NCBI GenBank assembly: GCA_028278645.1
Contig: JANQDZ010000047.1
Location: 1-64,000 of the forward strand
Reading direction: 5' to 3'
DNA: 64,000 bases
DNA from: Longimicrobiales bacterium
GTDB taxonomy: Bacteria > Gemmatimonadota > Gemmatimonadetes > Longimicrobiales > Gaopeijiaceae
A program made the position numbers and the translations under genes. Of the stretch, positions 1-64,000 are shown one piece after another (position 1 is the first letter of the stretch; each line of letters starts with the position of its first letter). The notes under the pieces are model-generated. The model searched no databases. It was not told where the DNA came from and saw only the letters and a program-made list of their open reading frames with translations.

Positions 1-2976
1 CTCCCCCCCCACATCATCCCAATTCAAGATCGAGTTGAACACCAGGTTGAACTCCCCGTGGTTCTGCCACCGGTACATGGGGTTGTTGGCGAACATCAGG
101 ACCCGGCCGCCTCCGTTGTGCGCTGGCCGTGAATCCACGGCGAAGGCTCTTCCCTCTAGGTTCTCGGCCCCGACCATGAGGCCACTAAGGACCGATTCCT
201 CACCACCCACGTAACGGGCCAGCACCCGGTCCTCGTCCGCCACACCCACTCGGAATGACACGGGGCCCTGGCCATATTTCATGGGGTAGATGGGATCGGC
301 GAACCCGTAGAACACCGGATGGTTCATGTCGGAGATCTCGGCCTGGACCAGAGGTTTCTGGGCTCGGACTCCCTCGGGGCGTTCGGTGTACACCGTCCGG
401 GCGAACCCGAACTCGATGGGGAAGCTCACGGCCTGAGCTGTGGCGATGAGGGTGCCGCCACCCCCGAGGAACTCTTCGAAGGCCTCCACCCCTTCCTCGC
501 CAAAGCCTCCCGTCATATCCGGCGTCGAGCCGTACATCCCCAGATACCGGTACTTCTCCGTCTGCTGGTACGGCTCGGCCCGCTCGGCCGGTTCGGCCAG
601 GACCCTATCCCGACCCACGTTCTGAGCTGCCATGACGATGACGTCGTAGTCGCTTCCCAGGTCTCCTTCCGCCACCCGCTCCTTATAGATGAGGTCGAAC
701 GGAATTTCGAACTTGTCGAACGCGTGACGGTACCAGCCCATCTCCTGGGTGCCCTGCCATTCGCTGTAGATGGCCACCCTCGGCGCGTCGCCGTCGTGAG
801 TGGGGACGTCCGGGAGTTCGTCCAGGGCCGCCGCCGTCAGGCCAAGGGCCAGCACTTCGGCCCGCACCCGGGTTAGCTCTTCTGGAGTGCCGGTCACCAG
901 GTATGAACCCTGCGGAAACTCCTGGTCATCAGCGGTGAAAGCCTCTTCCGTGATCCGCATGTCCAGGTCCCGCAGGCGGTACCGGAAGGTGATCATGTTG
1001 GTGGATCCCAGGTGTGCGACAGCGAGGCCAGCGGATCCGTCTCCCTTCACCTCTCCCTCGAATCGGGCGATGTCGTACGGGGTGGTTTCCGCCCCCAGGA
1101 CGGACGGGTCGTCGGTCTCCGTGACCTCGGCGTTGAAGGCGTAGCCCATGGTCCATCCACTATCGTCATACGTGCGGAGGTCCGGGTCCGGATAGTACTG
1201 GACCTCCAGGAGGTTCTTGGCCAGGCGGCTGTAAGGCTGGTCGAGCTTGATGAGGAAGGATCCTGCCGGGAACGTGCCTTCCTCCAACTCCATCTCATCG
1301 TTTAGACGCCCCACTTCGATTCCCTGGGCCCGGATGACTTCCAGGAGTCTGGTGACCCGGGTCATGTCCCGTTGCAGCGGGATCACATACCCGAACGGAG
1401 GTTCGTCCCTTCCTTCCTCGATGGAGTTTCGGGATTTGATGTAGAAGTTCTCCAGGATCGTCCTGGGAGCCATGGCCGTGAGCTGGAGAGCCGACAGAAC
1501 GCCGGTCTGGATGTAGTTGACGTTGTTTCGGCGGGTGAAGTTCTGGACGGCGTTTTCTGGGACCGGATGACCGCGGTACCACTCCCGAGCTTGACTTCCT
1601 CCCCGCCCGGTAGGGGCACCTAGGTGCTTGGTAGCCCTGATGAGTTCCGGGGTGTCGGCCTCATCCTCGTCCTCCTCTCCCTCCGACTCATCGTCTTCCT
1701 CTTCTTCCTCTTCTTCCGCCCAGGCGGCCCTGAGGGAGTCGACATCGAAATCCCTGGCTCTCTGGGTTTCATACATCCGCATCAGCCCGTTGTGGTTGTA
1801 GACCACTGAACCGAGATACCCCGGCGACCAGGCATCCATGAACGAGTGGGTGTACACGCCAGGCATGTTCCACTTCGCCATCTGTTGCATCTCCCAGTTG
1901 GCGAACCAGGAGAGCTCACCGAAGAGGACCGGGTCGAGATTGGGGTTCTGCGGAGGCCCGCCACTGTAGGTGTAGAGGAGCGTTCCGGACTCGTGGCAAT
2001 CGTGCATGATCGGCGGGAACGCCGTGAAGTACCAGTCGGTCAGGTTCCTCGTGATAACCTGGGAGAGGTTGATGTCACGGTTGTTGTCGTGGAGCACGTA
2101 CTTGCCCCAGTAGGGGGCCGACGGCCGCCTGGGGGGGCGGGCCTCTTCCTCTTCTTCTTCTTCCTCTTCTTCCGCGGCGGCTTCCTTTGCTGCTTCCTCC
2201 GCGTCGATCTCCGCCTGTCTCTCCAACCCCAAGTAGTACCAGTCCACGATCCGATCCCGCCCGTCGGGATCAGCCACAGGGCTGATGGAGGCGAAGACGT
2301 TTTCGCGGATGCGGTTGATGAAGGGAGACGTCTCGGCGGCCAATCGGTACGCCATCTCCATGAGGGCTTCCGGTGCCCCGAGCTCCCCGCTGTGGAGGCC
2401 GCCGATCACGTGATAGTGGGGCTTGGTGGTATTGAGGATCTGCTGGATCTCGGCATCGGATCGGCCCCGGGGATCGGCCAGGCTGGCCAGGTTTTTCCGG
2501 TTTTCTTCGATGCCGGCCAGGTTCTCCTCGGAAGACACCCACACCACCACCATGTCCCGGCCCTCGTCCGACGGGCCGATGGACTCCACCCAGACTCGTG
2601 GGCTGGCTTCATCTAACGCCCGGTAGTACCGAAGGATGTCCTCGTAGTAGGTCAGGGTTTCGTTAGACCCGATGTGGTAGCCCAAGATGTCCTTCGGGGC
2701 CGGAATCCCCTCGACGATGGGGAGGTGATCCACCAGGGGGCTGCCGTAGATCGGCTCCGAGGTCCACTTGGCGAAGAACGCAGCGAAATCCTCGTCCATC
2801 GTCTGTCCCGAGCCCACGTACTCCGATCCCACCTGCTGGGCGCCGGTGGTTGCGGCTGGCAGAAGTAGGAACAGGGATAGCAGGGCTGCGGTGAGGAGTC
2901 GGATGGGTACCGTGGCCGCGATTCGGGCTGATGCAGCGGCGGCGTTTCGGGCGGTTGTGGAAGGTTCGACCGACAT
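1..2976 (-). CDS. Peptidase M14 family zinc carboxypeptidase, secreted (3' end off window)
   Basis: The frame is open from ATG at 2976 to the left edge, about 992 codons, so the C-terminus is missing. Residues about 22-46 form a hydrophobic signal peptide ending in an Ala-rich stretch, so export is expected. The M14 zinc signature HSGE is at residues 195-198, followed by a DPDGRDR arginine region and a conserved NNRDINL segment. The third zinc ligand is probably His325 or His328 in MHDCHES. Two acidic low-complexity inserts rich in Glu/Asp are encoded near 2143-2176 and 1664-1719. The last residues in the window resemble the end of this family, so little seems to be lost. The likely role is hydrolysis of peptides outside the cytoplasm. 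Family assignment is strong; substrate is unknown. Confidence 0.88.
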   Translation of the reverse strand, partial: MSVEPSTTARNAAAASARIAATVPIRLLTAALLSLFLLLPAATTGAQQVGSEYVGSGQTMDEDFAAFFAKWTSEPIYGSPLVDHLPIVEGIPAPKDILGYHIGSNETLTYYEDILRYYRALDEASPRVWVESIGPSDEGRDMVVVWVSSEENLAGIEENRKNLASLADPRGRSDAEIQQILNTTKPHYHVIGGLHSGELGAPEALMEMAYRLAAETSPFINRIRENVFASISPVADPDGRDRIVDWYYLGLERQAEIDAEEAAKEAAAEEEEEEEEEEARPPRRPSAPYWGKYVLHDNNRDINLSQVITRNLTDWYFTAFPPIMHDCHESGTLLYTYSGGPPQNPNLDPVLFGELSWFANWEMQQMAKWNMPGVYTHSFMDAWSPGYLGSVVYNHNGLMRMYETQRARDFDVDSLRAAWAEEEEEEEDDESEGEEDEDEADTPELIRATKHLGAPTGRGGSQAREWYRGHPVPENAVQNFTRRNNVNYIQTGVLSALQLTAMAPRTILENFYIKSRNSIEEGRDEPPFGYVIPLQRDMTRVTRLLEVIRAQGIEVGRLNDEMELEEGTFPAGSFLIKLDQPYSRLAKNLLEVQYYPDPDLRTYDDSGWTMGYAFNAEVTETDDPSVLGAETTPYDIARFEGEVKGDGSAGLAVAHLGSTNMITFRYRLRDLDMRITEEAFTADDQEFPQGSYLVTGTPEELTRVRAEVLALGLTAAALDELPDVPTHDGDAPRVAIYSEWQGTQEMGWYRHAFDKFEIPFDLIYKERVAEGDLGSDYDVIVMAAQNVGRDRVLAEPAERAEPYQQTEKYRYLGMYGSTPDMTGGFGEEGVEAFEEFLGGGGTLIATAQAVSFPIEFGFARTVYTERPEGVRAQKPLVQAEISDMNHPVFYGFADPIYPMKYGQGPVSFRVGVADEDRVLARYVGGEESVLSGLMVGAENLEGRAFAVDSRPAHNGGGRVLMFANNPMYRWQNHGEFNLVFNSILNWDDVGGE

Positions 2977-3097
2977 CGGTGGCCTCCTTGACCTGTGATC
3001 GTATCGGCTGTTTGAAGGCCGTTAGGATAGGTCCGGAGGCTGTGGGTTGCTAGGGTGGGGATGCCGCCCACCGAAACATTTTCCGAGAGCATCTTTC

Positions 3098-3126
3098 TTG
3101 ACATTTAACCAAGTTCGGATGCGAAT
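3098..3126 (+). promoter_or_regulatory. Possible promoter with perfect TTGACA -35 box
   Basis: TTGACA at 3098-3103 is followed by TTTAAC and then CGGATGC. The same arrangement (TTGACA, one base, TTAAC, then CGATGC) occurs at 41543-41567, also upstream of a short plus-strand gene. No convincing -10 box is seen at the standard 17-bp spacing, so the assignment is tentative. Confidence 0.35.
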
Positions 3127-3216
3127 TGGGGCTTTCCGGGTGACCGAAACCCCTCTCCAGGACAATCGCCCGTCTTGATCGGGCCACCTATTCCTACCCA
3201 CGCTTGGAGGAGTCCT

Positions 3217-3522
3217 ATGCGTATGCTCATGCACGTCCAAATGCCCTTGGAGCCTTTCAACTCATCTGTCCGCGACGGGACTGCCGGGGAGAAGCTCCAG
3301 CGCATTCTCGAGGCGATCAAACCGGAGGCGGCTTACTTCACAGAGCAGGATGGAAAGCGTGGCGGCACCTTCGTGGTCAATGTGGGCTCTCCGTCCGAAG
3401 TTCCCCGACTGGCCGAGCCCTTCTTCCTCCTGTTCGATGCCTCCGTCGAGTTCCGGGTTTGCATGAAGCCCGAGGATCTTGCCGCCGCGGGCCTGGAAGG
3501 ACTGGGTGAGGAGTGGAGCTAG
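3217..3522 (+). CDS. Small conserved protein of unknown function
   Basis: A 101-residue protein with no signal peptide or membrane segment. ATG at 3217 is preceded by a good ribosome site (GGAGGAG, 3206-3212), which is why this start is preferred over an upstream TTG. It resembles a widespread family of about 100 residues that is often mislabelled as a pantothenate synthetase; its features are an N-terminal beta strand, an IKPEAAYFTE segment and a PEDLAAAGLE helix near the C-terminus. The ferredoxin-like pattern of strands suggests a dimeric alpha/beta barrel, which is inference. Its end overlaps the start of the SDR gene by 10 bases, so the two are probably co-transcribed. Function is unknown. 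Confidence 0.75.
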   Translation: MRMLMHVQMPLEPFNSSVRDGTAGEKLQRILEAIKPEAAYFTEQDGKRGGTFVVNVGSPSEVPRLAEPFFLLFDASVEFRVCMKPEDLAAAGLEGLGEEWS

Positions 3523-4442
3523 GCTCCCGGCCGGTAACCCTCGTCTCCCGCTGTTCGGCCGTGACCCTGATCGCCCTTGCCGCCAGCGCTGCGCAGGGCG
3601 GCGCGCAGGAACTCACAGCCGCGGCCGGCTTGGCCCCCTCGGAGGGTCAACGGGTGGTGTTCATCACCGGTTCCACCGGAGGCCTGGGCAGGGAGGTGGC
3701 CCGAAAGCTGGCCGCAGCGGGTGATCATATCGTGGTGCACGGCCGGAACCTGGAGCGGGGGAAGGAACTGGTGGCTGAGATCGAGAGCGAGGGAAGGGGC
3801 AGCGCTCGCTTCTACGTCGCCGACCTGGGTTCTTTTCGGGAGGTTCGGGCTCTGGCCCAGGCGATCCGTCGCGATTACCCGCGACTGGACGTTCTGGTCA
3901 ACAACGCCGGGATTTGGCTGGAGGGTCCTCGCACGGTGAGCCAGGACGGGTACGAGCTTCACTTCCAGGTCAACTACCTCTCGGGGTTCCTCCTCACCCG
4001 GGAGCTGCTCCCCCTTCTCCGACAGAGCACACCGGCACGGATTGTCAACGTGTCGTCGATCGCCCAACGGCCGGTCGATTTCGATAACATCATGCTGGAA
4101 GAGGGCTACAGCGACGGGCGTGCCTACGCCCAGAGCAAGCTGGCCCAGGTCATGTTCACCTTCGATCTGGCCGCCGAACTGGAGGGCACGGGCGTCACGA
4201 CGAACGCCCTCCACCCGGCGACTATGATGGACACGGACATGGTGTTGGAGCGGGGAGCTCGAGCACGGAGCAGCGTCGCCGATGGAGTCGCGGCGGTCCT
4301 TCACCAAGTGGAAGGGAACGACCTGGGGAGCGGTCGCTACTTCAACCAGACCACGCCCGCCCGGGCGAATGACCAGGCGTACGACCCGGAGGCCCGGGCC
4401 CGTCTCAGAGCCCTGGCCGAGCGGTTGACCGGAGTGGGATGA
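3513..4442 (+). CDS. SDR family NAD(P)-dependent oxidoreductase
   Basis: A short-chain dehydrogenase/reductase of 309 residues. The cofactor motif TGSTGGLG is at residues 52-59, the structural NNAG motif follows, and the catalytic Ser and Tyr-x-x-x-Lys are in VNVSS and YAQSK. The overall pattern is closest to retinol-dehydrogenase/WW-domain-type SDRs. The GTG start at 3513 lies inside the preceding gene. It gives an N-terminal hydrophobic stretch (residues 10-30) ending in AAQGGAQ, which looks like a signal peptide; this is unusual for an SDR because NAD(P) is cytosolic. A later start would remove it. The physiological substrate cannot be read from sequence. Confidence 0.87.
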   Translation: MELGSRPVTLVSRCSAVTLIALAASAAQGGAQELTAAAGLAPSEGQRVVFITGSTGGLGREVARKLAAAGDHIVVHGRNLERGKELVAEIESEGRGSARFYVADLGSFREVRALAQAIRRDYPRLDVLVNNAGIWLEGPRTVSQDGYELHFQVNYLSGFLLTRELLPLLRQSTPARIVNVSSIAQRPVDFDNIMLEEGYSDGRAYAQSKLAQVMFTFDLAAELEGTGVTTNALHPATMMDTDMVLERGARARSSVADGVAAVLHQVEGNDLGSGRYFNQTTPARANDQAYDPEARARLRALAERLTGVG

Positions 4443-4463
4443 GCCGAAGGGTTCGGGCGCCCC

Positions 4464-5216
4464 TCAGCCCATCAACTGTCGCAGCATCTGGGAGCCTCTG
4501 CGGCTGGCCACCAGCCTGCTGCCGTCATCGAGCCGGAGCAAGAACCGCCGCTCATCGTATTTCTCGAGCTTGGTCACGTGGGAGAGATTGACGATGTGGC
4601 CCCGATGAATCCGGATAAACTCCTTCGGGTTTAATCGCTCCTGGATCTCCCCCAAGGACGAATCCGAAGAGAACGCCGCACCCGACGTGACCAGCGAAAC
4701 GCCTCCTGAGGTGGCGTCGATGCGAACGATCTGGTCGACATGGATGGGGACGATTCCCCCTTTATGCCGGGCGAAGAGGCGGAGGGCATGATCCGGCCCG
4801 CGAGCTCTCCGGCCGTCCTTTCCGGCCAGGCCCTCCCCCACCATCCGCACGCGCACCCGGTCCAGACTCTCCATCAACCGGTCCTTCCCGAAGGGCTTCA
4901 CCAGATAGTCAAGAGCTCCGAACTCGTATGCGGAGAGGGCGTATTCGTCGTATGCGGTGGTGAAGATGACGGCCGTGTGGTGCGTGATCTTCTCCAGTAC
5001 CTCCAGACCCGTCAGGCCGGGCATGCGAACGTCCAGAAAGACCAGATCCGGCTCGAGCTTTTGAATGAGGCGGACGGCTTCCGAGCCGTTCCGGGCATCC
5101 CCCACTACCTCGATCCAATCCACGTCCTTCAGGTATTCCCGAAGGGCCCGTACAGCCAGGGGCTCGTCTTCACAAATCAGGACTTTGGCGGTCCCGAATC
5201 CGGTTGGATCCGTCAT
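4464..5216 (-). CDS. LytTR-family response regulator
   Basis: A 250-residue response regulator of the LytR/AlgR type. The receiver domain (residues 10-125) has the acidic pair in ICEDEP, phospho-acceptor Asp62 in FLDVRMPG and Lys107 in YLVKPF. The C-terminal part (about 145-245) is a LytTR DNA-binding domain with the typical FIRIHRGHIVN and ASRRG segments. Its ATG overlaps the stop of the upstream histidine kinase by four bases (ATGA), so the two form one translationally coupled operon. It probably binds DNA when phosphorylated; target genes are not visible here. The gene converges with the SDR gene. Confidence 0.93.
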   Translation of the reverse strand: MTDPTGFGTAKVLICEDEPLAVRALREYLKDVDWIEVVGDARNGSEAVRLIQKLEPDLVFLDVRMPGLTGLEVLEKITHHTAVIFTTAYDEYALSAYEFGALDYLVKPFGKDRLMESLDRVRVRMVGEGLAGKDGRRARGPDHALRLFARHKGGIVPIHVDQIVRIDATSGGVSLVTSGAAFSSDSSLGEIQERLNPKEFIRIHRGHIVNLSHVTKLEKYDERRFLLRLDDGSRLVASRRGSQMLRQLMG

Positions 5217-6277
5217 GGTGCTGGCACCTTGAGGAGCGCTCTGAAACCATCACCCGATGACGTGCGCCACGTCAGGGAGGCGGCGTCCCCAAAGACCGAA
5301 TGGATCCGCCGCTGAAGGAGGTTCAGTCCTTTTCCCTCTGCGCCCTGAACCGTCTCGGGCTCCGAACCCATTCCGTCGTCCTCAACGGTGATGGCCAGGC
5401 GGTCCGAGAATCTCCGTACCTGGACCCTGATGCTGCCCCCTTCCTCTTTCGGGGCGATGCCATGTTTGATGGCGTTGTCCAGGAGCGTTTGGAGGGAGAA
5501 GGGGGGGACCGGTACCCGTTCAAGCTTCGGATCGATGTCCCATTCGATTCTCAGCCGATCCGACAATCGCAGGGTTTCCAGAGCGATGTAACGCCGGGCG
5601 ATCTCCAATTCCTCCCCCAGCGGCACCACGTCCTGATTCCGGCGCTCCAAGGCCGACGCATATCGAATCAACGACGCCACGTCCTCGATGGCCCGTTCGG
5701 CGGCCGATGGGTCTGCCCGGACGAGGAGCATGAGGGAGTGGAGTGTGTTGAACACAAAGTGGGGGTTGAACTGGGCTCGTACGGCTTTTGCTTCGGCTTC
5801 GGCCCTGAGAACCGATTCCCTGGCCGCCAGTGCCCGGCTCTCTTCCACCCGGTGGAGGGACTCCGACCACATCATGAACCCGGCGAGGATGGCGTAGAGG
5901 AGGAAGTAGTAGAAAGAGAAGAATACAACGGCGACCGCTGGAGTCTCTTCGGCGAAGGCCGTTTCGAATACACCAAGGGCCATGACCAGACCGATGGTTC
6001 CCAGGGCCGACAACACCGCATAGCCGAGCCCGATTCCGAAGTGGATTCCCACGGTTTTCCAGATGTGCCATTCGGGCTTCAGGAATAGGCGTCTTCGGGA
6101 AGCGATGATGATGGAGAAGAGGAGGGGGGCCGAGACGGTGACGAGGCGAGGCAGGACGGCCTGCCCCTCCAACATGGCGGTGGAGACCATGAGACCGGCG
6201 TATACCACCCACCCGGCAGAGAAGAGGATCCAGAAACTCCGGTCCCTGCTCCGTTTGTTGTTTTCGCTCGGGATCAC
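5213..6277 (-). CDS. LytS-type sensor histidine kinase
   Basis: A 354-residue membrane histidine kinase of the His_kinase/LytS family. The N-terminal half holds about four to six hydrophobic segments (residues 15-150), without a recognisable extracellular sensor domain. A coiled linker leads to the phospho-accepting H-box QFNPHFVFNTLHS, then an N-box LLDNAIKHG and glycine motifs DDGMGS and GKGLNLL for ATP binding. The start is GTG at 6277. It is coupled to the LytTR regulator by a four-base overlap and is its obvious partner. Such pairs often sense envelope or membrane state; the signal here is unknown. Confidence 0.93.
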   Translation of the reverse strand: MIPSENNKRSRDRSFWILFSAGWVVYAGLMVSTAMLEGQAVLPRLVTVSAPLLFSIIIASRRRLFLKPEWHIWKTVGIHFGIGLGYAVLSALGTIGLVMALGVFETAFAEETPAVAVVFFSFYYFLLYAILAGFMMWSESLHRVEESRALAARESVLRAEAEAKAVRAQFNPHFVFNTLHSLMLLVRADPSAAERAIEDVASLIRYASALERRNQDVVPLGEELEIARRYIALETLRLSDRLRIEWDIDPKLERVPVPPFSLQTLLDNAIKHGIAPKEEGGSIRVQVRRFSDRLAITVEDDGMGSEPETVQGAEGKGLNLLQRRIHSVFGDAASLTWRTSSGDGFRALLKVPAP

Positions 6278-6549
6278 GGCTTCCTCCTGCGATCAAACTG
6301 CCGCCAACCTCCTTCCGGAGGCAATTCCCCGGATCTCAGTGGCCCTCCTCCCGGGATGATCGGGCCGATACGGCTCTAAATGGCGAGGTTGCCACCGGAA
6401 CATCCCCACTCCACGCCGCGCCGTTCAACGCCATTTCCGGCCGACTGCCCCCCGGTTCGGCCCGCTTGTCACAATTTGATTCGGGCTGGAGGGAGAATCT
6501 GCTTTTTTTCTCTTGTCGATGGTCTCGAAACCCACTTCAAGGCGGCACC

Positions 6550-7623
6550 ATGGAGACTCGGGCCCTCGCTCGAAGGAAGATAGTCTACGAGATCTCACTC
6601 CTCGCCCTGGGGACCTTTGCGGCCCTCGGCCCGAGGGTTTTTCCTTCCGTCGCGGTAATCACACCCCTCAGGGTCGACATCATGGCCCTGGCCTTTCTGG
6701 GTATGACGATCCTCTTGCCCGGCGCCGAGAGGTTGCGGGGAGTGATGCCCTGGATCGTATCAGGCGGTCTCCTGGGTGCGGCGTTCGTGTCCCCCTGGGC
6801 TGTATTTCCTTGGCTGGTTGTCCCCGCGTTGGGCGTGGTTTGGGCAGGGAAGGGGCTTGGCCGGAGTTCGAGGTTGGGCGGGGCCGATGCAGCCCGGGCT
6901 GGCTCGGGGTTGCGCGGGCCCGGTAGCGTCCGGGCCGACTCGGGGCTGGCCCTGGTCATCCTGGCTGCCATGGCCAACTCCGCCTTCTTGGCCGGGGCTT
7001 CATCCAGGGGGATCCGGATCACGCCGGAGGATTTCGCCCCGCGAGACTTCCGCGTGAACAGCCTGTTGGCGGATATCCCCCTACACGATGTGTGGGTCAT
7101 CGACCTGAAGGGCCGGCGCTCTCCGACCCTGGAGGAGCTGGGTGAGACCTTCCGGGCCTTCTCACCGTTCCAGGCCACCCCGGCCGTCGTGGGCCTCGGC
7201 CTGCTCCGGGAAGTGGTTGGCTCCGCCTTTGGTTGGGGGGATTCCCGGTGGGCAGATGCTGACGCGTCCTTTGTGCATCGCCTTTCGGAAGCAGACCGTC
7301 GCCGCTCCACCACCGAACCAGGTACGACCTTTGGTAGTTGGAGGGTGCTCTACGCGTGTCCTGAGGAGGGGGTGGTAGAGACCATCAATGGGACCGTCCA
7401 CGTCGCCGTGGCCGCATCGGTGGGAGAGGGCCCCAGGGGCCCGCGTCTCTTCCTCTCCTTCCGAGTCCGGGAGGTGAACTGGACGACCCGGTGGTATCTG
7501 CGGCTGATCAATCCCGCCCGCCGGTTCTTTGTCTACCCGTTCCTTTTGAGGCAGTTCGCACATTCCTGGGAGAGGGCGCGGTGGAGCCCTTCCGAGGCAC
7601 ATGCTTTTGGAGAACAGACATGA
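6550..7623 (+). CDS. Membrane protein of unknown function
   Basis: A 357-residue protein. ATG at 6550 is chosen over an upstream TTG because the extra residues are not membrane-like and the hydrophobic region starts shortly after this ATG. About five hydrophobic segments lie in residues 10-155, followed by a roughly 200-residue soluble domain. That domain has no recognised motif, although its tail (TTRWYLRLINPARR) is conserved-looking. The stop overlaps the start of the next gene as ATGA, so this protein is translationally coupled to the Tat-exported ATC-hydrolase-family protein and may serve with it at the membrane. No family was recognised. Confidence 0.7.
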   Translation: METRALARRKIVYEISLLALGTFAALGPRVFPSVAVITPLRVDIMALAFLGMTILLPGAERLRGVMPWIVSGGLLGAAFVSPWAVFPWLVVPALGVVWAGKGLGRSSRLGGADAARAGSGLRGPGSVRADSGLALVILAAMANSAFLAGASSRGIRITPEDFAPRDFRVNSLLADIPLHDVWVIDLKGRRSPTLEELGETFRAFSPFQATPAVVGLGLLREVVGSAFGWGDSRWADADASFVHRLSEADRRRSTTEPGTTFGSWRVLYACPEEGVVETINGTVHVAVAASVGEGPRGPRLFLSFRVREVNWTTRWYLRLINPARRFFVYPFLLRQFAHSWERARWSPSEAHAFGEQT

Positions 7624-8252
7624 AAAACGCAGCTGTATCATCGATCGGTCGTCGCGAACTCCTGGTCCGGACGGCCCCTGCTTGTGCCATGGCCTGCCTG
7701 GGTCTGGGAAGGGTATCCGATTTGGCTGGTGCCGTTTCGGGGCTTCCTTGCCAGGAGGTCCACAAGTTCGACAAAGAGTTGGATCGCCCCGTCACCGCCC
7801 GCCAGTTTGCCGAGGCCATGAACCGGAGCTACTTCGACGTCATCCGCACTCTCCGTCAGGAGCTGGGCGAACCGGAGGCGATTCGGCTCCTGAACCTGAA
7901 CTCTGACAAGATGGGCCGTGAGCGGGGGAAGATGCAGGCCGAGAGGTCGCCCGACACGTCCTTCGAGAGTTTTGTGTCCGTTTTCCGCCAGATGGCATCA
8001 GGCGAGTCCCTCACGGCCACAGTCGTGGAAGACTCGGAGGATGCCTTCGAGATGAGCGTAACCGAATGCCTTTGGGAGGCCGTGTTCCGGGATGCCGACC
8101 TGGCCGGGGACATCGGGCACGCCGCCGTGTGCAACATGGATTACTCCTGGCCGCCAGCCTTCAACCCCGCATTCAAAATGAAGCGCACCAAGACTCTCAT
8201 GCAGGGACACGACTGCTGCAATCATCGCTACATCAACACGGCGAAGGAATGA
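7620..8252 (+). CDS. Tat-exported L-2-amino-thiazoline-4-carboxylic acid hydrolase family protein
   Basis: A 210-residue protein whose start ATG at 7620 overlaps the previous stop. The N-terminus has a twin-arginine motif (GRRELLVRT) followed by an Ala/Cys-rich hydrophobic stretch, so folded export through Tat is predicted. The C-terminal part matches the ATC hydrolase family: a GHAAVCNMDYSW block followed by FKMKRTKTLMQG and the HDCCNHRY end, with conserved Cys and His residues. Known members hydrolyse a cyclic thiazoline precursor of cysteine, but many homologues are uncharacterised. A close paralogue is at 60964-61599. The catalytic role is inferred from the family; export of such an enzyme is unusual. 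Confidence 0.8.
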   Translation: MKNAAVSSIGRRELLVRTAPACAMACLGLGRVSDLAGAVSGLPCQEVHKFDKELDRPVTARQFAEAMNRSYFDVIRTLRQELGEPEAIRLLNLNSDKMGRERGKMQAERSPDTSFESFVSVFRQMASGESLTATVVEDSEDAFEMSVTECLWEAVFRDADLAGDIGHAAVCNMDYSWPPAFNPAFKMKRTKTLMQGHDCCNHRYINTAKE

Positions 8253-8341
8253 TCCGTGTTTCCCCTCTTCATCTCAGGGCCGAGCAGGGCCGGGGTGCGC
8301 CTCTGGCTTCCCTTCCTGATGCGTGCTCTTTCCGCGGCGTC

Positions 8342-8424
8342 GGGTTTCGAGGAAGGCCGCCACCCAGCCAGGGATGTTCTCCCGGCCCCGGGTTCCGAGG
8401 AAAGCCGCGACCCAGGCAGGGATG
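8342..8424. repeat. 35-bp imperfect direct repeat, two copies
   Basis: Units at 8342-8376 and 8390-8424 (48-bp period) share the pattern GGGTTYCGAGGAARGCCGC followed by ACCCAG and CAGGGATG, with only a few mismatches. No function is apparent. Confidence 0.7.
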
Positions 8425-8601
8425 GTGATCGGGGAGGAAGCATCCACGGCGAGCTCCGACCCTCGCCAGGCGAAAGCGGTCGCCCAGGGCAAGCCTCGAA
8501 GGAATCCGGCGGAGAGGAGTGACGAGGGGACCTTCCATCCAAACCACCCACCCGGACGGTCGCGGAGTTTGGCGACTTTTCCATGGTCCGGTTCCTTATA
8601 T

Positions 8602-8629
8602 TTGACTATTTTGGTCAAGATGATTTGAC
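8602..8629 (+). promoter_or_regulatory. Probable antitoxin operator: inverted TTGAC repeat plus extra half-site
   Basis: TTGAC (8602-8606) and GTCAA (8614-8618) form a perfect inverted repeat with a 7-bp spacer. A third TTGAC half-site is at 8625-8629, just before the ribosome site AAGGAG (8631-8636). Its place immediately upstream of a Phd-type antitoxin suggests autoregulation by the antitoxin or the toxin-antitoxin complex. Confidence 0.6.
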
Positions 8630-8641
8630 TAAGGAGTTCTG

Positions 8642-8938
8642 ATGATCAAGGAGCGGGTATCCATCGGTCGGCTAAAAGCGCGGCTGAGTGAGTACCTCCG
8701 GAGGGTGAAGACCGGAGAGGGCGTGGTGGTGACGGACAGGGGAAGGCCAGTGGCTCGGCTTGTGGGGCTGGAAGGCGGCCCCGCGTTGGAGGGCAGAGTC
8801 GCGGAGTTGGTAGGAGCGGGCCTGGCCCGGGGACCGTCCGACCGTCTCGATCCTGACTTCTTTGACTTGCCACGTCCGTCGGACCCTGAAGGACGCAGCC
8901 TGGAGGCGGTCCTCGAGGAGAGGGCCGAAGGCTGGTGA
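8642..8938 (+). CDS. Type II antitoxin, Phd/YefM family
   Basis: A 98-residue protein. The N-terminal half (residues 1-45) is a Phd/YefM fold: an early VSIGRLKARLSEYLRRV helix and the typical segment VVVTDRGRPVARLV, which dimerises and binds DNA. The C-terminal half is acidic and likely disordered, the toxin-neutralising part. A strong ribosome site (AAGGAG) precedes ATG 8642, and the gene overlaps the PIN toxin by four bases (GTGA), the usual arrangement for coupled toxin-antitoxin pairs. The TTGAC inverted repeat upstream is its likely operator. Confidence 0.88.
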   Translation: MIKERVSIGRLKARLSEYLRRVKTGEGVVVTDRGRPVARLVGLEGGPALEGRVAELVGAGLARGPSDRLDPDFFDLPRPSDPEGRSLEAVLEERAEGW

Positions 8939-9357
8939 GATACTGGGATACGTCGGCGCTGGTGCCCCTGCTCCTCGAACAAAGGGCCACGCCGGAAGTG
9001 GCAGACCTCCTTTCAAAGGACTCGGAGATCGTGACCTGGTGGGGGACCCCGGTGGAGTGTGTGTCGGCGGCGGCCAGGTTGCGGCGGGAGGAAAGGCTCA
9101 CGGTCGATGAAGAAGAAACGGTCCTTGAGCTACTGGCTACCCTCCAGAAGTCCTGGCTGGAGATTCTTCCTTCGGAGGAAGTGAGAGACCGCGCGTTTCG
9201 TCTTCTCCGGGTCCACGGGCTGAAAACTGCCGGTGCCCTCCAGCTTGCGGCGGCCCGGGTTTGGGCTGGATCCACGGACCGGGCAGAGCTCGTCACATAT
9301 GATGGACGGGTGGCGCTTGCGGCCCGCTTGGAGGGATTCCGGGTGCTTCCAGGTTAG
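8935..9357 (+). CDS. PIN-domain toxin (VapC-like), one acidic active-site residue replaced
   Basis: A 140-residue PIN-domain protein starting with GTG inside the antitoxin stop. Acidic residues expected for metal binding are present at Asp5 (YWDTSALV), Glu41 (PVECVSA) and Asp123 (TYDGRV). In the helix that usually reads RAADALQLA, this protein has KTAGALQLAAA, so Gly100 stands where most active PIN nucleases have Asp. The partner antitoxin is intact. It would normally be an RNase cleaving tRNA or other RNA. With three of four acids left, activity may be weakened or lost. Confidence 0.85.
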   Translation: MRYWDTSALVPLLLEQRATPEVADLLSKDSEIVTWWGTPVECVSAAARLRREERLTVDEEETVLELLATLQKSWLEILPSEEVRDRAFRLLRVHGLKTAGALQLAAARVWAGSTDRAELVTYDGRVALAARLEGFRVLPG

Positions 9358-9383
9358 ACGGCTTCCGAGTGTCTCCCGCCTCT

Positions 9384-10691
9384 TCAACCCTTCGGCAGGT
9401 CCAACCTGAGGGCTCTCTGGATCTTCTCCGCTCGGCCCTCTTCCACTCCGGCCTCCTCGGCGAAATCGCGCCACCGGGACACGGCGGCGTGGACCTCGTC
9501 GTGAATTGCCGCCGCCCGGCCACGCTTCATTGACGCACCTCTGGCCACAACCTCCAGGTCGGCCCGGGAGATCCCGTCCCGCTTCCCGTTTACGGTCATC
9601 TGGTGGCTTTCCGTCCAGTCGCCGGAGGGGTTGTAGGCGTAGATGACGTCGAAAGCGGGAGAAAGGGCCCACCGCCCCTGTTTGTCCATGAGGAAGGCGA
9701 TGTTCTTCACGTGGTCGTCCTGGTTTCGGGCCAGGACGTTGAAGATCATTCGCCGGAACTGCTCTTCCACGGCGTCCATGGAAAGGCCCAGGCTACGGAT
9801 GGCCAGGAGGGCCTGCTCGTATCCGTGGGCTCCGGGGGCGCGGAAGTCCAGGTGGGCCATGGCACCCAAGGAGAGCATGTGGATTTTTCCTCCGTCCGGG
9901 GTTCGGTCGAAGCGCCGTGTCATGAAATGGCGGCGGCCCCCTTCCTCGAAGAGCCGGCAGTCAGTCATGGTGATCCCGGCTTCCCTGGCCATCATGGAGT
10001 AGGCGAACTCCACGGACCCGTACCCCTGGGGGTTGCCCAGGCCGGCCTCCTGGTTGTCCGAGACGCCGTCGAACTTGAGAATCCAGTACTCGAAACCCTG
10101 GCCTGCCTCGACCTGTCCAGAGCGGACCTCGTTGGTCTTTGGGTTCCAGGCGATGAGGGCCTTGGCTCTGGCGCCTCCAGCCGATGTGCCGACCCGGAGG
10201 AGGTCCGTCAGAGCTTCCTCCTCTTCCCCGGTGGCGATGGACACCCGGAGGTTCTCTCGTCGGCTGAGGATCCGGGAGGCCAATTCCACCAGCGCTTCAA
10301 CCTGGATGGTTTTACTCCGGCTGGGCCGGGGGCCCGTCGACGGCCTGTATTCCAGCGCTCCAGTGCTCCGAGCACCCACATAACAGAGGCGTTCGACGGG
10401 GCTGAAATCGCCTGGGGCCCGTCCCTGGCGGGCCAGCCACGCGTCAATAAGGGCGTTCCCGAAGTCGTCGGGAAGGGAGTCGGAGAGGAGGCCAGGGAGA
10501 CCTCTGAAGCTCCGGCGGGGGAGCTCGGGAAAGGAATACGGGTGACGGGCCAGGGGCATGGTAAGGGGGGCAATCTGGATCCCGCTTCCTGCGAAGTCGG
10601 GATCGTACTGGAATGCAGCGGGCCCCGCACCGGGCTCCTCCGAGACGGCGCCGATGGTCCTGCCCCAGAGCCTGATCTCAGCGAGGTTCAT
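9384..10691 (-). CDS. hipA: HipA-family type II toxin, Ser/Thr kinase
   Basis: A 435-residue HipA-like kinase. Near residue 70 it has the LPGLLSDSLPDDFGNALI segment of HipA N-terminal (couple_hipA) domains. The kinase core follows, with a nucleotide-binding strand ending YWILKFDG, a Gly-rich region and the catalytic block NQDDHVKNIAFLMD followed by SPAFDVIYA, carrying the catalytic Asp and the metal-binding Asp. Characterised HipA kinases phosphorylate aminoacyl-tRNA synthetases, inducing dormancy; the target here is unknown. Its ATG overlaps the hipB stop by four bases. It converges with the PIN module, leaving 26 bp between the two toxins. Confidence 0.93.
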   Translation of the reverse strand: MNLAEIRLWGRTIGAVSEEPGAGPAAFQYDPDFAGSGIQIAPLTMPLARHPYSFPELPRRSFRGLPGLLSDSLPDDFGNALIDAWLARQGRAPGDFSPVERLCYVGARSTGALEYRPSTGPRPSRSKTIQVEALVELASRILSRRENLRVSIATGEEEEALTDLLRVGTSAGGARAKALIAWNPKTNEVRSGQVEAGQGFEYWILKFDGVSDNQEAGLGNPQGYGSVEFAYSMMAREAGITMTDCRLFEEGGRRHFMTRRFDRTPDGGKIHMLSLGAMAHLDFRAPGAHGYEQALLAIRSLGLSMDAVEEQFRRMIFNVLARNQDDHVKNIAFLMDKQGRWALSPAFDVIYAYNPSGDWTESHQMTVNGKRDGISRADLEVVARGASMKRGRAAAIHDEVHAAVSRWRDFAEEAGVEEGRAEKIQRALRLDLPKG

Positions 10692-11035
10692 TCCCGCTCA
10701 TCTCGCCAGACCCAAGGTTCGCCTGAGGCTGCCGCTTCTCCGGAGGCCCGCCGTGGGCGCTTCCCGGCCCGTCGGAGTAGGTCCATGGGGGTGGGTTGGG
10801 CAGGCGGAAGGAGGGAATCCAAACCGTCCAAGAGGCCGAGGGTACGGAGAATGCGGATGAAGTTGGTGAGCTGCGTGGACCGGCCGGCCTCGATGCGCTC
10901 CACCGTGCTCTTCGAAACTCCGGCGTCGCGGGCGAGCTGGGCCTGGGTAAGGTTCCGGGAGAGACGGGCGGAGCTCAGGCGCGCCCCGACCTCGGTCAGG
11001 ATGGTCTCGTCCGTTCCTTGAATGCGTGCGCTCAT
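10688..11035 (-). CDS. hipB: HipB-like antitoxin, XRE-family helix-turn-helix
   Basis: A 115-residue protein. Residues 11-70 form an XRE/Cro helix-turn-helix (LTQAQLARDAGVSKSTVERIE is its core), and the C-terminal tail is basic then Glu-rich. It binds DNA and neutralises the adjacent HipA. ATG at 11035 has no clear Shine-Dalgarno sequence, and the first operator copy begins only four bases upstream, so the transcript may be leaderless or nearly so. Four copies of one palindrome lie at 11039-11180 and are the obvious binding sites for autoregulation. Confidence 0.92.
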   Translation of the reverse strand: MSARIQGTDETILTEVGARLSSARLSRNLTQAQLARDAGVSKSTVERIEAGRSTQLTNFIRILRTLGLLDGLDSLLPPAQPTPMDLLRRAGKRPRRASGEAAASGEPWVWRDERE

Positions 11036-11038
11036 AAG

Positions 11039-11054
11039 TCATCATAAGTGCTGA
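11039..11054. promoter_or_regulatory. hip operator 1
   Basis: TCATCA, TAAG, TGCTGA: first of four copies of the palindrome TCATCA-N4-TGATGA, with one mismatch in the right arm. It begins four bases upstream of the hipB start, so bound protein would block both transcription start and translation start. Confidence 0.7.
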
Positions 11055-11078
11055 GTAATTGCCAAAATAGCCTTTAAC

Positions 11079-11094
11079 TCATCAAATATGATGA
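11079..11094. promoter_or_regulatory. hip operator 2
   Basis: TCATCA (11079-11084), AATA, TGATGA (11089-11094): perfect inverted repeat, 40 bp from copy 1. Confidence 0.75.
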
Positions 11095-11121
11095 TTTAAA
11101 CAGGAAAGAGCAAGAGAGAAT

Positions 11122-11143
11122 AACTCATCAATGTTGATGAGTT
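11122..11143. promoter_or_regulatory. hip operator 3, longest palindrome
   Basis: The half-sites AACTCATCAA (11122-11131) and TTGATGAGTT (11134-11143) form a perfect 10-bp inverted repeat around a TG centre, the strongest of the four copies. Its core starts 46 bp from that of copy 2 and 40 bp from that of copy 4. Confidence 0.8.
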
Positions 11144-11164
11144 GTAAAGGAAAAACGAGATTAG

Positions 11165-11180
11165 TCAGCAAATATGACGA
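11165..11180. promoter_or_regulatory. hip operator 4
   Basis: TCAGCA, AATA, TGACGA: degenerate fourth copy with one change in each arm and the same AATA spacer as copy 2. Confidence 0.6.
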
Positions 11181-11368
11181 TTTAGGAGGAATCTGCCCGG
11201 GGATTTGCCAGTGGTGGCCTGTGAGGCGGTGTGAGACACCGGGCTCAGGACGCTGAAGATGGTGGACTGGCTCCACACACCCCTTGCGTCCCCGGCTGCA
11301 CTTTCCCACCGTAGCCACTACAACCCAGCCCCCCATCCACTCCAGCTTCCGCTCCCGCGGAGGACGAT

Positions 11369-12208
11369 ATGAACGTGCCTGTCGTTCGTGGTGGAGATGG
11401 GGGGATTGGTCTGTTCCGACGGCGGCCTCCCAAAGGTCGGTTGCCGTCGATCCAAGCCCTCTCTCTGGCCCTCCTGGCCTTTTTGGGCCTTTCCGCCTGC
11501 GTCTCCATGCCCGAAGAAGCCGTGGTGCTGTCGAACCTGGTGGGGAACCAGATCGCCGAGCACCGGGCCTCCCACGAAGAGTTCGTGCGCCGGTACTACG
11601 CCCGGTCCCGGGACGTGGTGGACCTGTTCCTTCGGGACCGCTGGGTGCCCGAGTACCTCGAGCGGTTTGTGGCAGAGAGCGGGGTGATGGAGCTCCTGGT
11701 CAGGCCCGACGAGGTGTTCGACCGAGGCACCATGGAGCGGTTGAGGGAGGAGGTCATGGCGATCTCGGGCATTGGCGAGGTCCGTACGCCCATGGTCATC
11801 GAGGCCGTCAGTGCGGTCCTGGGCGACGCGGAGCGAGGGCAGATCATGCTGGATTTCGCCGAGGTGGCACTGGCCGAGATCGAGGCCCAGCGAAGCGAGC
11901 TCATAGAGCCGCTGAACCAGCAGGAAGAGACGGTGCTGGACCACCTGGCCGAGTCCTATGCCCAACTCCAGCAAGCCCAAACCCAGGTTACGGCCTATCT
12001 CGCGTCGGCACAGGATGTGACCCGGTCCCAGGACGAGGTCCTGGAAGCCATGGGGATACGGCAGTTGAGAGACGATGCCTTGACGCGGGCTGTCCAGCTC
12101 AGTGAAGACCTGGCCGCCGCCGCCAAGGCGGGGGAGACGGCTGCGGAGGCCCTGGAGCAGATGAAAGCGCTGATCGGGTCCGATGGTTCGGACCAAGGGG
12201 GAAGATGA
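11369..12208 (+). CDS. Predicted lipoprotein with long helical region, unknown function
   Basis: A 279-residue protein. ATG 11369 has a ribosome site (GGAGGA, 11359-11364). A basic start and a hydrophobic helix end at a lipobox-like LSAC (Cys about residue 44), so lipidation is predicted. The rest is almost all charged helix; residues 165-260 are rich in Gln, Glu and Ala with heptad-like spacing, suggesting a coiled coil. An FRDRWVPEYLERFVAESG-like segment sits near residue 90. No family was recognised. It overlaps the following small gene by four bases and probably acts with it. Confidence 0.75.
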   Translation: MNVPVVRGGDGGIGLFRRRPPKGRLPSIQALSLALLAFLGLSACVSMPEEAVVLSNLVGNQIAEHRASHEEFVRRYYARSRDVVDLFLRDRWVPEYLERFVAESGVMELLVRPDEVFDRGTMERLREEVMAISGIGEVRTPMVIEAVSAVLGDAERGQIMLDFAEVALAEIEAQRSELIEPLNQQEETVLDHLAESYAQLQQAQTQVTAYLASAQDVTRSQDEVLEAMGIRQLRDDALTRAVQLSEDLAAAAKAGETAAEALEQMKALIGSDGSDQGGR

Positions 12209-12480
12209 TGCCGTCACGGAGAGAACGATTCGAGAGGATTTCCAGAGAGGCCCGGGAGGAGACCAACCGGGCCCTGGCCGACGAGATTTCCTCCCTGACC
12301 TTCCTCACCGAGGAGGACGTGGAGCGCATCCTCCCCCGGAAGGTCGACAAAGAGCACTTCGGCACCATCATGTCCATCGTCGCCACCCGTACCGACGACA
12401 ACTCGAAGGTGGCGGCTCTCCGGGAGAACCTGGACGACGTGGGCAGGGTGTTGGTGAGGGTTCTCAAGCTCTTGTTGTAG
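12205..12480 (+). CDS. Small charged helical protein, unknown function
   Basis: A 91-residue soluble protein. Its start ATG (12205) overlaps the stop of the lipoprotein gene, so translation is coupled. The sequence is strongly charged and helical, with a Leu/Val-rich C-terminal helix (LVRVLKLLL) that could be a membrane-surface or protein-interaction helix. No signal peptide is present, so it would stay in the cytoplasm while its partner is exported. No family was recognised. Confidence 0.7.
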   Translation: MMPSRRERFERISREAREETNRALADEISSLTFLTEEDVERILPRKVDKEHFGTIMSIVATRTDDNSKVAALRENLDDVGRVLVRVLKLLL

Positions 12481-12545
12481 AGAGACGTCAAGGGGCCGGG
12501 AACCGCCCCGGGTGCAGCCTCCTACCGAACCTACCACGAACCGAT

Positions 12546-12592
12546 CCCCCCCGGCGGCCGACAGATCACGAGCCACCCCCCCCCCGGCGGCC
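12546..12592. repeat. C-run/GGCGGCC direct repeat
   Basis: Two copies of a C-run followed by GGCGGCC (12546-12559 and 12576-12592) lie 30 bp apart in the 238-bp gap between the small helical gene and a minus-strand gene. No promoter or terminator was recognised in this gap. Confidence 0.5.
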
Positions 12593-12718
12593 TACGGAAT
12601 TAGCCGTCGAACCGCCGGGGGAAGGGCGGGTGAAGCGCGGATAAGCCGCGGATGGGATGCAGCCGGAGCGCCCGGTCTACGAAGGCTGGTTCCCAGGCCT
12701 CCAGTGCGGCCTATCTCC

Positions 12719-13051
12719 TTAAGGTATTTGCGGGTCTTTAAACTCCTCGATCACCTTCTCGAAGAACAGACCGACCTTCGGGTCCTTTGGGTCGCTGCAA
12801 TCGGCCTTGTAATAGATCGTGAAGCCATGCCTCCGGTAGAGGTCGAGGGGAAGCCAGATTGTACCCTTTCTCGTATAGCCCTCCGGGGCGTCTCCGGTCC
12901 CGGCCGCGAATGCTTCGGGGCATCCACCCTCGGTTACCGTCATCTTCTCCTCCGTCTTTCCGACCGATTGGCCGTTTGCCGGCGGGCAGTACCAGTCTCC
13001 ATTCCTGCACTCGATGCAATCGCCGTCACCGTTACCGTTTCCGTTCGACAT
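12719..13051 (-). CDS. Small Gly/Asn- and Cys-containing protein, unknown function
   Basis: A 110-residue protein. ATG 13051 is preceded by a purine-rich GGAAAAGG site. The N-terminus is an Asn-Gly/Asp-Gly repeat (MSNGNGNGDGD) followed by CIECRNGDWYCPP, a CxxC plus a third Cys; further Cys residues are at 44 and 85. The C-terminal part looks like a folded domain (IWLPLDLYRRHGFTIYYK) ending in an amphipathic helix. There is no signal peptide. It resembles short natural-product or leader-like proteins only in general composition, and no family was recognised. It lies downstream of a Ser/Thr kinase on the same strand, separated by a 20-bp tandem repeat. Confidence 0.6.
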   Translation of the reverse strand: MSNGNGNGDGDCIECRNGDWYCPPANGQSVGKTEEKMTVTEGGCPEAFAAGTGDAPEGYTRKGTIWLPLDLYRRHGFTIYYKADCSDPKDPKVGLFFEKVIEEFKDPQIP

Positions 13052-13080
13052 CCTTTTCCTGCCTTTCCAAAGGGGTGATC

Positions 13081-13150
13081 GTTACTGCGAGCTGTCCTGC
13101 GTCACTGGGAGCTGTCCTTCGTTACTGCGAGCTGTCTTTCGTTGCTGGGA
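13081..13150. repeat. 20-bp tandem repeat, about 3.5 copies
   Basis: Four consecutive 20-bp units start at 13081, 13101, 13121 and 13141. The first three follow the pattern GTTACTGCGAGCTGTCCTTC with one to four changes each; the fourth keeps only the first half (GTTGCTGGGA). It lies between the stop of the kinase gene and the start of the small Cys protein, both on the minus strand. Confidence 0.85.
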
Positions 13151-13156
13151 TAAACG

Positions 13157-16100
13157 TCACAGCGAGGTGGCCATCGGTTGTTCGCGCGGGTCGTCGGGGC
13201 TTTCTCCGCCGAGTTGGGCCAGGAGCCGCTGGATCTGAGCCTCAACTCGGTCCATGGTGAGGCGTCCTAGTGCGTCTGCCTCCTGCCAGATTGATTTGAA
13301 CTCCTCCAAAGCTTCGATGGCGGCACCGTAATCGCCGTGTTCCTCCAGGATCTCGGCGATCTGGATCCTGGAGATAGCCGTGAGCCCCCAACCGGCGTCG
13401 AAGGAAGCCACCCCGTGGGGAAGGCTGTCCAGGCGGCTGAAAACCCGTTGAGCGACGGCTCCGGCGCCGGAAGCACGGGCCTTGGATGCGATGAGGAATG
13501 CTTTCGGGGGATCGTCGATTACCGTCGTCTCTGCTTCGAGGGCATCCAGATAATCCTGGTCGGAGGCGCTGCCGTCGCCGGGCAGGCCCAGCCTGGCCCA
13601 AAGGTATTGGTCGAGGTCCACCGTCGATCCCCAGCGCTGGTAAGCGGCCGGATTCTGGACCAGGGCGGTTCCGATCCGGATGGAGCTTGCGTTGCGTAGA
13701 ACCTGCTGTTGATGAGGAGAATACCCCGCCTCATCCCACAAGGAATCCAGGCGGGCCAACTCCCGTTGAACCGCCTCCCCCCTCACTCCGCCCGCCCCCA
13801 GAACCGCCAGGGCCCACACGACGGGTTCAGCACCCGCATAGGCAATGCGGTCACCGGAGGCCGGGTCGCCCACAAAACGCCGACCGCCGTGTTCCCGGAC
13901 GATCCTCAGCGCTGGTTCGAGCTGCCCCGAGGCCATGAACACATTGGCCGCTTCCAGGGGAAGTCTGCCTCGGATCGAGTCCGGCACGGCTTCATGTTGC
14001 GCCATGGCTGCCTGGGCGAGATCTACCCCTTCCTCGGTTCTCCCCGAAGCCCAAAGGAGGTTGGCGATCAGGAAAAGATCGGTCGGTGTGGTATCACCTT
14101 TCGAAGAGAGCGCGACTTCCGCATAGCCCAGAACCCGCTCCGTCTCCCTCATCAGAACTTGTGGTGACGTGGGTCCCCTGCTGCTACGGCGACGAATAAG
14201 GACTTCCGAAATCAACTCTTTAGGTCGTGTTGCTTCAGGCGCAAAGACTTCCCACGCCTCCAACATCTGAACGGCCCGGTCGAATACCTGACTTGTCCCC
14301 AACGCCAGGTCGACCGGATCCATGGAATCGAACACCCCCTTTGGTATCCACCGTATGGAATCCCGGTAGGCGGGGCAGAATGCCTGGGCGTTCTCGATTC
14401 CCCCCACCTCCCCGGGAGGAATGTACTCGGGCCGGAGAACCTGGAAGAGGGAGCAGGACCGGGTCCGAACGGCGGATTCCAGGTCCCCCGCCACGTCGAA
14501 GGTCCGGCTGTAGCCGACCTCGAAAGTCGGCCGGATCTCCGTGGTCCTCTGGAAGGCTTCCAGTGCCAGGTTGAGATTGGCTCTTGGCCTCATGGACCCG
14601 GAGGAGTCCGGTACCAGCCAGCGGTCCCGGATCTCCAACTCTCCCGCCATCAACCATCCGGCCAGGTCCCCGGGTGACGTTCCCAGGAGACGCTCGTAAC
14701 CTCTTCGGCCCCCGTCGTAGTCACCCCGTTGGAAGTCGAAGAACGCCGCCACGTGGAGGCTATCCGCACCGCTGAGGCCGGGAAGGTACTCCTGCGCATG
14801 GGTGCTGAGGCGGGCCATGTCCGACCGTACCCCGTCGAGCCGCCTGCCTCCCTCGATGGCGGTCCAGTACATGGAGAGGGCGAGCCAGGTCAGGGCAGGG
14901 GCGTAGGTACTGTCGCGGCCAACCGCTTCACGAAACCCATCCTGGGCTCCTTGGAAGTTGTTGTCGAAAAAGCGTTCCCGACCCTGGAGGAAGGCCCGAA
15001 AAGCGGCAAGGTCCGTTGTGCCGTGGTCCCGTGGGGCCGGCACCCCCTCTTCGATATCGAGGAGACTGAAGGCCAAGGGAGTAGCAAACCGGGCCAGCGC
15101 CGTGCGGGGCCCTTGGGCCTCGGCTCGCCACGGCCCCAGCCGCCCCGTGGAGGCGTCATAGATGGTCCCTTGGACGGCAGCCGAATCCCCATGGAAGTGT
15201 ACGGAGACCGCCAGAACCGCCTCGGCATCCGCCGCCTTGGCTATGTCAACGGCCACCTCGGAGCTTTGGAATGTGGCGTCGGAGATACCGGCGTCATGGA
15301 TCACCCCGGTCAGGGCGGCGCTCCCCATTGCTCTGATGGAGTCCCACCAGTCCAGATCCCGGGCCAGAAGGTCGGCCACCTCCACGGCAGCGGCGGCTTC
15401 TTCCGGAGACCCGGAGGTGGGGTGGAACGGCAACACCACCATGGACCGCGGGTAATCTCCGTCCCGAGGCGGGCTGCCGCCTCCCAGCCAACCGGCGGCC
15501 CACGCCCCCACCAACGCTGCGCCGACGGCCAAAGCTCCCGTCGCCGCCCAGACCCGGGATCGGAGTCCGGGGCGCTCCTCTTTGGTCCGGGGTATGCTGT
15601 GCCGAGGGCTGCCACCCGAAACATGGATCCCGCCTTCCTGAAAGGCGGCAGCTTGGAGGGCGTTGGCGAAGTCTCCCATTGAGGGAAAGCGGTCGGCGGG
15701 GGCCCACTCGAGGGCGCGCTGGAGCACCGCCTCGAGATCTTCCGACACTGTCGACCTGTGGAAGCGCGGCGAGTCTTGGGGGCCGCTGAGTTTCTGTGCG
15801 AGCAGGGCTTGGGGGGTTGCGCCTGTAAAGGCCGGTTCTCCAACCAGCATCTCGTAGAGGACGCAAGCCAGGGAGAACTGATCGGTACGGCCGTCGAGAT
15901 TTTCTTGGCCCGTGGCCTGCTCGGGGCTCATGTAGGCAGGAGATCCTACCGAGGTTCCGACCCGGGTCAGTTTCAAGTCGTAGCCCTCGGCGCTGGCCAG
16001 GGCCTGGGCCAACCCGAAATCCGCCAGCACCGCGTGGTCGGATTCCAAAAGGATGTTTCCTGGTTTGACATCCCTGTGGACGAGGCCCTCTTCATGGGCA

Positions 16101-16480
16101 AAGGAAAGGGCGCGGGCCATCTCCAGAGTGATGCCGATGGCGTCTTCGAGAGGAAGCTGCCCTTCTCTTTCGAGTCTTTTTCGCAGTGATTCGCCCCGGA
16201 TATAGGGCATGGTATAAAAAAGCAGGCCCTCCGCTTCTCCCGAATCATGCAGAGGCAGGATATGTGGGTGTGTGAGGCCGGCGGCGGTTCTGATTTCCCG
16301 CAGAAAGCGCTGAGGACCCAGGGCTTCGGTGAGAGTGGGATCCAGGACTTTGATGGCGACTTTCCTGTGGTGTTTCCGGTCTTCGGCCAGGAACACCGAT
16401 GCAGTCCCGCCACGACCGATTTCACCTTCGAAGGTGTATCGGTCGGCCAATGCCGCAGCTAGACGGTCCTCGAGGCCCAT
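13157..16480 (-). CDS. Transmembrane Ser/Thr protein kinase with TPR repeats
   Basis: A 1107-residue protein. Residues 16-275 are a bacterial (PknB/Hanks-type) kinase: Gly loop GRGGTASVF, Lys in VAIKVLD, catalytic HRDVKPGNILL, DFG, and an APE-like SPEQ segment. A single transmembrane helix follows (about 308-330), then roughly 770 residues of extracytoplasmic sequence with a FlgO/TolB-like region and TPR-type helical repeats. This layout is typical of Gemmatimonadota and Acidobacteriota kinases. It probably senses a ligand or partner outside and phosphorylates cytosolic targets. It is a divergent paralogue of the kinase at 27853-30768, and the two bracket the minus-strand block. Confidence 0.93.
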   Translation of the reverse strand: MGLEDRLAAALADRYTFEGEIGRGGTASVFLAEDRKHHRKVAIKVLDPTLTEALGPQRFLREIRTAAGLTHPHILPLHDSGEAEGLLFYTMPYIRGESLRKRLEREGQLPLEDAIGITLEMARALSFAHEEGLVHRDVKPGNILLESDHAVLADFGLAQALASAEGYDLKLTRVGTSVGSPAYMSPEQATGQENLDGRTDQFSLACVLYEMLVGEPAFTGATPQALLAQKLSGPQDSPRFHRSTVSEDLEAVLQRALEWAPADRFPSMGDFANALQAAAFQEGGIHVSGGSPRHSIPRTKEERPGLRSRVWAATGALAVGAALVGAWAAGWLGGGSPPRDGDYPRSMVVLPFHPTSGSPEEAAAAVEVADLLARDLDWWDSIRAMGSAALTGVIHDAGISDATFQSSEVAVDIAKAADAEAVLAVSVHFHGDSAAVQGTIYDASTGRLGPWRAEAQGPRTALARFATPLAFSLLDIEEGVPAPRDHGTTDLAAFRAFLQGRERFFDNNFQGAQDGFREAVGRDSTYAPALTWLALSMYWTAIEGGRRLDGVRSDMARLSTHAQEYLPGLSGADSLHVAAFFDFQRGDYDGGRRGYERLLGTSPGDLAGWLMAGELEIRDRWLVPDSSGSMRPRANLNLALEAFQRTTEIRPTFEVGYSRTFDVAGDLESAVRTRSCSLFQVLRPEYIPPGEVGGIENAQAFCPAYRDSIRWIPKGVFDSMDPVDLALGTSQVFDRAVQMLEAWEVFAPEATRPKELISEVLIRRRSSRGPTSPQVLMRETERVLGYAEVALSSKGDTTPTDLFLIANLLWASGRTEEGVDLAQAAMAQHEAVPDSIRGRLPLEAANVFMASGQLEPALRIVREHGGRRFVGDPASGDRIAYAGAEPVVWALAVLGAGGVRGEAVQRELARLDSLWDEAGYSPHQQQVLRNASSIRIGTALVQNPAAYQRWGSTVDLDQYLWARLGLPGDGSASDQDYLDALEAETTVIDDPPKAFLIASKARASGAGAVAQRVFSRLDSLPHGVASFDAGWGLTAISRIQIAEILEEHGDYGAAIEALEEFKSIWQEADALGRLTMDRVEAQIQRLLAQLGGESPDDPREQPMATSL

Positions 16481-16628
16481 GGAGTCTCGTTCCTGGGGGT
16501 GAAAGACGAAACCGCACGATCGCGTCGAGGGTTTCGACGCCTTATGGTGTTACTGGCCCTTGAAGGCCCGCGGATTTGGACTGATTTGCCGACAGACTAC
16601 AAAATGTCAGGCCAGTTCCTGGGAAAGG

Positions 16629-16669
16629 CAAGAAGAAAAACCCGGAAGGAGGCTCTCCGGGGCCGGGTT
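16629..16669 (-). terminator. Intrinsic terminator after the caspase/nuclease operon
   Basis: On the minus strand a GC-rich hairpin with arms AACCCGG (16669-16663) and CCGGGTT (16645-16639) is followed at once by TTTCTTCTTG. It lies about 50 bp after the stop of the TPR gene at 16720, so it closes the minus-strand operon coming from the right. Confidence 0.85.
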
Positions 16670-16719
16670 CTCTATCAGGAAACTCGGAAAGCGGGGCCGG
16701 TAGCCATGGCCCTCAGGCG

Positions 16720-18825
16720 TCAACCCTCTCCCGCCCTGTGAACACGATGGATACCGGCGATCTCCTGGAGACGAGCCACCACGTCATCCAGTGTTAGCTC
16801 TCCAGGATCGACAACAAAGACGTCCTCTCCCTGGAAGCGGAGGCGTACTCCTGTGTCCCACGGCTGTAGCTCCAAGGCCATCCGAGCCGCCATTCCAGTG
16901 GGCGCCCCGTCCAACACATACCAGCCTTCTCCATTCTGCATTAGCGGCAAGGTGCCGAGGGCGCCATCTCGACTCGGAGAGACAATCACAGGCTCTACCG
17001 GTTGGCCAAAAGCGTCGAAGACGCTCTTTCTCGCATCCTCGAACCGGAGCAGGTCGGCAACCTCCACCAAGCCGAGCTCCTCTCTCATCGTCTCCTGCAA
17101 CGTTTCGGCATAGAGACGGGCTCCGGCGTTCGGCGCCACTGAAGCGCAAGCTGTAAGGGCCTTGAACCGTTGCCGGGTCAGAGGGCTGAACAGCGGCCCT
17201 GGATCGGCGACCTCACCCATGATCTCGTCCAGGAGCTCCTGCGAACATCCGGCCTCTTCCGGCTCGGTGAGGACTCGCCTCGCTTGCTCCCGCCAAGACA
17301 GCCAGCGCTCCACCTGTTCGTACCGGAAGGCCGCGCTGCTTCCGCTTTCGAGCTGGAGGCTCGCCACTGAATCCAGCATTTCCCTGGCCCTCCCGAGGTG
17401 GTCAACCTCTAAAAAGGCCAGGGCAGCACTCAGGAAGGCAGCGCGGGCCCGTCTCGGGTCCTCCGAATCACTGAACCTCGTTCCGAGGAGCCGGTGCACC
17501 TCCGGCATCGGCTGGTGCAACCCGGTTTCCAACTGTGCCGATTGTGCAGCCTCGATCGCGTTGGTGAGCTGGAAAAAGGCTCCCTGTGGATCCCAATCCT
17601 CACTCCAAACCCCGCGACGGGCATAAAGGAGGCTCAAGGTGCGGTGATAGCGGGCCATGGCAACAAAATCCTGAGCCCGGATCGCCTGACCCTTGGAGAT
17701 GAAGAGGGCGTTCGCCATATCGTCAAAACGGGCACTCTCGGGATCGAGTTCGGGGAATTCACCGAAGTGGGCCGCCAGGATCGTCACCAATTCGAGCCAG
17801 GCGACGGAGTCCTCCGGAGCTACACTCAACCCCATCTCCCAGATTGCAGAAGCCTCCAAAGGGCTCCCCTCCGCTAGCTTCAGATGCCCGAGGCTCAGCG
17901 CTGCAAACGCAACGGCTTCCCGGTATTCTTCCCCTCCCCAGTCAGGGGTACCGCTTCCCAGGGGGTCGGCCAGGAAACGGCGCAGCCCTGTGAACGGTGG
18001 CTCTTCCCAGGCTTCCGGGATCTCTTCCGCCAACCGTGGACGGACCTGGTCGAGGCCTCGTTTGGCCATCAGCCACCGTGGTAGGAGGTCGGCGGCACCC
18101 CGCCAATCCCGAGGGTGCAGTTGCTGCATGGCAGTTCGATAGCCGTCCGCAGCGAGTTCCGGGAACCGTGGGGCCCATTCGTCCAGTGCCTGGACCAGGT
18201 CGTTTACATCGAGATCGGCTCCCTCACGAAAGAGGGCGAGGAGTCGATACCGGGGTCCTGGATCGGATGGCGCGAGTTCAGAGGCTATGAGGTAAGACTC
18301 CTTGGCCGCATCCAGACTCTCCTGATCACGGTAGTAGTCCCCCAGGAACACGGAGAAACGGCCTGTCGGGTCGTCCTCGGCCATCTCCCTGAAAATGGGC
18401 TCTTGCCACTCGTGGTGGCCCATATCGCGGTAGGTCAGGGCAAGGGCATCCTTGGCTGGTTCAAATCCAGGGTTCTCGCTTCTGACCATCTGGAGGTATT
18501 CAGCTGCCTGGTTGAGTAACTCCTCCCTACCGAGCGGCCGGGTCGCGGCTTCCTGGTTATAGATATATCCGATGGAGTAGAGGGCGACTCGACGGCAATC
18601 CCTTTCATCGGGCATGGCCGGGCACTCGGCCAAGAGGCCTGTCAGGGGCGGAAGGGCTGCATCCAAGCCCAGCGATCGGTAGAGCGACAGCGCCTCGGAG
18701 GAGACGGCCAGGGCTTGGTCGTATCCGGACAAATCCTGCCCCTGTAGAGGCCTGGACACCCCCAGTAGGAGAGTGAGAGTGAACAAGATGCTGGCCGTAT
18801 GGACACGTCCATGACTCGTACTCAT
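16720..18825 (-). CDS. Secreted TPR-like repeat protein
   Basis: A 701-residue protein with a signal peptide (residues 1-30, ending near LQGQ). The body is a series of helical repeats of TPR type, with recognisable units such as AAEYLQMVRSENPGFEPAKDA and AKESYLIASELAPSDPGPRY. Its C-terminal 100 residues are predicted beta-rich (DTGVRLRFQGEDVFVVD). It has no enzymatic motif, so a scaffold or sensor role outside the cytoplasmic membrane is likely. Its ATG, with a GGAGGTG ribosome site, overlaps the stop of the preceding gene by four bases. It is the last gene of the six-gene operon and is followed by an intrinsic terminator. Confidence 0.8.
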   Translation of the reverse strand: MSTSHGRVHTASILFTLTLLLGVSRPLQGQDLSGYDQALAVSSEALSLYRSLGLDAALPPLTGLLAECPAMPDERDCRRVALYSIGYIYNQEAATRPLGREELLNQAAEYLQMVRSENPGFEPAKDALALTYRDMGHHEWQEPIFREMAEDDPTGRFSVFLGDYYRDQESLDAAKESYLIASELAPSDPGPRYRLLALFREGADLDVNDLVQALDEWAPRFPELAADGYRTAMQQLHPRDWRGAADLLPRWLMAKRGLDQVRPRLAEEIPEAWEEPPFTGLRRFLADPLGSGTPDWGGEEYREAVAFAALSLGHLKLAEGSPLEASAIWEMGLSVAPEDSVAWLELVTILAAHFGEFPELDPESARFDDMANALFISKGQAIRAQDFVAMARYHRTLSLLYARRGVWSEDWDPQGAFFQLTNAIEAAQSAQLETGLHQPMPEVHRLLGTRFSDSEDPRRARAAFLSAALAFLEVDHLGRAREMLDSVASLQLESGSSAAFRYEQVERWLSWREQARRVLTEPEEAGCSQELLDEIMGEVADPGPLFSPLTRQRFKALTACASVAPNAGARLYAETLQETMREELGLVEVADLLRFEDARKSVFDAFGQPVEPVIVSPSRDGALGTLPLMQNGEGWYVLDGAPTGMAARMALELQPWDTGVRLRFQGEDVFVVDPGELTLDDVVARLQEIAGIHRVHRAGEG

Positions 18826-19733
18826 GACCCACCTCCAACTCCTTCGGCCGCCAAGGGGTCAAGTATTCCCTGACAGACGCTATCGTCTTTGAGGAAATGG
18901 AGGAGGAAGACGCTTCCGACCTTCGACCCGGGTTCCATCCGAGCACCCTCCAATCCTTCCTGGTCGCCCGGATCCGGTTTGGAGAATACCGCGTGTTCGA
19001 AACCCGCGAACTCGGGCGGAACAGGTTCACCGAATACGAAGGCCGCATCAAAATCCTGAGCTACCATCCCTTTGAGGGGAAGAGTCGTCGTACCGGGGTT
19101 AAAATCATTCGGTACCAGGAGATGAAAACGGAGCGTGGTCCCAATTCCCATGCAGATCTTCCTACGGTCGATGGCCGCTACCCAGCCGTAAGGGAAGGAG
19201 GGTTGGTCCCAGATCCTACCTTCCGGGGCGAGGGGGATGATGGAGAGGTGGTCAGCCACCAGCGTGTTCAAGTCCGCTCTATCTACTGCCAGGGAAATCA
19301 GGCGGAGGAGGAGGAGGTCCAGGGTTGGCGTATCGTCCCCAAACTCGAACCCGGACCCGGTGGCTGATCCCTCCCGCACCGTTACCCACCACGATTCCTC
19401 GGTTGTGCTGTCCGGACCAATGAGTCGAATCACCAGGCCTCGATCTGCGGAGAGGTCGACCGACTGTTCACCCCCGCGACGCGCCAAGGACACGTCCAGG
19501 ACATAGTCCGCGTTTTCGGCCGAAGATAGAGAGAGCGGGGTGAGTTCGTGCCCCAGCTTCTCTGCGAGAAGCTCAGCCGCATTGTCTTCAAGTGTCTTGA
19601 GCTGGGCCTGATCGAAGTGTCTTGCGTAGCTCGGTTCCTCGAGGTGAAACACCACCCTAACCGGTGTCTTCTGACCATCCAATCCAGAAGGCACCATCAG
19701 GACCCCCATCAACAGAACCAGGAAAGCCCTCAT
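18822..19733 (-). CDS. Secreted protein of unknown function
   Basis: About 303 residues. ATG 19733 is preferred; a GTG one codon upstream is possible, and a strong GGAGGAG site precedes both. A signal peptide covers residues 1-20. The first domain (about 25-180) alternates strands and helices, with NADYVLDVSLARRGGEQSVDL resembling the small periplasmic domains of CsgG/FlgO/TolB-like proteins. The second half has IIPLAPEG and a ten-residue strand FAAFVFGEP-like region but no known motif. It is tightly packed in the operon (14 bp after the membrane protein, four-base overlap with the TPR gene). Function is unknown. Confidence 0.7.
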   Translation of the reverse strand: MRAFLVLLMGVLMVPSGLDGQKTPVRVVFHLEEPSYARHFDQAQLKTLEDNAAELLAEKLGHELTPLSLSSAENADYVLDVSLARRGGEQSVDLSADRGLVIRLIGPDSTTEESWWVTVREGSATGSGFEFGDDTPTLDLLLLRLISLAVDRADLNTLVADHLSIIPLAPEGRIWDQPSFPYGWVAAIDRRKICMGIGTTLRFHLLVPNDFNPGTTTLPLKGMVAQDFDAAFVFGEPVPPEFAGFEHAVFSKPDPGDQEGLEGARMEPGSKVGSVFLLHFLKDDSVCQGILDPLAAEGVGGGS

Positions 19734-19747
19734 CACCCTACTCCTCC

Positions 19748-20695
19748 TCAGATGCTGGACCGAAGCAAGAGGTCCAGAATGTCAACAGCTTCAAGCACGA
19801 TTTCCTGTGACGCGAACTCCCCGTTTTCTCCTGAGACCACACGAATAACGAGGGTATCGCCTGGAGTCAGATCCTCCTCGAGAGGGAGTCGGTGGACGGT
19901 GGACCAATCAAGGAGATGTTGGTTGACCTGACCCTCCCCGACAGCTCCCGCTACGGACAGTTCCCTTTCCCAGTACTCGAGCCGGTCTCGAGCGTTGAAG
20001 CGACCCCTGCCGACGAGGAAACTCCCTTCCTGGCCTGGCTCGCTCTTCGCGATCTCCTTCAAATCTCCGCCCGTCCGTTTGAAAACCCGCAACCGAGCCT
20101 GTACGCTCAGCGCGTCCTTGGCGGAGCCAAGCGTGCGGATTAAAACGGATGGTGATCTTTCGACATCGCGTCCGAGCCGGATACGCGCGCCGAGTAAGGG
20201 GGCGGCCTCCACCAACGTGGGCAGATATCCGTCCGCTCTGACCACGTAAGGACCAGCGAGGGGGCTGGCCACAACCCATTGTCGAACCTGGTTGGCACCT
20301 TCAGCGGGCGAATGAGAGGCCCCCTCACCCCCGGACAGCCGTCCGACCGACGCCTTGGTGAGTTCGAATCCGGGTTCGGCCACGATGGTCACAGACGAAA
20401 ACAACAAGGCGGCCATGAGAAACACGGCCCAGAGGACCTGGATCAGGGTCGGCCGAAGAATGATCTTTCGGAACGCTCTTCCAGCCTTCTCCAGAGTTTT
20501 CTCTTTCTCCTTCTTCGAAAACAGCCACCCTACCAACCCCCATCCAGCGCCCAGGGCGGAAGCGATCACTGCCAGCCAACTCGGGTTCCGGATTCCAAAT
20601 CCGAAATGATGGGCTGCCCACAGATCGGCGCAGGCAAGAAGGAGGACAAGGAACAGTGTCGGAACGATCAGTGACTCAGTGTCGTTTCCCTCCAT
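19748..20695 (-). CDS. Three-pass membrane protein of unknown function
   Basis: A 315-residue protein. Hydrophobic helices are at about 8-28, 36-57 and 84-106; a Lys/Glu-rich loop lies between the second and third. The remaining 200 residues form a soluble domain that is probably extracytoplasmic. It contains a PYVVRADGYLP segment like an Ig/PEGA-type or carbohydrate-binding beta domain. The C-terminal segment (VHRLPLEEDLTPGDTLVIR) also looks beta-sandwich-like. It starts 38 bp after the nuclease stop, within the operon. It could be the membrane anchor or receptor of the caspase-nuclease system, which is inference from position only. Confidence 0.75.
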   Translation of the reverse strand: MEGNDTESLIVPTLFLVLLLACADLWAAHHFGFGIRNPSWLAVIASALGAGWGLVGWLFSKKEKEKTLEKAGRAFRKIILRPTLIQVLWAVFLMAALLFSSVTIVAEPGFELTKASVGRLSGGEGASHSPAEGANQVRQWVVASPLAGPYVVRADGYLPTLVEAAPLLGARIRLGRDVERSPSVLIRTLGSAKDALSVQARLRVFKRTGGDLKEIAKSEPGQEGSFLVGRGRFNARDRLEYWERELSVAGAVGEGQVNQHLLDWSTVHRLPLEEDLTPGDTLVIRVVSGENGEFASQEIVLEAVDILDLLLRSSI

Positions 20696-20733
20696 TTCCC
20701 ACCTCTCTTCTTTAGGGACGCGACGCTCCCAGA

Positions 20734-21585
20734 TTATCGATTCAAGATCTCCCCCACTCTTATCGACCGTAGGAGCCGATGTTCGTCGGGCTCGGCTACC
20801 TCTTCGAAGACCGAGCGCTCACCCGGCGCAACCCGGGGTCGTGGCCATCTGGGGAAGAAGGTCAGCCCGGTCTCGGCCTCGAGGGCGTCGAGAGAGGTTG
20901 CGAAGTCGTTTAGAGAGCTTCCTCCCGGCGCGTTCTGGGGGATCCTCAGGCACAACATGTGGACGTTGTTGAACCGATCGTAGGGGTACCGGAAAGGATC
21001 AATCGTGATACAAAAGTAGGCGTCGGGAATCGGCACCCGTTTCCCTCCGTCCCGCTCGATCACCTCGGGGTTGTCGGCGAAGATCGGCCCGATGATGGCC
21101 CAGACGTGATCCTTCCCTTCGGTGTCTTCGATCCCGAGAATCGCTTTCTCGAGCTTCAACCAGGCACCGGTGTTCAGGGAGCCCCGTTGGGGGCTCATGT
21201 TTGACATGAAGAAGGTTTCCATCTGTGCCAGGCGCCCGAACTGGCGGTTGATGGCTTCGTTGGGCGCCATATGCCCGACATGGTACTGGACGTTGTCGTG
21301 CTTCCCGAAGGTTTCGCCGGAGAGCCGAAATGCTTCATCGATCCTCTGGTCGGCGTAGTAAAGGTGTGGCCGGTCAAAATCCACGTCTCTGTCGGCGTGG
21401 GCGATGCGGTACGCGGCCCAGGCCGGCTGAAACCGGCTCGGACAAAATCCGACCACGAATCCGGTGTTGACCAGAATCTGGATGGGATGGTTCTGGTCGT
21501 GGTTGACGGGGGCTCCCTGCCAGCAGAAGAGGTCCGCGCGGTGGGCGATGTCGGTCGAAGTGGGGTGGAAGCTTGTATGGTCCAT
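20734..21585 (-). CDS. DNA/RNA non-specific endonuclease (NUC family), divergent active site
   Basis: A 283-residue protein with no signal peptide, unlike most secreted NUC nucleases. The fold signature is clear: VVGFCPSRFQPAWAAYRI, RPHLYYAD, then the active-site block with catalytic His105 in YHVGHMAPNEAI, followed by ETFFMSNMSPQ, LNTGAW and KLEKAI, which carry the metal-binding Asn and Glu. The canonical DRGHMAP is changed to HVGHMAP, so the usual Arg and Asp before the catalytic Gly-His are missing. It would degrade DNA and RNA if active. It is third in the tight caspase operon, 30 bp after the transglutaminase-like gene. Confidence 0.88.
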   Translation of the reverse strand: MDHTSFHPTSTDIAHRADLFCWQGAPVNHDQNHPIQILVNTGFVVGFCPSRFQPAWAAYRIAHADRDVDFDRPHLYYADQRIDEAFRLSGETFGKHDNVQYHVGHMAPNEAINRQFGRLAQMETFFMSNMSPQRGSLNTGAWLKLEKAILGIEDTEGKDHVWAIIGPIFADNPEVIERDGGKRVPIPDAYFCITIDPFRYPYDRFNNVHMLCLRIPQNAPGGSSLNDFATSLDALEAETGLTFFPRWPRPRVAPGERSVFEEVAEPDEHRLLRSIRVGEILNR

Positions 21586-21615
21586 GATTTGTGTCCAATC
21601 CTTTTGGTGGTCTGG

Positions 21616-22344
21616 TCATGCAGTCTTTTGGATCTGCCGCAGCGCCTCAGCTCTCCTGCCCTCACCCTCTTTCCTTTTCGCATGGTCGGAAATGAACTCT
21701 TCGACCCCCGCGATGTCGTGGCGGCTGCCAATCTCCCAGACATGTTCGGTGTTTACACAAATGATCGGGGTGTAGACTCCGACGGGATTCCCCTCCCTGG
21801 ACAGGGCCTCTGCGCTTGGCAACTCCGCCGGGACCTCCCCTGGGTCTAAGGTGGATTCAAGGGTGCACCACCTCCCCGATTCGTCCTTGTAAACAGTCCA
21901 TGCGTGGGGAATCGGACCGCTCCCGCTGACCTCCAGAGTGCCGAAGACCACCCGCACGCAGTAGGGACTGATGCCGCTGCTGAGGAGAAGGCTGGCCAGT
22001 AGGAATGAGGAATCCTCGCAGTCTCCCTTGTTTGTGGCGATGGTTTCCGCCGGAAACTGCCAGAAGTCGGAGAGAAGCTGGCTCGGAGCGTCCTCGGTGT
22101 AGGTGATGGAGTCGGTCACCCATCTCCAGACCTCCTTCGCACGAGCGTCGAAGCTACCCGGTTTACGGGTGGTTGGCAGAGTCATCTCCCGCAGTGCCCG
22201 ACGGATCTCCTCCCGATTCCCCGGTGTGACCCATTCCCGAAGGTCTGTGGGGACGAGGGTGTCGAGGTTGTTGAACACCCTCCTCTTGTCTGGCAGCACG
22301 GTGTTGTGCTGCAAAATCCGGGTTCCTGCCCAATCGTACGGCAT
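21616..22344 (-). CDS. Transglutaminase-like cysteine enzyme
   Basis: A 242-residue protein without signal peptide. The transglutaminase-like core includes the catalytic Cys109 in NKGDCEDSS, His148 in PIPHAWTVY and an acidic residue in CTLESTLD, giving the papain-like Cys-His-Asp/Glu triad. A helix (EEIRRALREMTLP) and the segment ARAKEVWRWVTDSITYTED precede it, as in bacterial transglutaminase-like peptidases. It could be a protease, amidase or cross-linker; bacterial members are mostly hydrolases. It starts six bases after the caspase-like gene and 30 bp before the nuclease, so these proteins are very probably made together. Confidence 0.87.
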   Translation of the reverse strand: MPYDWAGTRILQHNTVLPDKRRVFNNLDTLVPTDLREWVTPGNREEIRRALREMTLPTTRKPGSFDARAKEVWRWVTDSITYTEDAPSQLLSDFWQFPAETIATNKGDCEDSSFLLASLLLSSGISPYCVRVVFGTLEVSGSGPIPHAWTVYKDESGRWCTLESTLDPGEVPAELPSAEALSREGNPVGVYTPIICVNTEHVWEIGSRHDIAGVEEFISDHAKRKEGEGRRAEALRQIQKTA

Positions 22345-22350
22345 GGCAAA

Positions 22351-23157
22351 TCATCCGAAGACCGGTTGGTCTTTGAGGTTCTCAGGTCCCTCCAACTGTG
22401 GGCTTTGCGGGTAAGCCGTGCTAGGCAGGATCTGACGCAGGGATTTATAGAGATCCGCCCAGCTTTGTTGCGGATTCCCCCGAAGGAGTTGGGTGGCGAA
22501 GAAGGTCATCGCTCCATTGAAGCGCCCGCCGATAAAGGCATCGAAGGAGTACTCCAAGGCGTTGCACCCCGTGAGGAGCACGTGATTCATCGTCGATTCG
22601 GGGTAAAAGGCGCGCCGACGTACGGGAAGGAGCATCGCCCGGAGGGCCTTGATATCGTTTTCAGGAGGCAGGAATCGGGGGACCGGCGGGTTGGGATCCT
22701 CATCCCGAGTGGCCCGGTCGGCTGCGGTCCTCAGCATTGCCCTGGTGACTCCCCCTGAATGGCACGAATCACTGACGATGTAGAGGGATACGCCTGGGTC
22801 CAGTGGGGCTACGGTACTGCGGATCTCGTCATCCAGGATGATTCCATCATAGACCGCGAGGGCTTCGTCCCTGTTGTCGGCTTCATCCTGGTCCTTCCCG
22901 GTCTCGTACTCCCAGGTACCGTGTCCGGAGTAGGTGAAGACGATGCGATCGCCGTTTTCGGCGTTGTTCACCAGTTCCTCGAGGGCACCCAGCACGTTCT
23001 GGGGCGTGGCGTCCTGGTTGAGGATCAGGCGGGTTTCGTACCCGTACTCATCCGAAAGCAGCGTCGACCAGTCGTGAGCGTCGTTGACGCATCCCCGGAG
23101 GTCGTTCGCTACTCCGGCGTAGTCGTTGATTCCGATACAGACCGCTTGGCTTTTCAT
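22351..23157 (-). CDS. Caspase-like (peptidase C14) protease
   Basis: A 268-residue protein that is almost entirely a caspase domain. It begins with the strand-helix KSQAVCIGINDYAG and LRGCVNDAHDWSTLL, and has the catalytic His79 in TYSGHGTW and Cys132 in VSDSCHSGG. ATG 23157 has a GGAGGG ribosome site and is preferred over an upstream alternative. There is no signal peptide and no other recognised domain, although a C-terminal region of about 120 residues after the active site could hold a substrate or partner site. Orthocaspases/metacaspases cleave after Arg or Lys. It leads the tight six-gene operon. Confidence 0.92.
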   Translation of the reverse strand: MKSQAVCIGINDYAGVANDLRGCVNDAHDWSTLLSDEYGYETRLILNQDATPQNVLGALEELVNNAENGDRIVFTYSGHGTWEYETGKDQDEADNRDEALAVYDGIILDDEIRSTVAPLDPGVSLYIVSDSCHSGGVTRAMLRTAADRATRDEDPNPPVPRFLPPENDIKALRAMLLPVRRRAFYPESTMNHVLLTGCNALEYSFDAFIGGRFNGAMTFFATQLLRGNPQQSWADLYKSLRQILPSTAYPQSPQLEGPENLKDQPVFG

Positions 23158-23417
23158 GGTCCCTCCATTCCGATCGAGGTGGCGACAGCTTGGAAGTGTC
23201 ACACTGGGCGCGTCGGACGACAGGACGGGCCGCCGATGCGTCCATGGAAATGGGGGGGCTGGTCTTCTATGGAATGCCGTACGCTAATCCGGTGGTTAGA
23301 GCCCGGTCAAGCTTTCTGAGTCGGGATGGACAGGAAAGGCGCGGATTGGCTGAGGGGCCGCCACCATGTCACCGCCAGGGCCTCGGTTGGCCACGTCCGG
23401 GAGCCGGATTCACGTCT

Positions 23418-24608
23418 TTATTTTACCTTCACAGTGTAGGCGCGGCTCTTCGCTCCCGGGTCCCAGGGCGGGATGGTTCTGGGAGCTCGCCGGTCCACGG
23501 CGGTATTCCGTCTTCTGGGGGTTCGCTTCAAGGCTCTTCCCGCTTTTAACCAGTCCGAAGTGGCCTCCGCCACCTCTTCGGCTCTGCACACGAACGCGTG
23601 TTTTGGTGCGTCTTCGAAAATGCATAGGGTGATGCCCTCGACTGCGGCGCTCCGGACGGATACGACTCCGTCCCCGTTCTCGTCACGCTTTGCCCTCTTG
23701 AAGTCGTACCAGTTCCGGTTTTGATTCGTCTCGTTTGGCTCCACCGGGATCTGCTGCATGGTTTCGTGGCCGGTGGAAATCAGAACCAGGGACCGGTCTC
23801 CGAGTTGCTTCCGGAGAGCCTCGTCTGCGATCATCGGGGCGCGGCCTCGGCGTTCCTGGTCTCGTGACCCGCCTCGGTGGAAATCTTCAGCATTCTCGAG
23901 GAAGTCCGCTCGGAACCCCTTTCCGGGTTCGAGGACATTCGCCTGCCACGACTGGATCTTGAAGATGTCCATTTCCTCCTTCGTGGTGGCATTTCGGATG
24001 GCGTCCTGATAGTGGGGCAGGAGCTGGTATACGGACGGGAAGCCCCGTGCGACTTTACGAAAACCCTCCGCAGAGCCAAACAGGCCCTGCTTCTCACCCT
24101 TGATGAGAACCTCCACAGCGTTCAAAGAGCCCTTGAAGGGAGGCGCGATGAACACGAGGCGGCCGATCCTGTCCAGGGCTCCTTCCCGCATCATCCGCCA
24201 CAGGTAACTTCGGACAATGAGGCCGCCCATGCTGTGGGTGACGAAATTGATCGGGGTGTCGGTCCCGAACTTCCCTCGGACTCTTTTCAGGAAGTCCGTG
24301 AGCCTGGCGGAGGTCTCTTCCAACGGAAGGCGCCAGTCGTAGGGAAACACGTAAACGTGTGGACTCACCCAATGACGGAGTCGATTGACGAACTGGCGAT
24401 ATGCCAGGCTGAAGACCTCGTGCTCCCGGAGCATGTGATAGCCACGGTCGGCGCTTCCATTGTCGAGGGCCAGGTCTTCTTCGTCCTCCCAAACGTTCCC
24501 GATCGTCATGTCCTCGAGACTCCATCTCAACCGGAAGTCCAAAGGATAGGTGTCGATGAGCTTGCTTCCTTTGATGCCAGGGAGAAAGACGGTGGGGTTC
24601 TCCGACAT
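23418..24608 (-). CDS. PGAP1/LCAT-like alpha/beta hydrolase (predicted lipase/esterase)
   Basis: A 396-residue protein. It has an early PTVFLPGIKGSKL oxyanion-type segment, VYVFPYDWRL, and the nucleophile Ser126 in the elbow THSMGG, as in lecithin:cholesterol acyltransferase and PGAP1-type lipases; a later VCRAEEVAE helix follows the predicted His region (PKHAFV). ATG 24608 with GGAGG upstream is chosen; the frame is open further upstream but that part lacks protein-like features. No signal peptide is present. It lies 260 bp upstream of the caspase-like gene on the same strand and probably belongs to the same system. Likely substrate is a phospholipid or ester. Confidence 0.85.
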   Translation of the reverse strand: MSENPTVFLPGIKGSKLIDTYPLDFRLRWSLEDMTIGNVWEDEEDLALDNGSADRGYHMLREHEVFSLAYRQFVNRLRHWVSPHVYVFPYDWRLPLEETSARLTDFLKRVRGKFGTDTPINFVTHSMGGLIVRSYLWRMMREGALDRIGRLVFIAPPFKGSLNAVEVLIKGEKQGLFGSAEGFRKVARGFPSVYQLLPHYQDAIRNATTKEEMDIFKIQSWQANVLEPGKGFRADFLENAEDFHRGGSRDQERRGRAPMIADEALRKQLGDRSLVLISTGHETMQQIPVEPNETNQNRNWYDFKRAKRDENGDGVVSVRSAAVEGITLCIFEDAPKHAFVCRAEEVAEATSDWLKAGRALKRTPRRRNTAVDRRAPRTIPPWDPGAKSRAYTVKVK

Positions 24609-24928
24609 AGTTGGCCTCCGATCAAGCGAGCGGGCACACGCACAGGCCCGGTTGCGCTGGGGGGGATGCGCCGAGGGGGTTTTCTGGGCTCTGGGTGCCG
24701 AACTCCGGAAGGATAGCCTATGCGCGCTGAGGTGGGCAAGGTAACCAACCACCGTTTGGACGCGCGTTGGTTGTTCGCCGCTTAGCTCCCTGTCCTTCTG
24801 CGCGAAGACTCAACGTCCTACACGAAGAGGGCGGCTCAGTTTGGAGCCGCCCTTCAATGTGTGTTTTTTTTCCGGGGGCAAGTTGCAGGTAGAAACCCCC
24901 GCTCAAATCAGAACGACATTTTTCCGCA
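24609..24928. other. Intergenic stretch between the lipase-like and BNR-protein genes
   Basis: This 320-bp stretch holds no convincing gene. It contains the 24829-24852 hairpin and, just before the BNR-protein stop, a run of eight T on the plus strand. The lipase promoter presumably lies in its left part, but no good -35/-10 pair was recognised. Confidence 0.5.
24829..24852 (-). terminator. GC-rich hairpin, possible terminator or attenuator
   Basis: GGGCGGCTC (24829-24837) and GAGCCGCCC (24844-24852) form a perfect 9-bp stem. On the minus strand it lies about 80 bp past the BNR-protein stop and is followed by TCTTCGTG, only a weak U-tract. It may reduce read-through into the lipase and caspase genes. 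Confidence 0.5.
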
Positions 24929-27352
24929 TCAGGCCCAGTACTTCCACACCAGCCAAACTATCAAAGCGATCGCGATCAGAAGGAGAATCAACCAAACCCA
25001 CCACGGGAGCGGCCAGAACTTCTTGATCAACCAGATCACCAGGATGATCACGATCACCCAGAAAATGACCCAAATCCACCATGGGAACCGGTTGATGACC
25101 TTCACCTCCATTTCGGCAACCGCCCCCATGGATCCCGCCACAACTGTTGCAGTGCCCTTCCGCTCGCCTTTGATCGTAAACTCAGTCTCGCCGGCAGAAT
25201 CGGTCAGGCCCGAATTTCCCGAGAAGCTGAGGATTTCCTCTTGTTTTGATTCGACTCCCACCCACTCCCCTGGCGCAGCGGTTCCGCCCTTTTCGAGCTT
25301 TACATGGACGGTGACGCTCTTCTTCTTCCTGAGTGGCCCCAGAGTACTCGGCACGAATGTGATCGTGCCCGGCTCACAGTCGACGTCTTCCAGGTCGAGA
25401 TCCTTCACGACGGCTGAAAAGGCCTGGTGGGGTTCGCCCAGCGCGCTGGTTCGGCGATCCGTCCAGATCGGCAACGCCCGTCCCCCGGCGACGGCGAGCC
25501 CGGCGTAATCTCCAAACTGGAAACCCACAGGTGCCGAGAGGTCTTCGGTAACTTCGGTCGCGACGTCGAGGCCGGTTGGGGGAGAGGGTGTCGTCTCTCC
25601 ACCTGGTCCAAAAGCGATATGCCGAAACCGAGCCGATTCCCGAGTAGGGATTCCCTCGGTGTCATAATATGAGACGTGAACTCTGCCGTCTGTTTGGTCC
25701 ACGTCTATCCACGGGTTGAACTGATCCCTTCTCGCCGTGGTGGGAGGGATCTTCCGTGTTGGGCCCCACCCAAGGGCCCCGGGACCCTTGTGTTTGAGGA
25801 AGATGTCTGTGTTTGCGTCGGCGTTCTTGTCGTTCCCAGGCGCTGTCTGGCCGGGTTTGTCGAGGTCCATCCAGGTTACATAGACTCTTCCGTGGAAGGT
25901 GGGGTCCCCGGTCCGGTCCACGGCCACAACGGGATAGATCATGGGTTCCTGCCTGGAGGCGGCAGGGATCGGAACGGTCATCGCCGGAGTGTTCAGTGTC
26001 TCCACGGTCTCCGTGGTGAAGCTTGTCCCTCCGTTCGTCGACGTAGCCAGGAGAATTTTCGGGTTTAATGAATCTGAGTCGCGCCAGGCAAGATAGATCT
26101 CGTTGTTAGGTCCTAGGGCCAGGTGGGCACCGAAACCAAGACCTGGGGAAACGGTGACGATTGGATCCCAGTCTTCTCCACCGTTTCGGGACCGGCGAAA
26201 GAAGATGCCATCATGGACTAACGTCCCCCATGCCACGTAAATAGCCGGTTGGCCGGTGTCATTGACCGGGCCAAGGGCGAGCATGGGCTTATCATTACCG
26301 TCATCGGTGGAAATCACTGCGACCGAATCCCATGTGGTTCCCCTGTCGTCAGACCGGAAAACCTTGATTCTGTAGCTCGGGTCTTCAGTCAGATCAATCT
26401 CCAGGGCGGCCATCCAACCGACGCCTTGGCTATCCCATGCAACAGACGGATCAGCCTGTGACTTGGGACCTCTTGGCAAAGGGAGGAGAGTGGAGTTCCA
26501 GCAAACCCCGTAATCCGATGACCGGAAGACGATCACCGCCCCCGGATTGTCGGAGGTATTGTTGGCTGCAGCGATTACGTACCTGGGGTCCCCAGCATCG
26601 ATGGAAATGGACGTCTCACGGTTTTCAAGGTCCATATTGGAGAGGTTAATGTTCTTTCCATCCACTTCCAATCCTCTCCCGATCCGAAAATGCATGCTCC
26701 ACTGCTTCCCAGACTCGAAGATTTGAGGGTCCCACTTCGTTAGGGTCTCCCTCGGGATCACGGCGGAATCCGGATGCCTCACCATCCGATCATAGAGTTC
26801 TCTGGCGGCGTGGGGGTATTGGTACGGGCCGGTGGTTGGTAGACCCGGTACTAGGTGCCGGTGGTACGCTCGAAACCAGAGCGGGATCTTGATGGGGTCC
26901 TGCCAGTCGTCGTCCGGTAACAGGGCGTCCAGACTGTCTGGGTCCTCGAACACACCCTGGAGGAAACCGAGCGCTGTTTCCTCATCGATTGCTTCCTGAA
27001 AACCGGGCCCGGTGGGATCGAGAACGAACTCTACTTCACTTGCCTCGCCGGCCTGGACCGTTACGGATTGCTCTTGTTCAGAATAACCTAATGAGCTGGC
27101 ACGGAGGTTGTAGGTTCCCGCCGGGACATTGAGTAATAGAAAGCGCCCGAGATCATCCGTGCTGGAACCGAACGCGGTGCCTTCCAGGGTGAGCTCAACC
27201 CGTCCAAGCCCTTCACCATTGTAGGAACTGGAGGCACGGCCCTCGATGGTTCCTGTGTTCTGGGCGTCAACGGAGGGAACTCCTGCCAAGGCAAAAAGAG
27301 AACAAACCGAGGACAAGATGAGCCGGCGAAGGGGAATGGAGGAAACGTTCAT
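24929..27352 (-). CDS. Secreted BNR/sialidase-like repeat protein with Trp-rich double membrane tail
   Basis: About 807 residues from ATG 27352 (ribosome site GGAGG). Residues 1-30 are a signal peptide. A carboxypeptidase-regulatory-like beta domain follows (about 32-105, with SSTDDLGRFLLLNVPAGTY). The middle is a beta-propeller with exo-alpha-sialidase/BNR-type blades (SSDYGVCW, SDDRGTTWD, SRNGGEDWD, STNGGTSF). An Ig-like Big-type domain lies near 690-755. The C-terminus is unusual: two long hydrophobic helices very rich in Trp, Ile and Val, starting NRFPWWIWVIFWV and separated by KKFWPLPWW. No catalytic sialidase residues were identified, so a binding or adhesive role is likelier. It sits upstream of the lipase/caspase genes on the same strand. 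Confidence 0.8.
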   Translation of the reverse strand: MNVSSIPLRRLILSSVCSLFALAGVPSVDAQNTGTIEGRASSSYNGEGLGRVELTLEGTAFGSSTDDLGRFLLLNVPAGTYNLRASSLGYSEQEQSVTVQAGEASEVEFVLDPTGPGFQEAIDEETALGFLQGVFEDPDSLDALLPDDDWQDPIKIPLWFRAYHRHLVPGLPTTGPYQYPHAARELYDRMVRHPDSAVIPRETLTKWDPQIFESGKQWSMHFRIGRGLEVDGKNINLSNMDLENRETSISIDAGDPRYVIAAANNTSDNPGAVIVFRSSDYGVCWNSTLLPLPRGPKSQADPSVAWDSQGVGWMAALEIDLTEDPSYRIKVFRSDDRGTTWDSVAVISTDDGNDKPMLALGPVNDTGQPAIYVAWGTLVHDGIFFRRSRNGGEDWDPIVTVSPGLGFGAHLALGPNNEIYLAWRDSDSLNPKILLATSTNGGTSFTTETVETLNTPAMTVPIPAASRQEPMIYPVVAVDRTGDPTFHGRVYVTWMDLDKPGQTAPGNDKNADANTDIFLKHKGPGALGWGPTRKIPPTTARRDQFNPWIDVDQTDGRVHVSYYDTEGIPTRESARFRHIAFGPGGETTPSPPTGLDVATEVTEDLSAPVGFQFGDYAGLAVAGGRALPIWTDRRTSALGEPHQAFSAVVKDLDLEDVDCEPGTITFVPSTLGPLRKKKSVTVHVKLEKGGTAAPGEWVGVESKQEEILSFSGNSGLTDSAGETEFTIKGERKGTATVVAGSMGAVAEMEVKVINRFPWWIWVIFWVIVIILVIWLIKKFWPLPWWVWLILLLIAIALIVWLVWKYWA

Positions 27353-27410
27353 GGTCTGAAACCTCCGTGGAAGCTCTGAGAATCTCACGTGGCCAAGAAA
27401 CGGGACCGGC

Positions 27411-27441
27411 CCGGGAGGGGACCTCTCCTGCCCCCTCCCGG
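27411..27441 (-). terminator. GC-rich hairpin after small lipoprotein gene
   Basis: CCGGGAGGGG (27411-27420) and CCCCTCCCGG (27432-27441) form a perfect 10-bp stem with an 11-bp loop, directly after the lipoprotein stop (27454). On the minus strand it is followed by GCCGGTCCCGTTTCTT, so the U-tract is short and delayed. It may be a partial terminator. Confidence 0.55.
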
Positions 27442-27453
27442 AAGACGCCTTGG

Positions 27454-27801
27454 TTAGTCGTTAGGGTCCCAACAACCCGGTGGGTCTCCAGGGGAGTCGC
27501 ACTCCTCTGCCCAGGGATCCTCTATTGGATCAGGGGGATCCGCAGGCGGCGGGCCTTGGAGACAGTAGAGTAGGGTTTCGTCTGGAGCGTTGGCCGGATC
27601 ATCGCTGAACACGAATTTCTCGACCTGGCAGAGTCCATTGTGTACTCGAAGGGCCCAGGTAGCGTTTCGTGCAGAGAAGACCTTCAGGCTATCTGCTACT
27701 TCCATGGTCCAATCGCGAGCTGTCTGGTCTTTGCAGGAACTCTGAAGACCCAGCAGCACGAGCAGTGAAAGAAGACCCAGCCATCGGATGACTTTTTTCA
27801 T
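27454..27801 (-). CDS. Small lipoprotein, Pro/Asp-rich tail, unknown function
   Basis: A 115-residue protein. A KK start and hydrophobic helix end at a lipobox LQSSC (Cys about residue 23), so it should be lipid-anchored. Residues 30-80 are a small domain with two Cys. The C-terminal 35 residues are Pro-, Asp- and Glu-rich with two more Cys (PADPPDPIEDPWAEECDSP). It lies 51 bp after the kinase stop and precedes a hairpin. It may be a surface protein monitored or used by the neighbouring system. No family was recognised. Confidence 0.65.
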   Translation of the reverse strand: MKKVIRWLGLLSLLVLLGLQSSCKDQTARDWTMEVADSLKVFSARNATWALRVHNGLCQVEKFVFSDDPANAPDETLLYCLQGPPPADPPDPIEDPWAEECDSPGDPPGCWDPND

Positions 27802-27852
27802 AATGCTCCTCCTCAGTTGAGAGTGACGACATGGGGTGGTGGGAAAGGGGTT

Positions 27853-30768
27853 TCAGCTTCCGCTATCCGTTCGTCCTAGCCCTCGAAGTCTCTCAGACAT
27901 CTCTTCTGCGATCGAAGAATTCCCCACGGCTCGGGCCGCCTCCAACCTCACCTGAAGGCTTTTTGTGGAAAAAGGAAGGAATACTATGGGTTCTGGGTGA
28001 TCAAAAACGGAGGCGATGGAAAGAGCCTCTGAAAACGACCCGCGGTCGAGGAGGACCTCTGCTAGGGTCAGGTATCTCAGTGGGAGGGAGGCAGGCACGC
28101 GCCAACCCAAATCCACCCGGTTCCCTTGTGGAAGAACGGCCCTAAGCTCTTCGATAGCAGAAGTCGTATCTCCGGCGAGGAGAGTGAGCTGGGCGCCCAT
28201 TGCCCGAGCGAACCCATTTGAGACCCTGTCCCCTTGTGCCGCCCTTTCCCGGAGTCTCGCCACTACCGCCTGGAGCGAATGCTGGTTTTCCTGGTGGGCA
28301 TGCCAAGCTCCCATGACCCAGAGGGCGTCCCGGTTCAGCCCGCGGTATTCGTCGGGGTACCTGCCCTGAACGACCTCGACGATTGACTGGGCTCTATCCG
28401 TCCAGGGCGCCCCGGCCAAAACGCCAATTATGATGAAGTAATCGGCCTCCCCGTATCTCTTGGATCTAGCGTCGTCTAGGAGTGTGAGGGCCTCCTGATG
28501 CCTTCCCTCGGCAACCAGAAGGCCCTGGAGGCCCATGATCGCCCCCCACTCGACATTCCTCGGAACCCCAGGTGTTCCCAGCACTGCCCTGAAGGCGGCT
28601 TTCGCACAGGCCGCCTGGTACCCTCCGATTGCCAACTGGAAGCCGGCGTCGAATACGGTTCCGATGTCATTTGCGGCGAGAGTCTGCCAATCGATCCGTG
28701 TGGCCCCTTGGTCCACACACTCGAACATCATCTGGAGCCTTCCCAGGGTGGAGGGGTACGCGCCACCCTCCTCCAAAGTCCGAAGGAACTGGGAAGCCTC
28801 CACCACACGCCCCCTTCGGAGGGCGTCCTCCGCCAGATGGATGAGAGGAATGTGGAACCATGGATCCAACTCTGCGGCTTTTGTGAAGAAGTCGATATCG
28901 GTTGAATCGGCACCGAGATCTGCTGGGAAGAGGTGATGATAGACCTCCCCTAAGGCCATCCACGCCTCGGCCCATTCACTGTCCTCGGCGATTGCAGCCC
29001 TAAGAGAGCTGCTTGCACTGTCAGGCCTCATCTGAGTGAAGTGATAGAGGCCTTTGGCGAACTCTTCATACCTGGGTGGGAGCAGGGAAAGGTTCGGTAG
29101 GACCGCCTCAAGGAGGGCTTCAGCCCGATCCCAGTCTTTGATCCAGCTCGCGGCCTGTGCCCCCTTTAATGCTGCAAGAGCCAAAAGCGGGTCAGTCTCC
29201 ACAGCGGTTTCATAGAATTCAAGAGCCTCCTCGAACCGCGAAAGGCGGTATTCCCTTTCGCCGTACATCCAATGAACGACTGCTTCCGGGATTCGATCTG
29301 TCAGCTCAGGCATATCGAAATCCCGCCCTGGATCGATGAGATCCGGCACCAACCCTATCGTGGCGTTGATCCCGACCTGGCTTATCACTTCGTCGGTTAG
29401 GAGTTGGAAAGCCTCCGGGTTGATATCGAATTGGTTTGGGGCGCCATCTGGAAGGGCTCCCCACAGGCTCTCTCGGTCAACCACCGTATCGGGGCCAGTT
29501 TCGAAGAGGGTCAGGGAAACACCAAGGGAGTCTTGTTGACGGGTAATGGCGCCGGTGAGGTAGTGCCCAGCTCCAGCGGCGAGGGCGATTCTTCGGGCTT
29601 CTTCCGCGGGGAGAATATCGATATCGGACCTCTGGGCGGGCGAAAGCCGATTCCACGCGTCCAATGGCCGGAGGGGTGCGGCGTTCTCGAGTGCCATGAG
29701 GATTGCGAGCGATGCGGTTGCCCCGTTCAGACCTCCTCCCCCGCGGTCACCTAGTGGAAAAACCACCACCTTGTTCGGATCGAGGTCCCACTGGGTTGTC
29801 GGGGGCCAAAAATCGAAGATGCTCTCGAGGAAGACAGCTACTCCCAGTAGGCCGGCTGCCAATACCGTCCTTCGGGCCCAGGTCCATGGAAGAAACCGGT
29901 GAAGGAGCGGAGGCGGGGGCCCCTGTGTAAGGGTTTTTGGATCTTCCAGCAGTCGGATGACTTCAGTGGCTGTCGCCGGCCTGTCAGCGGGCACCTTCGA
30001 GAGTAGCACTCGGACCAGGGCCACCAGGCCGGGCGGGAGATCCGGACGAACTGTCGCCAGAGACGGAGGTGGCTCGTTCAGATGCTTCGCTAGAACCGAT
30101 TGGGTGGTGGGTCCTGTGAAGGGTGGTTCGCCCCCCAACATCTCGTAAAGAACACACCCGAGCGAGTATAAATCGCTCCGGGGATCCAACCTCGTTTGGC
30201 CGCCAGCCTGTTCGGGACTCATGTAGGCGGGAGTGCCCACGACGATCCCCGTTTGAGTGAGCGCGGTTCCTGCGGACTCCTCCACTGCTTTCGCGACCCC
30301 GAAATCGGCCACCAGAGCCTGCCCGTCCCTTAGGAGGATATTTGCGGGTTTGATGTCGCGGTGGATCACATCCATGCCGTGGGCGTGGTCTAGCGCTTGC
30401 GCGATCTCCTTCCCGAGGGCGAGGGCCTCCTCCACAGGCAACATTCCCTCACGGTCCAGCCGGGTCCGGAGGGTCCGGCCTTCGACGAAGGGCATGATGA
30501 AATAGAGTAGGCCATGGTTTGCGCCGGAATCGAAGATCGGGAGGATATTGGAGTGTTGAAGTTGGCCTTCAAGCTTGATCTCGCGGAGGAATCGCTCGGC
30601 ATGGGCCGACCCGAGGAGTTCTTCCTTCAGGACCTTGATGGCCACCTTTCGGCCATGCCGGTGGTCGTCCGCCAAAAATACCACAGCCATTCCACCGCGT
30701 CCGATCTCCTCACGCAGTGTGAAGTTGGTGCCGAGGGCTTGCTGGACCTTTGCGATTTCGATCGCCAT
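27853..30768 (-). CDS. Transmembrane Ser/Thr protein kinase with TPR repeats
   Basis: A 971-residue protein. Residues 15-275 are a Hanks-type kinase: GRGGMAVVFLAD, Lys in VAIKVLKEE, HRDIKPANILL, DFG and MSPEQAGGQ. One transmembrane helix is near 300-320. The extracytoplasmic part (about 330-970) is a string of TPR-like helical repeats, including EEALEFYETAVETDPLLALAAL. It resembles the kinase at 13157-16480 in order of domains. Being first in the minus-strand block, upstream of the lipoprotein, BNR and caspase genes, it could be the signalling input, though this link is inferred only from position. Confidence 0.92.
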   Translation of the reverse strand: MAIEIAKVQQALGTNFTLREEIGRGGMAVVFLADDHRHGRKVAIKVLKEELLGSAHAERFLREIKLEGQLQHSNILPIFDSGANHGLLYFIMPFVEGRTLRTRLDREGMLPVEEALALGKEIAQALDHAHGMDVIHRDIKPANILLRDGQALVADFGVAKAVEESAGTALTQTGIVVGTPAYMSPEQAGGQTRLDPRSDLYSLGCVLYEMLGGEPPFTGPTTQSVLAKHLNEPPPSLATVRPDLPPGLVALVRVLLSKVPADRPATATEVIRLLEDPKTLTQGPPPPLLHRFLPWTWARRTVLAAGLLGVAVFLESIFDFWPPTTQWDLDPNKVVVFPLGDRGGGGLNGATASLAILMALENAAPLRPLDAWNRLSPAQRSDIDILPAEEARRIALAAGAGHYLTGAITRQQDSLGVSLTLFETGPDTVVDRESLWGALPDGAPNQFDINPEAFQLLTDEVISQVGINATIGLVPDLIDPGRDFDMPELTDRIPEAVVHWMYGEREYRLSRFEEALEFYETAVETDPLLALAALKGAQAASWIKDWDRAEALLEAVLPNLSLLPPRYEEFAKGLYHFTQMRPDSASSSLRAAIAEDSEWAEAWMALGEVYHHLFPADLGADSTDIDFFTKAAELDPWFHIPLIHLAEDALRRGRVVEASQFLRTLEEGGAYPSTLGRLQMMFECVDQGATRIDWQTLAANDIGTVFDAGFQLAIGGYQAACAKAAFRAVLGTPGVPRNVEWGAIMGLQGLLVAEGRHQEALTLLDDARSKRYGEADYFIIIGVLAGAPWTDRAQSIVEVVQGRYPDEYRGLNRDALWVMGAWHAHQENQHSLQAVVARLRERAAQGDRVSNGFARAMGAQLTLLAGDTTSAIEELRAVLPQGNRVDLGWRVPASLPLRYLTLAEVLLDRGSFSEALSIASVFDHPEPIVFLPFSTKSLQVRLEAARAVGNSSIAEEMSERLRGLGRTDSGS

Positions 30769-31117
30769 GGGCTCCCGCGATAGGCCGTGTCTTGCCGTCT
30801 TTTTCGGGTGTCAATGTTCAACCTATCGATAGAAAACGAAGCTTGCCAGCGTTTTTTCCCCTGGCCATGGAGATGACCTAGGAGGGGCGGGCATCTGCAA
30901 AACGTTCTTCATCGCGTATGAGAGCGGCCGTGGGTGGTGTAGATCCGTTTCGTCGCGGGGGCTCGAGGTGTTCAGATCCACCCCACCCACCTGGCGCATA
31001 ACCCACCCTCGGAGAACATTGTCCTCCCATAGGAGCGTACCAAAAGCCGATCTCTGACGGCCTTCCTCGCCGAAGTCTTCGGAGGAACCGTCGGACCATC
31101 CAGGATCGAGGTGCTTC
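30769..31117. other. Divergent intergenic region between a kinase and an M24 peptidase
   Basis: This 349-bp stretch has no gene on either strand. It contains the perfect palindrome CTATCGATAG at 30823-30832, 55 bp from the kinase start, and TTGACA on the minus strand at 30814-30809, possibly a -35 box; no matching -10 was seen. No other structure was noticed. Confidence 0.55.
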
Positions 31118-32599
31118 ATGGGCATGTTATCCGCAGTGGATCCCACTTCCCCGAACTGGATCCCGACTCGACCACCCGCCCGAACAACCAACAGGCTCCT
31201 CCTACCTCTCCTCGCCCTGACGCTTCTTCCCCTCGGGTGCACCCCCGAAAGCCCGCACGCGGAAGAGGTCCCGTACGTCCGCCCAGGATCGCTCGTCGAC
31301 AACGCCGAGTACGCTGCCCGACGACAGAGGCTCATGGACGAGGTTCCCGATGGAATCGCCATCATTCCCGGGGCCACGGCGCACCTGGCTGGGGATCAGT
31401 TCTTCCAAAGCAATGACTTCTTCTACTTTACCGGGGTAGAGGCTACCGGGGCCTGGCTGCTGGTTGACGGTGTGAACCGCACCAGCACCCTCTTCCTCAC
31501 CCTGGATGAGCACGACGCCCGGGGCGAGGGACTCCCGACGGAGCTGGCTACGGATCCAGCGGCTTTCACCGGCATCGAATCCGCACTTCCATTAGAGGAT
31601 CTGCAGGCTGCCCTCGCCCAACTCGCTCAAAGCGTCGGCGTTTTCTACCTATCTCACCAGCCGGAGGAGCTGCCGGGCATGAACACCACCGAGGTGTTTC
31701 GGGCCTTCCAGCGGACCATCACCGACAATCCCTTCGACGGTCGCCTCACCAGGGAGCTCCAGCTGGTGGAGCGGCTCTTTGAACTCTATCCCGGCGTGGA
31801 AATCAGAGACTGCTTCCTCCCGATACAGATCATGCGGAAGGTGAAGTCACCGGCAGAGGTGGATCTGGTTCGTGAGGCGGCTCAGATCGGGGTGCAAGCG
31901 CACCTCGAGTTCATGCGCTCTACCCGAGTAGGCATGCCGGAACGGGCTCTGGCCGCCCTCTTCGAGTTTGTGTCGAAGAGGGGAGGGGCCCAGGGCCTCG
32001 CCTACGAGACCATCATCATGGCAGGGCCACACCACCCCTGGGGCCACTACCACAAGCACGATCGCACCTTGGAAGACGGCGACTTCATCATCCTGGACGC
32101 CGGCCCCGACTACGCCTACTACAACGCCGACATCTCCACTTCCTTCCCTGCCAACGGCCGGTTCTCCGCCGAGCAGCGGGAGCTGTACGAGCTGGGCCTT
32201 GGGATCCATCAGGTTTGCCTCGACAACTACCGCGCCGGGACGACGTTCGGCGAGGTGGGAAGGCAGGTGGAGGCTTGGCTGAACGAGCAAGGGTACGACT
32301 CCACGGAACGCCGCTTCCGGGGACTGATCCGCTGGGGGTGCTACAACCATCCCATCGGCATGGCCACCCACGACGTCATGGCTTCCATGACCGGCCCCGA
32401 CGAACCCCTCGAGCCTGGGTTCGTGTTCGCTTGTGACATCAACATTCCTCAGACCGAGACCATGGGGATCCGGATTGAGGACACAGTGGTGATCACCGAA
32501 GACGGCTATGAAAACCTGTCGGACGGGCTCCCGAGGACGGTTCAGGAGATCGAGGCCTTCATGAGGGAAGAGGGCCTTCTACAGAAAGTGGGGAGGTGA
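31118..32599 (+). CDS. Lipoprotein Xaa-Pro aminopeptidase (M24B)
   Basis: A 493-residue metallopeptidase. After a 40-residue leader with a hydrophobic stretch ending LPLGC (predicted lipidation Cys41), residues 60-200 are the aminopeptidase P N-terminal domain, and 230-480 are the pita-bread M24 domain. Metal ligands seen are Asp327 and Asp338 (ILDAGPDYAYYNAD), a His in NHPIGMATHDV, and Glu in QTETMGIRIEDTV. It removes an N-terminal residue before proline and, being exported, should act on extracellular peptides. It is followed three bases later by the M1 peptidase gene, suggesting an operon for peptide use. Confidence 0.93.
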   Translation: MGMLSAVDPTSPNWIPTRPPARTTNRLLLPLLALTLLPLGCTPESPHAEEVPYVRPGSLVDNAEYAARRQRLMDEVPDGIAIIPGATAHLAGDQFFQSNDFFYFTGVEATGAWLLVDGVNRTSTLFLTLDEHDARGEGLPTELATDPAAFTGIESALPLEDLQAALAQLAQSVGVFYLSHQPEELPGMNTTEVFRAFQRTITDNPFDGRLTRELQLVERLFELYPGVEIRDCFLPIQIMRKVKSPAEVDLVREAAQIGVQAHLEFMRSTRVGMPERALAALFEFVSKRGGAQGLAYETIIMAGPHHPWGHYHKHDRTLEDGDFIILDAGPDYAYYNADISTSFPANGRFSAEQRELYELGLGIHQVCLDNYRAGTTFGEVGRQVEAWLNEQGYDSTERRFRGLIRWGCYNHPIGMATHDVMASMTGPDEPLEPGFVFACDINIPQTETMGIRIEDTVVITEDGYENLSDGLPRTVQEIEAFMREEGLLQKVGR

Positions 32600-32602
32600 G
32601 GA

Positions 32603-34810
32603 ATGCCCCGCGCTCTCCCAAGCGGAACCGCCGGGCGCGCTAGGCGTGCCACACTCTTTAGCGCTGTCCCGGCCCTCTTCGCCTCAGGTTTCCTGGTAGC
32701 GGCATCCCTCTCCCTCCCCACCCCGCTCACCGCCCAACAAGTGGACGTGTGGAGCCGTCCGGTTCAAACGGAACGGACCCGGACCCACGACTTCATCCAT
32801 TACGAGGTGGCCTTGACTTTCGATCTGGACAACAAGGTCTTCTGGGGGGGGAACCGAATCACCCTCACCCCCTTTGCTGACGGCATTGATTCGTTCTGGT
32901 TGGACGCCGAAGAGATCATCGTCGAGGCTGCCACGGGTCCGGGCGGGGAGGACGTGCCGTTCCAGCAGAACGACTCCAGCGTGATCGTCAGCTTCTCCGA
33001 CCCACCCAACTTTGGCGACACCATCCAGGTGAGCTTGACATACCGGGGGGAGAACCCTCAGGAGGGTTTCTTCTTCGACGACGCCAGCGACGATCATCCC
33101 CAGATGGTCTCCACCGATTCCTGGCCCAACGAGGCCCATCACTGGATCCCCCTCTACGACTACCCCCATGACAAGGTCACCCACGACCTGTACGTGACGG
33201 TTCCCGACGGGAACAAGGTCCTCTCCAACGGACGTCTGGCCGGGGTCACGGAGGACGCTGGGGCAGGCACTACGACGTGGCACTGGGCCCAGGAGGAGCC
33301 TCACTCCACCTACCTCATGATGCTGGCCATCGGCCCGTTTGCCGTCATCGAGGATTCGTTGGGCGACCTGCCCGTGAACTACTGGGTCTATCCCGAGGCC
33401 GAAGAAGATGCCCGGTGGATCTTCGAGAAGACACCGCGAATGATCCAATTCTACAGTGATCTCTTCGACTATCCTTACCCTTGGGCCAAGTACGACCAGG
33501 TCACGACCCCAAACGTTGGCGGCGGAGCCGAAGCCACCTCCGCCACGATTCTCGGGGACGGGGTCATCCACGACCGGAAAGCCGAGAAGGACTTCTCGTG
33601 GGAGCGGATCATCGCTCACGAGGTCGCCCATCAGTGGTGGGGCGATCTAATCACGCTGAGGGAGTGGTCACACACCTGGATGAACGAAGGCTTCGGCACC
33701 TACTCCGACTATCTCTGGACCCGGGCCGAGAAGGGTGAAGACGAGGGCGCCTGGGACCTCCTGGGAAAAAAGAACCAATACCTGCGGGAGGCTCGGGACC
33801 GGTACATCCGGCCCATCGTGTTCGATCGGTATGATCTGCCCGGGGACAACTTCGATTCCCACACATATCCGAAGGCCGCCTGCATCCTTCACCAGCTTCG
33901 GTACATCCTTGGCGACGAGCCTTTCTTCAGGACCCTCAGCACATTCCTCCACGAGTACGCCTTTCAGGCCGTGGACACCCACGATTTCATGCGGACAGTG
34001 AAGGAAGTCACCGGCCGGAACATGGACTGGTTCTTCGACCAGAACATCTTCCTGCCGGGCCATCCGGTCTTCGAAGTGACGTCGGACTGGGACGCCGAAG
34101 CCGGTGAGGTCTGGGTACATGTGACCCAGGTGCAGAGCCGTGACCGCGGAGTCCCCATCTACAAGACGCCGCTCCGGATCGGGATCGTCACCCCGTCGGG
34201 GAAGAGGGTGGAGGAAGTCTGGCTCGAAGAGGAGCACGAGAGCTTTGTCTTCCCCAGCCAGGAAGAACCCCTACTGGTTCGCTTCGATGAGGGGAATTTC
34301 CTTCTAAAGGAGTGGACATACAAAAAGGGCGTGGACGAGCTCCTCTTCCAGGCCAAGAACGACGATGTCATCGGCAGGGAATGGGCGGTTCGGGAGTTGG
34401 CCGACGCCCCCGATGACCCGGTGGTGGCGGACGCCCTCCAGCATCTGGCACTGGAGGACCCATTCTGGGCCGTTCGGGTGGCTGCCGTGGAAGGACTGGC
34501 CTCGCAAGCGTCGTTGGAGTCGGCGGCTTCCTTCCAGGAGGCGGCTCTGGACGTGAACTCAAACGTGAGGCGGGCGGCCATCCGGGTTTTGGGAGAAACG
34601 GGCGACCCGGCCTTCATTCCGTTCTTCCAGGAACGCTTCCGTCGGGATGATTCCTACCTGGTTCAGGCCGAAACCCTCACCGCCATCGGCCGAAGCGGTG
34701 ATAGGGATCAACTCCCCTTCCTCCGGGAGGCCCTGGAGGTTCCTTCTCACCGGGACGTGATTCGCCAGGCCGCTGAACGGGCCATCGAAGCACTCTCGGG
34801 AAGTCGTTAA
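32603..34810 (+). CDS. Secreted M1 family aminopeptidase with C-terminal HEAT-like repeats
   Basis: A 735-residue protein. A long N-terminal stretch with a hydrophobic core (residues 18-43) and SLSLPTPLTAQQ is the signal peptide. The M1 catalytic site is intact: His339-Glu340-x-x-His343 followed 18 residues later by Glu362 (WMNEGFGTY). The usual GAMEN motif is altered to NVGGGAEAT, so substrate selectivity may differ. After residue 580, alternating helical segments such as VVADALQHLALEDPFWAVRVAA are HEAT-like. It would trim peptides outside the cytoplasm and forms an operon with the preceding M24 and following membrane protein genes. Confidence 0.93.
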   Translation: MPRALPSGTAGRARRATLFSAVPALFASGFLVAASLSLPTPLTAQQVDVWSRPVQTERTRTHDFIHYEVALTFDLDNKVFWGGNRITLTPFADGIDSFWLDAEEIIVEAATGPGGEDVPFQQNDSSVIVSFSDPPNFGDTIQVSLTYRGENPQEGFFFDDASDDHPQMVSTDSWPNEAHHWIPLYDYPHDKVTHDLYVTVPDGNKVLSNGRLAGVTEDAGAGTTTWHWAQEEPHSTYLMMLAIGPFAVIEDSLGDLPVNYWVYPEAEEDARWIFEKTPRMIQFYSDLFDYPYPWAKYDQVTTPNVGGGAEATSATILGDGVIHDRKAEKDFSWERIIAHEVAHQWWGDLITLREWSHTWMNEGFGTYSDYLWTRAEKGEDEGAWDLLGKKNQYLREARDRYIRPIVFDRYDLPGDNFDSHTYPKAACILHQLRYILGDEPFFRTLSTFLHEYAFQAVDTHDFMRTVKEVTGRNMDWFFDQNIFLPGHPVFEVTSDWDAEAGEVWVHVTQVQSRDRGVPIYKTPLRIGIVTPSGKRVEEVWLEEEHESFVFPSQEEPLLVRFDEGNFLLKEWTYKKGVDELLFQAKNDDVIGREWAVRELADAPDDPVVADALQHLALEDPFWAVRVAAVEGLASQASLESAASFQEAALDVNSNVRRAAIRVLGETGDPAFIPFFQERFRRDDSYLVQAETLTAIGRSGDRDQLPFLREALEVPSHRDVIRQAAERAIEALSGSR

Positions 34811-34822
34811 GGGGGCCTGGAC

Positions 34823-36001
34823 ATGGCGTTCGGCGTGAAAGATGAAGGCCGGCAGGATCGGAGCATCGTCGGGGCCGTGACGAAGGAGACCTGGGTCGCC
34901 CTGGTGCTCCTGGTGGGCATCTTCGCGGTGTTCACCTGGAAGATGGGCCTGGCCTTCACGTTCAAGACGGCCATGGGAACGGCCCATGACCTCATCTTGA
35001 ACACGGTCCTCTTCCTGATGGGAGTGATCGTTTTGGCCGGAGCCTTCACGGCGCTCATTTCCGAATTCGGCGTGGTGAGCCTGGCCAACCGGGCCCTGTC
35101 TCCCCTCATGAAGCCTCTCTTTGGCCTCCCTGGGGCGGCATCTATCGGAGTGGTGGCCACCTATCTCTCGGACAACCCGGCCATCATGCCCCTAGGCGTG
35201 GACAAAGGCTTCCTCAAGTACTTCCGGAAGTGGCAGGTCACGACGCTGGTGAACCTGGGTGCGGTATTCGGCATGGGGCTCATCGTGACGACGTTCATGC
35301 TGGCCCAGTCGTCTGCGGATCAGTCGTTGGGAAGAGCGGTCCTCCTGGGGAACATCGGCGCCATCATGGGAGGCATCGTCAGCGTCCGCTTCATGGGGGT
35401 CTTCGGAAGACGGAAGTACGGGAAAGAACAGGAGGTTCTCACGGAGGGCGACGAGGGTTACGACCTCCTACGTTTCCGCGAGGTCCGAAAGGGGACGGTC
35501 CCTGAGAGAGCCCTCCAAGCCCTCCTGGACGGAGGGACCCACGGGGTGAAGACCGGGCTGGACATTATGCCCGGCATCATCATCGTCTGCACCGCGGTCA
35601 TGATGCTGGCATTCGGGCCTGGCGATGCCGGCTATACCGGGGATGCCTACCAAGGAATCGCCTTCTTTCCGTGGGTTGGGGAGAAGCTGTCGTTCATCAT
35701 CGAGCCCCTGTTCGGGTTCACGAACCCCGAAGCCATCGCGTTCCCGGTGACATCCCTGGGGTCCGTGGGCGCCGCCATCGCCATGGTGCCACAATTCCTG
35801 GAAGCAGGGATCATCGGGGTGAAGGGGATCTGTGTCTTCACAGCCATCGGCATCTGCAACGCAGGGTTCCTGAGCGTGCACGTGGGGATGATGGACGGCT
35901 TGCAGGAGCGGGACCTGACCAGCATGGCCATCATGACCCACTTCGTCGGCGGCCTCTCGGCAGGCGTGTTCGGGCACGTACTGTTCCTGCTGTTCGGGTG
36001 A
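34823..36001 (+). CDS. Membrane transporter-like protein with nucleoside-recognition domains (CD0519/CD1768 family)
   Basis: A 392-residue polytopic membrane protein with about ten hydrophobic helices. Two Gate/nucleoside-recognition-like regions are seen: LILNTVLFLMGVIVLAGAFT and, in the second half, GLDIMPGIIIVCTAVMM, with YLSDNPAIMPLG and FTNPEAIAFP as polar loop motifs. Some family members are annotated as CD0519/CD1768-type membrane proteins of unknown substrate. It lies 12 bp after the aminopeptidase gene, so it may take up products of the upstream M24 and M1 peptidases. The substrate is not known. Confidence 0.8.
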   Translation: MAFGVKDEGRQDRSIVGAVTKETWVALVLLVGIFAVFTWKMGLAFTFKTAMGTAHDLILNTVLFLMGVIVLAGAFTALISEFGVVSLANRALSPLMKPLFGLPGAASIGVVATYLSDNPAIMPLGVDKGFLKYFRKWQVTTLVNLGAVFGMGLIVTTFMLAQSSADQSLGRAVLLGNIGAIMGGIVSVRFMGVFGRRKYGKEQEVLTEGDEGYDLLRFREVRKGTVPERALQALLDGGTHGVKTGLDIMPGIIIVCTAVMMLAFGPGDAGYTGDAYQGIAFFPWVGEKLSFIIEPLFGFTNPEAIAFPVTSLGSVGAAIAMVPQFLEAGIIGVKGICVFTAIGICNAGFLSVHVGMMDGLQERDLTSMAIMTHFVGGLSAGVFGHVLFLLFG

Positions 36002-36073
36002 GGCACCTTTCGGGCCGATCGCTACGCGTTCCTCAGGGAGATTGTGGTGCTTCCCCGGCCTCGCTGAGCTCCC

Positions 36074-37561
36074 TTACCCTCTGGGATTCCCTAACCACCT
36101 CCCCGGCGCCGCGTCGGCCACCGGCTCCCCGCCGTCCAGGACCAGCACGCCGTTGACGATGACGTAGGGTATTCCGGCGGACCTTTGATCAGGCTCGGCG
36201 TAGGTGGCTCTTTCCCGTACCGTGGCTGGATCGAAGACAGTGATGTCGGCCAGCATCCCTTCCTGAAGTCGGCCTTTCCGGGCCATGACGGGCATGGCTT
36301 TTTCGAGGCGCTGGGCCGGAAGCAGGGAGATCTTCTTGATGCCCTCCATCCAACTCACCACCTGCTGATCCCGGACGTAGCGCCCCAGGAAGCGAGCGAA
36401 AGTGGCGACACTCCTGGGGTGGCCCGTGCCGTCCAACAGCCCGCTCCCGTCCGAGGTGATGATCCCCAACGGGCTCTGGATGCCCATGACGATCTCCTCC
36501 TCGGGGATGAACTCGGTTTGGACGCTCAAGGCGCCCGGCTGGGCCCTAAGCTCGTAGAACCGCTCTTCGGTCAATCGCTCCTGGGTGGCCGCAACGTAGA
36601 CGTCCGTGTAATCGGCCCCGCCGAACCTCGGCTGCCATCCCTCGTCGTAGAGGGCCGACTGGAGGGAGGTCTGGTTCCGGGTCCACACGTGGAAGTCGAA
36701 GCCCACGTCCACTCCCCGTGCTTTGGCGCCCTCGATGAGGGAAATGCTAAGCGGCGCAGAACCCACCGTGCTGGAGATAAGGTGGATCATCTGGAGGGAG
36801 GCACCGGTGGCGGCGGCCATGGAGATCATCTCCATGGTGGCGAGGCTCATGGTGAGGGGGAAGACGTTCCCTTTGTACCGGGCATGGGGCGCCGCCATGA
36901 CGCCGAACTCCCCGGCCACCTCGAACATGGCGAAGGTCTCTTCGTATGAAGCCCCCGGGGAATAGTTGAGGCCGAACCCGATGCCTACTGCCCCGGCTCG
37001 GATGGCCTCCCGGGCGCAATCCTTCATGACCGGGATTTGCTCCGGGGTTGCGGCGTCGTACCGGTCGGTGATCCCCGCCACCTCCCGGCAAACCCGGTGG
37101 TCGATGGTGGCGGCGAAGTTCAAGAGAGGCCTCACCGCCAGGTGCCGCTCCACGTAAGCCTCCACGTCCAAGGGCCCACCGTGGAGACCGATGGCGGAAG
37201 TCACACCGTCGGCGGCTTTGTCTTCGTGGGCTTTTCGCTCGCTACGGATGCTGGAGAGGATGTCGATAAACCCGGGGGCGACGATGTGGCCCGACGCGTC
37301 GATGACCCGACTGCCCTCGATGGGTTCAGCGGTGATGACGGCGATCTCGTCGCCTCGGATTCCCACGTTGGCCACCTGGTCGAACTCGGTCTCCGGATCC
37401 ATGACCCGACCCCCGAAAATGACCAGGTCGTAGGTGCCCCCGCTCTGGCTGACGGCGCCAGTGTCGGTTGCAGGCTCGTTGGGACCGCATCCCACCAAGA
37501 GTGAGACAGCAAGGAAGCCGGAGATGAGGATCGACTGATACGATCGGCTCGAATACGTCAT
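36074..37561 (-). CDS. Lipoprotein amidohydrolase, D-aminoacylase-like, lacking the HxH motif
   Basis: About 495 residues from ATG 37561; a GTG at 37573 overlaps the preceding stop and is an alternative. The leader ends in a lipobox LLVGC. The amidohydrolase fold is clear: VIDASGHIVAPGFIDI at the start of the barrel, ITSDGSG followed by HPRSVATFARFLG, and the C-terminal GRLQEGMLADITVFDP. However, the HxH metal motif that normally follows PGFID is replaced by ILSSIRSE. Relatives such as D-aminoacylases hydrolyse N-acyl-D-amino acids. It is the second gene of an operon with the CocE-type hydrolase. Confidence 0.85.
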   Translation of the reverse strand: MTYSSRSYQSILISGFLAVSLLVGCGPNEPATDTGAVSQSGGTYDLVIFGGRVMDPETEFDQVANVGIRGDEIAVITAEPIEGSRVIDASGHIVAPGFIDILSSIRSERKAHEDKAADGVTSAIGLHGGPLDVEAYVERHLAVRPLLNFAATIDHRVCREVAGITDRYDAATPEQIPVMKDCAREAIRAGAVGIGFGLNYSPGASYEETFAMFEVAGEFGVMAAPHARYKGNVFPLTMSLATMEMISMAAATGASLQMIHLISSTVGSAPLSISLIEGAKARGVDVGFDFHVWTRNQTSLQSALYDEGWQPRFGGADYTDVYVAATQERLTEERFYELRAQPGALSVQTEFIPEEEIVMGIQSPLGIITSDGSGLLDGTGHPRSVATFARFLGRYVRDQQVVSWMEGIKKISLLPAQRLEKAMPVMARKGRLQEGMLADITVFDPATVRERATYAEPDQRSAGIPYVIVNGVLVLDGGEPVADAAPGRWLGNPRG

Positions 37562-37569
37562 GATGCCCT

Positions 37570-39498
37570 TCACCGTGGAATGACAGGAAGCAGAATGTGG
37601 CTGGCCCGGGCCGGGCTCCGCTCCAAGGTCCAGACCGGCGTACCTTCCGCCGGAATCCTTGCGAACGTGTCCGCGTCGGCACCCCCGATGGAGATCCGAA
37701 TCCGGTGTCCCTTCCGAAAGAGGATCGAAGTTGGATGGAGGCCGAAGGTCACCTCCGCCACCTGTCCCGGGACCATGGGTTCGGCGTCGGCTTCCTTGTA
37801 GGAGTGGTAGGGGGCCGCTGTGACGAAAGGAGGCTCTTTCTCGGATACCTTCCGGTGTAGCAGCCTAAGCTGGCCCTCGCCTATGTAGAGCACTTTGCCG
37901 TCCGGCGTCACGTCCTCCAGGTAGACAAACACGGCCCCGTCCTCGTGGGTGGAGCTGAGGTAGAGTGTCACCACGGGGTGGCCCGTGACCTCCAGGTCCC
38001 CATCCAGAGGCGCCGATGTGTATGTCAGGAGACGGGCGTCGGCTTCACCCCGGTCCGGATAAACCACGTCCCCGGCCCCGTTGTTGGTGGCCCACCGGTT
38101 ACGGGTCCCGGTGGTGTGTTCGAAGTCCACCCGGTACTCGTCGGAAGAAGTGCCGGCGCCTGAGGCCTCCGGGGGCACGGGGGAGAACCCACCGTCCTCG
38201 TGGAAGTACCATGGGACCATCTCGGTGTCCGGCAAGGGCCACTCGCTCGTCCGTTTCCAGCCATCCTCTCCCATGGTCTTGTAGACAAGCTCTTTGGTAG
38301 GGCCGCCTTCCGACGCATCGCTCCCGCCCGAAACCCCGGCTGGCGTACCCGCCTCAGCGCCACCCTCTGACGCACCCGACCGATCACCCAGGTAGGCTTT
38401 ATAGAAGCAGATGTCCTCCAGGCGTTGAGCTTCGGTGGGCGGGTCCAGGGTGTATTCGGCCGGATGGAACGGATCGGTGTCCTCTCTAGCGCCGTGGCTC
38501 CATGCCGCAATGACGGCCCGCTGGGGATTGGAGAGGGTCATGAACCGGTGGAGGACACCCTGGGCTGTGCCCGCATCGGTCCAGCTGGCCCAGGAGTAGA
38601 TGGCCGATCCGGACCGCTCTACGTCGTTGGCGTGGGAGTGAATCCCCCACCAGTCCATGGAGAGGCCGTCCCAGAGGGGCATGGCCTCGTCCTTATAGAT
38701 TAAGCCCTTCATGGACTCATACACCGACGGCACGTGCCTCCGGGCCTCCACCGCCGTTGCCAGGATGCTCCCGTCCACGTCTTCGTCTACCGGTTTAACA
38801 CCCACCGGTGGCCCTCCGCCCCGACTCCGGGGGGTGTTCAGGTCCATCTGTTTCACCCGGCCGCCCCAGTTTGAACCCATATAGGCGTTAGGGACGCCGC
38901 CGGGGAAGTAGAGGTCGGTGTAAGGATCGTAGTCCGGGAAGCGAGAGATGCCCGCTTTAATAGCGGGATGGTTCCTTTCGGCGAACCAGTCGTTGGTGTT
39001 GGCTGTGTAAGAGTTGCCCCATCCCCCGATGGTTCCGTCGGACCACGGCTGGTCCACGATCCAGTCCATGACCTCGCTGAAGTCCAGCGTCTCGTCTCGG
39101 GCCCTGTGATGGGGCCAAACTCCGAACGACGCGCCGGTGCCCCGGGAATCGCCCCAGACGACCGCGTAGCCATGGCTGGCAAAGAAACGCTGGAGATCAT
39201 TGGGTCCATCTCCCTCCCATGACCGCCAGTATCGGGTCATGGTGAGGATGGTTGGCACTCGAGCCCCCTCCGGGAGCCCTTCGGGGAGGATTACGTCCAA
39301 GGCGATCCGTACCCCGTCCCGCATGGGCACGTAGAGGGAACGAACCGGGCCAACAGCGTACGGCCCCTCGAACGTCTCTCCGCACGAACCGAACTGGTAT
39401 CCAGCGCCTTCCTGCGGGGGGGCTGCCTCACTGAGAGCGCTGCATCCAACTAAGGCCGGGAAGATCAGGCCGACTGCTGCGAGGACGATTCGCCGCAT
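37570..39498 (-). CDS. CocE/NonD-type serine hydrolase, lipoprotein
   Basis: A 642-residue protein from ATG 39498 (ribosome site AGGAGA). The leader has a lipobox LVGC. The N-terminal domain begins with YVPMRDGVRIALDVILPEG, typical of X-Pro dipeptidyl-peptidase S15/CocE enzymes. The nucleophile Ser lies in GGWGNSYTANTNDW; an acidic residue and the His in AAWSHGAREDTDPFHP would complete the triad. A C-terminal jelly-roll (HPVVTLYLSSTHEDGAVFVYL) is present. An unusual Gly/Ser-rich insert, SEGGAEAGTPAGVSGG, lies near the middle. It probably hydrolyses peptide, ester or amide substrates outside the cytoplasm. Confidence 0.9.
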   Translation of the reverse strand: MRRIVLAAVGLIFPALVGCSALSEAAPPQEGAGYQFGSCGETFEGPYAVGPVRSLYVPMRDGVRIALDVILPEGLPEGARVPTILTMTRYWRSWEGDGPNDLQRFFASHGYAVVWGDSRGTGASFGVWPHHRARDETLDFSEVMDWIVDQPWSDGTIGGWGNSYTANTNDWFAERNHPAIKAGISRFPDYDPYTDLYFPGGVPNAYMGSNWGGRVKQMDLNTPRSRGGGPPVGVKPVDEDVDGSILATAVEARRHVPSVYESMKGLIYKDEAMPLWDGLSMDWWGIHSHANDVERSGSAIYSWASWTDAGTAQGVLHRFMTLSNPQRAVIAAWSHGAREDTDPFHPAEYTLDPPTEAQRLEDICFYKAYLGDRSGASEGGAEAGTPAGVSGGSDASEGGPTKELVYKTMGEDGWKRTSEWPLPDTEMVPWYFHEDGGFSPVPPEASGAGTSSDEYRVDFEHTTGTRNRWATNNGAGDVVYPDRGEADARLLTYTSAPLDGDLEVTGHPVVTLYLSSTHEDGAVFVYLEDVTPDGKVLYIGEGQLRLLHRKVSEKEPPFVTAAPYHSYKEADAEPMVPGQVAEVTFGLHPTSILFRKGHRIRISIGGADADTFARIPAEGTPVWTLERSPARASHILLPVIPR

Positions 39499-39534
39499 GG
39501 AATCATCTCCTGGACGGTTGGTCAGGAATTGGAT

Positions 39535-39639
39535 GGCCACCCGGGGATTCGAACCCCACCGCCTGCTCCGAGACCCCTTTCGAGGTGGGAGTCGAACCCA
39601 CTGTCCCGGCTTTCCAAAGTGCGACCAAGGGAGGTGGCC
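39535..39639 (-). other. tRNA-like region with two T-arm-like stem-loops
   Basis: On the minus strand, GGCCACC (39639-39633) and GGTGGCC (39541-39535) could pair as an acceptor-like stem 105 nt apart. Between them are two T-arm-like hairpins with TTCGA loops: stem GTGGG/CCCAC around 39585-39601 and GGGG/CCCC around 39543-39557. No anticodon arm with correct pairing and no CCA was found, so it is not called as a tRNA. It may be a decayed tRNA or tandem tRNA ends, or an old attachment site. Confidence 0.4.
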
Positions 39640-39778
39640 TGTAGCGGGTTAGACTTTGCGTCGCCCCCGAAGATTAAACCCGGGTCCGCAATCCGCGCCA
39701 ATCCAGGTTTTTCTTTGCACGAAGGGCGGGAGAGCCTATCCTGATTTGATCCAGTCAAAATCCAGTTAGGAGCGAACC

Positions 39779-41485
39779 ATGCGGAAGAGTTCCCGTCGGT
39801 GTATGCGCCCCCTGCCGCTTCTCGGCCTTGTTTGGTTCTTCTCCCTGTCCGAGGCAGAGGCCCAATCAACCCTTCCCCCCGACGTCGCCGAAGCCGTCGA
39901 TGCGATTTTCTCCGACATCGATCCCGGTGGCCCTGGCTGCGCCTTGGGCGTGGTGGCCCAGCAAGGCCTGGCGTACGGGAAGGGCTACGGGATGGCGAAC
40001 CTGGATTACGGGATTCCCATCACGACCAGGTCCAACTTCTACCTGGGTTCGGTGGGCAAGCAGTTCACGGCAGCCGCCGTGGTGCATGCGGTGCGGGAGG
40101 GACTCCTGTCCTTGGACGATCCTATCCAGAGGTGGGTTCCGGAGATTCCCGAATACGAAAACCCCACCACCGTGCGACACCTCATTCACCACATCTCAGG
40201 GATTCGGGACTATCTGAACCTTTGGGGTCTGGCGGGGATTCGCTCTGAAGACGTCAACACCGACGGGGAGATCCTGACCCTGCTGGCCCGACAAAAAGCC
40301 CCGAATTTCCCCGCCGGCGATCGGTATCTGTACAGCAACTCCGGCTACTTCCTCTTAGGGCAGATCGTCGAACGTGCCACCGGAAGGACGCTGCGGCAGT
40401 ACAGCGAAGATGAGATCCTGCACCCCTTGGGCATGACCCGGACCTATGTCCACGACGATCGACTGGAGGTCATGGATCAACGGGTGGTGGGCTACCAAGC
40501 CGCGGGGGAAGGCGGATACCGAATGGCCAACCCCTGGAACTTCGACAAGGTGGGCTCAGGCGGAGTTTTCTCGAGTATCGAGGACTTGGTCCATTGGGAC
40601 CGGAACTACTACACGGAAGAGGTGGGTGGCTCCGGCTTCACGGAGCAACTGAGGGAGCGTGGTGTTCTGAACAGCGGTCAAGCTCTCCCTTATGCCTTCG
40701 GACTCTCACACGGTGGGTACCGGGGCCTCTCCACCATTGGGCATGGTGGATCCCTGGCCGGGTTCCGGGCCGATCTTCTTCGTTTCCCTGAGCAGGAGAC
40801 GACAATCCTGGTACTCTGCAACTTCCCTACGGCCAATCCCGCGGGGCGGGGCCGGCAAGTGGCAGACCTGGTCCTGGCAGGCCATCTGGAACCTCTGCCT
40901 GAAACCGAACCGGAAGAGGACCCAGTCGATCCGGAGGGACCCGTTGAGTTGACACCGGACCAGATGGATGCCTTCGTCGGCCATTGGAGAGCGTCCATGG
41001 GGATCGAAGTGGAGATCCGAAGGGAAGGCGATCGCCTGGTGTTCCTTCAGGACGGTGGTCGAACTCCCCTCAGCATCGTGGCCCGCAACCGTCTACGCTT
41101 GGCGGCGGCAGATATCAACATGACTACCTCCCGGCTGAGAGACGGGAAGTTCATGTTCATGAACGTGGTGCAACGGGGCCAGGAATTCACTGCGGAGCGA
41201 TTCGAACCCGGTGCCGAAGACGCTAGCGCCCAGGACTTCTCGAATGTCGTTGGCGACTTTTACAGCGAAGAGCTGGACGTCACCTATCGCCTCTTCGAAG
41301 GGGACGGCGGGCTCAGGCTGGGAGTCCCCGGGGGCCAAGAGGTGCGCGTAGTCGTCGGGAACAACGACCGGATCCGCGTGCCGTTTGGCACCCTGGTTTT
41401 GGAGCGGAACGGTGACACGGTGGTGGGCTTCACAGTGGACGCCGGCCGTGCGGCGGGGATCCAGTTCGTAAAGGTGAGGGGCTAG
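39779..41485 (+). CDS. Serine hydrolase, class C beta-lactamase/DD-peptidase family
   Basis: A 568-residue protein with a signal peptide (about 1-29). The beta-lactamase fold has its nucleophile Ser91 with Lys94 (LGSVGKQFTAA), Tyr185-Ser-Asn187 (YLYSNSGYFLLG) and the third motif as IGHGGSLAGF, with HGG replacing the classical KTG. The C-terminal 200 residues form extra beta domains of the kind found in this family. Most members are esterases or peptidases rather than beta-lactamases, so antibiotic resistance should not be assumed. It is transcribed from its own region, divergent from the CocE gene. Confidence 0.88.
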   Translation: MRKSSRRCMRPLPLLGLVWFFSLSEAEAQSTLPPDVAEAVDAIFSDIDPGGPGCALGVVAQQGLAYGKGYGMANLDYGIPITTRSNFYLGSVGKQFTAAAVVHAVREGLLSLDDPIQRWVPEIPEYENPTTVRHLIHHISGIRDYLNLWGLAGIRSEDVNTDGEILTLLARQKAPNFPAGDRYLYSNSGYFLLGQIVERATGRTLRQYSEDEILHPLGMTRTYVHDDRLEVMDQRVVGYQAAGEGGYRMANPWNFDKVGSGGVFSSIEDLVHWDRNYYTEEVGGSGFTEQLRERGVLNSGQALPYAFGLSHGGYRGLSTIGHGGSLAGFRADLLRFPEQETTILVLCNFPTANPAGRGRQVADLVLAGHLEPLPETEPEEDPVDPEGPVELTPDQMDAFVGHWRASMGIEVEIRREGDRLVFLQDGGRTPLSIVARNRLRLAAADINMTTSRLRDGKFMFMNVVQRGQEFTAERFEPGAEDASAQDFSNVVGDFYSEELDVTYRLFEGDGGLRLGVPGGQEVRVVVGNNDRIRVPFGTLVLERNGDTVVGFTVDAGRAAGIQFVKVRG

Positions 41486-41542
41486 CGGACCGACGTTCTG
41501 CTCCCGGAATCCCTTAGGGGTAGTTTCTTCGAGAAAAATTTC

Positions 41543-41567
41543 TTGACAGTTAACTGCCGTCCGATGC
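41543..41567 (+). promoter_or_regulatory. Possible promoter with perfect TTGACA -35 box
   Basis: TTGACA at 41543-41548 is followed by GTTAAC and CCGATGC, repeating the arrangement seen at 3098-3126. It lies 54 bp before the start of the monooxygenase-like gene. The -10 element is not obvious. Confidence 0.35.
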
Positions 41568-41601
41568 TTCTTTGATGCTCCTCCAACCAAGGGATTTCCA
41601 C

Positions 41602-41961
41602 ATGGCAACAGGCGTAGCCTGGATGCTGGAGTTGAGCATCCAAGAAGGGAAGGAAGACGCGTTTCCGGCTCTCGTGGAGGAGATGGTAGCTGCCACGCAG
41701 GAGACTGAACCGGGCACCCTGGACTATCAGTGGAGCACCAGCGCCGACGAAACGGTGTGTCACATTTTTGAGCGTTACACCGACTCGGACGCGGTCATGG
41801 CCCACCTGGGGAATTTTGGTGAGAAGTTCGCAGGCCGGTTCATGGAGATCCTGACGCCTACCCGGTTCGTGATCTACGGGTCACCGAGCCAGGAGGTGAA
41901 GGACGCGTTGTCGGCCTTCAACCCCACCTACATGCATTCCGCTGGGGGATTCAGCCGCTAG
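41602..41961 (+). CDS. Antibiotic biosynthesis monooxygenase (ABM) domain protein
   Basis: A 119-residue dimeric ferredoxin-like alpha/beta barrel protein. Its first half reads VAWMLELSIQEGKEDAF, then TEPGTLDYQWS and CHIFERYTDSDAVMAHL, which match the ABM (quinol monooxygenase/heme-oxygenase-like) pattern. ATG 41602 is chosen because AAGGGA lies about ten bases upstream; alternative starts at 41572-41575 exist. Such proteins often act on quinones or aromatic polyketides, but many are of unknown role. It sits just before the predicted selenoprotein gene, separated by 144 bp. Confidence 0.85.
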   Translation: MATGVAWMLELSIQEGKEDAFPALVEEMVAATQETEPGTLDYQWSTSADETVCHIFERYTDSDAVMAHLGNFGEKFAGRFMEILTPTRFVIYGSPSQEVKDALSAFNPTYMHSAGGFSR

Positions 41962-42105
41962 GGGGATCGGCATTTCAGGGAACACCCACTTCCCAAGCCG
42001 GCATTCCCGGAGTGACCCGCTTCGCATGCCAGTGGCGGGGCAGTATCTTTGGGACCGTATGTTCATTCTCTGATAACGGTCCTGATTCACGGCTACGAAC
42101 CTACC

Positions 42106-42453
42106 ATGCCCAATACTCTGGAATGGCGGTATCACCGCCCTGGCTGAACCAGCTGCAAACGCACGCAAGAGTTTCTTGCGCAGAACAACATCGGTGACGG
42201 CAAAGTTCAGAACGCCAAAGACGCCATTGACGCGGACGGCGCTCTGGCCCTCCTGAAGGGGATCAAGGATCTGTACGTGGCCAAGGGGAAGAAGACGGTC
42301 CACTTCAACATGGCCAAGGACCGCCCGGCCGACGAGGAGATTCTGGCCTTGATCATGGGGCGGTCGGGGAAGCTCAGGGCTCCGGCAATTCGGAAGGGAT
42401 CAACCCTGGTGGTGGGGTTTAACCTGGACATCTATTCGGAAGCTCTGGGCTGA
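42106..42453 (+). CDS. Predicted selenoprotein: ArsC/Spx-like thioredoxin-fold protein with UGA-encoded Sec (U-x-x-C)
   Basis: An open frame of 115 codons (ATG 42106, stop 42451-42453) containing one internal TGA at 42145-42147. Read with Sec, the N-terminus is MPNTLEWRYHRPG-U-TSCKRTQEFL, giving a U14-T-S-C17 redox motif in the place of CxxC. The rest matches the ArsC/YffB/Spx-like family: LYVAKGKKTVHF, then GKLRAPAIRKGSTLVVGF and NLDIYSEALG. Downstream of the TGA there is a perfect 7-bp hairpin with a GTT loop (42164-42180), at the distance and with the loop G expected for a bacterial SECIS. No strong ribosome site was seen. A pseudogene or a sequencing error (TGC to TGA) is the alternative. 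Confidence 0.75.
42164..42180 (+). promoter_or_regulatory. Candidate bacterial SECIS hairpin
   Basis: CGCAAGA (42164-42170), loop GTT (42171-42173), TCTTGCG (42174-42180). The stem begins 16 nt after the in-frame TGA and the loop G is the 24th nucleotide after it, within the range known for bacterial SECIS elements, whose small apical loops need an early G followed by U. It would recruit SelB to decode UGA as selenocysteine. Confidence 0.7.
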
Positions 42454-42470
42454 GGAAACCCGGGCGGCCC

Positions 42471-43424
42471 CTATCCCCCTTGGGGCCGCAACTCCTTCCA
42501 CCTCTCGATGAACTTCACGGCCGCGTCCACGTAGACCTCGGTCTCGATGCGACCCTGTTCCAAGGTGGCTTCCCTGGGATCCCGGACGCTCCATACCCCG
42601 GTAGTGGAAAGCTCGGCAGAGGATGTCCCTTTACCCGTCTTTGAGTCTTTCAGGCCCTCCGCTAAAAAGACCTTCAGAGCCGTGGGATCTCCGGCGATTA
42701 CCTCCGGGAGCATGGCTTCCATGTGCTCCGGAAAGGTGAGCTGGGCCGGCACCGCTGCGTCCAGGTCCACCAGGTCCGGCATGAGATAGAGGGCCCGGGA
42801 GGTTTCGCTGACCCCACCGTGCCGGTCGAAAAGGCCGGGATCAGGGATGGCTGCTGTCCTTTCTCTTTCCCTGAATGGCCCGATGGCGGACCCCAGGTCC
42901 ACGGCGATCCCTGCGGTTTCCTGGTTGATGCGATCCACGACGAAGGTGGTTGTTGCCGCGGTCCCTCCGTGGGCGCTCAGGAACAAGAACCGCTTGAATC
43001 CATGGCGCAACAGGCTCTCAGCGGCCTCCACCATGACCTGTTGGATGGTTTCGGAAGACAGTGTCATGGAGCCCGTGAATTCCATGTGGTACGGTGACTG
43101 CCCGAGGAAAAGAACCGGCGCCACAAGCACGTCGGTTTGGGCCGCAATGAGCTTGGCCCGCTCGATGCCGCTGATGATGTCCGTACCCATGGGGAGATGG
43201 AGCCCGTGCTGCTCCACGGCCCCGATGGGGATGATGACCATGTCGGTTCGGGTGAGGAGATCCTCGACCTCGGGCACGGTCATGTGAGGCAGGTAGTTCT
43301 TCACCTTCTCCTGGCCCCAGACAGGGCTGGTTTGAGCTGAAGCGGGGGTCTGAATGCTCAAGGCGCAAAAGATTGCGGCTGCTGAGGCGGTGACAGTTGC
43401 GACGAAGGGGCGAAGGGACTTCAT
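42471..43424 (-). CDS. Creatininase family protein, secreted
   Basis: A 317-residue protein with a signal peptide (about 1-31, ending ASAQT). The creatininase amidohydrolase signature is intact: PIGAVEQHGLHLPMGTD near the N-terminus and FLSAHGG followed by a Thr/Asn-like region. Members include creatininase and mycofactocin or F420-related amide hydrolases, all metal-dependent. Most are cytosolic, so the predicted export is notable. The substrate is unknown. It converges with the predicted selenoprotein gene, only 17 bp apart. Confidence 0.88.
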   Translation of the reverse strand: MKSLRPFVATVTASAAAIFCALSIQTPASAQTSPVWGQEKVKNYLPHMTVPEVEDLLTRTDMVIIPIGAVEQHGLHLPMGTDIISGIERAKLIAAQTDVLVAPVLFLGQSPYHMEFTGSMTLSSETIQQVMVEAAESLLRHGFKRFLFLSAHGGTAATTTFVVDRINQETAGIAVDLGSAIGPFRERERTAAIPDPGLFDRHGGVSETSRALYLMPDLVDLDAAVPAQLTFPEHMEAMLPEVIAGDPTALKVFLAEGLKDSKTGKGTSSAELSTTGVWSVRDPREATLEQGRIETEVYVDAAVKFIERWKELRPQGG

Positions 43425-43575
43425 GGCGGGACCTTCCGCTGGAGAACCGGATTGATGATATCCGACAGCATGAAGGTGGTTGGGTGGAGCCGCAACTGTC
43501 AGGGGTGGGGCCGCCGGACCTTCGGGTCAGTGGCGAAGGGTGGCAACAGCCCGGCGCTCCGGAAGGCACATCTGC

Positions 43576-44709
43576 TTACCGCCCTCCAACCGGTTGATTC
43601 AGGTGGATCCCGTTCAGCCCATCGGAGTTTGCCACGCCCACATCCGGGAAACCGTCACCGTTCACGTCTCCCACCGCGATCCCATACGTCACGTCTGAAT
43701 CACCTCCGAACATGACGACGGTGAACGCCCGTCCGGTCCCGTCGTTGAAGTACACGGCGTTTTGCGCCTGGATATTGCCCACTACGATGTCCGGGTCTCC
43801 GTCCCGGTCCATGTCGGTCACCGCCACGGAATAGCTTCGGGCGTTCTCCCCACCGAATGAAACACTCGTCTCGAAACGGCCAGTTCCGTCACCAAAGTGA
43901 ATGCCGTTGGGCTCGCCGATATTCGCAGCAACGATGTCCAGGTACCCGTCTCCATCCATATCGGCCACGGCCACGCCCCGGGTCTCGTCGCTTCCAGTAC
44001 CGAACGGATGTGAACGACCGAATCCCAGGGTCCCGTCGTCCAGGTAGACCGCGTTGGGCTGGCCGTCACGGTTGGCCAGGACCAGGTCTGGGTGGGTGTC
44101 CCCGTTCACGTCTGCGACGGTGAGGGAGATGGTGGAGTCGTCAGAGGTGCCGAACCCACGCTTCGGGCCGAACACGCCACTCCCCTGGTTCAGGTAGATG
44201 CCGTTTTCCATTCCCCGGTTGGTCACCAGAGCATCCAGGAGACCGTCCTGATTCAGATCGGCCAGGAACACTCCCCGAGTAGACTCCACCTCCGGGCCCA
44301 GAGCGCCCTCCAGGGAAAACCGACCGGAGCCGTCGTTCAGGTAGATCTGGTTCGGAGCCAGATCATTGGCCACCACAACATCGGGGTCGCCGTCGCCGTC
44401 CAAATCACCGGCCGGCACGCCATAGGTCGTGCTGAACTCCTCACCCAGCGGGTACCCCAGTGTGAACCGCCCCCTCCCGTTGTTGAGGAAGACCTCATTC
44501 GCCTGCGGCCAGTGACGTCCGTTGGCCACCAGGACGTCCAGGTCGCCGTCCCCATCTACGTCCACGAAGGACAGGGAAGGGGACCGATCCTCCCTCAATC
44601 CCAAGAGGACCTCGGGGCTTTCCGAAAAGGTGCGGGTTTGGGAAATGGCCACCGACGGGCAAAGCAGCATCAACTCGAGGGTGAAAACGCAAAGGACGTG
44701 AGCTTTCAT
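43576..44709 (-). CDS. Secreted FG-GAP/VCBS repeat protein
   Basis: About 377 residues from ATG 44709 (ribosome site GAGGAG); the frame extends further upstream but that part is Lys/Arg-rich and not protein-like. A signal peptide is followed by seven repeats of about 50 residues, each with a calcium-binding core of the form DVDGDGDLD, VLVAN and a NNGRGRF-like turn. They form a beta-propeller similar to integrin alpha FG-GAP domains. The role is probably calcium-dependent surface binding. It contains no enzyme motif. Confidence 0.87.
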   Translation of the reverse strand: MKAHVLCVFTLELMLLCPSVAISQTRTFSESPEVLLGLREDRSPSLSFVDVDGDGDLDVLVANGRHWPQANEVFLNNGRGRFTLGYPLGEEFSTTYGVPAGDLDGDGDPDVVVANDLAPNQIYLNDGSGRFSLEGALGPEVESTRGVFLADLNQDGLLDALVTNRGMENGIYLNQGSGVFGPKRGFGTSDDSTISLTVADVNGDTHPDLVLANRDGQPNAVYLDDGTLGFGRSHPFGTGSDETRGVAVADMDGDGYLDIVAANIGEPNGIHFGDGTGRFETSVSFGGENARSYSVAVTDMDRDGDPDIVVGNIQAQNAVYFNDGTGRAFTVVMFGGDSDVTYGIAVGDVNGDGFPDVGVANSDGLNGIHLNQPVGGR

Positions 44710-44848
44710 CTTTTTCGGTCTCCTCTCCCCTCTAGCATGCTCCTTTTTTTTGTCCTTGAAAACCGCGTCCCCGGATCCTGGGTCCCGGCTGAGGCCTTTT
44801 CCTCCTTTGGCCGCCTCCGCTTCGGCGACGGCGGTCGGCTTCGATTCT

Positions 44849-46948
44849 CTATCTCCGTATCGGGAAGGGTCCATAGAAAGAGGTGTTGGGATCTGCCGCG
44901 ACCGGAACAATGGTCCCGTCTGCCTGGCCCTTCCGCACCTCGATCAGAAGGTTTGCCCGGCTCTCGAAGAAGAACACGATGTTGGCTCCCTGATCATCCC
45001 AACAGACCGGGAACCGGCTGGTTCCGTCGTTGGTGAGCACTCTCCGATTGGAAACGGTCCTGGCCGCCAGGTCGAGATCGTACGCGACGATGTCGGGTGT
45101 AGCCGGCGTTTCGGTGAATAGGATGGTGTTGCCGCTGGGACAGACGCTCGGCTCGGCGTAGGTCCCTCCTTGGGCCAGGCCATTCAGGGGAATTGCCGCT
45201 CCCGAGATTGCCGGTTCGCGTTTGTAGAGGGCGCCGGCGGCGTCGAAGAAGATTTGGGTCTCCCCATTCGGCCCGTCGAACACCGTTGGCTCGTCGCCGG
45301 GAAGTACATAAGTGAGGGCCCCGGTGAACGGATCGATTCGCCAGATCTCCAGCGTGGGGCCGATGGTCCTTCGTATCAGACACGCCGTGTCCGAACAAGG
45401 ATCAGGACCGACCTTGGCCGAAACCACGGCCGGATCAAAGGTCCGCACCACGGCCCCGGTGGTCGCATGCCTTTCGAGCAAAGACCCTCCCAGGGCGGTG
45501 AATTCGAAGGTCAAGTAGTTGCCGTTAGCCATGGCCCCGCCGGCTATCAATATCTGGGTTGCGACATCGATACTGGACGCCACGCTGAACGGGGATTCGG
45601 GATCCCTGGCCTCCAGGCGCCGGGGACCGAACCCGGGGGCGGCAACGTGCCCAATCAAATCCCCTGTTTGCCGGTTGACCCATTGCAGGTTCGTGTCCTG
45701 GTCCTGAAGAACCGCTTGTCCGTTCAGTGGGCCGGTGAAGTCGATGAGGCCCTGGGTCACTCGCTCGGTGACGTCGTAGGCGCCGACCGGGAGGGTGATC
45801 TGGCCCTGTCCGTTGGCGTCCGTGGTGATGGAGCCGACCACGGGGGCGGTGTTGGCTACCCGGATATCGAAGACGAAGCCCGCCAGGGAGGGGTTCGCTG
45901 GGTTGTCCGGTACGCCGCCCGTGTTCGATTGGATGACCTTCTGTATCGAGAGGGTCCCCATGGGGACCGGGTCCTGCCGGTTGACCCAGGTGATGGGGGA
46001 ATCGGCTCCCTCGGTAACGGTCAGGTCTTCCACCAGGAGGGTCTGGTCGTTGAGCCCCAGGCTGTTCGATTCGGTCACGTCGTAGGTGCCGACCGGCACG
46101 CTGGCTTGCGCCTGACCCGTCCCGTCCGTGGTGATGGTCTCCACCACAGTTTGAGTGTTCGGGAGCTTGATCTGGAACTCGAATCCCGCCAGCCCGGGGT
46201 TGGGTGGGTTGTCGGGCGCCCCTCCGGTGGAAGACTGGATCGCCTTCTGGATCGTGATCGTGCCTGTCGGGGCCGCCGGTGTGGTTACCGCCGGCGTTTC
46301 GGCGCTGGCCTCCGAACATCCGTTCTGGTTGCAGCTGGTTGCTCGGTACCGATAGGAGGTTTCGGGCTCTACTGTCTGGTCCAGAAAGCTGGTCGTGTTG
46401 GGCCCCAGGGTCTGAATGAGGCCGAAGACCCGCTGAGGACCAGATGTTTCGCCGGGGCCAAGGGGCGCGGTCTGCTCCCGCTCGATCCGGAACTCGTCCT
46501 CGTTGTCCGAGTTGTCGGTCCAATTCAGCTGCACCGCCTCGTGAGAGACCACCTGGGCCGTGAGGCCCGATGGGGCCGATGGGGGGAACGGATCGTTCAC
46601 AGACACGCTGGCTGTACCGGACTTCCCTCCCGCCGTGGCGGTGATGGTCACGGCTCCGGCGCTCACCCCGGTAACCGTTCCAGTCGCAGCGACCGTCGCG
46701 GTTGCGTTGTCCGAGCTGCTCCATGTGACGGTTGTCGTGACCGGCGCACCGTGGCCGTTCCGAACCGTGGCCGTCAGCGCCACCGACGACCCGATATCCA
46801 CAACGGTGGACGCCGGGGATACCGAAACACTCGCGATGGCGTCTCTCGGGTCTGGGCCGGTGGAGTTTCCGCCGCCCCCACCTCCACCGCAGGCGAAGGA
46901 AAAGGCCACCAGGATCGATGCGAGGCACGTTCTGATTGGGGTCATCAT
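44849..46948 (-). CDS. Surface lipoprotein with Ig-like, fibronectin III and prealbumin-like domains
   Basis: About 699 residues. ATG 46948 (or 46945), preceded by GGAG, is preferred over an upstream GTG. The lipobox reads FSFAC, followed by a poly-Gly run. Then come a bacterial Ig-like Big_2 domain (about 40-120, ASVSVSPASTVVDIG), a fibronectin III domain (about 127-225), two nearly identical SpaA/prealbumin-like repeats of about 95 residues (each with TGTITIQKAIQS- or GTLSIQKVIQS-type starts), and a C-terminal TolB-like propeller (about 440-700). It is probably a cell-surface or outer-membrane binding protein. The repeats point to internal duplication. Confidence 0.85.
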   Translation of the reverse strand: MMTPIRTCLASILVAFSFACGGGGGGGNSTGPDPRDAIASVSVSPASTVVDIGSSVALTATVRNGHGAPVTTTVTWSSSDNATATVAATGTVTGVSAGAVTITATAGGKSGTASVSVNDPFPPSAPSGLTAQVVSHEAVQLNWTDNSDNEDEFRIEREQTAPLGPGETSGPQRVFGLIQTLGPNTTSFLDQTVEPETSYRYRATSCNQNGCSEASAETPAVTTPAAPTGTITIQKAIQSSTGGAPDNPPNPGLAGFEFQIKLPNTQTVVETITTDGTGQAQASVPVGTYDVTESNSLGLNDQTLLVEDLTVTEGADSPITWVNRQDPVPMGTLSIQKVIQSNTGGVPDNPANPSLAGFVFDIRVANTAPVVGSITTDANGQGQITLPVGAYDVTERVTQGLIDFTGPLNGQAVLQDQDTNLQWVNRQTGDLIGHVAAPGFGPRRLEARDPESPFSVASSIDVATQILIAGGAMANGNYLTFEFTALGGSLLERHATTGAVVRTFDPAVVSAKVGPDPCSDTACLIRRTIGPTLEIWRIDPFTGALTYVLPGDEPTVFDGPNGETQIFFDAAGALYKREPAISGAAIPLNGLAQGGTYAEPSVCPSGNTILFTETPATPDIVAYDLDLAARTVSNRRVLTNDGTSRFPVCWDDQGANIVFFFESRANLLIEVRKGQADGTIVPVAADPNTSFYGPFPIRR

Positions 46949-47105
46949 CTCGCTCTCCACTGAATAACACGACCTGCCCGGCTTCCATCGGATCGGGAGC
47001 CGGGATCGGTAAGTGTCGGTTTAGTGTGTGGTTTTGAGCGTAGGTGACCCCACGAGGGGGAGTTACATTATCTTTGAAAAAGTTTCTGAACTCAAGGTTT
47101 TTGAT

Positions 47106-48104
47106 TCAATCTACGGTCATACCTTCCCCGCCCTTGCGGGCGGACTCATACAGCGCTTCGATGACCTTCATGTTCAGGGAGGCCTCTTCTGGTGTGTTGC
47201 GGAGGGGGCCGTCGTTTAGGACGGCGTCGGCGAAGTGCTCCACCATGATGCGGTATTCATCGCCGCCAGCCACGTCCATCGGCGTCATGTTGTCTTCGGC
47301 GTCGAACTTCTCGATCACAACGGCGTCCGTTCCGGGAACGAAAGCGTCCAAAACCCGGATGTGCCCGTCGGTTCCCATGATGTGGTAGACCTCCGTCCGA
47401 TCCATGGTCAGTGCGCAGTCGAAATGGGCCAGCATCCCATCGTCGAATCTGAGGGTCCCTGCCATTTGCTGGTCCACCCCGCCGTCACGAAAGTTGGCCA
47501 TGGCCCGGACTTCCACCGGTTCCTTCCCTACTACGGTCCGACTCACGTTTACGCAGTAGCAGCCCAGGTCCATCAGGGCTCCCCCGCCCAACTCGAGGTC
47601 CCAACGGATGTCCTTGGGCCGGTCCAGCTTGAAGGTGAAGGAGCTTCGGATTCCCTTTAGATCTCCTATGGCCCCGTCCCGGACCATCTCCAGCACCTGC
47701 TCCGTTCGAGGATGGAAGCGGTACATGAAGGCTTCCATGAGTTTTACGCCGTTGGCCTTTGCCGCGGCCTCCATCTCAGCGCATTCGGCGGCGTCAAGGG
47801 CCATGGGTTTTTCGCACAGGATGTGCTTCCCCTTTTCCGCCGCCTTGATGGTCCATTCTTTGTGGAGACTGTTGGGGAGGGGGTTGTAGATGGCGTGGAT
47901 TGCCGGGTCCTCGAGCAGAGCGTCGTAGCTGCCGTAGGAGGTCGGGATCCCCGCCTCCTCGGCGAACGCTTTAGCCCGGGCCTCGTCCCGGCTGGCCACG
48001 GCCAGGAGCTCTCCATTCGACGAGGCTTGAATGGCCGGGTTTACGGCCCTCTTTCCGATCTTCGCTGTAGAAATCACGCCCCAGCTGAGCTTCTTCTCCG
48101 ACAT
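47106..48104 (-). CDS. Gfo/Idh/MocA family NAD(P)-dependent oxidoreductase
   Basis: A 332-residue protein. The N-terminal Rossmann domain begins LSWGVISTAKIGKRAV, and has the conserved EKP motif (KHILCEKPMALD), whose Lys is catalytic. The C-terminal alpha/beta domain includes MEAFMYRFHP, GGGALMDLGCYCV and a final helix typical of the family. It is a soluble cytosolic enzyme that probably oxidises or reduces a sugar or polyol. There is no signal peptide. It is monocistronic or read with the next minus-strand genes; the substrate is unknown. Confidence 0.92.
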   Translation of the reverse strand: MSEKKLSWGVISTAKIGKRAVNPAIQASSNGELLAVASRDEARAKAFAEEAGIPTSYGSYDALLEDPAIHAIYNPLPNSLHKEWTIKAAEKGKHILCEKPMALDAAECAEMEAAAKANGVKLMEAFMYRFHPRTEQVLEMVRDGAIGDLKGIRSSFTFKLDRPKDIRWDLELGGGALMDLGCYCVNVSRTVVGKEPVEVRAMANFRDGGVDQQMAGTLRFDDGMLAHFDCALTMDRTEVYHIMGTDGHIRVLDAFVPGTDAVVIEKFDAEDNMTPMDVAGGDEYRIMVEHFADAVLNDGPLRNTPEEASLNMKVIEALYESARKGGEGMTVD

Positions 48105-48132
48105 CGGTTTATGTGCGCTCTCTCAGAGTGTT

Positions 48133-48828
48133 TCAGGATTCTATGTACGTGGTGATGGACCGTTCGATTGCATCTTCGATGGCCGAGTGGTCTCCCGGAT
48201 CATTCGGATCCAACTGGGCCCCAGCCTCCGACTCGAACCACATACCCATATCAAAAACCACCGACACGATGGTGGCGGCCGCCCCATCATCCATAACAAT
48301 CGGACTAGGAAACGTAATCTCGGCGTCAATATCAATTGGAGCGGAGAATACGAACGCCTCGGAGGTCCCGTTCCGCACCAGGTTCCCGGTGACTCGAACG
48401 CTCACCTCCTCCAAGTCGGGGTATCCGGCGATGAGAGGAGCCTCCTCGGGATTTCCGGCCTCCAACTTGTCGACGGAAACCTCCAACTCTTTGTAGGTGC
48501 CCGGAGGAACCTCCGCGTCGTAGGCCAGGGAAGTCTGCCCGGTCAAATCCAGGGGGATCACGACCGATTCCTCGACTTTCCAGTCTTCATTCTCATCAAC
48601 GCCGGCGGTCTCCAGTTTAAACCCGCCCAGGACGACGAACGCCTGGTCGACCTCAATAATCTCGACTCCGGGAGCCTGCCCCGCAGGGGGTGTCGGTGGG
48701 GATAGGGAAGGGGTGGTCCGAACCCGAAGCTGGAAGGGGTGGTCCCCCTCCGGGCCGGTGGAGTCGGAGCATCCTGCGAGGATTCCTGCCGAAAGGATGG
48801 CCAACGGGACGATAGCTTCTTTGTTCAT
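48133..48828 (-). CDS. Lipoprotein with DUF4382-like beta domain
   Basis: About 231 residues from ATG 48828, with GGAG eight bases upstream; an ATG four codons earlier is also possible. The lipobox is ILAGC. The folded part has VEIIEVDQAFVVLGGFKLE, a strand with SLAYDAEVPPGTYKELEVS (a typical DUF4382-like PAGTY motif) and a beta-rich C-terminal half. Proteins of this type are anchored in the outer membrane and often found near secreted enzymes, but their role is unknown. It overlaps nothing and lies 28 bp from the oxidoreductase start. Confidence 0.75.
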   Translation of the reverse strand: MNKEAIVPLAILSAGILAGCSDSTGPEGDHPFQLRVRTTPSLSPPTPPAGQAPGVEIIEVDQAFVVLGGFKLETAGVDENEDWKVEESVVIPLDLTGQTSLAYDAEVPPGTYKELEVSVDKLEAGNPEEAPLIAGYPDLEEVSVRVTGNLVRNGTSEAFVFSAPIDIDAEITFPSPIVMDDGAAATIVSVVFDMGMWFESEAGAQLDPNDPGDHSAIEDAIERSITTYIES

Positions 48829-48870
48829 CTGGTACTCCATTCCCAGCGACCCGGGGTTTCTCGCTCCGCT

Positions 48871-50850
48871 TTACGAAGGCCGAGAGCGGAAAGCCCCGAG
48901 TAATAAAATGACCCGCTGCGTACCGCCCAAGGTTCCCAACAGTTCCTCTGCTTCACCCCGGGCTCGGTCGATGGCCTCCAGGATCCTGGCGTACTCCCGC
49001 TGCAAGGTGGAAAGAGCGAAACGATAACGGTCTGTGGACGGATGGTTCGTTGCGAGCATGTCTACCGGGTTCAGCCCAGGGAGAGCCCCGACCGACACGG
49101 CCGGGTCGGGGTGGTAGGGGCCCAGACCGGTGTAGAGAATGCGATGGATGGGCCGGAGGATGGCCACCAGGGCCAGATCCAACTCCGGTGAGCCGCCGCC
49201 GGACCGGGCGCCGCCCGCAGACCCGGCACCGCCGGCCAGGGCCGCCTCCACCTCCTGGATCACTCCCAGTAGCTCAGCCTGCCTAGCCATGGCTTCGCCC
49301 AGGTCGAAATGATCGCCGGCCGTATCCTGCCGGTCCGTCAGCAGGGAGCCCAACCTTTCGACAGGCGCTGAGAGGTTCACCGGGAGCACAGGGTCGGCCA
49401 GGAGCCGGGCCAGGGCCGCGGCGTAGAGGTCCGCGTCCACCTTCAACACCTGGGCGTCCACCTTGTCTCGAGTGTCATCCGGCGTATGCCACCACCAGTA
49501 ACCGCCGTCCTCCTCCAGTCGAGTGTGGTTGAACTGAAGGAGGGGAAGGCCCACGCCGTTGAACGACTGGTCCGAGTTCCTACCCGGCGGACTGGGTTGG
49601 ATTGAATCGCCGGTCCTATCGGTCACCACCGTTTGAGCCAGGGCGGACATGGAAGCCGACGCGGAAGCGCCGAAGCGTTTGGCTTCGATCTGACCCAGGC
49701 CTTCGAAGTTTACGTGGGCCACGGCCTTCCTTCGGAGCTCGTCGAAGTGCTGGTCCACGTACCAGGTGGAGCCCGCGTACCGGCCGTTACTGTGACCGGG
49801 CCACCAGGCCACAACCAAGCCTCTCAGGAGTTGGCCCTGATGGCGGGAAAAGGCTCGAGCCATCTCGAGCATGGCCACGTTGGCCCCGGCGTTGTCCGTC
49901 CCGCCGAAGTGCCAGGAATCCAGGTGTCCGCCTGCCAGGACAAACGGCGCGTCGGGCGTCGGGCCTGGGATGGTGGCTACGGCCAGGTGAAGTGGCTTCC
50001 AGCCGGCCCTGGTTTCGGTGCTCATGCGGACTTGTACGGGCCTGTCCGCCATCATGGACCGGAGCCGGTCACCGTCACTTCGTTTGATCTCCGCCACCGG
50101 GAGGGTGGGAATTCGGTGGAAATCCCTGAGAGACGGGGTCCCCCAGACCGAGGTGACGGTGAGGTCGTTCAGCCGTTCTTCCGGGTTCACGAAGACCACG
50201 CCTGCCGCACCCATCTCGGTCAGCTGCACCACGGGATCGGGCCGGGGCTGTCCCGTCACCAGAGCGATCCGCCCCTGTATGTCTGGTACGTCGGCGTACT
50301 CGGCTGATCCCGCCGGCCCATCGGCCTCCAGAATCAGCCTCTCACCGGTTTCGGTGAGGATGGGCGGGAGGTCTCCCAATCCGCCCAGGTCCACCAGGGG
50401 GGCTTGGAGGTTCCGGACGTTGGCTGATCCGGAGATCGTAATGGCTTCGGTAGCGAAGTCTGTCCCTGGGACCTCCACCGTGGCGGAAACGGGGTCGCTG
50501 ATGTAGGCCAGGAATGTGTCTACGGCTACCTCTATCCCTTCGGCTTCCAGCGTCCTCACCAGGTAGTTCACGGCCGCGATCTCTCCCGGGTCCCCGGACA
50601 GACGATCGTACTGGACGATGGAGTCCAGGGCCTCGTCTATGGCATCCACCGTGATTTCCGCCTGGGCGGTCTGAATCAGTGCCTGCACCTGGCCACTCGG
50701 ATGCCCGCCGTCCCCGACGTCGTCTCCTGGCCCCGCGCATCCGGCGACGCCCAGAGCCATGGCTAGGCCCATGGGGAGGGCGAGGCCGAAGGAAAAGGGG
50801 AAGGCGAGGGTGGAGGCGAAGGCCGCGGGCCCCCTTCTCGAGAGAATCAT
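48871..50850 (-). CDS. Lipoprotein M28-family peptidase, bi-Glu motif altered
   Basis: About 659 residues from ATG 50850. The leader ends in a lipobox GVAGC. A protease-associated (PA)-like insert is seen at about 200-300 (GRIALVTGQ followed by GAAGVVFVNP), and the M28 metal site includes His and Asp in GGHLDSWHFG, Asp in GTDNAGANVAMLE and His in YWWWHTPDDT. The usual WWGAEE segment reads WWPGHSNGRYAGS, so the general-base Glu pair is missing; this is a known-looking variant group. Catalysis may differ or be lost. It is exported and translationally coupled with the following reductase by a four-base overlap. Confidence 0.87.
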   Translation of the reverse strand: MILSRRGPAAFASTLAFPFSFGLALPMGLAMALGVAGCAGPGDDVGDGGHPSGQVQALIQTAQAEITVDAIDEALDSIVQYDRLSGDPGEIAAVNYLVRTLEAEGIEVAVDTFLAYISDPVSATVEVPGTDFATEAITISGSANVRNLQAPLVDLGGLGDLPPILTETGERLILEADGPAGSAEYADVPDIQGRIALVTGQPRPDPVVQLTEMGAAGVVFVNPEERLNDLTVTSVWGTPSLRDFHRIPTLPVAEIKRSDGDRLRSMMADRPVQVRMSTETRAGWKPLHLAVATIPGPTPDAPFVLAGGHLDSWHFGGTDNAGANVAMLEMARAFSRHQGQLLRGLVVAWWPGHSNGRYAGSTWYVDQHFDELRRKAVAHVNFEGLGQIEAKRFGASASASMSALAQTVVTDRTGDSIQPSPPGRNSDQSFNGVGLPLLQFNHTRLEEDGGYWWWHTPDDTRDKVDAQVLKVDADLYAAALARLLADPVLPVNLSAPVERLGSLLTDRQDTAGDHFDLGEAMARQAELLGVIQEVEAALAGGAGSAGGARSGGGSPELDLALVAILRPIHRILYTGLGPYHPDPAVSVGALPGLNPVDMLATNHPSTDRYRFALSTLQREYARILEAIDRARGEAEELLGTLGGTQRVILLLGAFRSRPS

Positions 50851-51977
50851 TCGTCCCCCTCTCTCGCGTCGCGAGGAATCCAGTAGCCGGTAGATGAGAA
50901 CACCTGGGCCCTTTCGTGGATGGAGGCCATGCGGTCCGCCGGTAGCGGTTGGTATGAGGTGGCTGCCGCCACCACTCCTTCCAGGGTGAAGAAGGAATCG
51001 ATCCCGATGGTGGCGGTGGAGATGGGCAGGGTCAGGACATAGTGGATGTGGTCGTTCCAGGTGGGGAGATCCCATCGGTCCCATGCGCCTGGGGGCGGAC
51101 CGTACTGCTCGATACGGTCCGGCGTGGTGGCGTTGGCGGGGAAGAAAAACCCGTTCCCGCAGGTTTTCATAGCGATGATGGCGATGCCCGCGTCGGCGGC
51201 CGTGGGGATCACCTCCGGTTCGAAGTCCGGTACCCGAACGGCGTTGATGGGAAGCTGGATGGCCTGGGGATCGAGACGCTTCATGCCGATCATGGCCACG
51301 TCGGGTAGGTGGGCCGAAAAACCGCGATGCCCTACCACGCCCTCGTCCACCATTTTCCGGAGTGCCTTCTCCGCCCCGTTCGGTGCAGCCACCTCGGCCA
51401 CCATCTCCTCGCTGGAAAGGAGGTGGTGCAGGACCAGGTCGAGATGGTCCGTGTTCATACGGGTCAGGCTCCGCTCCATCTCCCTCATGGCGCCGTCGTA
51501 GTCCCTCTCGTCCACTTTGGTTTCCAGGAAGACACCCTCCCGGTGGGTTTTCATGGCCAGCCCGATTCGTTTCTCCGAAAGGCCGTCGGGGCCGTAGTTG
51601 GCGCCCGTTTCCACGAAGGCGACTCCCCGGTCGATGGCCGCTCGAATGAGTTCGGCGGCGCTTTCGTCGTCCGGCGTCGAGCCATAGAACCGACTTCCTG
51701 CGCCCAGGCCCACGATGGGGATGTCGGCCCCGGTGTTTCCGAAGGGTCTCCGGGGAATGGCCTGGTCGGCCGTCGCGAACGCGAGCGCCTCGTCCTGGCC
51801 GCCGCCGGGTTCGGGCTCGGGCTCGGAGCCCGAAGCTGTGGGCTCAGCCTGAAGGCCACTGGGTTTTCCGCCTACCATGTGCACCAGGCCTCCCCCGACT
51901 CCGGCCGCCGCCGCATGGGTCACGAACCCCCGGCGAGAGATGAGGTCCGCTTGGTCCTTCCTCTTTGAATCACGCAT
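50847..51977 (-). CDS. Tat-exported aldo/keto reductase
   Basis: About 376 residues from ATG 51977 (ribosome site AGGGAC). The N-terminus has SRRGFVTHAAAAGVGGG, a Tat signal, and a Pro/Glu-rich linker. The aldo/keto reductase barrel starts PRRPFGNTGADIPIVGLGAG; the catalytic Tyr is in TGANYGPD, Lys in LETKVD and His in LVLHHLL. The usual Asp before Tyr is Glu in FVETGANYG. NADPH-dependent reduction of carbonyls is expected; export of such enzymes is known in some groups. It is coupled to the M28 peptidase gene by a four-base overlap and divergent from the PadR gene. Confidence 0.87.
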   Translation of the reverse strand: MRDSKRKDQADLISRRGFVTHAAAAGVGGGLVHMVGGKPSGLQAEPTASGSEPEPEPGGGQDEALAFATADQAIPRRPFGNTGADIPIVGLGAGSRFYGSTPDDESAAELIRAAIDRGVAFVETGANYGPDGLSEKRIGLAMKTHREGVFLETKVDERDYDGAMREMERSLTRMNTDHLDLVLHHLLSSEEMVAEVAAPNGAEKALRKMVDEGVVGHRGFSAHLPDVAMIGMKRLDPQAIQLPINAVRVPDFEPEVIPTAADAGIAIIAMKTCGNGFFFPANATTPDRIEQYGPPPGAWDRWDLPTWNDHIHYVLTLPISTATIGIDSFFTLEGVVAAATSYQPLPADRMASIHERAQVFSSTGYWIPRDAREGDE

Positions 51978-52130
51978 GATCGCGTCCCTGGAGAACTCTG
52001 TGTTGGCTTGTGGATGGTTCAGTTTACGGTGGGTTCCCTGCGGGCGCATCTGGAACTTTTCCCGCGTCCACTCCGTACTGGTTTCTATCGGAAAACGACA
52101 TAGCTAGGAATTCGACATAGGGAGTCGCCA

Positions 52131-52454
52131 GTGGCGAACAAGAAAAACCTCAGCCTCGGGTCCGTCATGGCCCTCCATGCACTGGCTAGAGGATTCATGT
52201 ACGGGTTCGACATCATGGAGGAGACCGGGCTCACCAGCGGCACCATCTATCCGGCCCTGGATCGCCTTGAAACGCTGGGCTTCGCCAGGTCGGAATGGGA
52301 AGACGCGAGCGTGGCTCGCTCCGAAAAACGGCCGCCCAGGAAATACTTCCGCATCACGCCCGATGGAGCGCGGGAGCTTCAGGAGGCTCTCGAACGCCAC
52401 CGCTCGTTGGCCCGGTTGGATTTGACGCCCCACCTCCGGCCTCGGACCCCATGA
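52131..52454 (+). CDS. PadR family transcriptional regulator
   Basis: A 107-residue winged-helix protein starting with GTG 52131 after ATAGGGAG. It has the PadR pattern: SLGSVMALHALARGFMYG, then MEETGLTSGTIYPALDRLETLGF, the helix-turn-helix, and KYFRITPDGARELQEALERH. It probably represses its own gene and the ADOP permease gene, which starts 34 bp downstream. A nearby second pair (57117 and 57464) has the same order, so these are duplicated units. The upstream region has a repeated CGACATAG sequence that could belong to its operator. Confidence 0.9.
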   Translation: MANKKNLSLGSVMALHALARGFMYGFDIMEETGLTSGTIYPALDRLETLGFARSEWEDASVARSEKRPPRKYFRITPDGARELQEALERHRSLARLDLTPHLRPRTP

Positions 52455-52488
52455 CGCCCGTGGACCGCGAACCTTCGCCCCGAACCTG

Positions 52489-55155
52489 ATGACGCCCCTG
52501 TCCCCGTCTCACCAGAGCAGCCGATCCGGCCGATCCGCCGGGTCCGGCCCACGACGTCCGTTTCGGATCCGTGTGGCTCTCTGGCTGGTCACGATCGCCG
52601 GCATTCTGGCGCCGGCTCGGGGGCGGAAGGAGATGAAAGCCCAGTGGGAAGCGGAGCTCCTCTTCCGGTGGCGGCAGCGAGAGGAGGACGCAAAGGCAAT
52701 CTTCCTCTGGTCCCTGGGGGCGTTTCAGCATGCTTGGTACCTCTTCAGGACGGAATACACCATGGATTTGATCTGGCAGGATCTGAAGTATGGACTCCGC
52801 GCACTGAACCGGAGCCGAGGCCTCATCACGCTGGCCGTCCTTTCCCTGGCCATCGGCATCGGGGCCAACTCGGCCATCTTCAGCGTGGTGGATGTCTTCA
52901 TGCTGCGGCCGTTGCCGTACCCGGATTCCCATGAACTCCACACGGTCTGGGTGAGTAACCAGGAGCGGGATTGGGGGCAGGTCTCTTTCTCTGCCCCGGA
53001 CTTCCTGGACCTCAAGGAGCGGTCCGAGTCCATGGATCTCATGGCTGGCCATGGTGGCATCTTCAACCTTTCCGGGGACTTCGAGGCGGAGCGGCTCAGG
53101 GGGTCCTACGTCACACCAGGGTTCTTCACCGTCCTCGGCGTGTCGCCGGCCCAGGGCCGGGGCTTCACGGCTCAAGAAGGAGTCCCCGGGAATGAGCAGG
53201 TAGCCGTCATCACCCACGAGCTATGGCAACGGCGGTTCGGAGCCGATCCGGACCTTCTTGGTTCCACGATCATGCTGGACGGCCTCCCCCACACTGTGGT
53301 CGGCATCATGCCGGAGCGGTTCTGGTACCTCTATCCGGGCCAGGATCTCTGGACCCCTCTCGCCTTCACCGGTGAGGAGCCCCGGAACCGTCACTACCTC
53401 CAGATCCTGGCCCGAACCAGGGACGATTTCACTCGAGATCAGGCTCTGGCCGAGGCTCGTCAGATCATGGGGCAGATCGCTTCCGAGTACCCGGAGACAA
53501 GCGCCGGGCACAACGCCACGATGATCACCCTGCACGAGCACGTGTTCAACGATGGCTTCCAGGCGGGCACCCTCATCTCCACGGTGGGCGTGCTCTTCGT
53601 TCTTCTCATCGCTTGTGCCAACGTGGCCAACCTCCTCCTTACCCACGCCGCAGGGCGGGATCGGGAGGTGGCGCTGAGGGGAGCGCTGGGTGCCGGCCGG
53701 AGCCGCATCATCCGCCAGTTCCTCACTGAAGCGACGGTCGTGGCCCTGGTGGGAGGCATAATCGGCGTCGGCCTTGCCCACCTGGGAATCCAGGGTCTCC
53801 TGTCCATCATGCCGGCGGAATTCCCGCGCCAGCACGAGATCGGGTTGAGCGGCCGGGTCCTGGGCTACACGGCGGCCATCACCATGCTGACCGGGATTCT
53901 GTTCGGCCTTGCGCCGGCCCTCCACTCGGCTAAGACCAACCTCACCGACTCCTTGAAGGAAGGGGGCCGGGGAGGCGGAGGGGCTCGCGGTGGTCGTATG
54001 CGGAAGGGGTTGGTGGTGGCGGAAGTCGCCCTGGCATTGGTGCTGTTGGTTTCTTCGGCTCTGCTGGTTCAGGGGTTCGCCAAGATTCGTTTGGCCGATC
54101 TGGGTTTCGACCGTAGCGACGTCCTTGCATTCCGAACCCTCCTCCCGGAGGCCCAATATCCTGACACGGCTTCGGTGAACGACTTCCACCTCCGGCTCCA
54201 GGACCGTCTCGAGGCCCTACCGGGTGTGGAGACCGTGGGTGGATCCGATGCCCTCCCGCTTCAGGGCTACTCTTCCACCTACTATGTCCTGGCAGGTCAG
54301 GATTACGAGGACCCCAACCAGCGGTCCATCACCGGCTTCAAATATGTCCTCCCGGGGTACTTCGAGAGCCTGGACATCCCGCTCCTCCGAGGGAGGGACG
54401 TGCTGGAGACCGATGGAGCTGGCTCGACGGCTGTAGCGGTCATCAACCAGACCATGGCGGAGCGCCATTGGCCGGCCAGCGACCCCATCGGCCAGGAGAT
54501 CACCCTTTCTTCGGGTCCCAAAGAGATCATCGGTGTGGTGGCCGACACCAAGGACACCGGAGCCGATCAACCCGATCGAGCTGGCATCTTTATGCCTTTC
54601 CTCCAGACGGAAGGGCGCTTCATGGACTGGTCCGTGGAGGCTTCGGTACCCCTGGCCACCCTGGTGGAATCGGTCCGCACCGAGGTCAGCGCCATGGACT
54701 CGAGCGTCCCGGCTTACGACATCATGACCATGGACGACCTCATCGAGATTTCCTTGGGGGGTGACCTGATCATGGCCAAGATCATGTCGGCATTGGCCCT
54801 GATTGCCCTGGTGTTGGCGTTAGGCGGTGTCTACGGCGTGATGGCGTACTCCGTCTCGCAGCGCACCCGTGAGCTGGGGGTCCGTCTTTCCCTCGGCGCT
54901 CAGCGGGGGAACGTCATGTCGATGGTGGTTCGACAAGGACTGGTTCTGTCATCCATCGGCGTGGTGATCGGGATTCTGGTGGGGCTGGGAGTCACAAGGG
55001 GTCTGGCCCGATTCCTCTTCGGCGTGAGCCCCTTCGATCCGCTGACGTTCGCGTCGGTTTCCGCGATTCTCCTGATCGCGGGCGTGTCGGCGACTTTTTT
55101 CCCGGCTCGCCGAGCCACGAAGGTGGACCCGGTGGTGGCGCTCAGGGTGGAGTAG
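52489..55155 (+). CDS. ADOP-family ABC transporter permease (MacB/FtsX-like, orphan)
   Basis: An 888-residue permease of the acidobacterial duplicated orphan permease type. The N-terminal part (1-90) has a short soluble segment typical of ADOP. The first membrane helix (about 112-135) precedes a MacB periplasmic core domain (135-345), an FtsX domain (about 360-485), then a second MacB/FtsX module ending LTFASVSAILLIAGVSATFF with the terminal RRATKVDPVVALRVE. No ATPase gene is nearby, as is usual for this type. It probably exports or remodels envelope components or a toxic compound. The preceding PadR gene is likely its regulator. Confidence 0.92.
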   Translation: MTPLSPSHQSSRSGRSAGSGPRRPFRIRVALWLVTIAGILAPARGRKEMKAQWEAELLFRWRQREEDAKAIFLWSLGAFQHAWYLFRTEYTMDLIWQDLKYGLRALNRSRGLITLAVLSLAIGIGANSAIFSVVDVFMLRPLPYPDSHELHTVWVSNQERDWGQVSFSAPDFLDLKERSESMDLMAGHGGIFNLSGDFEAERLRGSYVTPGFFTVLGVSPAQGRGFTAQEGVPGNEQVAVITHELWQRRFGADPDLLGSTIMLDGLPHTVVGIMPERFWYLYPGQDLWTPLAFTGEEPRNRHYLQILARTRDDFTRDQALAEARQIMGQIASEYPETSAGHNATMITLHEHVFNDGFQAGTLISTVGVLFVLLIACANVANLLLTHAAGRDREVALRGALGAGRSRIIRQFLTEATVVALVGGIIGVGLAHLGIQGLLSIMPAEFPRQHEIGLSGRVLGYTAAITMLTGILFGLAPALHSAKTNLTDSLKEGGRGGGGARGGRMRKGLVVAEVALALVLLVSSALLVQGFAKIRLADLGFDRSDVLAFRTLLPEAQYPDTASVNDFHLRLQDRLEALPGVETVGGSDALPLQGYSSTYYVLAGQDYEDPNQRSITGFKYVLPGYFESLDIPLLRGRDVLETDGAGSTAVAVINQTMAERHWPASDPIGQEITLSSGPKEIIGVVADTKDTGADQPDRAGIFMPFLQTEGRFMDWSVEASVPLATLVESVRTEVSAMDSSVPAYDIMTMDDLIEISLGGDLIMAKIMSALALIALVLALGGVYGVMAYSVSQRTRELGVRLSLGAQRGNVMSMVVRQGLVLSSIGVVIGILVGLGVTRGLARFLFGVSPFDPLTFASVSAILLIAGVSATFFPARRATKVDPVVALRVE

Positions 55156-55159
55156 GGGG

Positions 55160-55969
55160 TTACCGCTCCTCGTTTCGTTCCCAGGATCCGTACATGGGAT
55201 TCGGGATGACGAAGTAGGCTTGGCCGAAGCGTGAGAAAGTGGCAGGGTTTCCGCGACCCTCCTGGGATAGCTCCGGGAAGTCGTGGATGTTGTCCCCCAC
55301 CCACGCCACCACCGTCAGCGCCGGCAGATCGGGAGAGGCCGTACCCCGCTGAACCCGCTGGAACCTCTGGTTCTTCTCCGGTTCATCCGGTAGTTGGCAG
55401 AGCACCAGGTCGGGGGCAAATCCCAACCGTTCCAGGTTGGCCCGGGTGGGGTCGCACCTGACGTCATCCCGGTTGGTGACGATGACCAGATGGCCTCCCA
55501 ATCGGCGAATCTCCCGCGTGAATGCCACGGCTCCCGGAACGGCATCGGCGGTGGCCTCGTTCACCCACTCGGCCCAGCTCTCCACCGTGTAGGTGCTGCT
55601 CAGGACAGCCCTGCGCCGCTGGTACTCCGAGTTATCCAGGACGGTCTCGTCCGCATCCATGATCACCCCCCAAGGGACGTCTGGCAGGGTAGGGACCGTA
55701 TCCCTGAGGTGTTCCGTCGCCACGGAGTAGGCCTGGTGAACCAAAGCTCGGTATTCGGCGGAACGCCGGACCCATCTCAAAGCCCCTGGTAGCTCAGCCG
55801 CCTCGGCTGAGGGAGAGGGTGTGGGAGCAGGCGTTTGGGCCGCTGGGGCGGTGCAAGCGAACAGGCCGCTGAGTGCCAGGAGGTATAAGGAGATGCGGTG
55901 GCGCCGGCTACCGGGCCGGGTATGGCGCCGGGCGGGAGGTCTCAGGCTCGGGCGAGAAGGATTCGACAT
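55160..55969 (-). CDS. HAD-family acid phosphatase (class B/C-like), lipoprotein
   Basis: A 269-residue protein. The basic leader is followed by a hydrophobic stretch with GLFACTAPAA, so lipidation at Cys39 or so is likely. The HAD motif I is GVIMDADETVLDN; motif II-III residues are VIVTNRDD and VAWVGDNIHDFPEL, which supplies the metal-binding acids. It resembles the acid phosphatase e(P4) family, which dephosphorylates nucleotides such as NMN or NADP outside the inner membrane. It stops 4 bp from the ADOP gene stop (convergent). Confidence 0.9.
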   Translation of the reverse strand: MSNPSRPSLRPPARRHTRPGSRRHRISLYLLALSGLFACTAPAAQTPAPTPSPSAEAAELPGALRWVRRSAEYRALVHQAYSVATEHLRDTVPTLPDVPWGVIMDADETVLDNSEYQRRRAVLSSTYTVESWAEWVNEATADAVPGAVAFTREIRRLGGHLVIVTNRDDVRCDPTRANLERLGFAPDLVLCQLPDEPEKNQRFQRVQRGTASPDLPALTVVAWVGDNIHDFPELSQEGRGNPATFSRFGQAYFVIPNPMYGSWERNEER

Positions 55970-56207
55970 CAGGATATTTCTCTCGAATGTGGGAGGTGCC
56001 GGGAGCGAGTGCGGTCAGGCGATCGGGTCCTGACGTGAATTTAAAACAAGGGAAACCGCGGGCCATGTCACAAGACCGTTCCATCGGTCGTTTGAAAAGC
56101 AGGCAACGTCCGTACGGGTCACGGGAGACTCAGGAATATGGGAAGTGAATCTTCCCGGCAGACTTTCCGTACCTCGTCTAATAGGGGAACCGAAACCACG
56201 AGTGGGA

Positions 56208-56969
56208 ATGAAGATCATGAAGCGGTTTTTCATCTTTTTTATAGTTGCGGCGGCGGTGGCGGGAGGGTGTGACGATCCGGTGAGCGTCCAACCCGACACG
56301 ATCTCCGGCCAGGTGAGTCTTTATGACGAGCTTGGGAACCCGCTTTCCGTTAGGGATCAGGTCCAGGTTGCGGCACTGAGCTCCTCCAGTATCCGACAGT
56401 ATCTGACATACACAGACGCCTCGGGTCGGTTCGAGCTGGAACTGCCTGAAGGCGAGTCTGTGCCGCTGCTCTTCACCCGTGACGGGTTCGGTGACATGTA
56501 CCTCTATGATGTCGACGACGAGACCGAGCCGATTCAGGTTGAGCTCTTCCAGCGTTCGTCTGCCGATGTAACGGCGGTGGGAGCCACAGCGGAGTCTTGT
56601 GGAACCGTCGACTGCCTGCGCTTGGTGCTCGATGTTCAAAACTTCTTCGGAGACGACACCACGCGGCGCCTATTCCGTCTGTTCATGAGCACGGATCCAG
56701 GGATGAGCTTCTGGAACTACCAGGTCACCGATCTCCTCGTCGTCCCGAATGACCAGCCGGGGCTCGTGCAAGACGGCGCGAACGCCACCTTCGAGTTGGA
56801 TGGCGTTCATGGCCTCCTCGACTCTTTCCCGTCAGGGACAAGGGTTCACCTGCGGATCTACGGTGCCACCGAAAACCTCTCTAACAGCTATCCCCAGCCC
56901 GACACGGGCCTGGAGATCTTCACCGACATCTCAGATGGTTTTGCCAAGACCATCTTCGTTATTCCCTGA
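56208..56969 (+). CDS. Lipoprotein with beta-rich domain, unknown function
   Basis: A 253-residue protein from ATG 56208 (ribosome site GTGGGA; ATG 56217 is also possible). The leader ends VAGGC, a lipobox. The first domain (about 30-105) has ISGQVSLYDELGNPLSV and TYTDASGRFELELPEG, a carboxypeptidase-regulatory-like beta-sandwich. The rest is beta-rich with AESCGTVDCLRL, two Cys that could pair. No family was identified for the second half. It is probably an outer-surface protein; it is divergent from the acid phosphatase gene. Confidence 0.7.
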   Translation: MKIMKRFFIFFIVAAAVAGGCDDPVSVQPDTISGQVSLYDELGNPLSVRDQVQVAALSSSSIRQYLTYTDASGRFELELPEGESVPLLFTRDGFGDMYLYDVDDETEPIQVELFQRSSADVTAVGATAESCGTVDCLRLVLDVQNFFGDDTTRRLFRLFMSTDPGMSFWNYQVTDLLVVPNDQPGLVQDGANATFELDGVHGLLDSFPSGTRVHLRIYGATENLSNSYPQPDTGLEIFTDISDGFAKTIFVIP

Positions 56970-57053
56970 GGGGTAGGCAGCCTCCCCCGGGGGCCATCGG
57001 CCCTTTCCCAAACGATCCGACGCCCGACCCCATCCTCTGAAACATTGACGAAG

Positions 57054-57083
57054 TATCCACCGTAGTTATATCTATCGTGGATA
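57054..57083 (+). promoter_or_regulatory. Probable PadR operator
   Basis: TATCCAC (57054-57060) and GTGGATA (57077-57083) form a perfect 7-bp inverted repeat around an AT-rich 16-bp centre (TTATATCTAT within). It is 34 bp upstream of the PadR ATG and probably overlaps its promoter. Confidence 0.6.
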
Positions 57084-57116
57084 ATTCTTCCGCCTCCAAT
57101 CCCGAGTCGAAACCTT

Positions 57117-57467
57117 ATGCCGTCCGGAACTCATACAACACGCCCGCCTCTGCGGCCCCCGGTCCTCCACATCTTGATGGCTCTCTCCGAGGGAGCCCTC
57201 CACGGTCTTGCCATCGCGGACCACGTCGAGGAGGCGTCCGGGGGTGTCATCCAGCTGGGGCCAGGGACCCTGTACCGATCCTTGGACGACATGCTGGAGA
57301 CGGGGTTGATCCAGAAATCCGAGCCACCCTCGGCTGACGCAGACCCGAGGCGGAAGTACTACCGGATCACCGCCCAGGGAAGGGGATTGCTCCGCCTGGA
57401 GCTGGAGCGGTTCGAGCGGTTGGTAGAGCATGCCCGTTCCCGAAAAATCCTCCCGGGGCGGGCATGA
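57117..57467 (+). CDS. PadR family transcriptional regulator
   Basis: A 116-residue winged-helix regulator. It shows LHILMALSEGALHGLAIAD, VIQLGPGTLYRSLDDMLETG and RKYYRITAQGRGLLRLELER, the standard PadR order with an Ala/Leu-rich dimerisation helix. Its N-terminal 15 residues are Pro/Thr-rich. It overlaps the next gene by four bases (ATGA), so regulator and permease are translationally coupled. A clear inverted repeat 34 bp upstream is a likely autoregulatory site. It is a paralogue of the PadR at 52131. Confidence 0.9.
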   Translation: MPSGTHTTRPPLRPPVLHILMALSEGALHGLAIADHVEEASGGVIQLGPGTLYRSLDDMLETGLIQKSEPPSADADPRRKYYRITAQGRGLLRLELERFERLVEHARSRKILPGRA

Positions 57468-60178
57468 GCCGAGTGGATGAGCCCTTGCCAAGGATCCTCG
57501 CGATCCTGGTCCGGCTGTTTCTCTGGCTCCATCCGCCCCGCCTCCGCCGGGAGTATGGGGCCGAGATGGAGGACCTCCTCGTGGCTCGGTTATACCGCGC
57601 CCGGGAGTCGGGCAGGCGGCGGGAAATTGCGAGGGCCCTGTGGGGTGCACTGAAGGACCTGGTGCGTGTGGTAGCGATGGAGGTATTCAGGCCTCCACGA
57701 AAGCAAAATCCGAGGAAAGAAAGGCGGGCCGGAGTGGGGGCATTCGCGCAAGACATTCGATATGCGGTCCGCCGGCTCGCCCGGACCCCGATGTTCAGCT
57801 TCGGAGCCTTGGCCATCATGGCCATCGCCATCGGGGCCACCACCGCCGTTTTTGCCGTCGTGAACCAGTTCCTCCTGGCCCCGCCTCCCTTCGACCAACC
57901 CGAGCAGGTCGTGAACATCTACCAGGACTCGGATGATGGAGAGCCGAGCTCCACCTCCTTCCCGGCTTACCGAGACATGGCTGCTTTGGAGGGCGTGTTT
58001 CAGTCCGTGGCGGCTACCTCATCGGCAGGAGTCCTGGTTGAAAACGTGGACGGGGACTGGCGTGCGTCCATCGAATATTCCACCGCCAGCTTCTTGGCGA
58101 CGGTTGGCCGGGATCCCGTTCGGGGCCGGTGGTTCGATGCGGATATGGATCAGGTGGGGGCCGGGCTCTATGCCGTCGTGAGCGAGTATACCTGGCGGTC
58201 CCGGTTCAACTCGGATCCGGGCCTGGTCGGGAGCACCCTCCGAATGAACGGGCAGCCGGTGACCGTCATTGGGGTTGGACCATCGGACTTTAATGGCAAC
58301 AACGGGTTCCTGGTCACCGACTTCTGGCTGTCGATCTCCTCGGTGGGACTGGGCGGTGAGTTCAGGATCATGAACCTGGAGCGAAGACAGGATCATTGGT
58401 ACGACGTCCGGGCGCGACTGGCTGAGGGTGTGACGGTGACTCAGGCCCAGGAAGCGATGAATGCTTTGGCCCTGAGGCTGGCTGAGGAGTTTCCCAATCT
58501 GAACGAAGGACGGGAGATTACGGTCTTTCCTGTGAAGGACGTCCGCATCCACCCGGAAACAGATCAGTATCTCTACGGGGTTTCGGGTCTTCTCCTGGCC
58601 GTGGTGTTCCTGGTACTGGCATTGGCTTCCTCGAATCTGGGCGGATTGCTCCTGGTGAAAGGGATGTCGCGGACTCCGGAGATCGCCGTTCGAAGGGCCA
58701 TGGGAGCAGCTCCTCTCAGGGTGACCCGGTTGTTCCTTACCGAAGCCATGATCCTGTCCGTGGCCGGCGGGGTGTTGGGGGTCGTCCTGGCTAAGTGGCT
58801 CCTTGATGCGGCGGCTGCCCTGCCACTTCCCGGACCACTGGGGGGTGAGCTCGATTTCCCGCTGAACCTCACCGTGATGGCCTTCAGTCTTCTCCTGATG
58901 CTCGGTACCGGGCTCTTCTTTGGCTGGGCGCCAGCTGTTCAATCCCTCTCGGCGGATGTCTCAGGGGCTCTTCGGGAAGACCGGCGTACCTCCAGCGGAA
59001 GCAGCCGTCTCTCCCTCTTTCGGAATCTGATGGTTTCGGTCCAGGTGGCTGTGTCCCTGATCTTGATCGTGGGAGCCGGAGTTTTGGTCCGGAGCTTGGT
59101 GAGTTACCAGACCGTAGACGTCGGCGTGGACGTCGATCGGTTGGCATTCCTTCAGACCGATTTCTCTTTGGCCGGCCTGTCCGTGGAAGAGCGGGGGCTC
59201 ATACTGAGACAGTTCAGTGAGGGTGTCGCGGCCTTGCCCGGTGTGGAGAGCGTGGCCATGACCACTCGTCTTCCCGTGGCGGGAGGTGGAAGCACAACAA
59301 CCGTGGTGGAGGGATACGAACCCCGGGCCGGGACCGGGTCCGTTGAGTTGCAGTGGTCTCAGGTTTCGCCGGGCTACTTCCGGACCATGGGCGTGCCTGT
59401 GGTGGAGGGAAGGGAGTACCTGCCGGAGGATCAGGTGGGGGACGGTCGGACCGTCGTGGTGAACGAAGCCCTCGCTCGGTTCTGGGGAGATGGGAGTGCT
59501 ATTGGTAGACGTATCCGGCCCCAGTCCGACCCCGAGGGCTGGATCCAGGTGGTGGGTGTCGTGGCCGATACGAAGATCAGAAGTCTCTCCGAGCCTCCCA
59601 CGCCCATGATCTACTACGTCATGGGACCAAATGGATCAGGGGCTCCGTACCTGGTGGCCAGAACCTCCAACGATCCGGCTCTGGTTCTCTCCGGTATGCG
59701 CTCGCAGCTCCAATCGGTGAACCCGAGAATCCGGGTGGCCCGACTTTCCACCTTCGGGGAACACATGGGCCAAGCCCTCATAGGACCCCGGATTTCGGCC
59801 GCTGTGCTGGGGCTCTTCTCCCTCTTGGCGTTGCTCCTGGCCAGCGTGGGGATCTATACCATCGTGTCGTTTTCAGTGGCCGGTCGCATGCCGGAGATAG
59901 GGATCCGGGTGGCGCTGGGAGCCGAGCGGTCCCGGGTCATCCTTGGAGTCATGGGAGGAATGACGGTCACGGTGGCTCTGGGGTTGTTGGTGGGCGCTGC
60001 CGTGGTGATTGTGGCTGCCACCCAGCTTCAGGAGCTCCTCTACGGCGTCCGGATCCTCAGCTTCGGGACGCTGGTGCCGGCCATTGTGGTTTTGGCGGGG
60101 GCTGTGGGTGTCGCTTCATACCTGCCAGCCAGGAGGGCGGCCCGGGTAGATCCCGTGGAGGCTTTGCGGGCTCAGTAG
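57464..60178 (+). CDS. ADOP-family ABC transporter permease (MacB/FtsX-like, orphan)
   Basis: A 904-residue permease with the same plan as the one at 52489-55155: an N-terminal ADOP segment with LVRLFLWLHPPRLRREYGAE, first helix near 108-135, MacB-type periplasmic domain, FtsX helices, a second half repeating the plan, and a terminal PARRAARVDPVEALRAQ. Identity to the other ADOP is moderate and its linker sequences differ, so the duplication is old. No ATPase partner is nearby. It probably moves or remodels envelope components under PadR control. The gene starts inside the PadR stop. Confidence 0.92.
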   Translation: MSRVDEPLPRILAILVRLFLWLHPPRLRREYGAEMEDLLVARLYRARESGRRREIARALWGALKDLVRVVAMEVFRPPRKQNPRKERRAGVGAFAQDIRYAVRRLARTPMFSFGALAIMAIAIGATTAVFAVVNQFLLAPPPFDQPEQVVNIYQDSDDGEPSSTSFPAYRDMAALEGVFQSVAATSSAGVLVENVDGDWRASIEYSTASFLATVGRDPVRGRWFDADMDQVGAGLYAVVSEYTWRSRFNSDPGLVGSTLRMNGQPVTVIGVGPSDFNGNNGFLVTDFWLSISSVGLGGEFRIMNLERRQDHWYDVRARLAEGVTVTQAQEAMNALALRLAEEFPNLNEGREITVFPVKDVRIHPETDQYLYGVSGLLLAVVFLVLALASSNLGGLLLVKGMSRTPEIAVRRAMGAAPLRVTRLFLTEAMILSVAGGVLGVVLAKWLLDAAAALPLPGPLGGELDFPLNLTVMAFSLLLMLGTGLFFGWAPAVQSLSADVSGALREDRRTSSGSSRLSLFRNLMVSVQVAVSLILIVGAGVLVRSLVSYQTVDVGVDVDRLAFLQTDFSLAGLSVEERGLILRQFSEGVAALPGVESVAMTTRLPVAGGGSTTTVVEGYEPRAGTGSVELQWSQVSPGYFRTMGVPVVEGREYLPEDQVGDGRTVVVNEALARFWGDGSAIGRRIRPQSDPEGWIQVVGVVADTKIRSLSEPPTPMIYYVMGPNGSGAPYLVARTSNDPALVLSGMRSQLQSVNPRIRVARLSTFGEHMGQALIGPRISAAVLGLFSLLALLLASVGIYTIVSFSVAGRMPEIGIRVALGAERSRVILGVMGGMTVTVALGLLVGAAVVIVAATQLQELLYGVRILSFGTLVPAIVVLAGAVGVASYLPARRAARVDPVEALRAQ

Positions 60179-60193
60179 GGTGAAAGGTCCCGA

Positions 60194-60709
60194 TCAGTAG
60201 ACTACCGCCTGCCCGGCCACGGGGACCGAAGCGTGGAACTGAACGATCTTCCAGCCGTCATTCCTCTTCTCCAGCACGCCGCTGAACCAGACGGTGAGCT
60301 CGGCCCGATCCTCCCCAGATGTGACCTCCAGGTCCATCATCTCGGTGAACCAGGCGACCTCTCCCGACTCATGGACCTTCACTACCTGGTTTCGGACGTC
60401 TGATTCGGTGTCTTCAAATACGTCTAACTGAAAAGCGAGGGACTCGCGGGCCGAGTCGTACCCGACCCAGTATTCGGCCGCGTCGGTGCCGAAGATGACC
60501 ATATCCTCGTCGTGGGAAAAAGCTGCATCAAAAAGGGCGATGTCCTCCTCCAGCCACATCTGCTCCCACATGTTGACCACGGCTCGGGCCGCTTCCTCCT
60601 CGGCCGAGAGGTCCACCGGGGAAGCATCGCTGGCGGGTTCTGAGGATGGGGCGCAGCTGGCCGCCAGGATGGAAGCTGTGACAAACAGGGAACCGAGTGA
60701 TTTCCTCAT
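60194..60709 (-). CDS. Lipoprotein with NTF2/SnoaL-like (DUF4440) domain
   Basis: A 171-residue protein. The leader ends LAASC (lipobox). The mature part is an NTF2-like cone fold: helix AARAVVNMWEQMWLEEDIALFD, strand DMVIFG, YWVGYDSARESLAF, GEVAWFTEMMDLEV, and the closing strand WKIVQFHASVPV. Such domains bind small molecules or act as ketosteroid-isomerase-like enzymes. Catalytic residues cannot be assigned from this sequence. It converges with the ADOP permease gene 15 bp away. Confidence 0.85.
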   Translation of the reverse strand: MRKSLGSLFVTASILAASCAPSSEPASDASPVDLSAEEEAARAVVNMWEQMWLEEDIALFDAAFSHDEDMVIFGTDAAEYWVGYDSARESLAFQLDVFEDTESDVRNQVVKVHESGEVAWFTEMMDLEVTSGEDRAELTVWFSGVLEKRNDGWKIVQFHASVPVAGQAVVY

Positions 60710-60793
60710 GAGAGCCTCCCTTTTGGGTTTCCCAGTGCTTCTGGGGCATTAGCCAGATGCCGGGCAGCTTCTGAGCCCGTGGGCCGAGCTGTT

Positions 60794-60830
60794 CGAAGCC
60801 TGCGGTTAACCTTCTACGTAGCAGGCTTCG
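60794..60830. repeat. 10-bp perfect inverted repeat
   Basis: CGAAGCCTGC (60794-60803) and GCAGGCTTCG (60821-60830) form a perfect stem around a 17-nt loop. It is in the 254-bp gap between two minus-strand genes. There is no U-tract, so its role, perhaps mRNA stabilisation or protein binding, is open. Confidence 0.6.
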
Positions 60831-60928
60831 GTGATCTTCACGACGAGGAGCCGGGGCGAGAGGTTTCGTGGGGGGAGGTTGGGCTGGTGGAGGCTCCGGG
60901 GACCAGGCCGTTCGGGCTGGGCTTCGGA

Positions 60929-60948
60929 GGCGGCCGGTTAAGGCCGCC
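60929..60948 (-). terminator. Hairpin after the second ATC-hydrolase-family gene
   Basis: GGCGGCC (60929-60935) and GGCCGCC (60942-60948) form a 7-bp stem around GGTTAA, about 15 bp after the stop of the minus-strand gene at 60964. No U-tract follows, so the terminator role is weak. Confidence 0.4.
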
Positions 60949-60963
60949 CCCGGGGCCCATCGG

Positions 60964-61599
60964 TCACTCGGTGTCGGCGACCTTCACGTACCTGTGATTG
61001 CAGCGGTCGTGGCCCTGCATCAGCGTCTTGTCCCGTTCCATTTTAAAGTGCGGGTTGAATGCCGTGGGCCAGGCGTAGTCCATGTTGCAGACGGCCGCAT
61101 GCCCGATCTCTCCATCCAGTCCGGCGTCCTTGAAGACCGTCGCCCAGATGCACTCGGTGACCTTGAGCTCAAAGACGTCTTCCGTGTCCACCACAACCTC
61201 ATGGGTCAGGCTCCCAGCGTACCGGGGCGGTCGAAACGTGGCCACGTAGGTCTGGAACTCACGGTCGGGGGAGTTGGCTGCCTGGGACTCCCCGGCCTGA
61301 CGCCCCACGGCATTGGAGTGGAGTTTCAGCAGGCGGATCAGCTCCTTCTCGCCGATCTCTTCCTTCATGTTCTGGATAAACCCGAACAACTGGGAGTACT
61401 GGAGGGACAATAACTGTTTGGCGGATAGGGTCCGTTCCTGAGTGACGTCGAACTTGTGGACTTCCTGCCCGGCCGGACATCCAGCGGCCGCCAGCATCTC
61501 GGGCACGCTCGCCAGTCCCAGGCATCCCAACGCACAGGCCGGAGCCGTGCGGGTCAGGAGCTCTCTTCGGTTGAGGGTGGAATGGTCTTCTGCCTTCAT
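60964..61599 (-). CDS. Tat-exported L-2-amino-thiazoline-4-carboxylic acid hydrolase family protein
   Basis: A 211-residue paralogue of the protein at 7620-8252. ATG 61599 has the ribosome site GGAAGGAGGGG. The Tat signal NRRELLTRTAPACALG is nearly the same as in the other copy (RRELL.RTAPACA), and the C-terminal catalytic block HAAVCNMDYAWPTAFNPHF, MERDKTLMQGHDRCNHRY is strongly conserved. The middle is less similar. A hydrophobic Ala-Ala-Gly-Cys segment follows the Tat motif. Function is inferred from the family; both copies are unusually exported. It is read alone, with hairpins after the stop. Confidence 0.8.
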   Translation of the reverse strand: MKAEDHSTLNRRELLTRTAPACALGCLGLASVPEMLAAAGCPAGQEVHKFDVTQERTLSAKQLLSLQYSQLFGFIQNMKEEIGEKELIRLLKLHSNAVGRQAGESQAANSPDREFQTYVATFRPPRYAGSLTHEVVVDTEDVFELKVTECIWATVFKDAGLDGEIGHAAVCNMDYAWPTAFNPHFKMERDKTLMQGHDRCNHRYVKVADTE

Positions 61600-61855
61600 G
61601 GGGGCCCCTCCTTCCAGAGGTCTCTGTTGCGCTGCGGGGGTGCCTTGGCCGCGGAGCGCTGCGTTTCGAAGTGTCTTCTCTAGATGGTCTACAGAATACG
61701 ACGAAAACTGACGGGGCTTAGTTGCAGTTCGGGGTCCCACCCTTACAACGTCGGCGGGACCGGAACCTGCCAAGTGGATCGTCTTTGGGGGCTCGACCCG
61801 CAGATGATCTGCCTCCTGGGATTTTATCGAAGGCGGCGAGCCCGGCCTGCCGGCG

Positions 61856-62530
61856 TCACCAAATCCCGGGAATCAACCGATACCGGGTCACCTGGGTGTA
61901 CTCGGGGTACCCCGGGAGTTCCTCCATCAGGAGCTTCTCCTCATCCAGGGTCCTGTACGCCAGCAGCAGTGGGAAAACCAGGCTCGGGATCAGTCCCCAG
62001 TAGGATCCGAGGACGAGGGGGGAGAACACCATCATCAAGCCGCCACCGACATACATGGGATGTCGAACCACTGCATAGGGACCCGTGGTGATGAGGGTTT
62101 GGCCTTCCTCGACCCGGACGGTTCTGGCAGCGAATCGGTTTTCCAACATAGTGCGGAAGAAGAGGTAGTACCCTGCCAACATCACGACTGCCGAAAGTGC
62201 CACGAGCCAAATGGGGACCTCACTCCACCCGTTTCTCCTGTCCATGCCTGGGATGACGTAGGTCCCGATCCAGGAGACCGTCCCCAGAATCTGGAACACC
62301 TTCTGTTGTCCCCGTTCCTCCCGGTTTTCCATCCGTCTCTGAAGCAGTTCCGGCTCCTTTCGAAGGAGGTAGACGGCAGAGCAGGTGATCGGGATGAACA
62401 TGACGGCCAGAAAGAGCCAAGCCTCCCAATAACGGATGGTTCCGGCCGTCCAGAAGAACATGGCTCCCATGATGACGATGCCGAAAGCGAGCCGTAGAAA
62501 CAGCCTGGTTTTGAGTTTTTTTGTGTCCAT
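61856..62530 (-). CDS. Isoprenylcysteine carboxyl methyltransferase family membrane protein
   Basis: A 224-residue protein with about five hydrophobic helices, in the first 130 residues and near 165-195. The C-terminal end has the ICMT/PEMT-type S-adenosylmethionine site: LITTGPYAVVRHPMYVGGGL, then the acidic pair DEEKLLMEELPGYPEYTQVTRY. Enzymes of this type methylate carboxyl groups or phospholipids at the membrane. Bacterial members often act on unknown lipids. It lies 29 bp from the CGNR regulator and reads in the same direction, so that regulator may control it. Confidence 0.87.
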   Translation of the reverse strand: MDTKKLKTRLFLRLAFGIVIMGAMFFWTAGTIRYWEAWLFLAVMFIPITCSAVYLLRKEPELLQRRMENREERGQQKVFQILGTVSWIGTYVIPGMDRRNGWSEVPIWLVALSAVVMLAGYYLFFRTMLENRFAARTVRVEEGQTLITTGPYAVVRHPMYVGGGLMMVFSPLVLGSYWGLIPSLVFPLLLAYRTLDEEKLLMEELPGYPEYTQVTRYRLIPGIW

Positions 62531-62559
62531 TGTTTTCCCTTGGGCTTGACCGGGTTCGG

Positions 62560-63171
62560 TCAGGACTTCCTCTGGCTTTGCCGAAACCGCTTAACCTTGC
62601 TCCGATTTCCGCAAACGGACATATCGCACCAGCGCCTCGAGCGGTTCCTGCTCAAATCGACGAACAACCAATCACAGTCGCCAGCCGAGCATACTCTGAC
62701 TCGGTCCAATATCTCAGAGGTGAGCAGAGTCATGGCCGACCGTACGACAGGTTGGAGCATCCGGTCCAGCGACGGTTCATCCTGCCAGCTCAATTCGAAG
62801 CTGGAACCCTCCACCGCCAATCTCGGAATCCTGACGGCTTTTTGGAGGTGTTTGTTGAGGAGGTCGAGGGACCCATCTGGGAGGGCAGTCTGGTGAGCCA
62901 CGGCCGAGAAGATATCGAACACAGCCTCTCGGAGTCTCCGCGCCCTTTTTAGGGTTTTCTCCGCTTTTTTCGGGCGCCGAGTGGCTTCTTCCCGGAGTGC
63001 CTTGGCGTCTGCCTTCTCCAGGGTCCCAGCAAGCCTTCCCCAGTCGACCAGGGTGCCGTAGTCGTGCAGGCGGTCTCTCGGGTTTTCAGTGGGCCGAGAG
63101 TCGATTGTGTTGGCGAAGTCCAGGCAGAGCTCCCCGCTGGTCAACTCGAAAGCTTGGGTTTGGTCTCTCAT
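62560..63171 (-). CDS. CGNR zinc-finger/ABATE-domain transcriptional regulator
   Basis: A 203-residue protein. The N-terminal ABATE-like part has LTSGELCLDFANTID and helices around 60-100. The C-terminal zinc finger carries CSAGDCDWLFVDLSRNRSRRW followed by CDMSVCGNRSKVKRFR, the CGNR signature with four Cys. It is a soluble DNA-binding protein, probably a repressor of its operon with the ICMT-like gene. ATG 63171 lies immediately before an inverted repeat of TAACC and GGTTA, a possible operator. Confidence 0.88.
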   Translation of the reverse strand: MRDQTQAFELTSGELCLDFANTIDSRPTENPRDRLHDYGTLVDWGRLAGTLEKADAKALREEATRRPKKAEKTLKRARRLREAVFDIFSAVAHQTALPDGSLDLLNKHLQKAVRIPRLAVEGSSFELSWQDEPSLDRMLQPVVRSAMTLLTSEILDRVRVCSAGDCDWLFVDLSRNRSRRWCDMSVCGNRSKVKRFRQSQRKS

Positions 63172-63173
63172 TG

Positions 63174-63201
63174 TAACCAGTAAAATAGATTTGACAGGTT
63201 A
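63174..63201 (-). promoter_or_regulatory. Possible operator of the CGNR regulator
   Basis: TAACC (63174-63178) and GGTTA (63197-63201) form an inverted repeat centred 16 bp upstream of the regulator start. A second pair, GTAAC and GTTAC, lies near 63223-63252. Short arms make this tentative. Confidence 0.4.
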
Positions 63202-63437
63202 TGGAGGCAATCTTAGCTAGAGGTAACTTGTAAACGATCAATAGATGGTTACGTCCGAGGGCCGGGTAGAAAAAGGCCATCTGGTGAGCCTGAGGAGGAG
63301 GCGGGATTCCTGGTTTTCTCCCTGTGGGACTCCTTCGATTCCATTCCCTATTGCTTACTCGCAGTTCGCCCACTCCTTTATTCAGGTGCTCCGAACGACG
63401 GAGTCCTGCTGAGTCTCTAGAGCACTGAAGCCTCGGG

Positions 63438-64000
63438 GTGCGAGTGCCAACGCGTCTTCATACGCTGGGTGTAACCGGAATTGATATTGATCCCGGCGAG
63501 CTTCCCGCTGGTCTCGGTAGTGGGAAGCCGTTGGGGCTCCTGGTGTACCTCTCGTGCAACCTCGGGCGGCCTTTTCCGAGGGATACCCTCGCTTCGCTCC
63601 TTTGGGGTTCTTCCAGCGTTTCCGCAGCCCGGGGCTCCCTTCGGCAGGCTCTGTATGTCTTGCGAAAAGCACTCCCTGACGGGGCCATCAGGAGCGAGGG
63701 AGAGAACGTCACCCTGGTTCATGGGGTGGACCTCGACGTAGATCGATTCCAGGACGCGGTCGCCTCCGATGATTGGTCCACCGCCATCGACCTCTACCGT
63801 GGGGACTTTCTAGGGGATCTGCACCTGCCCGGTGCAGAGGACTTCCTCCGCTGGGCCGAAGGGCGACGCGTCGCGTTAAGGGAGCTATACCGGTCGGGCG
63901 TTCTGGCGGAGGTGGAGCGGGCGTCCTCGGTCGGGGACTGGGGGACGGCCCTGAACCTCGTCGGGAAGCTCATGGGTCCGGATACGCTGGAGGTGGAGGC
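63438..64000 (+). CDS. BTAD-domain (SARP-like) transcriptional regulator, 5' part
   Basis: A frame open from 63438 to the right edge. GTG 63438 or GTG 63444 is the likely start; no strong ribosome site was seen. The first part is a winged-helix DNA-binding region with LGLLVYLSCNLGRPFPRDTL, then ARGSLRQALYVLRKALPDG and IRSEGENVTL. A bacterial transcriptional activation domain follows (FQDAVASDDWSTAIDLYRGDF, then AEDFLRWAEGRR and helical repeats). These regulators are common in Gemmatimonadota. Its targets are unknown. It is transcribed divergently from the CGNR regulator. Confidence 0.8.
   Translation, partial: MRVPTRLHTLGVTGIDIDPGELPAGLGSGKPLGLLVYLSCNLGRPFPRDTLASLLWGSSSVSAARGSLRQALYVLRKALPDGAIRSEGENVTLVHGVDLDVDRFQDAVASDDWSTAIDLYRGDFLGDLHLPGAEDFLRWAEGRRVALRELYRSGVLAEVERASSVGDWGTALNLVGKLMGPDTLEVE

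Follow-up and report, generated by a model that had tools for sequence, protein, structure and literature searches.

Is the reading frame at positions 42106-42453 of the window (the whole stretch of DNA analysed, 64,000 nucleotides long, from a Gemmatimonadota-like genome) a broken gene, or is the TGA codon that interrupts it read as selenocysteine (Sec)? Only fragments are seen at this place by plain ORF callers. On inspection of the sequence, the frame starts with the ATG at 42106 and contains a single internal TGA, which lies in the motif YHRPG-U-TSC and is separated from a cysteine by two residues (U14-T-S-C17). A sequence-only reading of the locus had placed this TGA at the position of a redox cysteine, in a frame that is protein-like on both sides, and this is how the locus is found to be organised: the TGA is aligned with Cys10 of Spx, a single profile match spans residues 5 to 110, and a homologue from the same genus, also with one TGA, is 82% identical over its full length. 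The features of the locus are gathered in Table 1.

Table 1. Features of the putative selenoprotein gene in the window.
Feature	Positions	Strand	Basis
Selenoprotein gene, ArsC/Spx-like (NF041106), 115 residues	42106-42453	+	Sequence, profile match and homologues
In-frame TGA, Sec14, aligned with Cys10 of the Spx CxxC	42145-42147	+	TGA in the best 80 homologue loci
TGC codon, Cys17, second residue of UxxC	42154-42156	+	Kept in 79 of the best 80 named homologues
Bacterial SECIS-like hairpin, stem 42164-42170 / 42174-42180, GTT apical loop 42171-42173	42164-42180	+	Conservation, covariation and codon choice
Terminal stop TGA	42451-42453	+	

The Sec machinery, the conserved TGA, a covarying hairpin and the alignment with Spx Cys10 all agree with what the sequence-only reading had proposed, namely an ArsC/Spx-like selenoprotein with a UxxC motif. 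The seemingly broken gene is almost certainly intact, its apparent stop codon being read as selenocysteine at a redox active site, and what looks like an interrupted ORF would be a working selenoprotein gene. In this same gene, TGA serves both as the Sec codon and as the terminal stop; Sec decoding would thus depend on the hairpin that follows the first TGA.

Conservation of the TGA codon

A total of 84,980 named genomes were scanned with a WRYHRPG-like pattern, and the best 80 loci were kept. As the pattern lies upstream of the TGA codon, it gives no preference to TGA over Cys. TGA stands at the Sec codon in all 78 loci that fit the motif and, on inspection, in the 2 others, and none of these best 80 named homologue loci has a Cys at this position. 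Cys homologues had been suggested as a check of the locus; the close relatives turn out to have TGA throughout, and only in the Spx and ArsC families, which are more distant, is there a Cys at the equivalent position. Most of the best 80 loci are from Gemmatimonadota; Latescibacterota, Methylomirabilota and Acidobacteriota account for some others, and a few lie on MAG contigs labelled as Gammaproteobacteria. Cys17 is also kept in all of them except L138, which has a Tyr.

A clear homologue, with one TGA in every case, occurs in 65 of the 146 genomes examined from the order. selA is present in 62 of these 65 carriers, as compared to 40 of the 81 non-carriers (Fisher p = 4e-10, shared ancestry being ignored), and the three carriers without selA are genomes that are 73-89% complete. 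The family, known from computation only, is widespread in Gemmatimonadota and found only with Sec. As no Cys form was found, selenium chemistry is suggested to be needed for the task of the family, in which case a deletion or a Sec-to-Cys swap would be informative.

Two minor observations concern single loci. The copies on the Gammaproteobacteria-labelled MAG contigs (L112, L113, L116 and L117) are close to those of Gemmatimonadota, and these contigs are probably mis-binned or mislabelled, or else the gene was transferred. In L138, near position 1382, the Sec codon is kept and the second Cys is replaced by Tyr (TAC), which may reflect a sequencing error or else a monoselenol variant.

A SECIS-like hairpin downstream of the TGA codon

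A perfect 7-bp hairpin with a GTT loop, starting 16 nt after the TGA, had been noticed from the letters of the window, and it is indeed found there (CGCAAGA-GTT-TCTTGCG; 16 nt between TGA and stem, loop beginning 24 nt after the TGA). As in bacterial SECIS elements, it lies just 3' of the UGA and has a G near the start of the apical loop. On its own, the hairpin is weak evidence for a SECIS, because 33 comparable sites turned up when the 64-kb window was scanned loosely for TGA codons that precede 60 or more open codons and a hairpin, led by G, with a stem of 7 bp or longer. Nor does the folding energy of the region stand out (mean z of -0.57 relative to the synonymous-codon null), and it was given no weight as evidence. 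No match was obtained when the window was scanned with Rfam at gathering thresholds, and the SECIS was therefore tested through conservation.

Of the 78 homologues scanned, which come from the best 80 loci, 77 have all seven pairs at the same place. In 27 representative sequences, compensatory changes are seen at pair 2 (G-C, U-A or C-G) and at pair 4 (A-U or G-C), and pair 2 is also A-U in some further homologues (CACAAGA/TCTTGTG). The covariation score is 0.380 versus 0.171 for shuffled alignments, it is reached by none of 500 shuffles, and all slid registers are well below. With synonymous codons as the null, a probability of 0.004 is obtained for the pairing seen in the window gene, and the median for 79 genes is 0.002; since these genes are related, the values are not to be multiplied. 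By these comparisons, the conservation of the putative SECIS exceeds chance. Codon usage points in the same direction. CTT or CTC is used for the Leu codon, the tenth after Sec, in 79/79 genes, with CTG the commonest elsewhere in the same genes, and the Phe codon just before it is TTT in 72/79, for 20 TTT versus 84 TTC elsewhere; judged from this usage, the hairpin codons are chosen for pairing.

As the stem is located inside the coding frame, its RNA pairs couple residues of the protein. The resulting combinations include TQEFLA (ACG CAA GAG TTT CTT GCG), TREFLE (ACT CGA GAG TTT CTC GAG) and AQEFLV (GCA CAA GAG TTT CTT GTG): the Thr/Ala codon has a silent third base that varies with the Ala/Glu/Val codon, and the third base of the Leu codon, silent as well, varies with the Gln/Arg codon.

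Selenocysteine machinery of the source genome

The source genome (4.9 Mb, 95.6% complete) contains selA, selB, selC and selD, the four genes whose presence had been proposed as a check. selA (532.7 bits) and selB (317.8 bits) are over their cut-offs in profile searches, as is the tRNA-Sec (75.4 bits), which ARAGORN also calls as tRNA-SeC with a TCA anticodon. selD (L010) is over its cut-off too and carries an in-frame TGA. With this codon taken as Sec, the catalytic site reads UACKLG, and the selD of this genome appears to encode a selenoprotein in its own right.

Family assignment

The window protein matches the NCBIfam model NF041106, 'ArsC family (seleno)protein', over its whole length (121.7 bits for a cut-off of 85; model positions 1-107 of 107). 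All 29 members of A1 match the model too. The window protein is also above the gathering score of Pfam ArsC (27.7 versus 24 bits). Its single Sec, in a UxxC motif, is the form listed for NF041106 in the table of a 2026 review (PMC13188914). With the same whole-domain profile, one Sec and UxxC, the window protein has no feature that sets it apart, and the gene is a further member of this known family and opens no new class.

The novelty implied by the sequence-only reading was thus not upheld: a UxxC ArsC-like selenoprotein is already reported in the 2008 Global Ocean Sampling study ('Arsenate reductase 2, cd03032, UxxC', 42 sequences; PMC2398784), and it is tabulated again in a 2022 review (PMC9312934). 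NF041106 is the same family as the one that Zhang & Gladyshev 2008 (PMC2398784) name 'Arsenate reductase-like protein, UxxC'. The 2026 review describes the functions of such families as largely uncharacterised. Likewise, the statement that standard gene calling misses the gene holds for plain ORF callers, but a pipeline that uses the NF041106 model could detect it. The available parts of these three sources contain neither the SECIS covariation detail nor the all-TGA, no-Cys distribution of the family, both of which were worked out in the present analysis.

Predicted structure, neighbourhood and proposed mechanism

The residues invariant in the family are W7, Y9, R11, P12, G13, Sec14, Cys17, F23, L24, R91, A92, P93, G98 and G104. 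In an AlphaFold2 model with Sec modelled as Cys (pLDDT 93.0, pTM 0.85), residue 14 lies just before helix 1, which starts at residue 15. The nearest fold match is Spx, at a moderate level (TM about 0.54), followed by YffB, with smaller glutaredoxin-type proteins further down. YffB (1rw1, 2kok) likewise has an ArsC-like fold without the full arginine triad of ArsC; it is a proposed glutathione-dependent thiol reductase, and the Brucella protein has a single Cys (PMC3169414), in contrast to the Sec-Cys pair of the window protein. The genes flanking the locus encode an ABM-domain protein and a creatininase (Pfam). No partner gene is shared across 78 loci and the window, co-linearity being lineage-specific only; the neighbourhood therefore indicates no more specific role, substrate or reductant.

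The explanation that we favour, and hold to be highly probable as a whole, is that of an NF041106 selenoprotein in which the hairpin directs Sec insertion at UGA codon 14 and which acts as a Sec-Cys oxidoreductase not using arsenate. SelB and tRNA-Sec would decode the UGA as selenocysteine, under the direction of the mRNA hairpin 16 nt downstream. Genomic and comparative evidence supports these steps through the Sec machinery, the conservation of the UGA, and the conservation and covariation of the hairpin. The product would be a small oxidoreductase of the thioredoxin fold. Located where helix 1 begins, its Sec14 selenol would attack an oxidised substrate, be it a disulfide, a sulfenic acid or a peroxide. 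The Sec14 adduct would then be resolved by Cys17 as a selenenylsulfide, to be reduced by a thiol donor, e.g. thioredoxin or a low-molecular-weight thiol. We infer that the role is most likely that of a selenol/thiol-disulfide oxidoreductase, and not arsenate reduction, because the protein lacks the arginines with which ArsC holds arsenate.

Alternative readings of the locus

A real stop or an assembly error, with the locus as a pseudogene or two fragments, would explain why plain ORF callers see only pieces of the gene. This has almost no chance of being correct, as the same TGA is found in all homologues, in independent assemblies and several phyla, with sequence conserved on both sides and the hairpin maintained; conservation of the TGA, of its flanks and of the hairpin refutes it in practice. 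Decoding of the TGA as another residue, e.g. as Trp by near-cognate readthrough, is hardly more credible: the codon is aligned with the redox Cys of Spx, the genome has Sec machinery, the relatives keep the hairpin, and selA is found in nearly all carriers.

Two other readings accept selenocysteine but assign it another function, and both were down-weighted because key residues are missing. The protein could be an Spx/MgsR-like regulator (TIGR01617, PF03960), whose Sec-Cys pair would be a redox switch and which would act through contact with the alpha subunit of RNA polymerase, to which it would bind. Among solved structures, Spx is the nearest relative, both by sequence and by fold; it shares the ArsC-like thioredoxin fold, U14-C17 is aligned with its C10-C13 switch, Sec standing for the first Cys, and the position of its G52 is often Gly in the family, including the window protein. 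This Gly is, however, not kept in all family members, the four residues directly before it are absent, making the window protein four residues shorter there, and strands (55-60 and 63-68) are predicted where Spx has helix alpha-4. Spx R92, which is described as moving between the oxidised and reduced forms, is replaced by an invariant Ala. At the position of R60, which is needed for activation, the window protein has a Lys, and most of the family has Lys or Arg there (roles of both Spx residues from PMC2801614). With K60, A92 and 31.7 bits for TIGR01617, far from the cut-off of 75.05, we consider this regulatory role improbable. A selenium-dependent arsenate reductase, as the database name of the family would have it, is less probable still, and very unlikely. 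ArsC and the window protein belong to one superfamily and both have a catalytic chalcogen residue where helix 1 starts; the window protein differs in having a second redox residue, Cys17. The Pfam ArsC match does speak for this reading. Nevertheless, the three arginines that are essential in E. coli ArsC and needed for arsenate (R60, R94 and R107; PMC3169414) correspond to K60, the invariant A92 and F105, TIGR00014 (arsC) is absent from the profile matches of the window protein, and no arsenic-resistance genes are found among the immediate neighbours examined with Pfam.

Beyond the oxidoreductase that we favour, a wider reading can only be put forward tentatively, and is rather doubtful in its entirety. 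Within the ArsC/Spx superfamily, the family may form a branch in which Sec is obligate and for which no Cys counterpart is known. It would have lost the Spx residues as well as arsenate chemistry, and would serve a selenium-dependent redox process in Gemmatimonadota and a few other phyla, with a SECIS hairpin that would also shape the protein through the coupled residues described above.

Related TGA-containing genes

A clade of genus g83 (FYQRPG-U-TSC; L160, G201:C38:74702-74992, and about a dozen genomes) has TGA in all its members. It scores 64-74 bits in the genome search, just below the NF041106 cut-off, and may be missed by the curated model.

A second, divergent ArsC-like gene with a TGA occurs in genus g9, in the motif EKPT-U-TTC (L158, G078:C68:97633-97959; L159, G043:C59:17398-17736; also G103 and G113). 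It retains the ArsC arginines (LLRTR, LQRPI, VIGRP) and reaches 99.7 bits with TIGR00014, for a cut-off of 106. This gene may encode a selenium-dependent arsenate reductase of the UxxC type, as opposed to the UxxS of the listed arsenate reductase selenoprotein.
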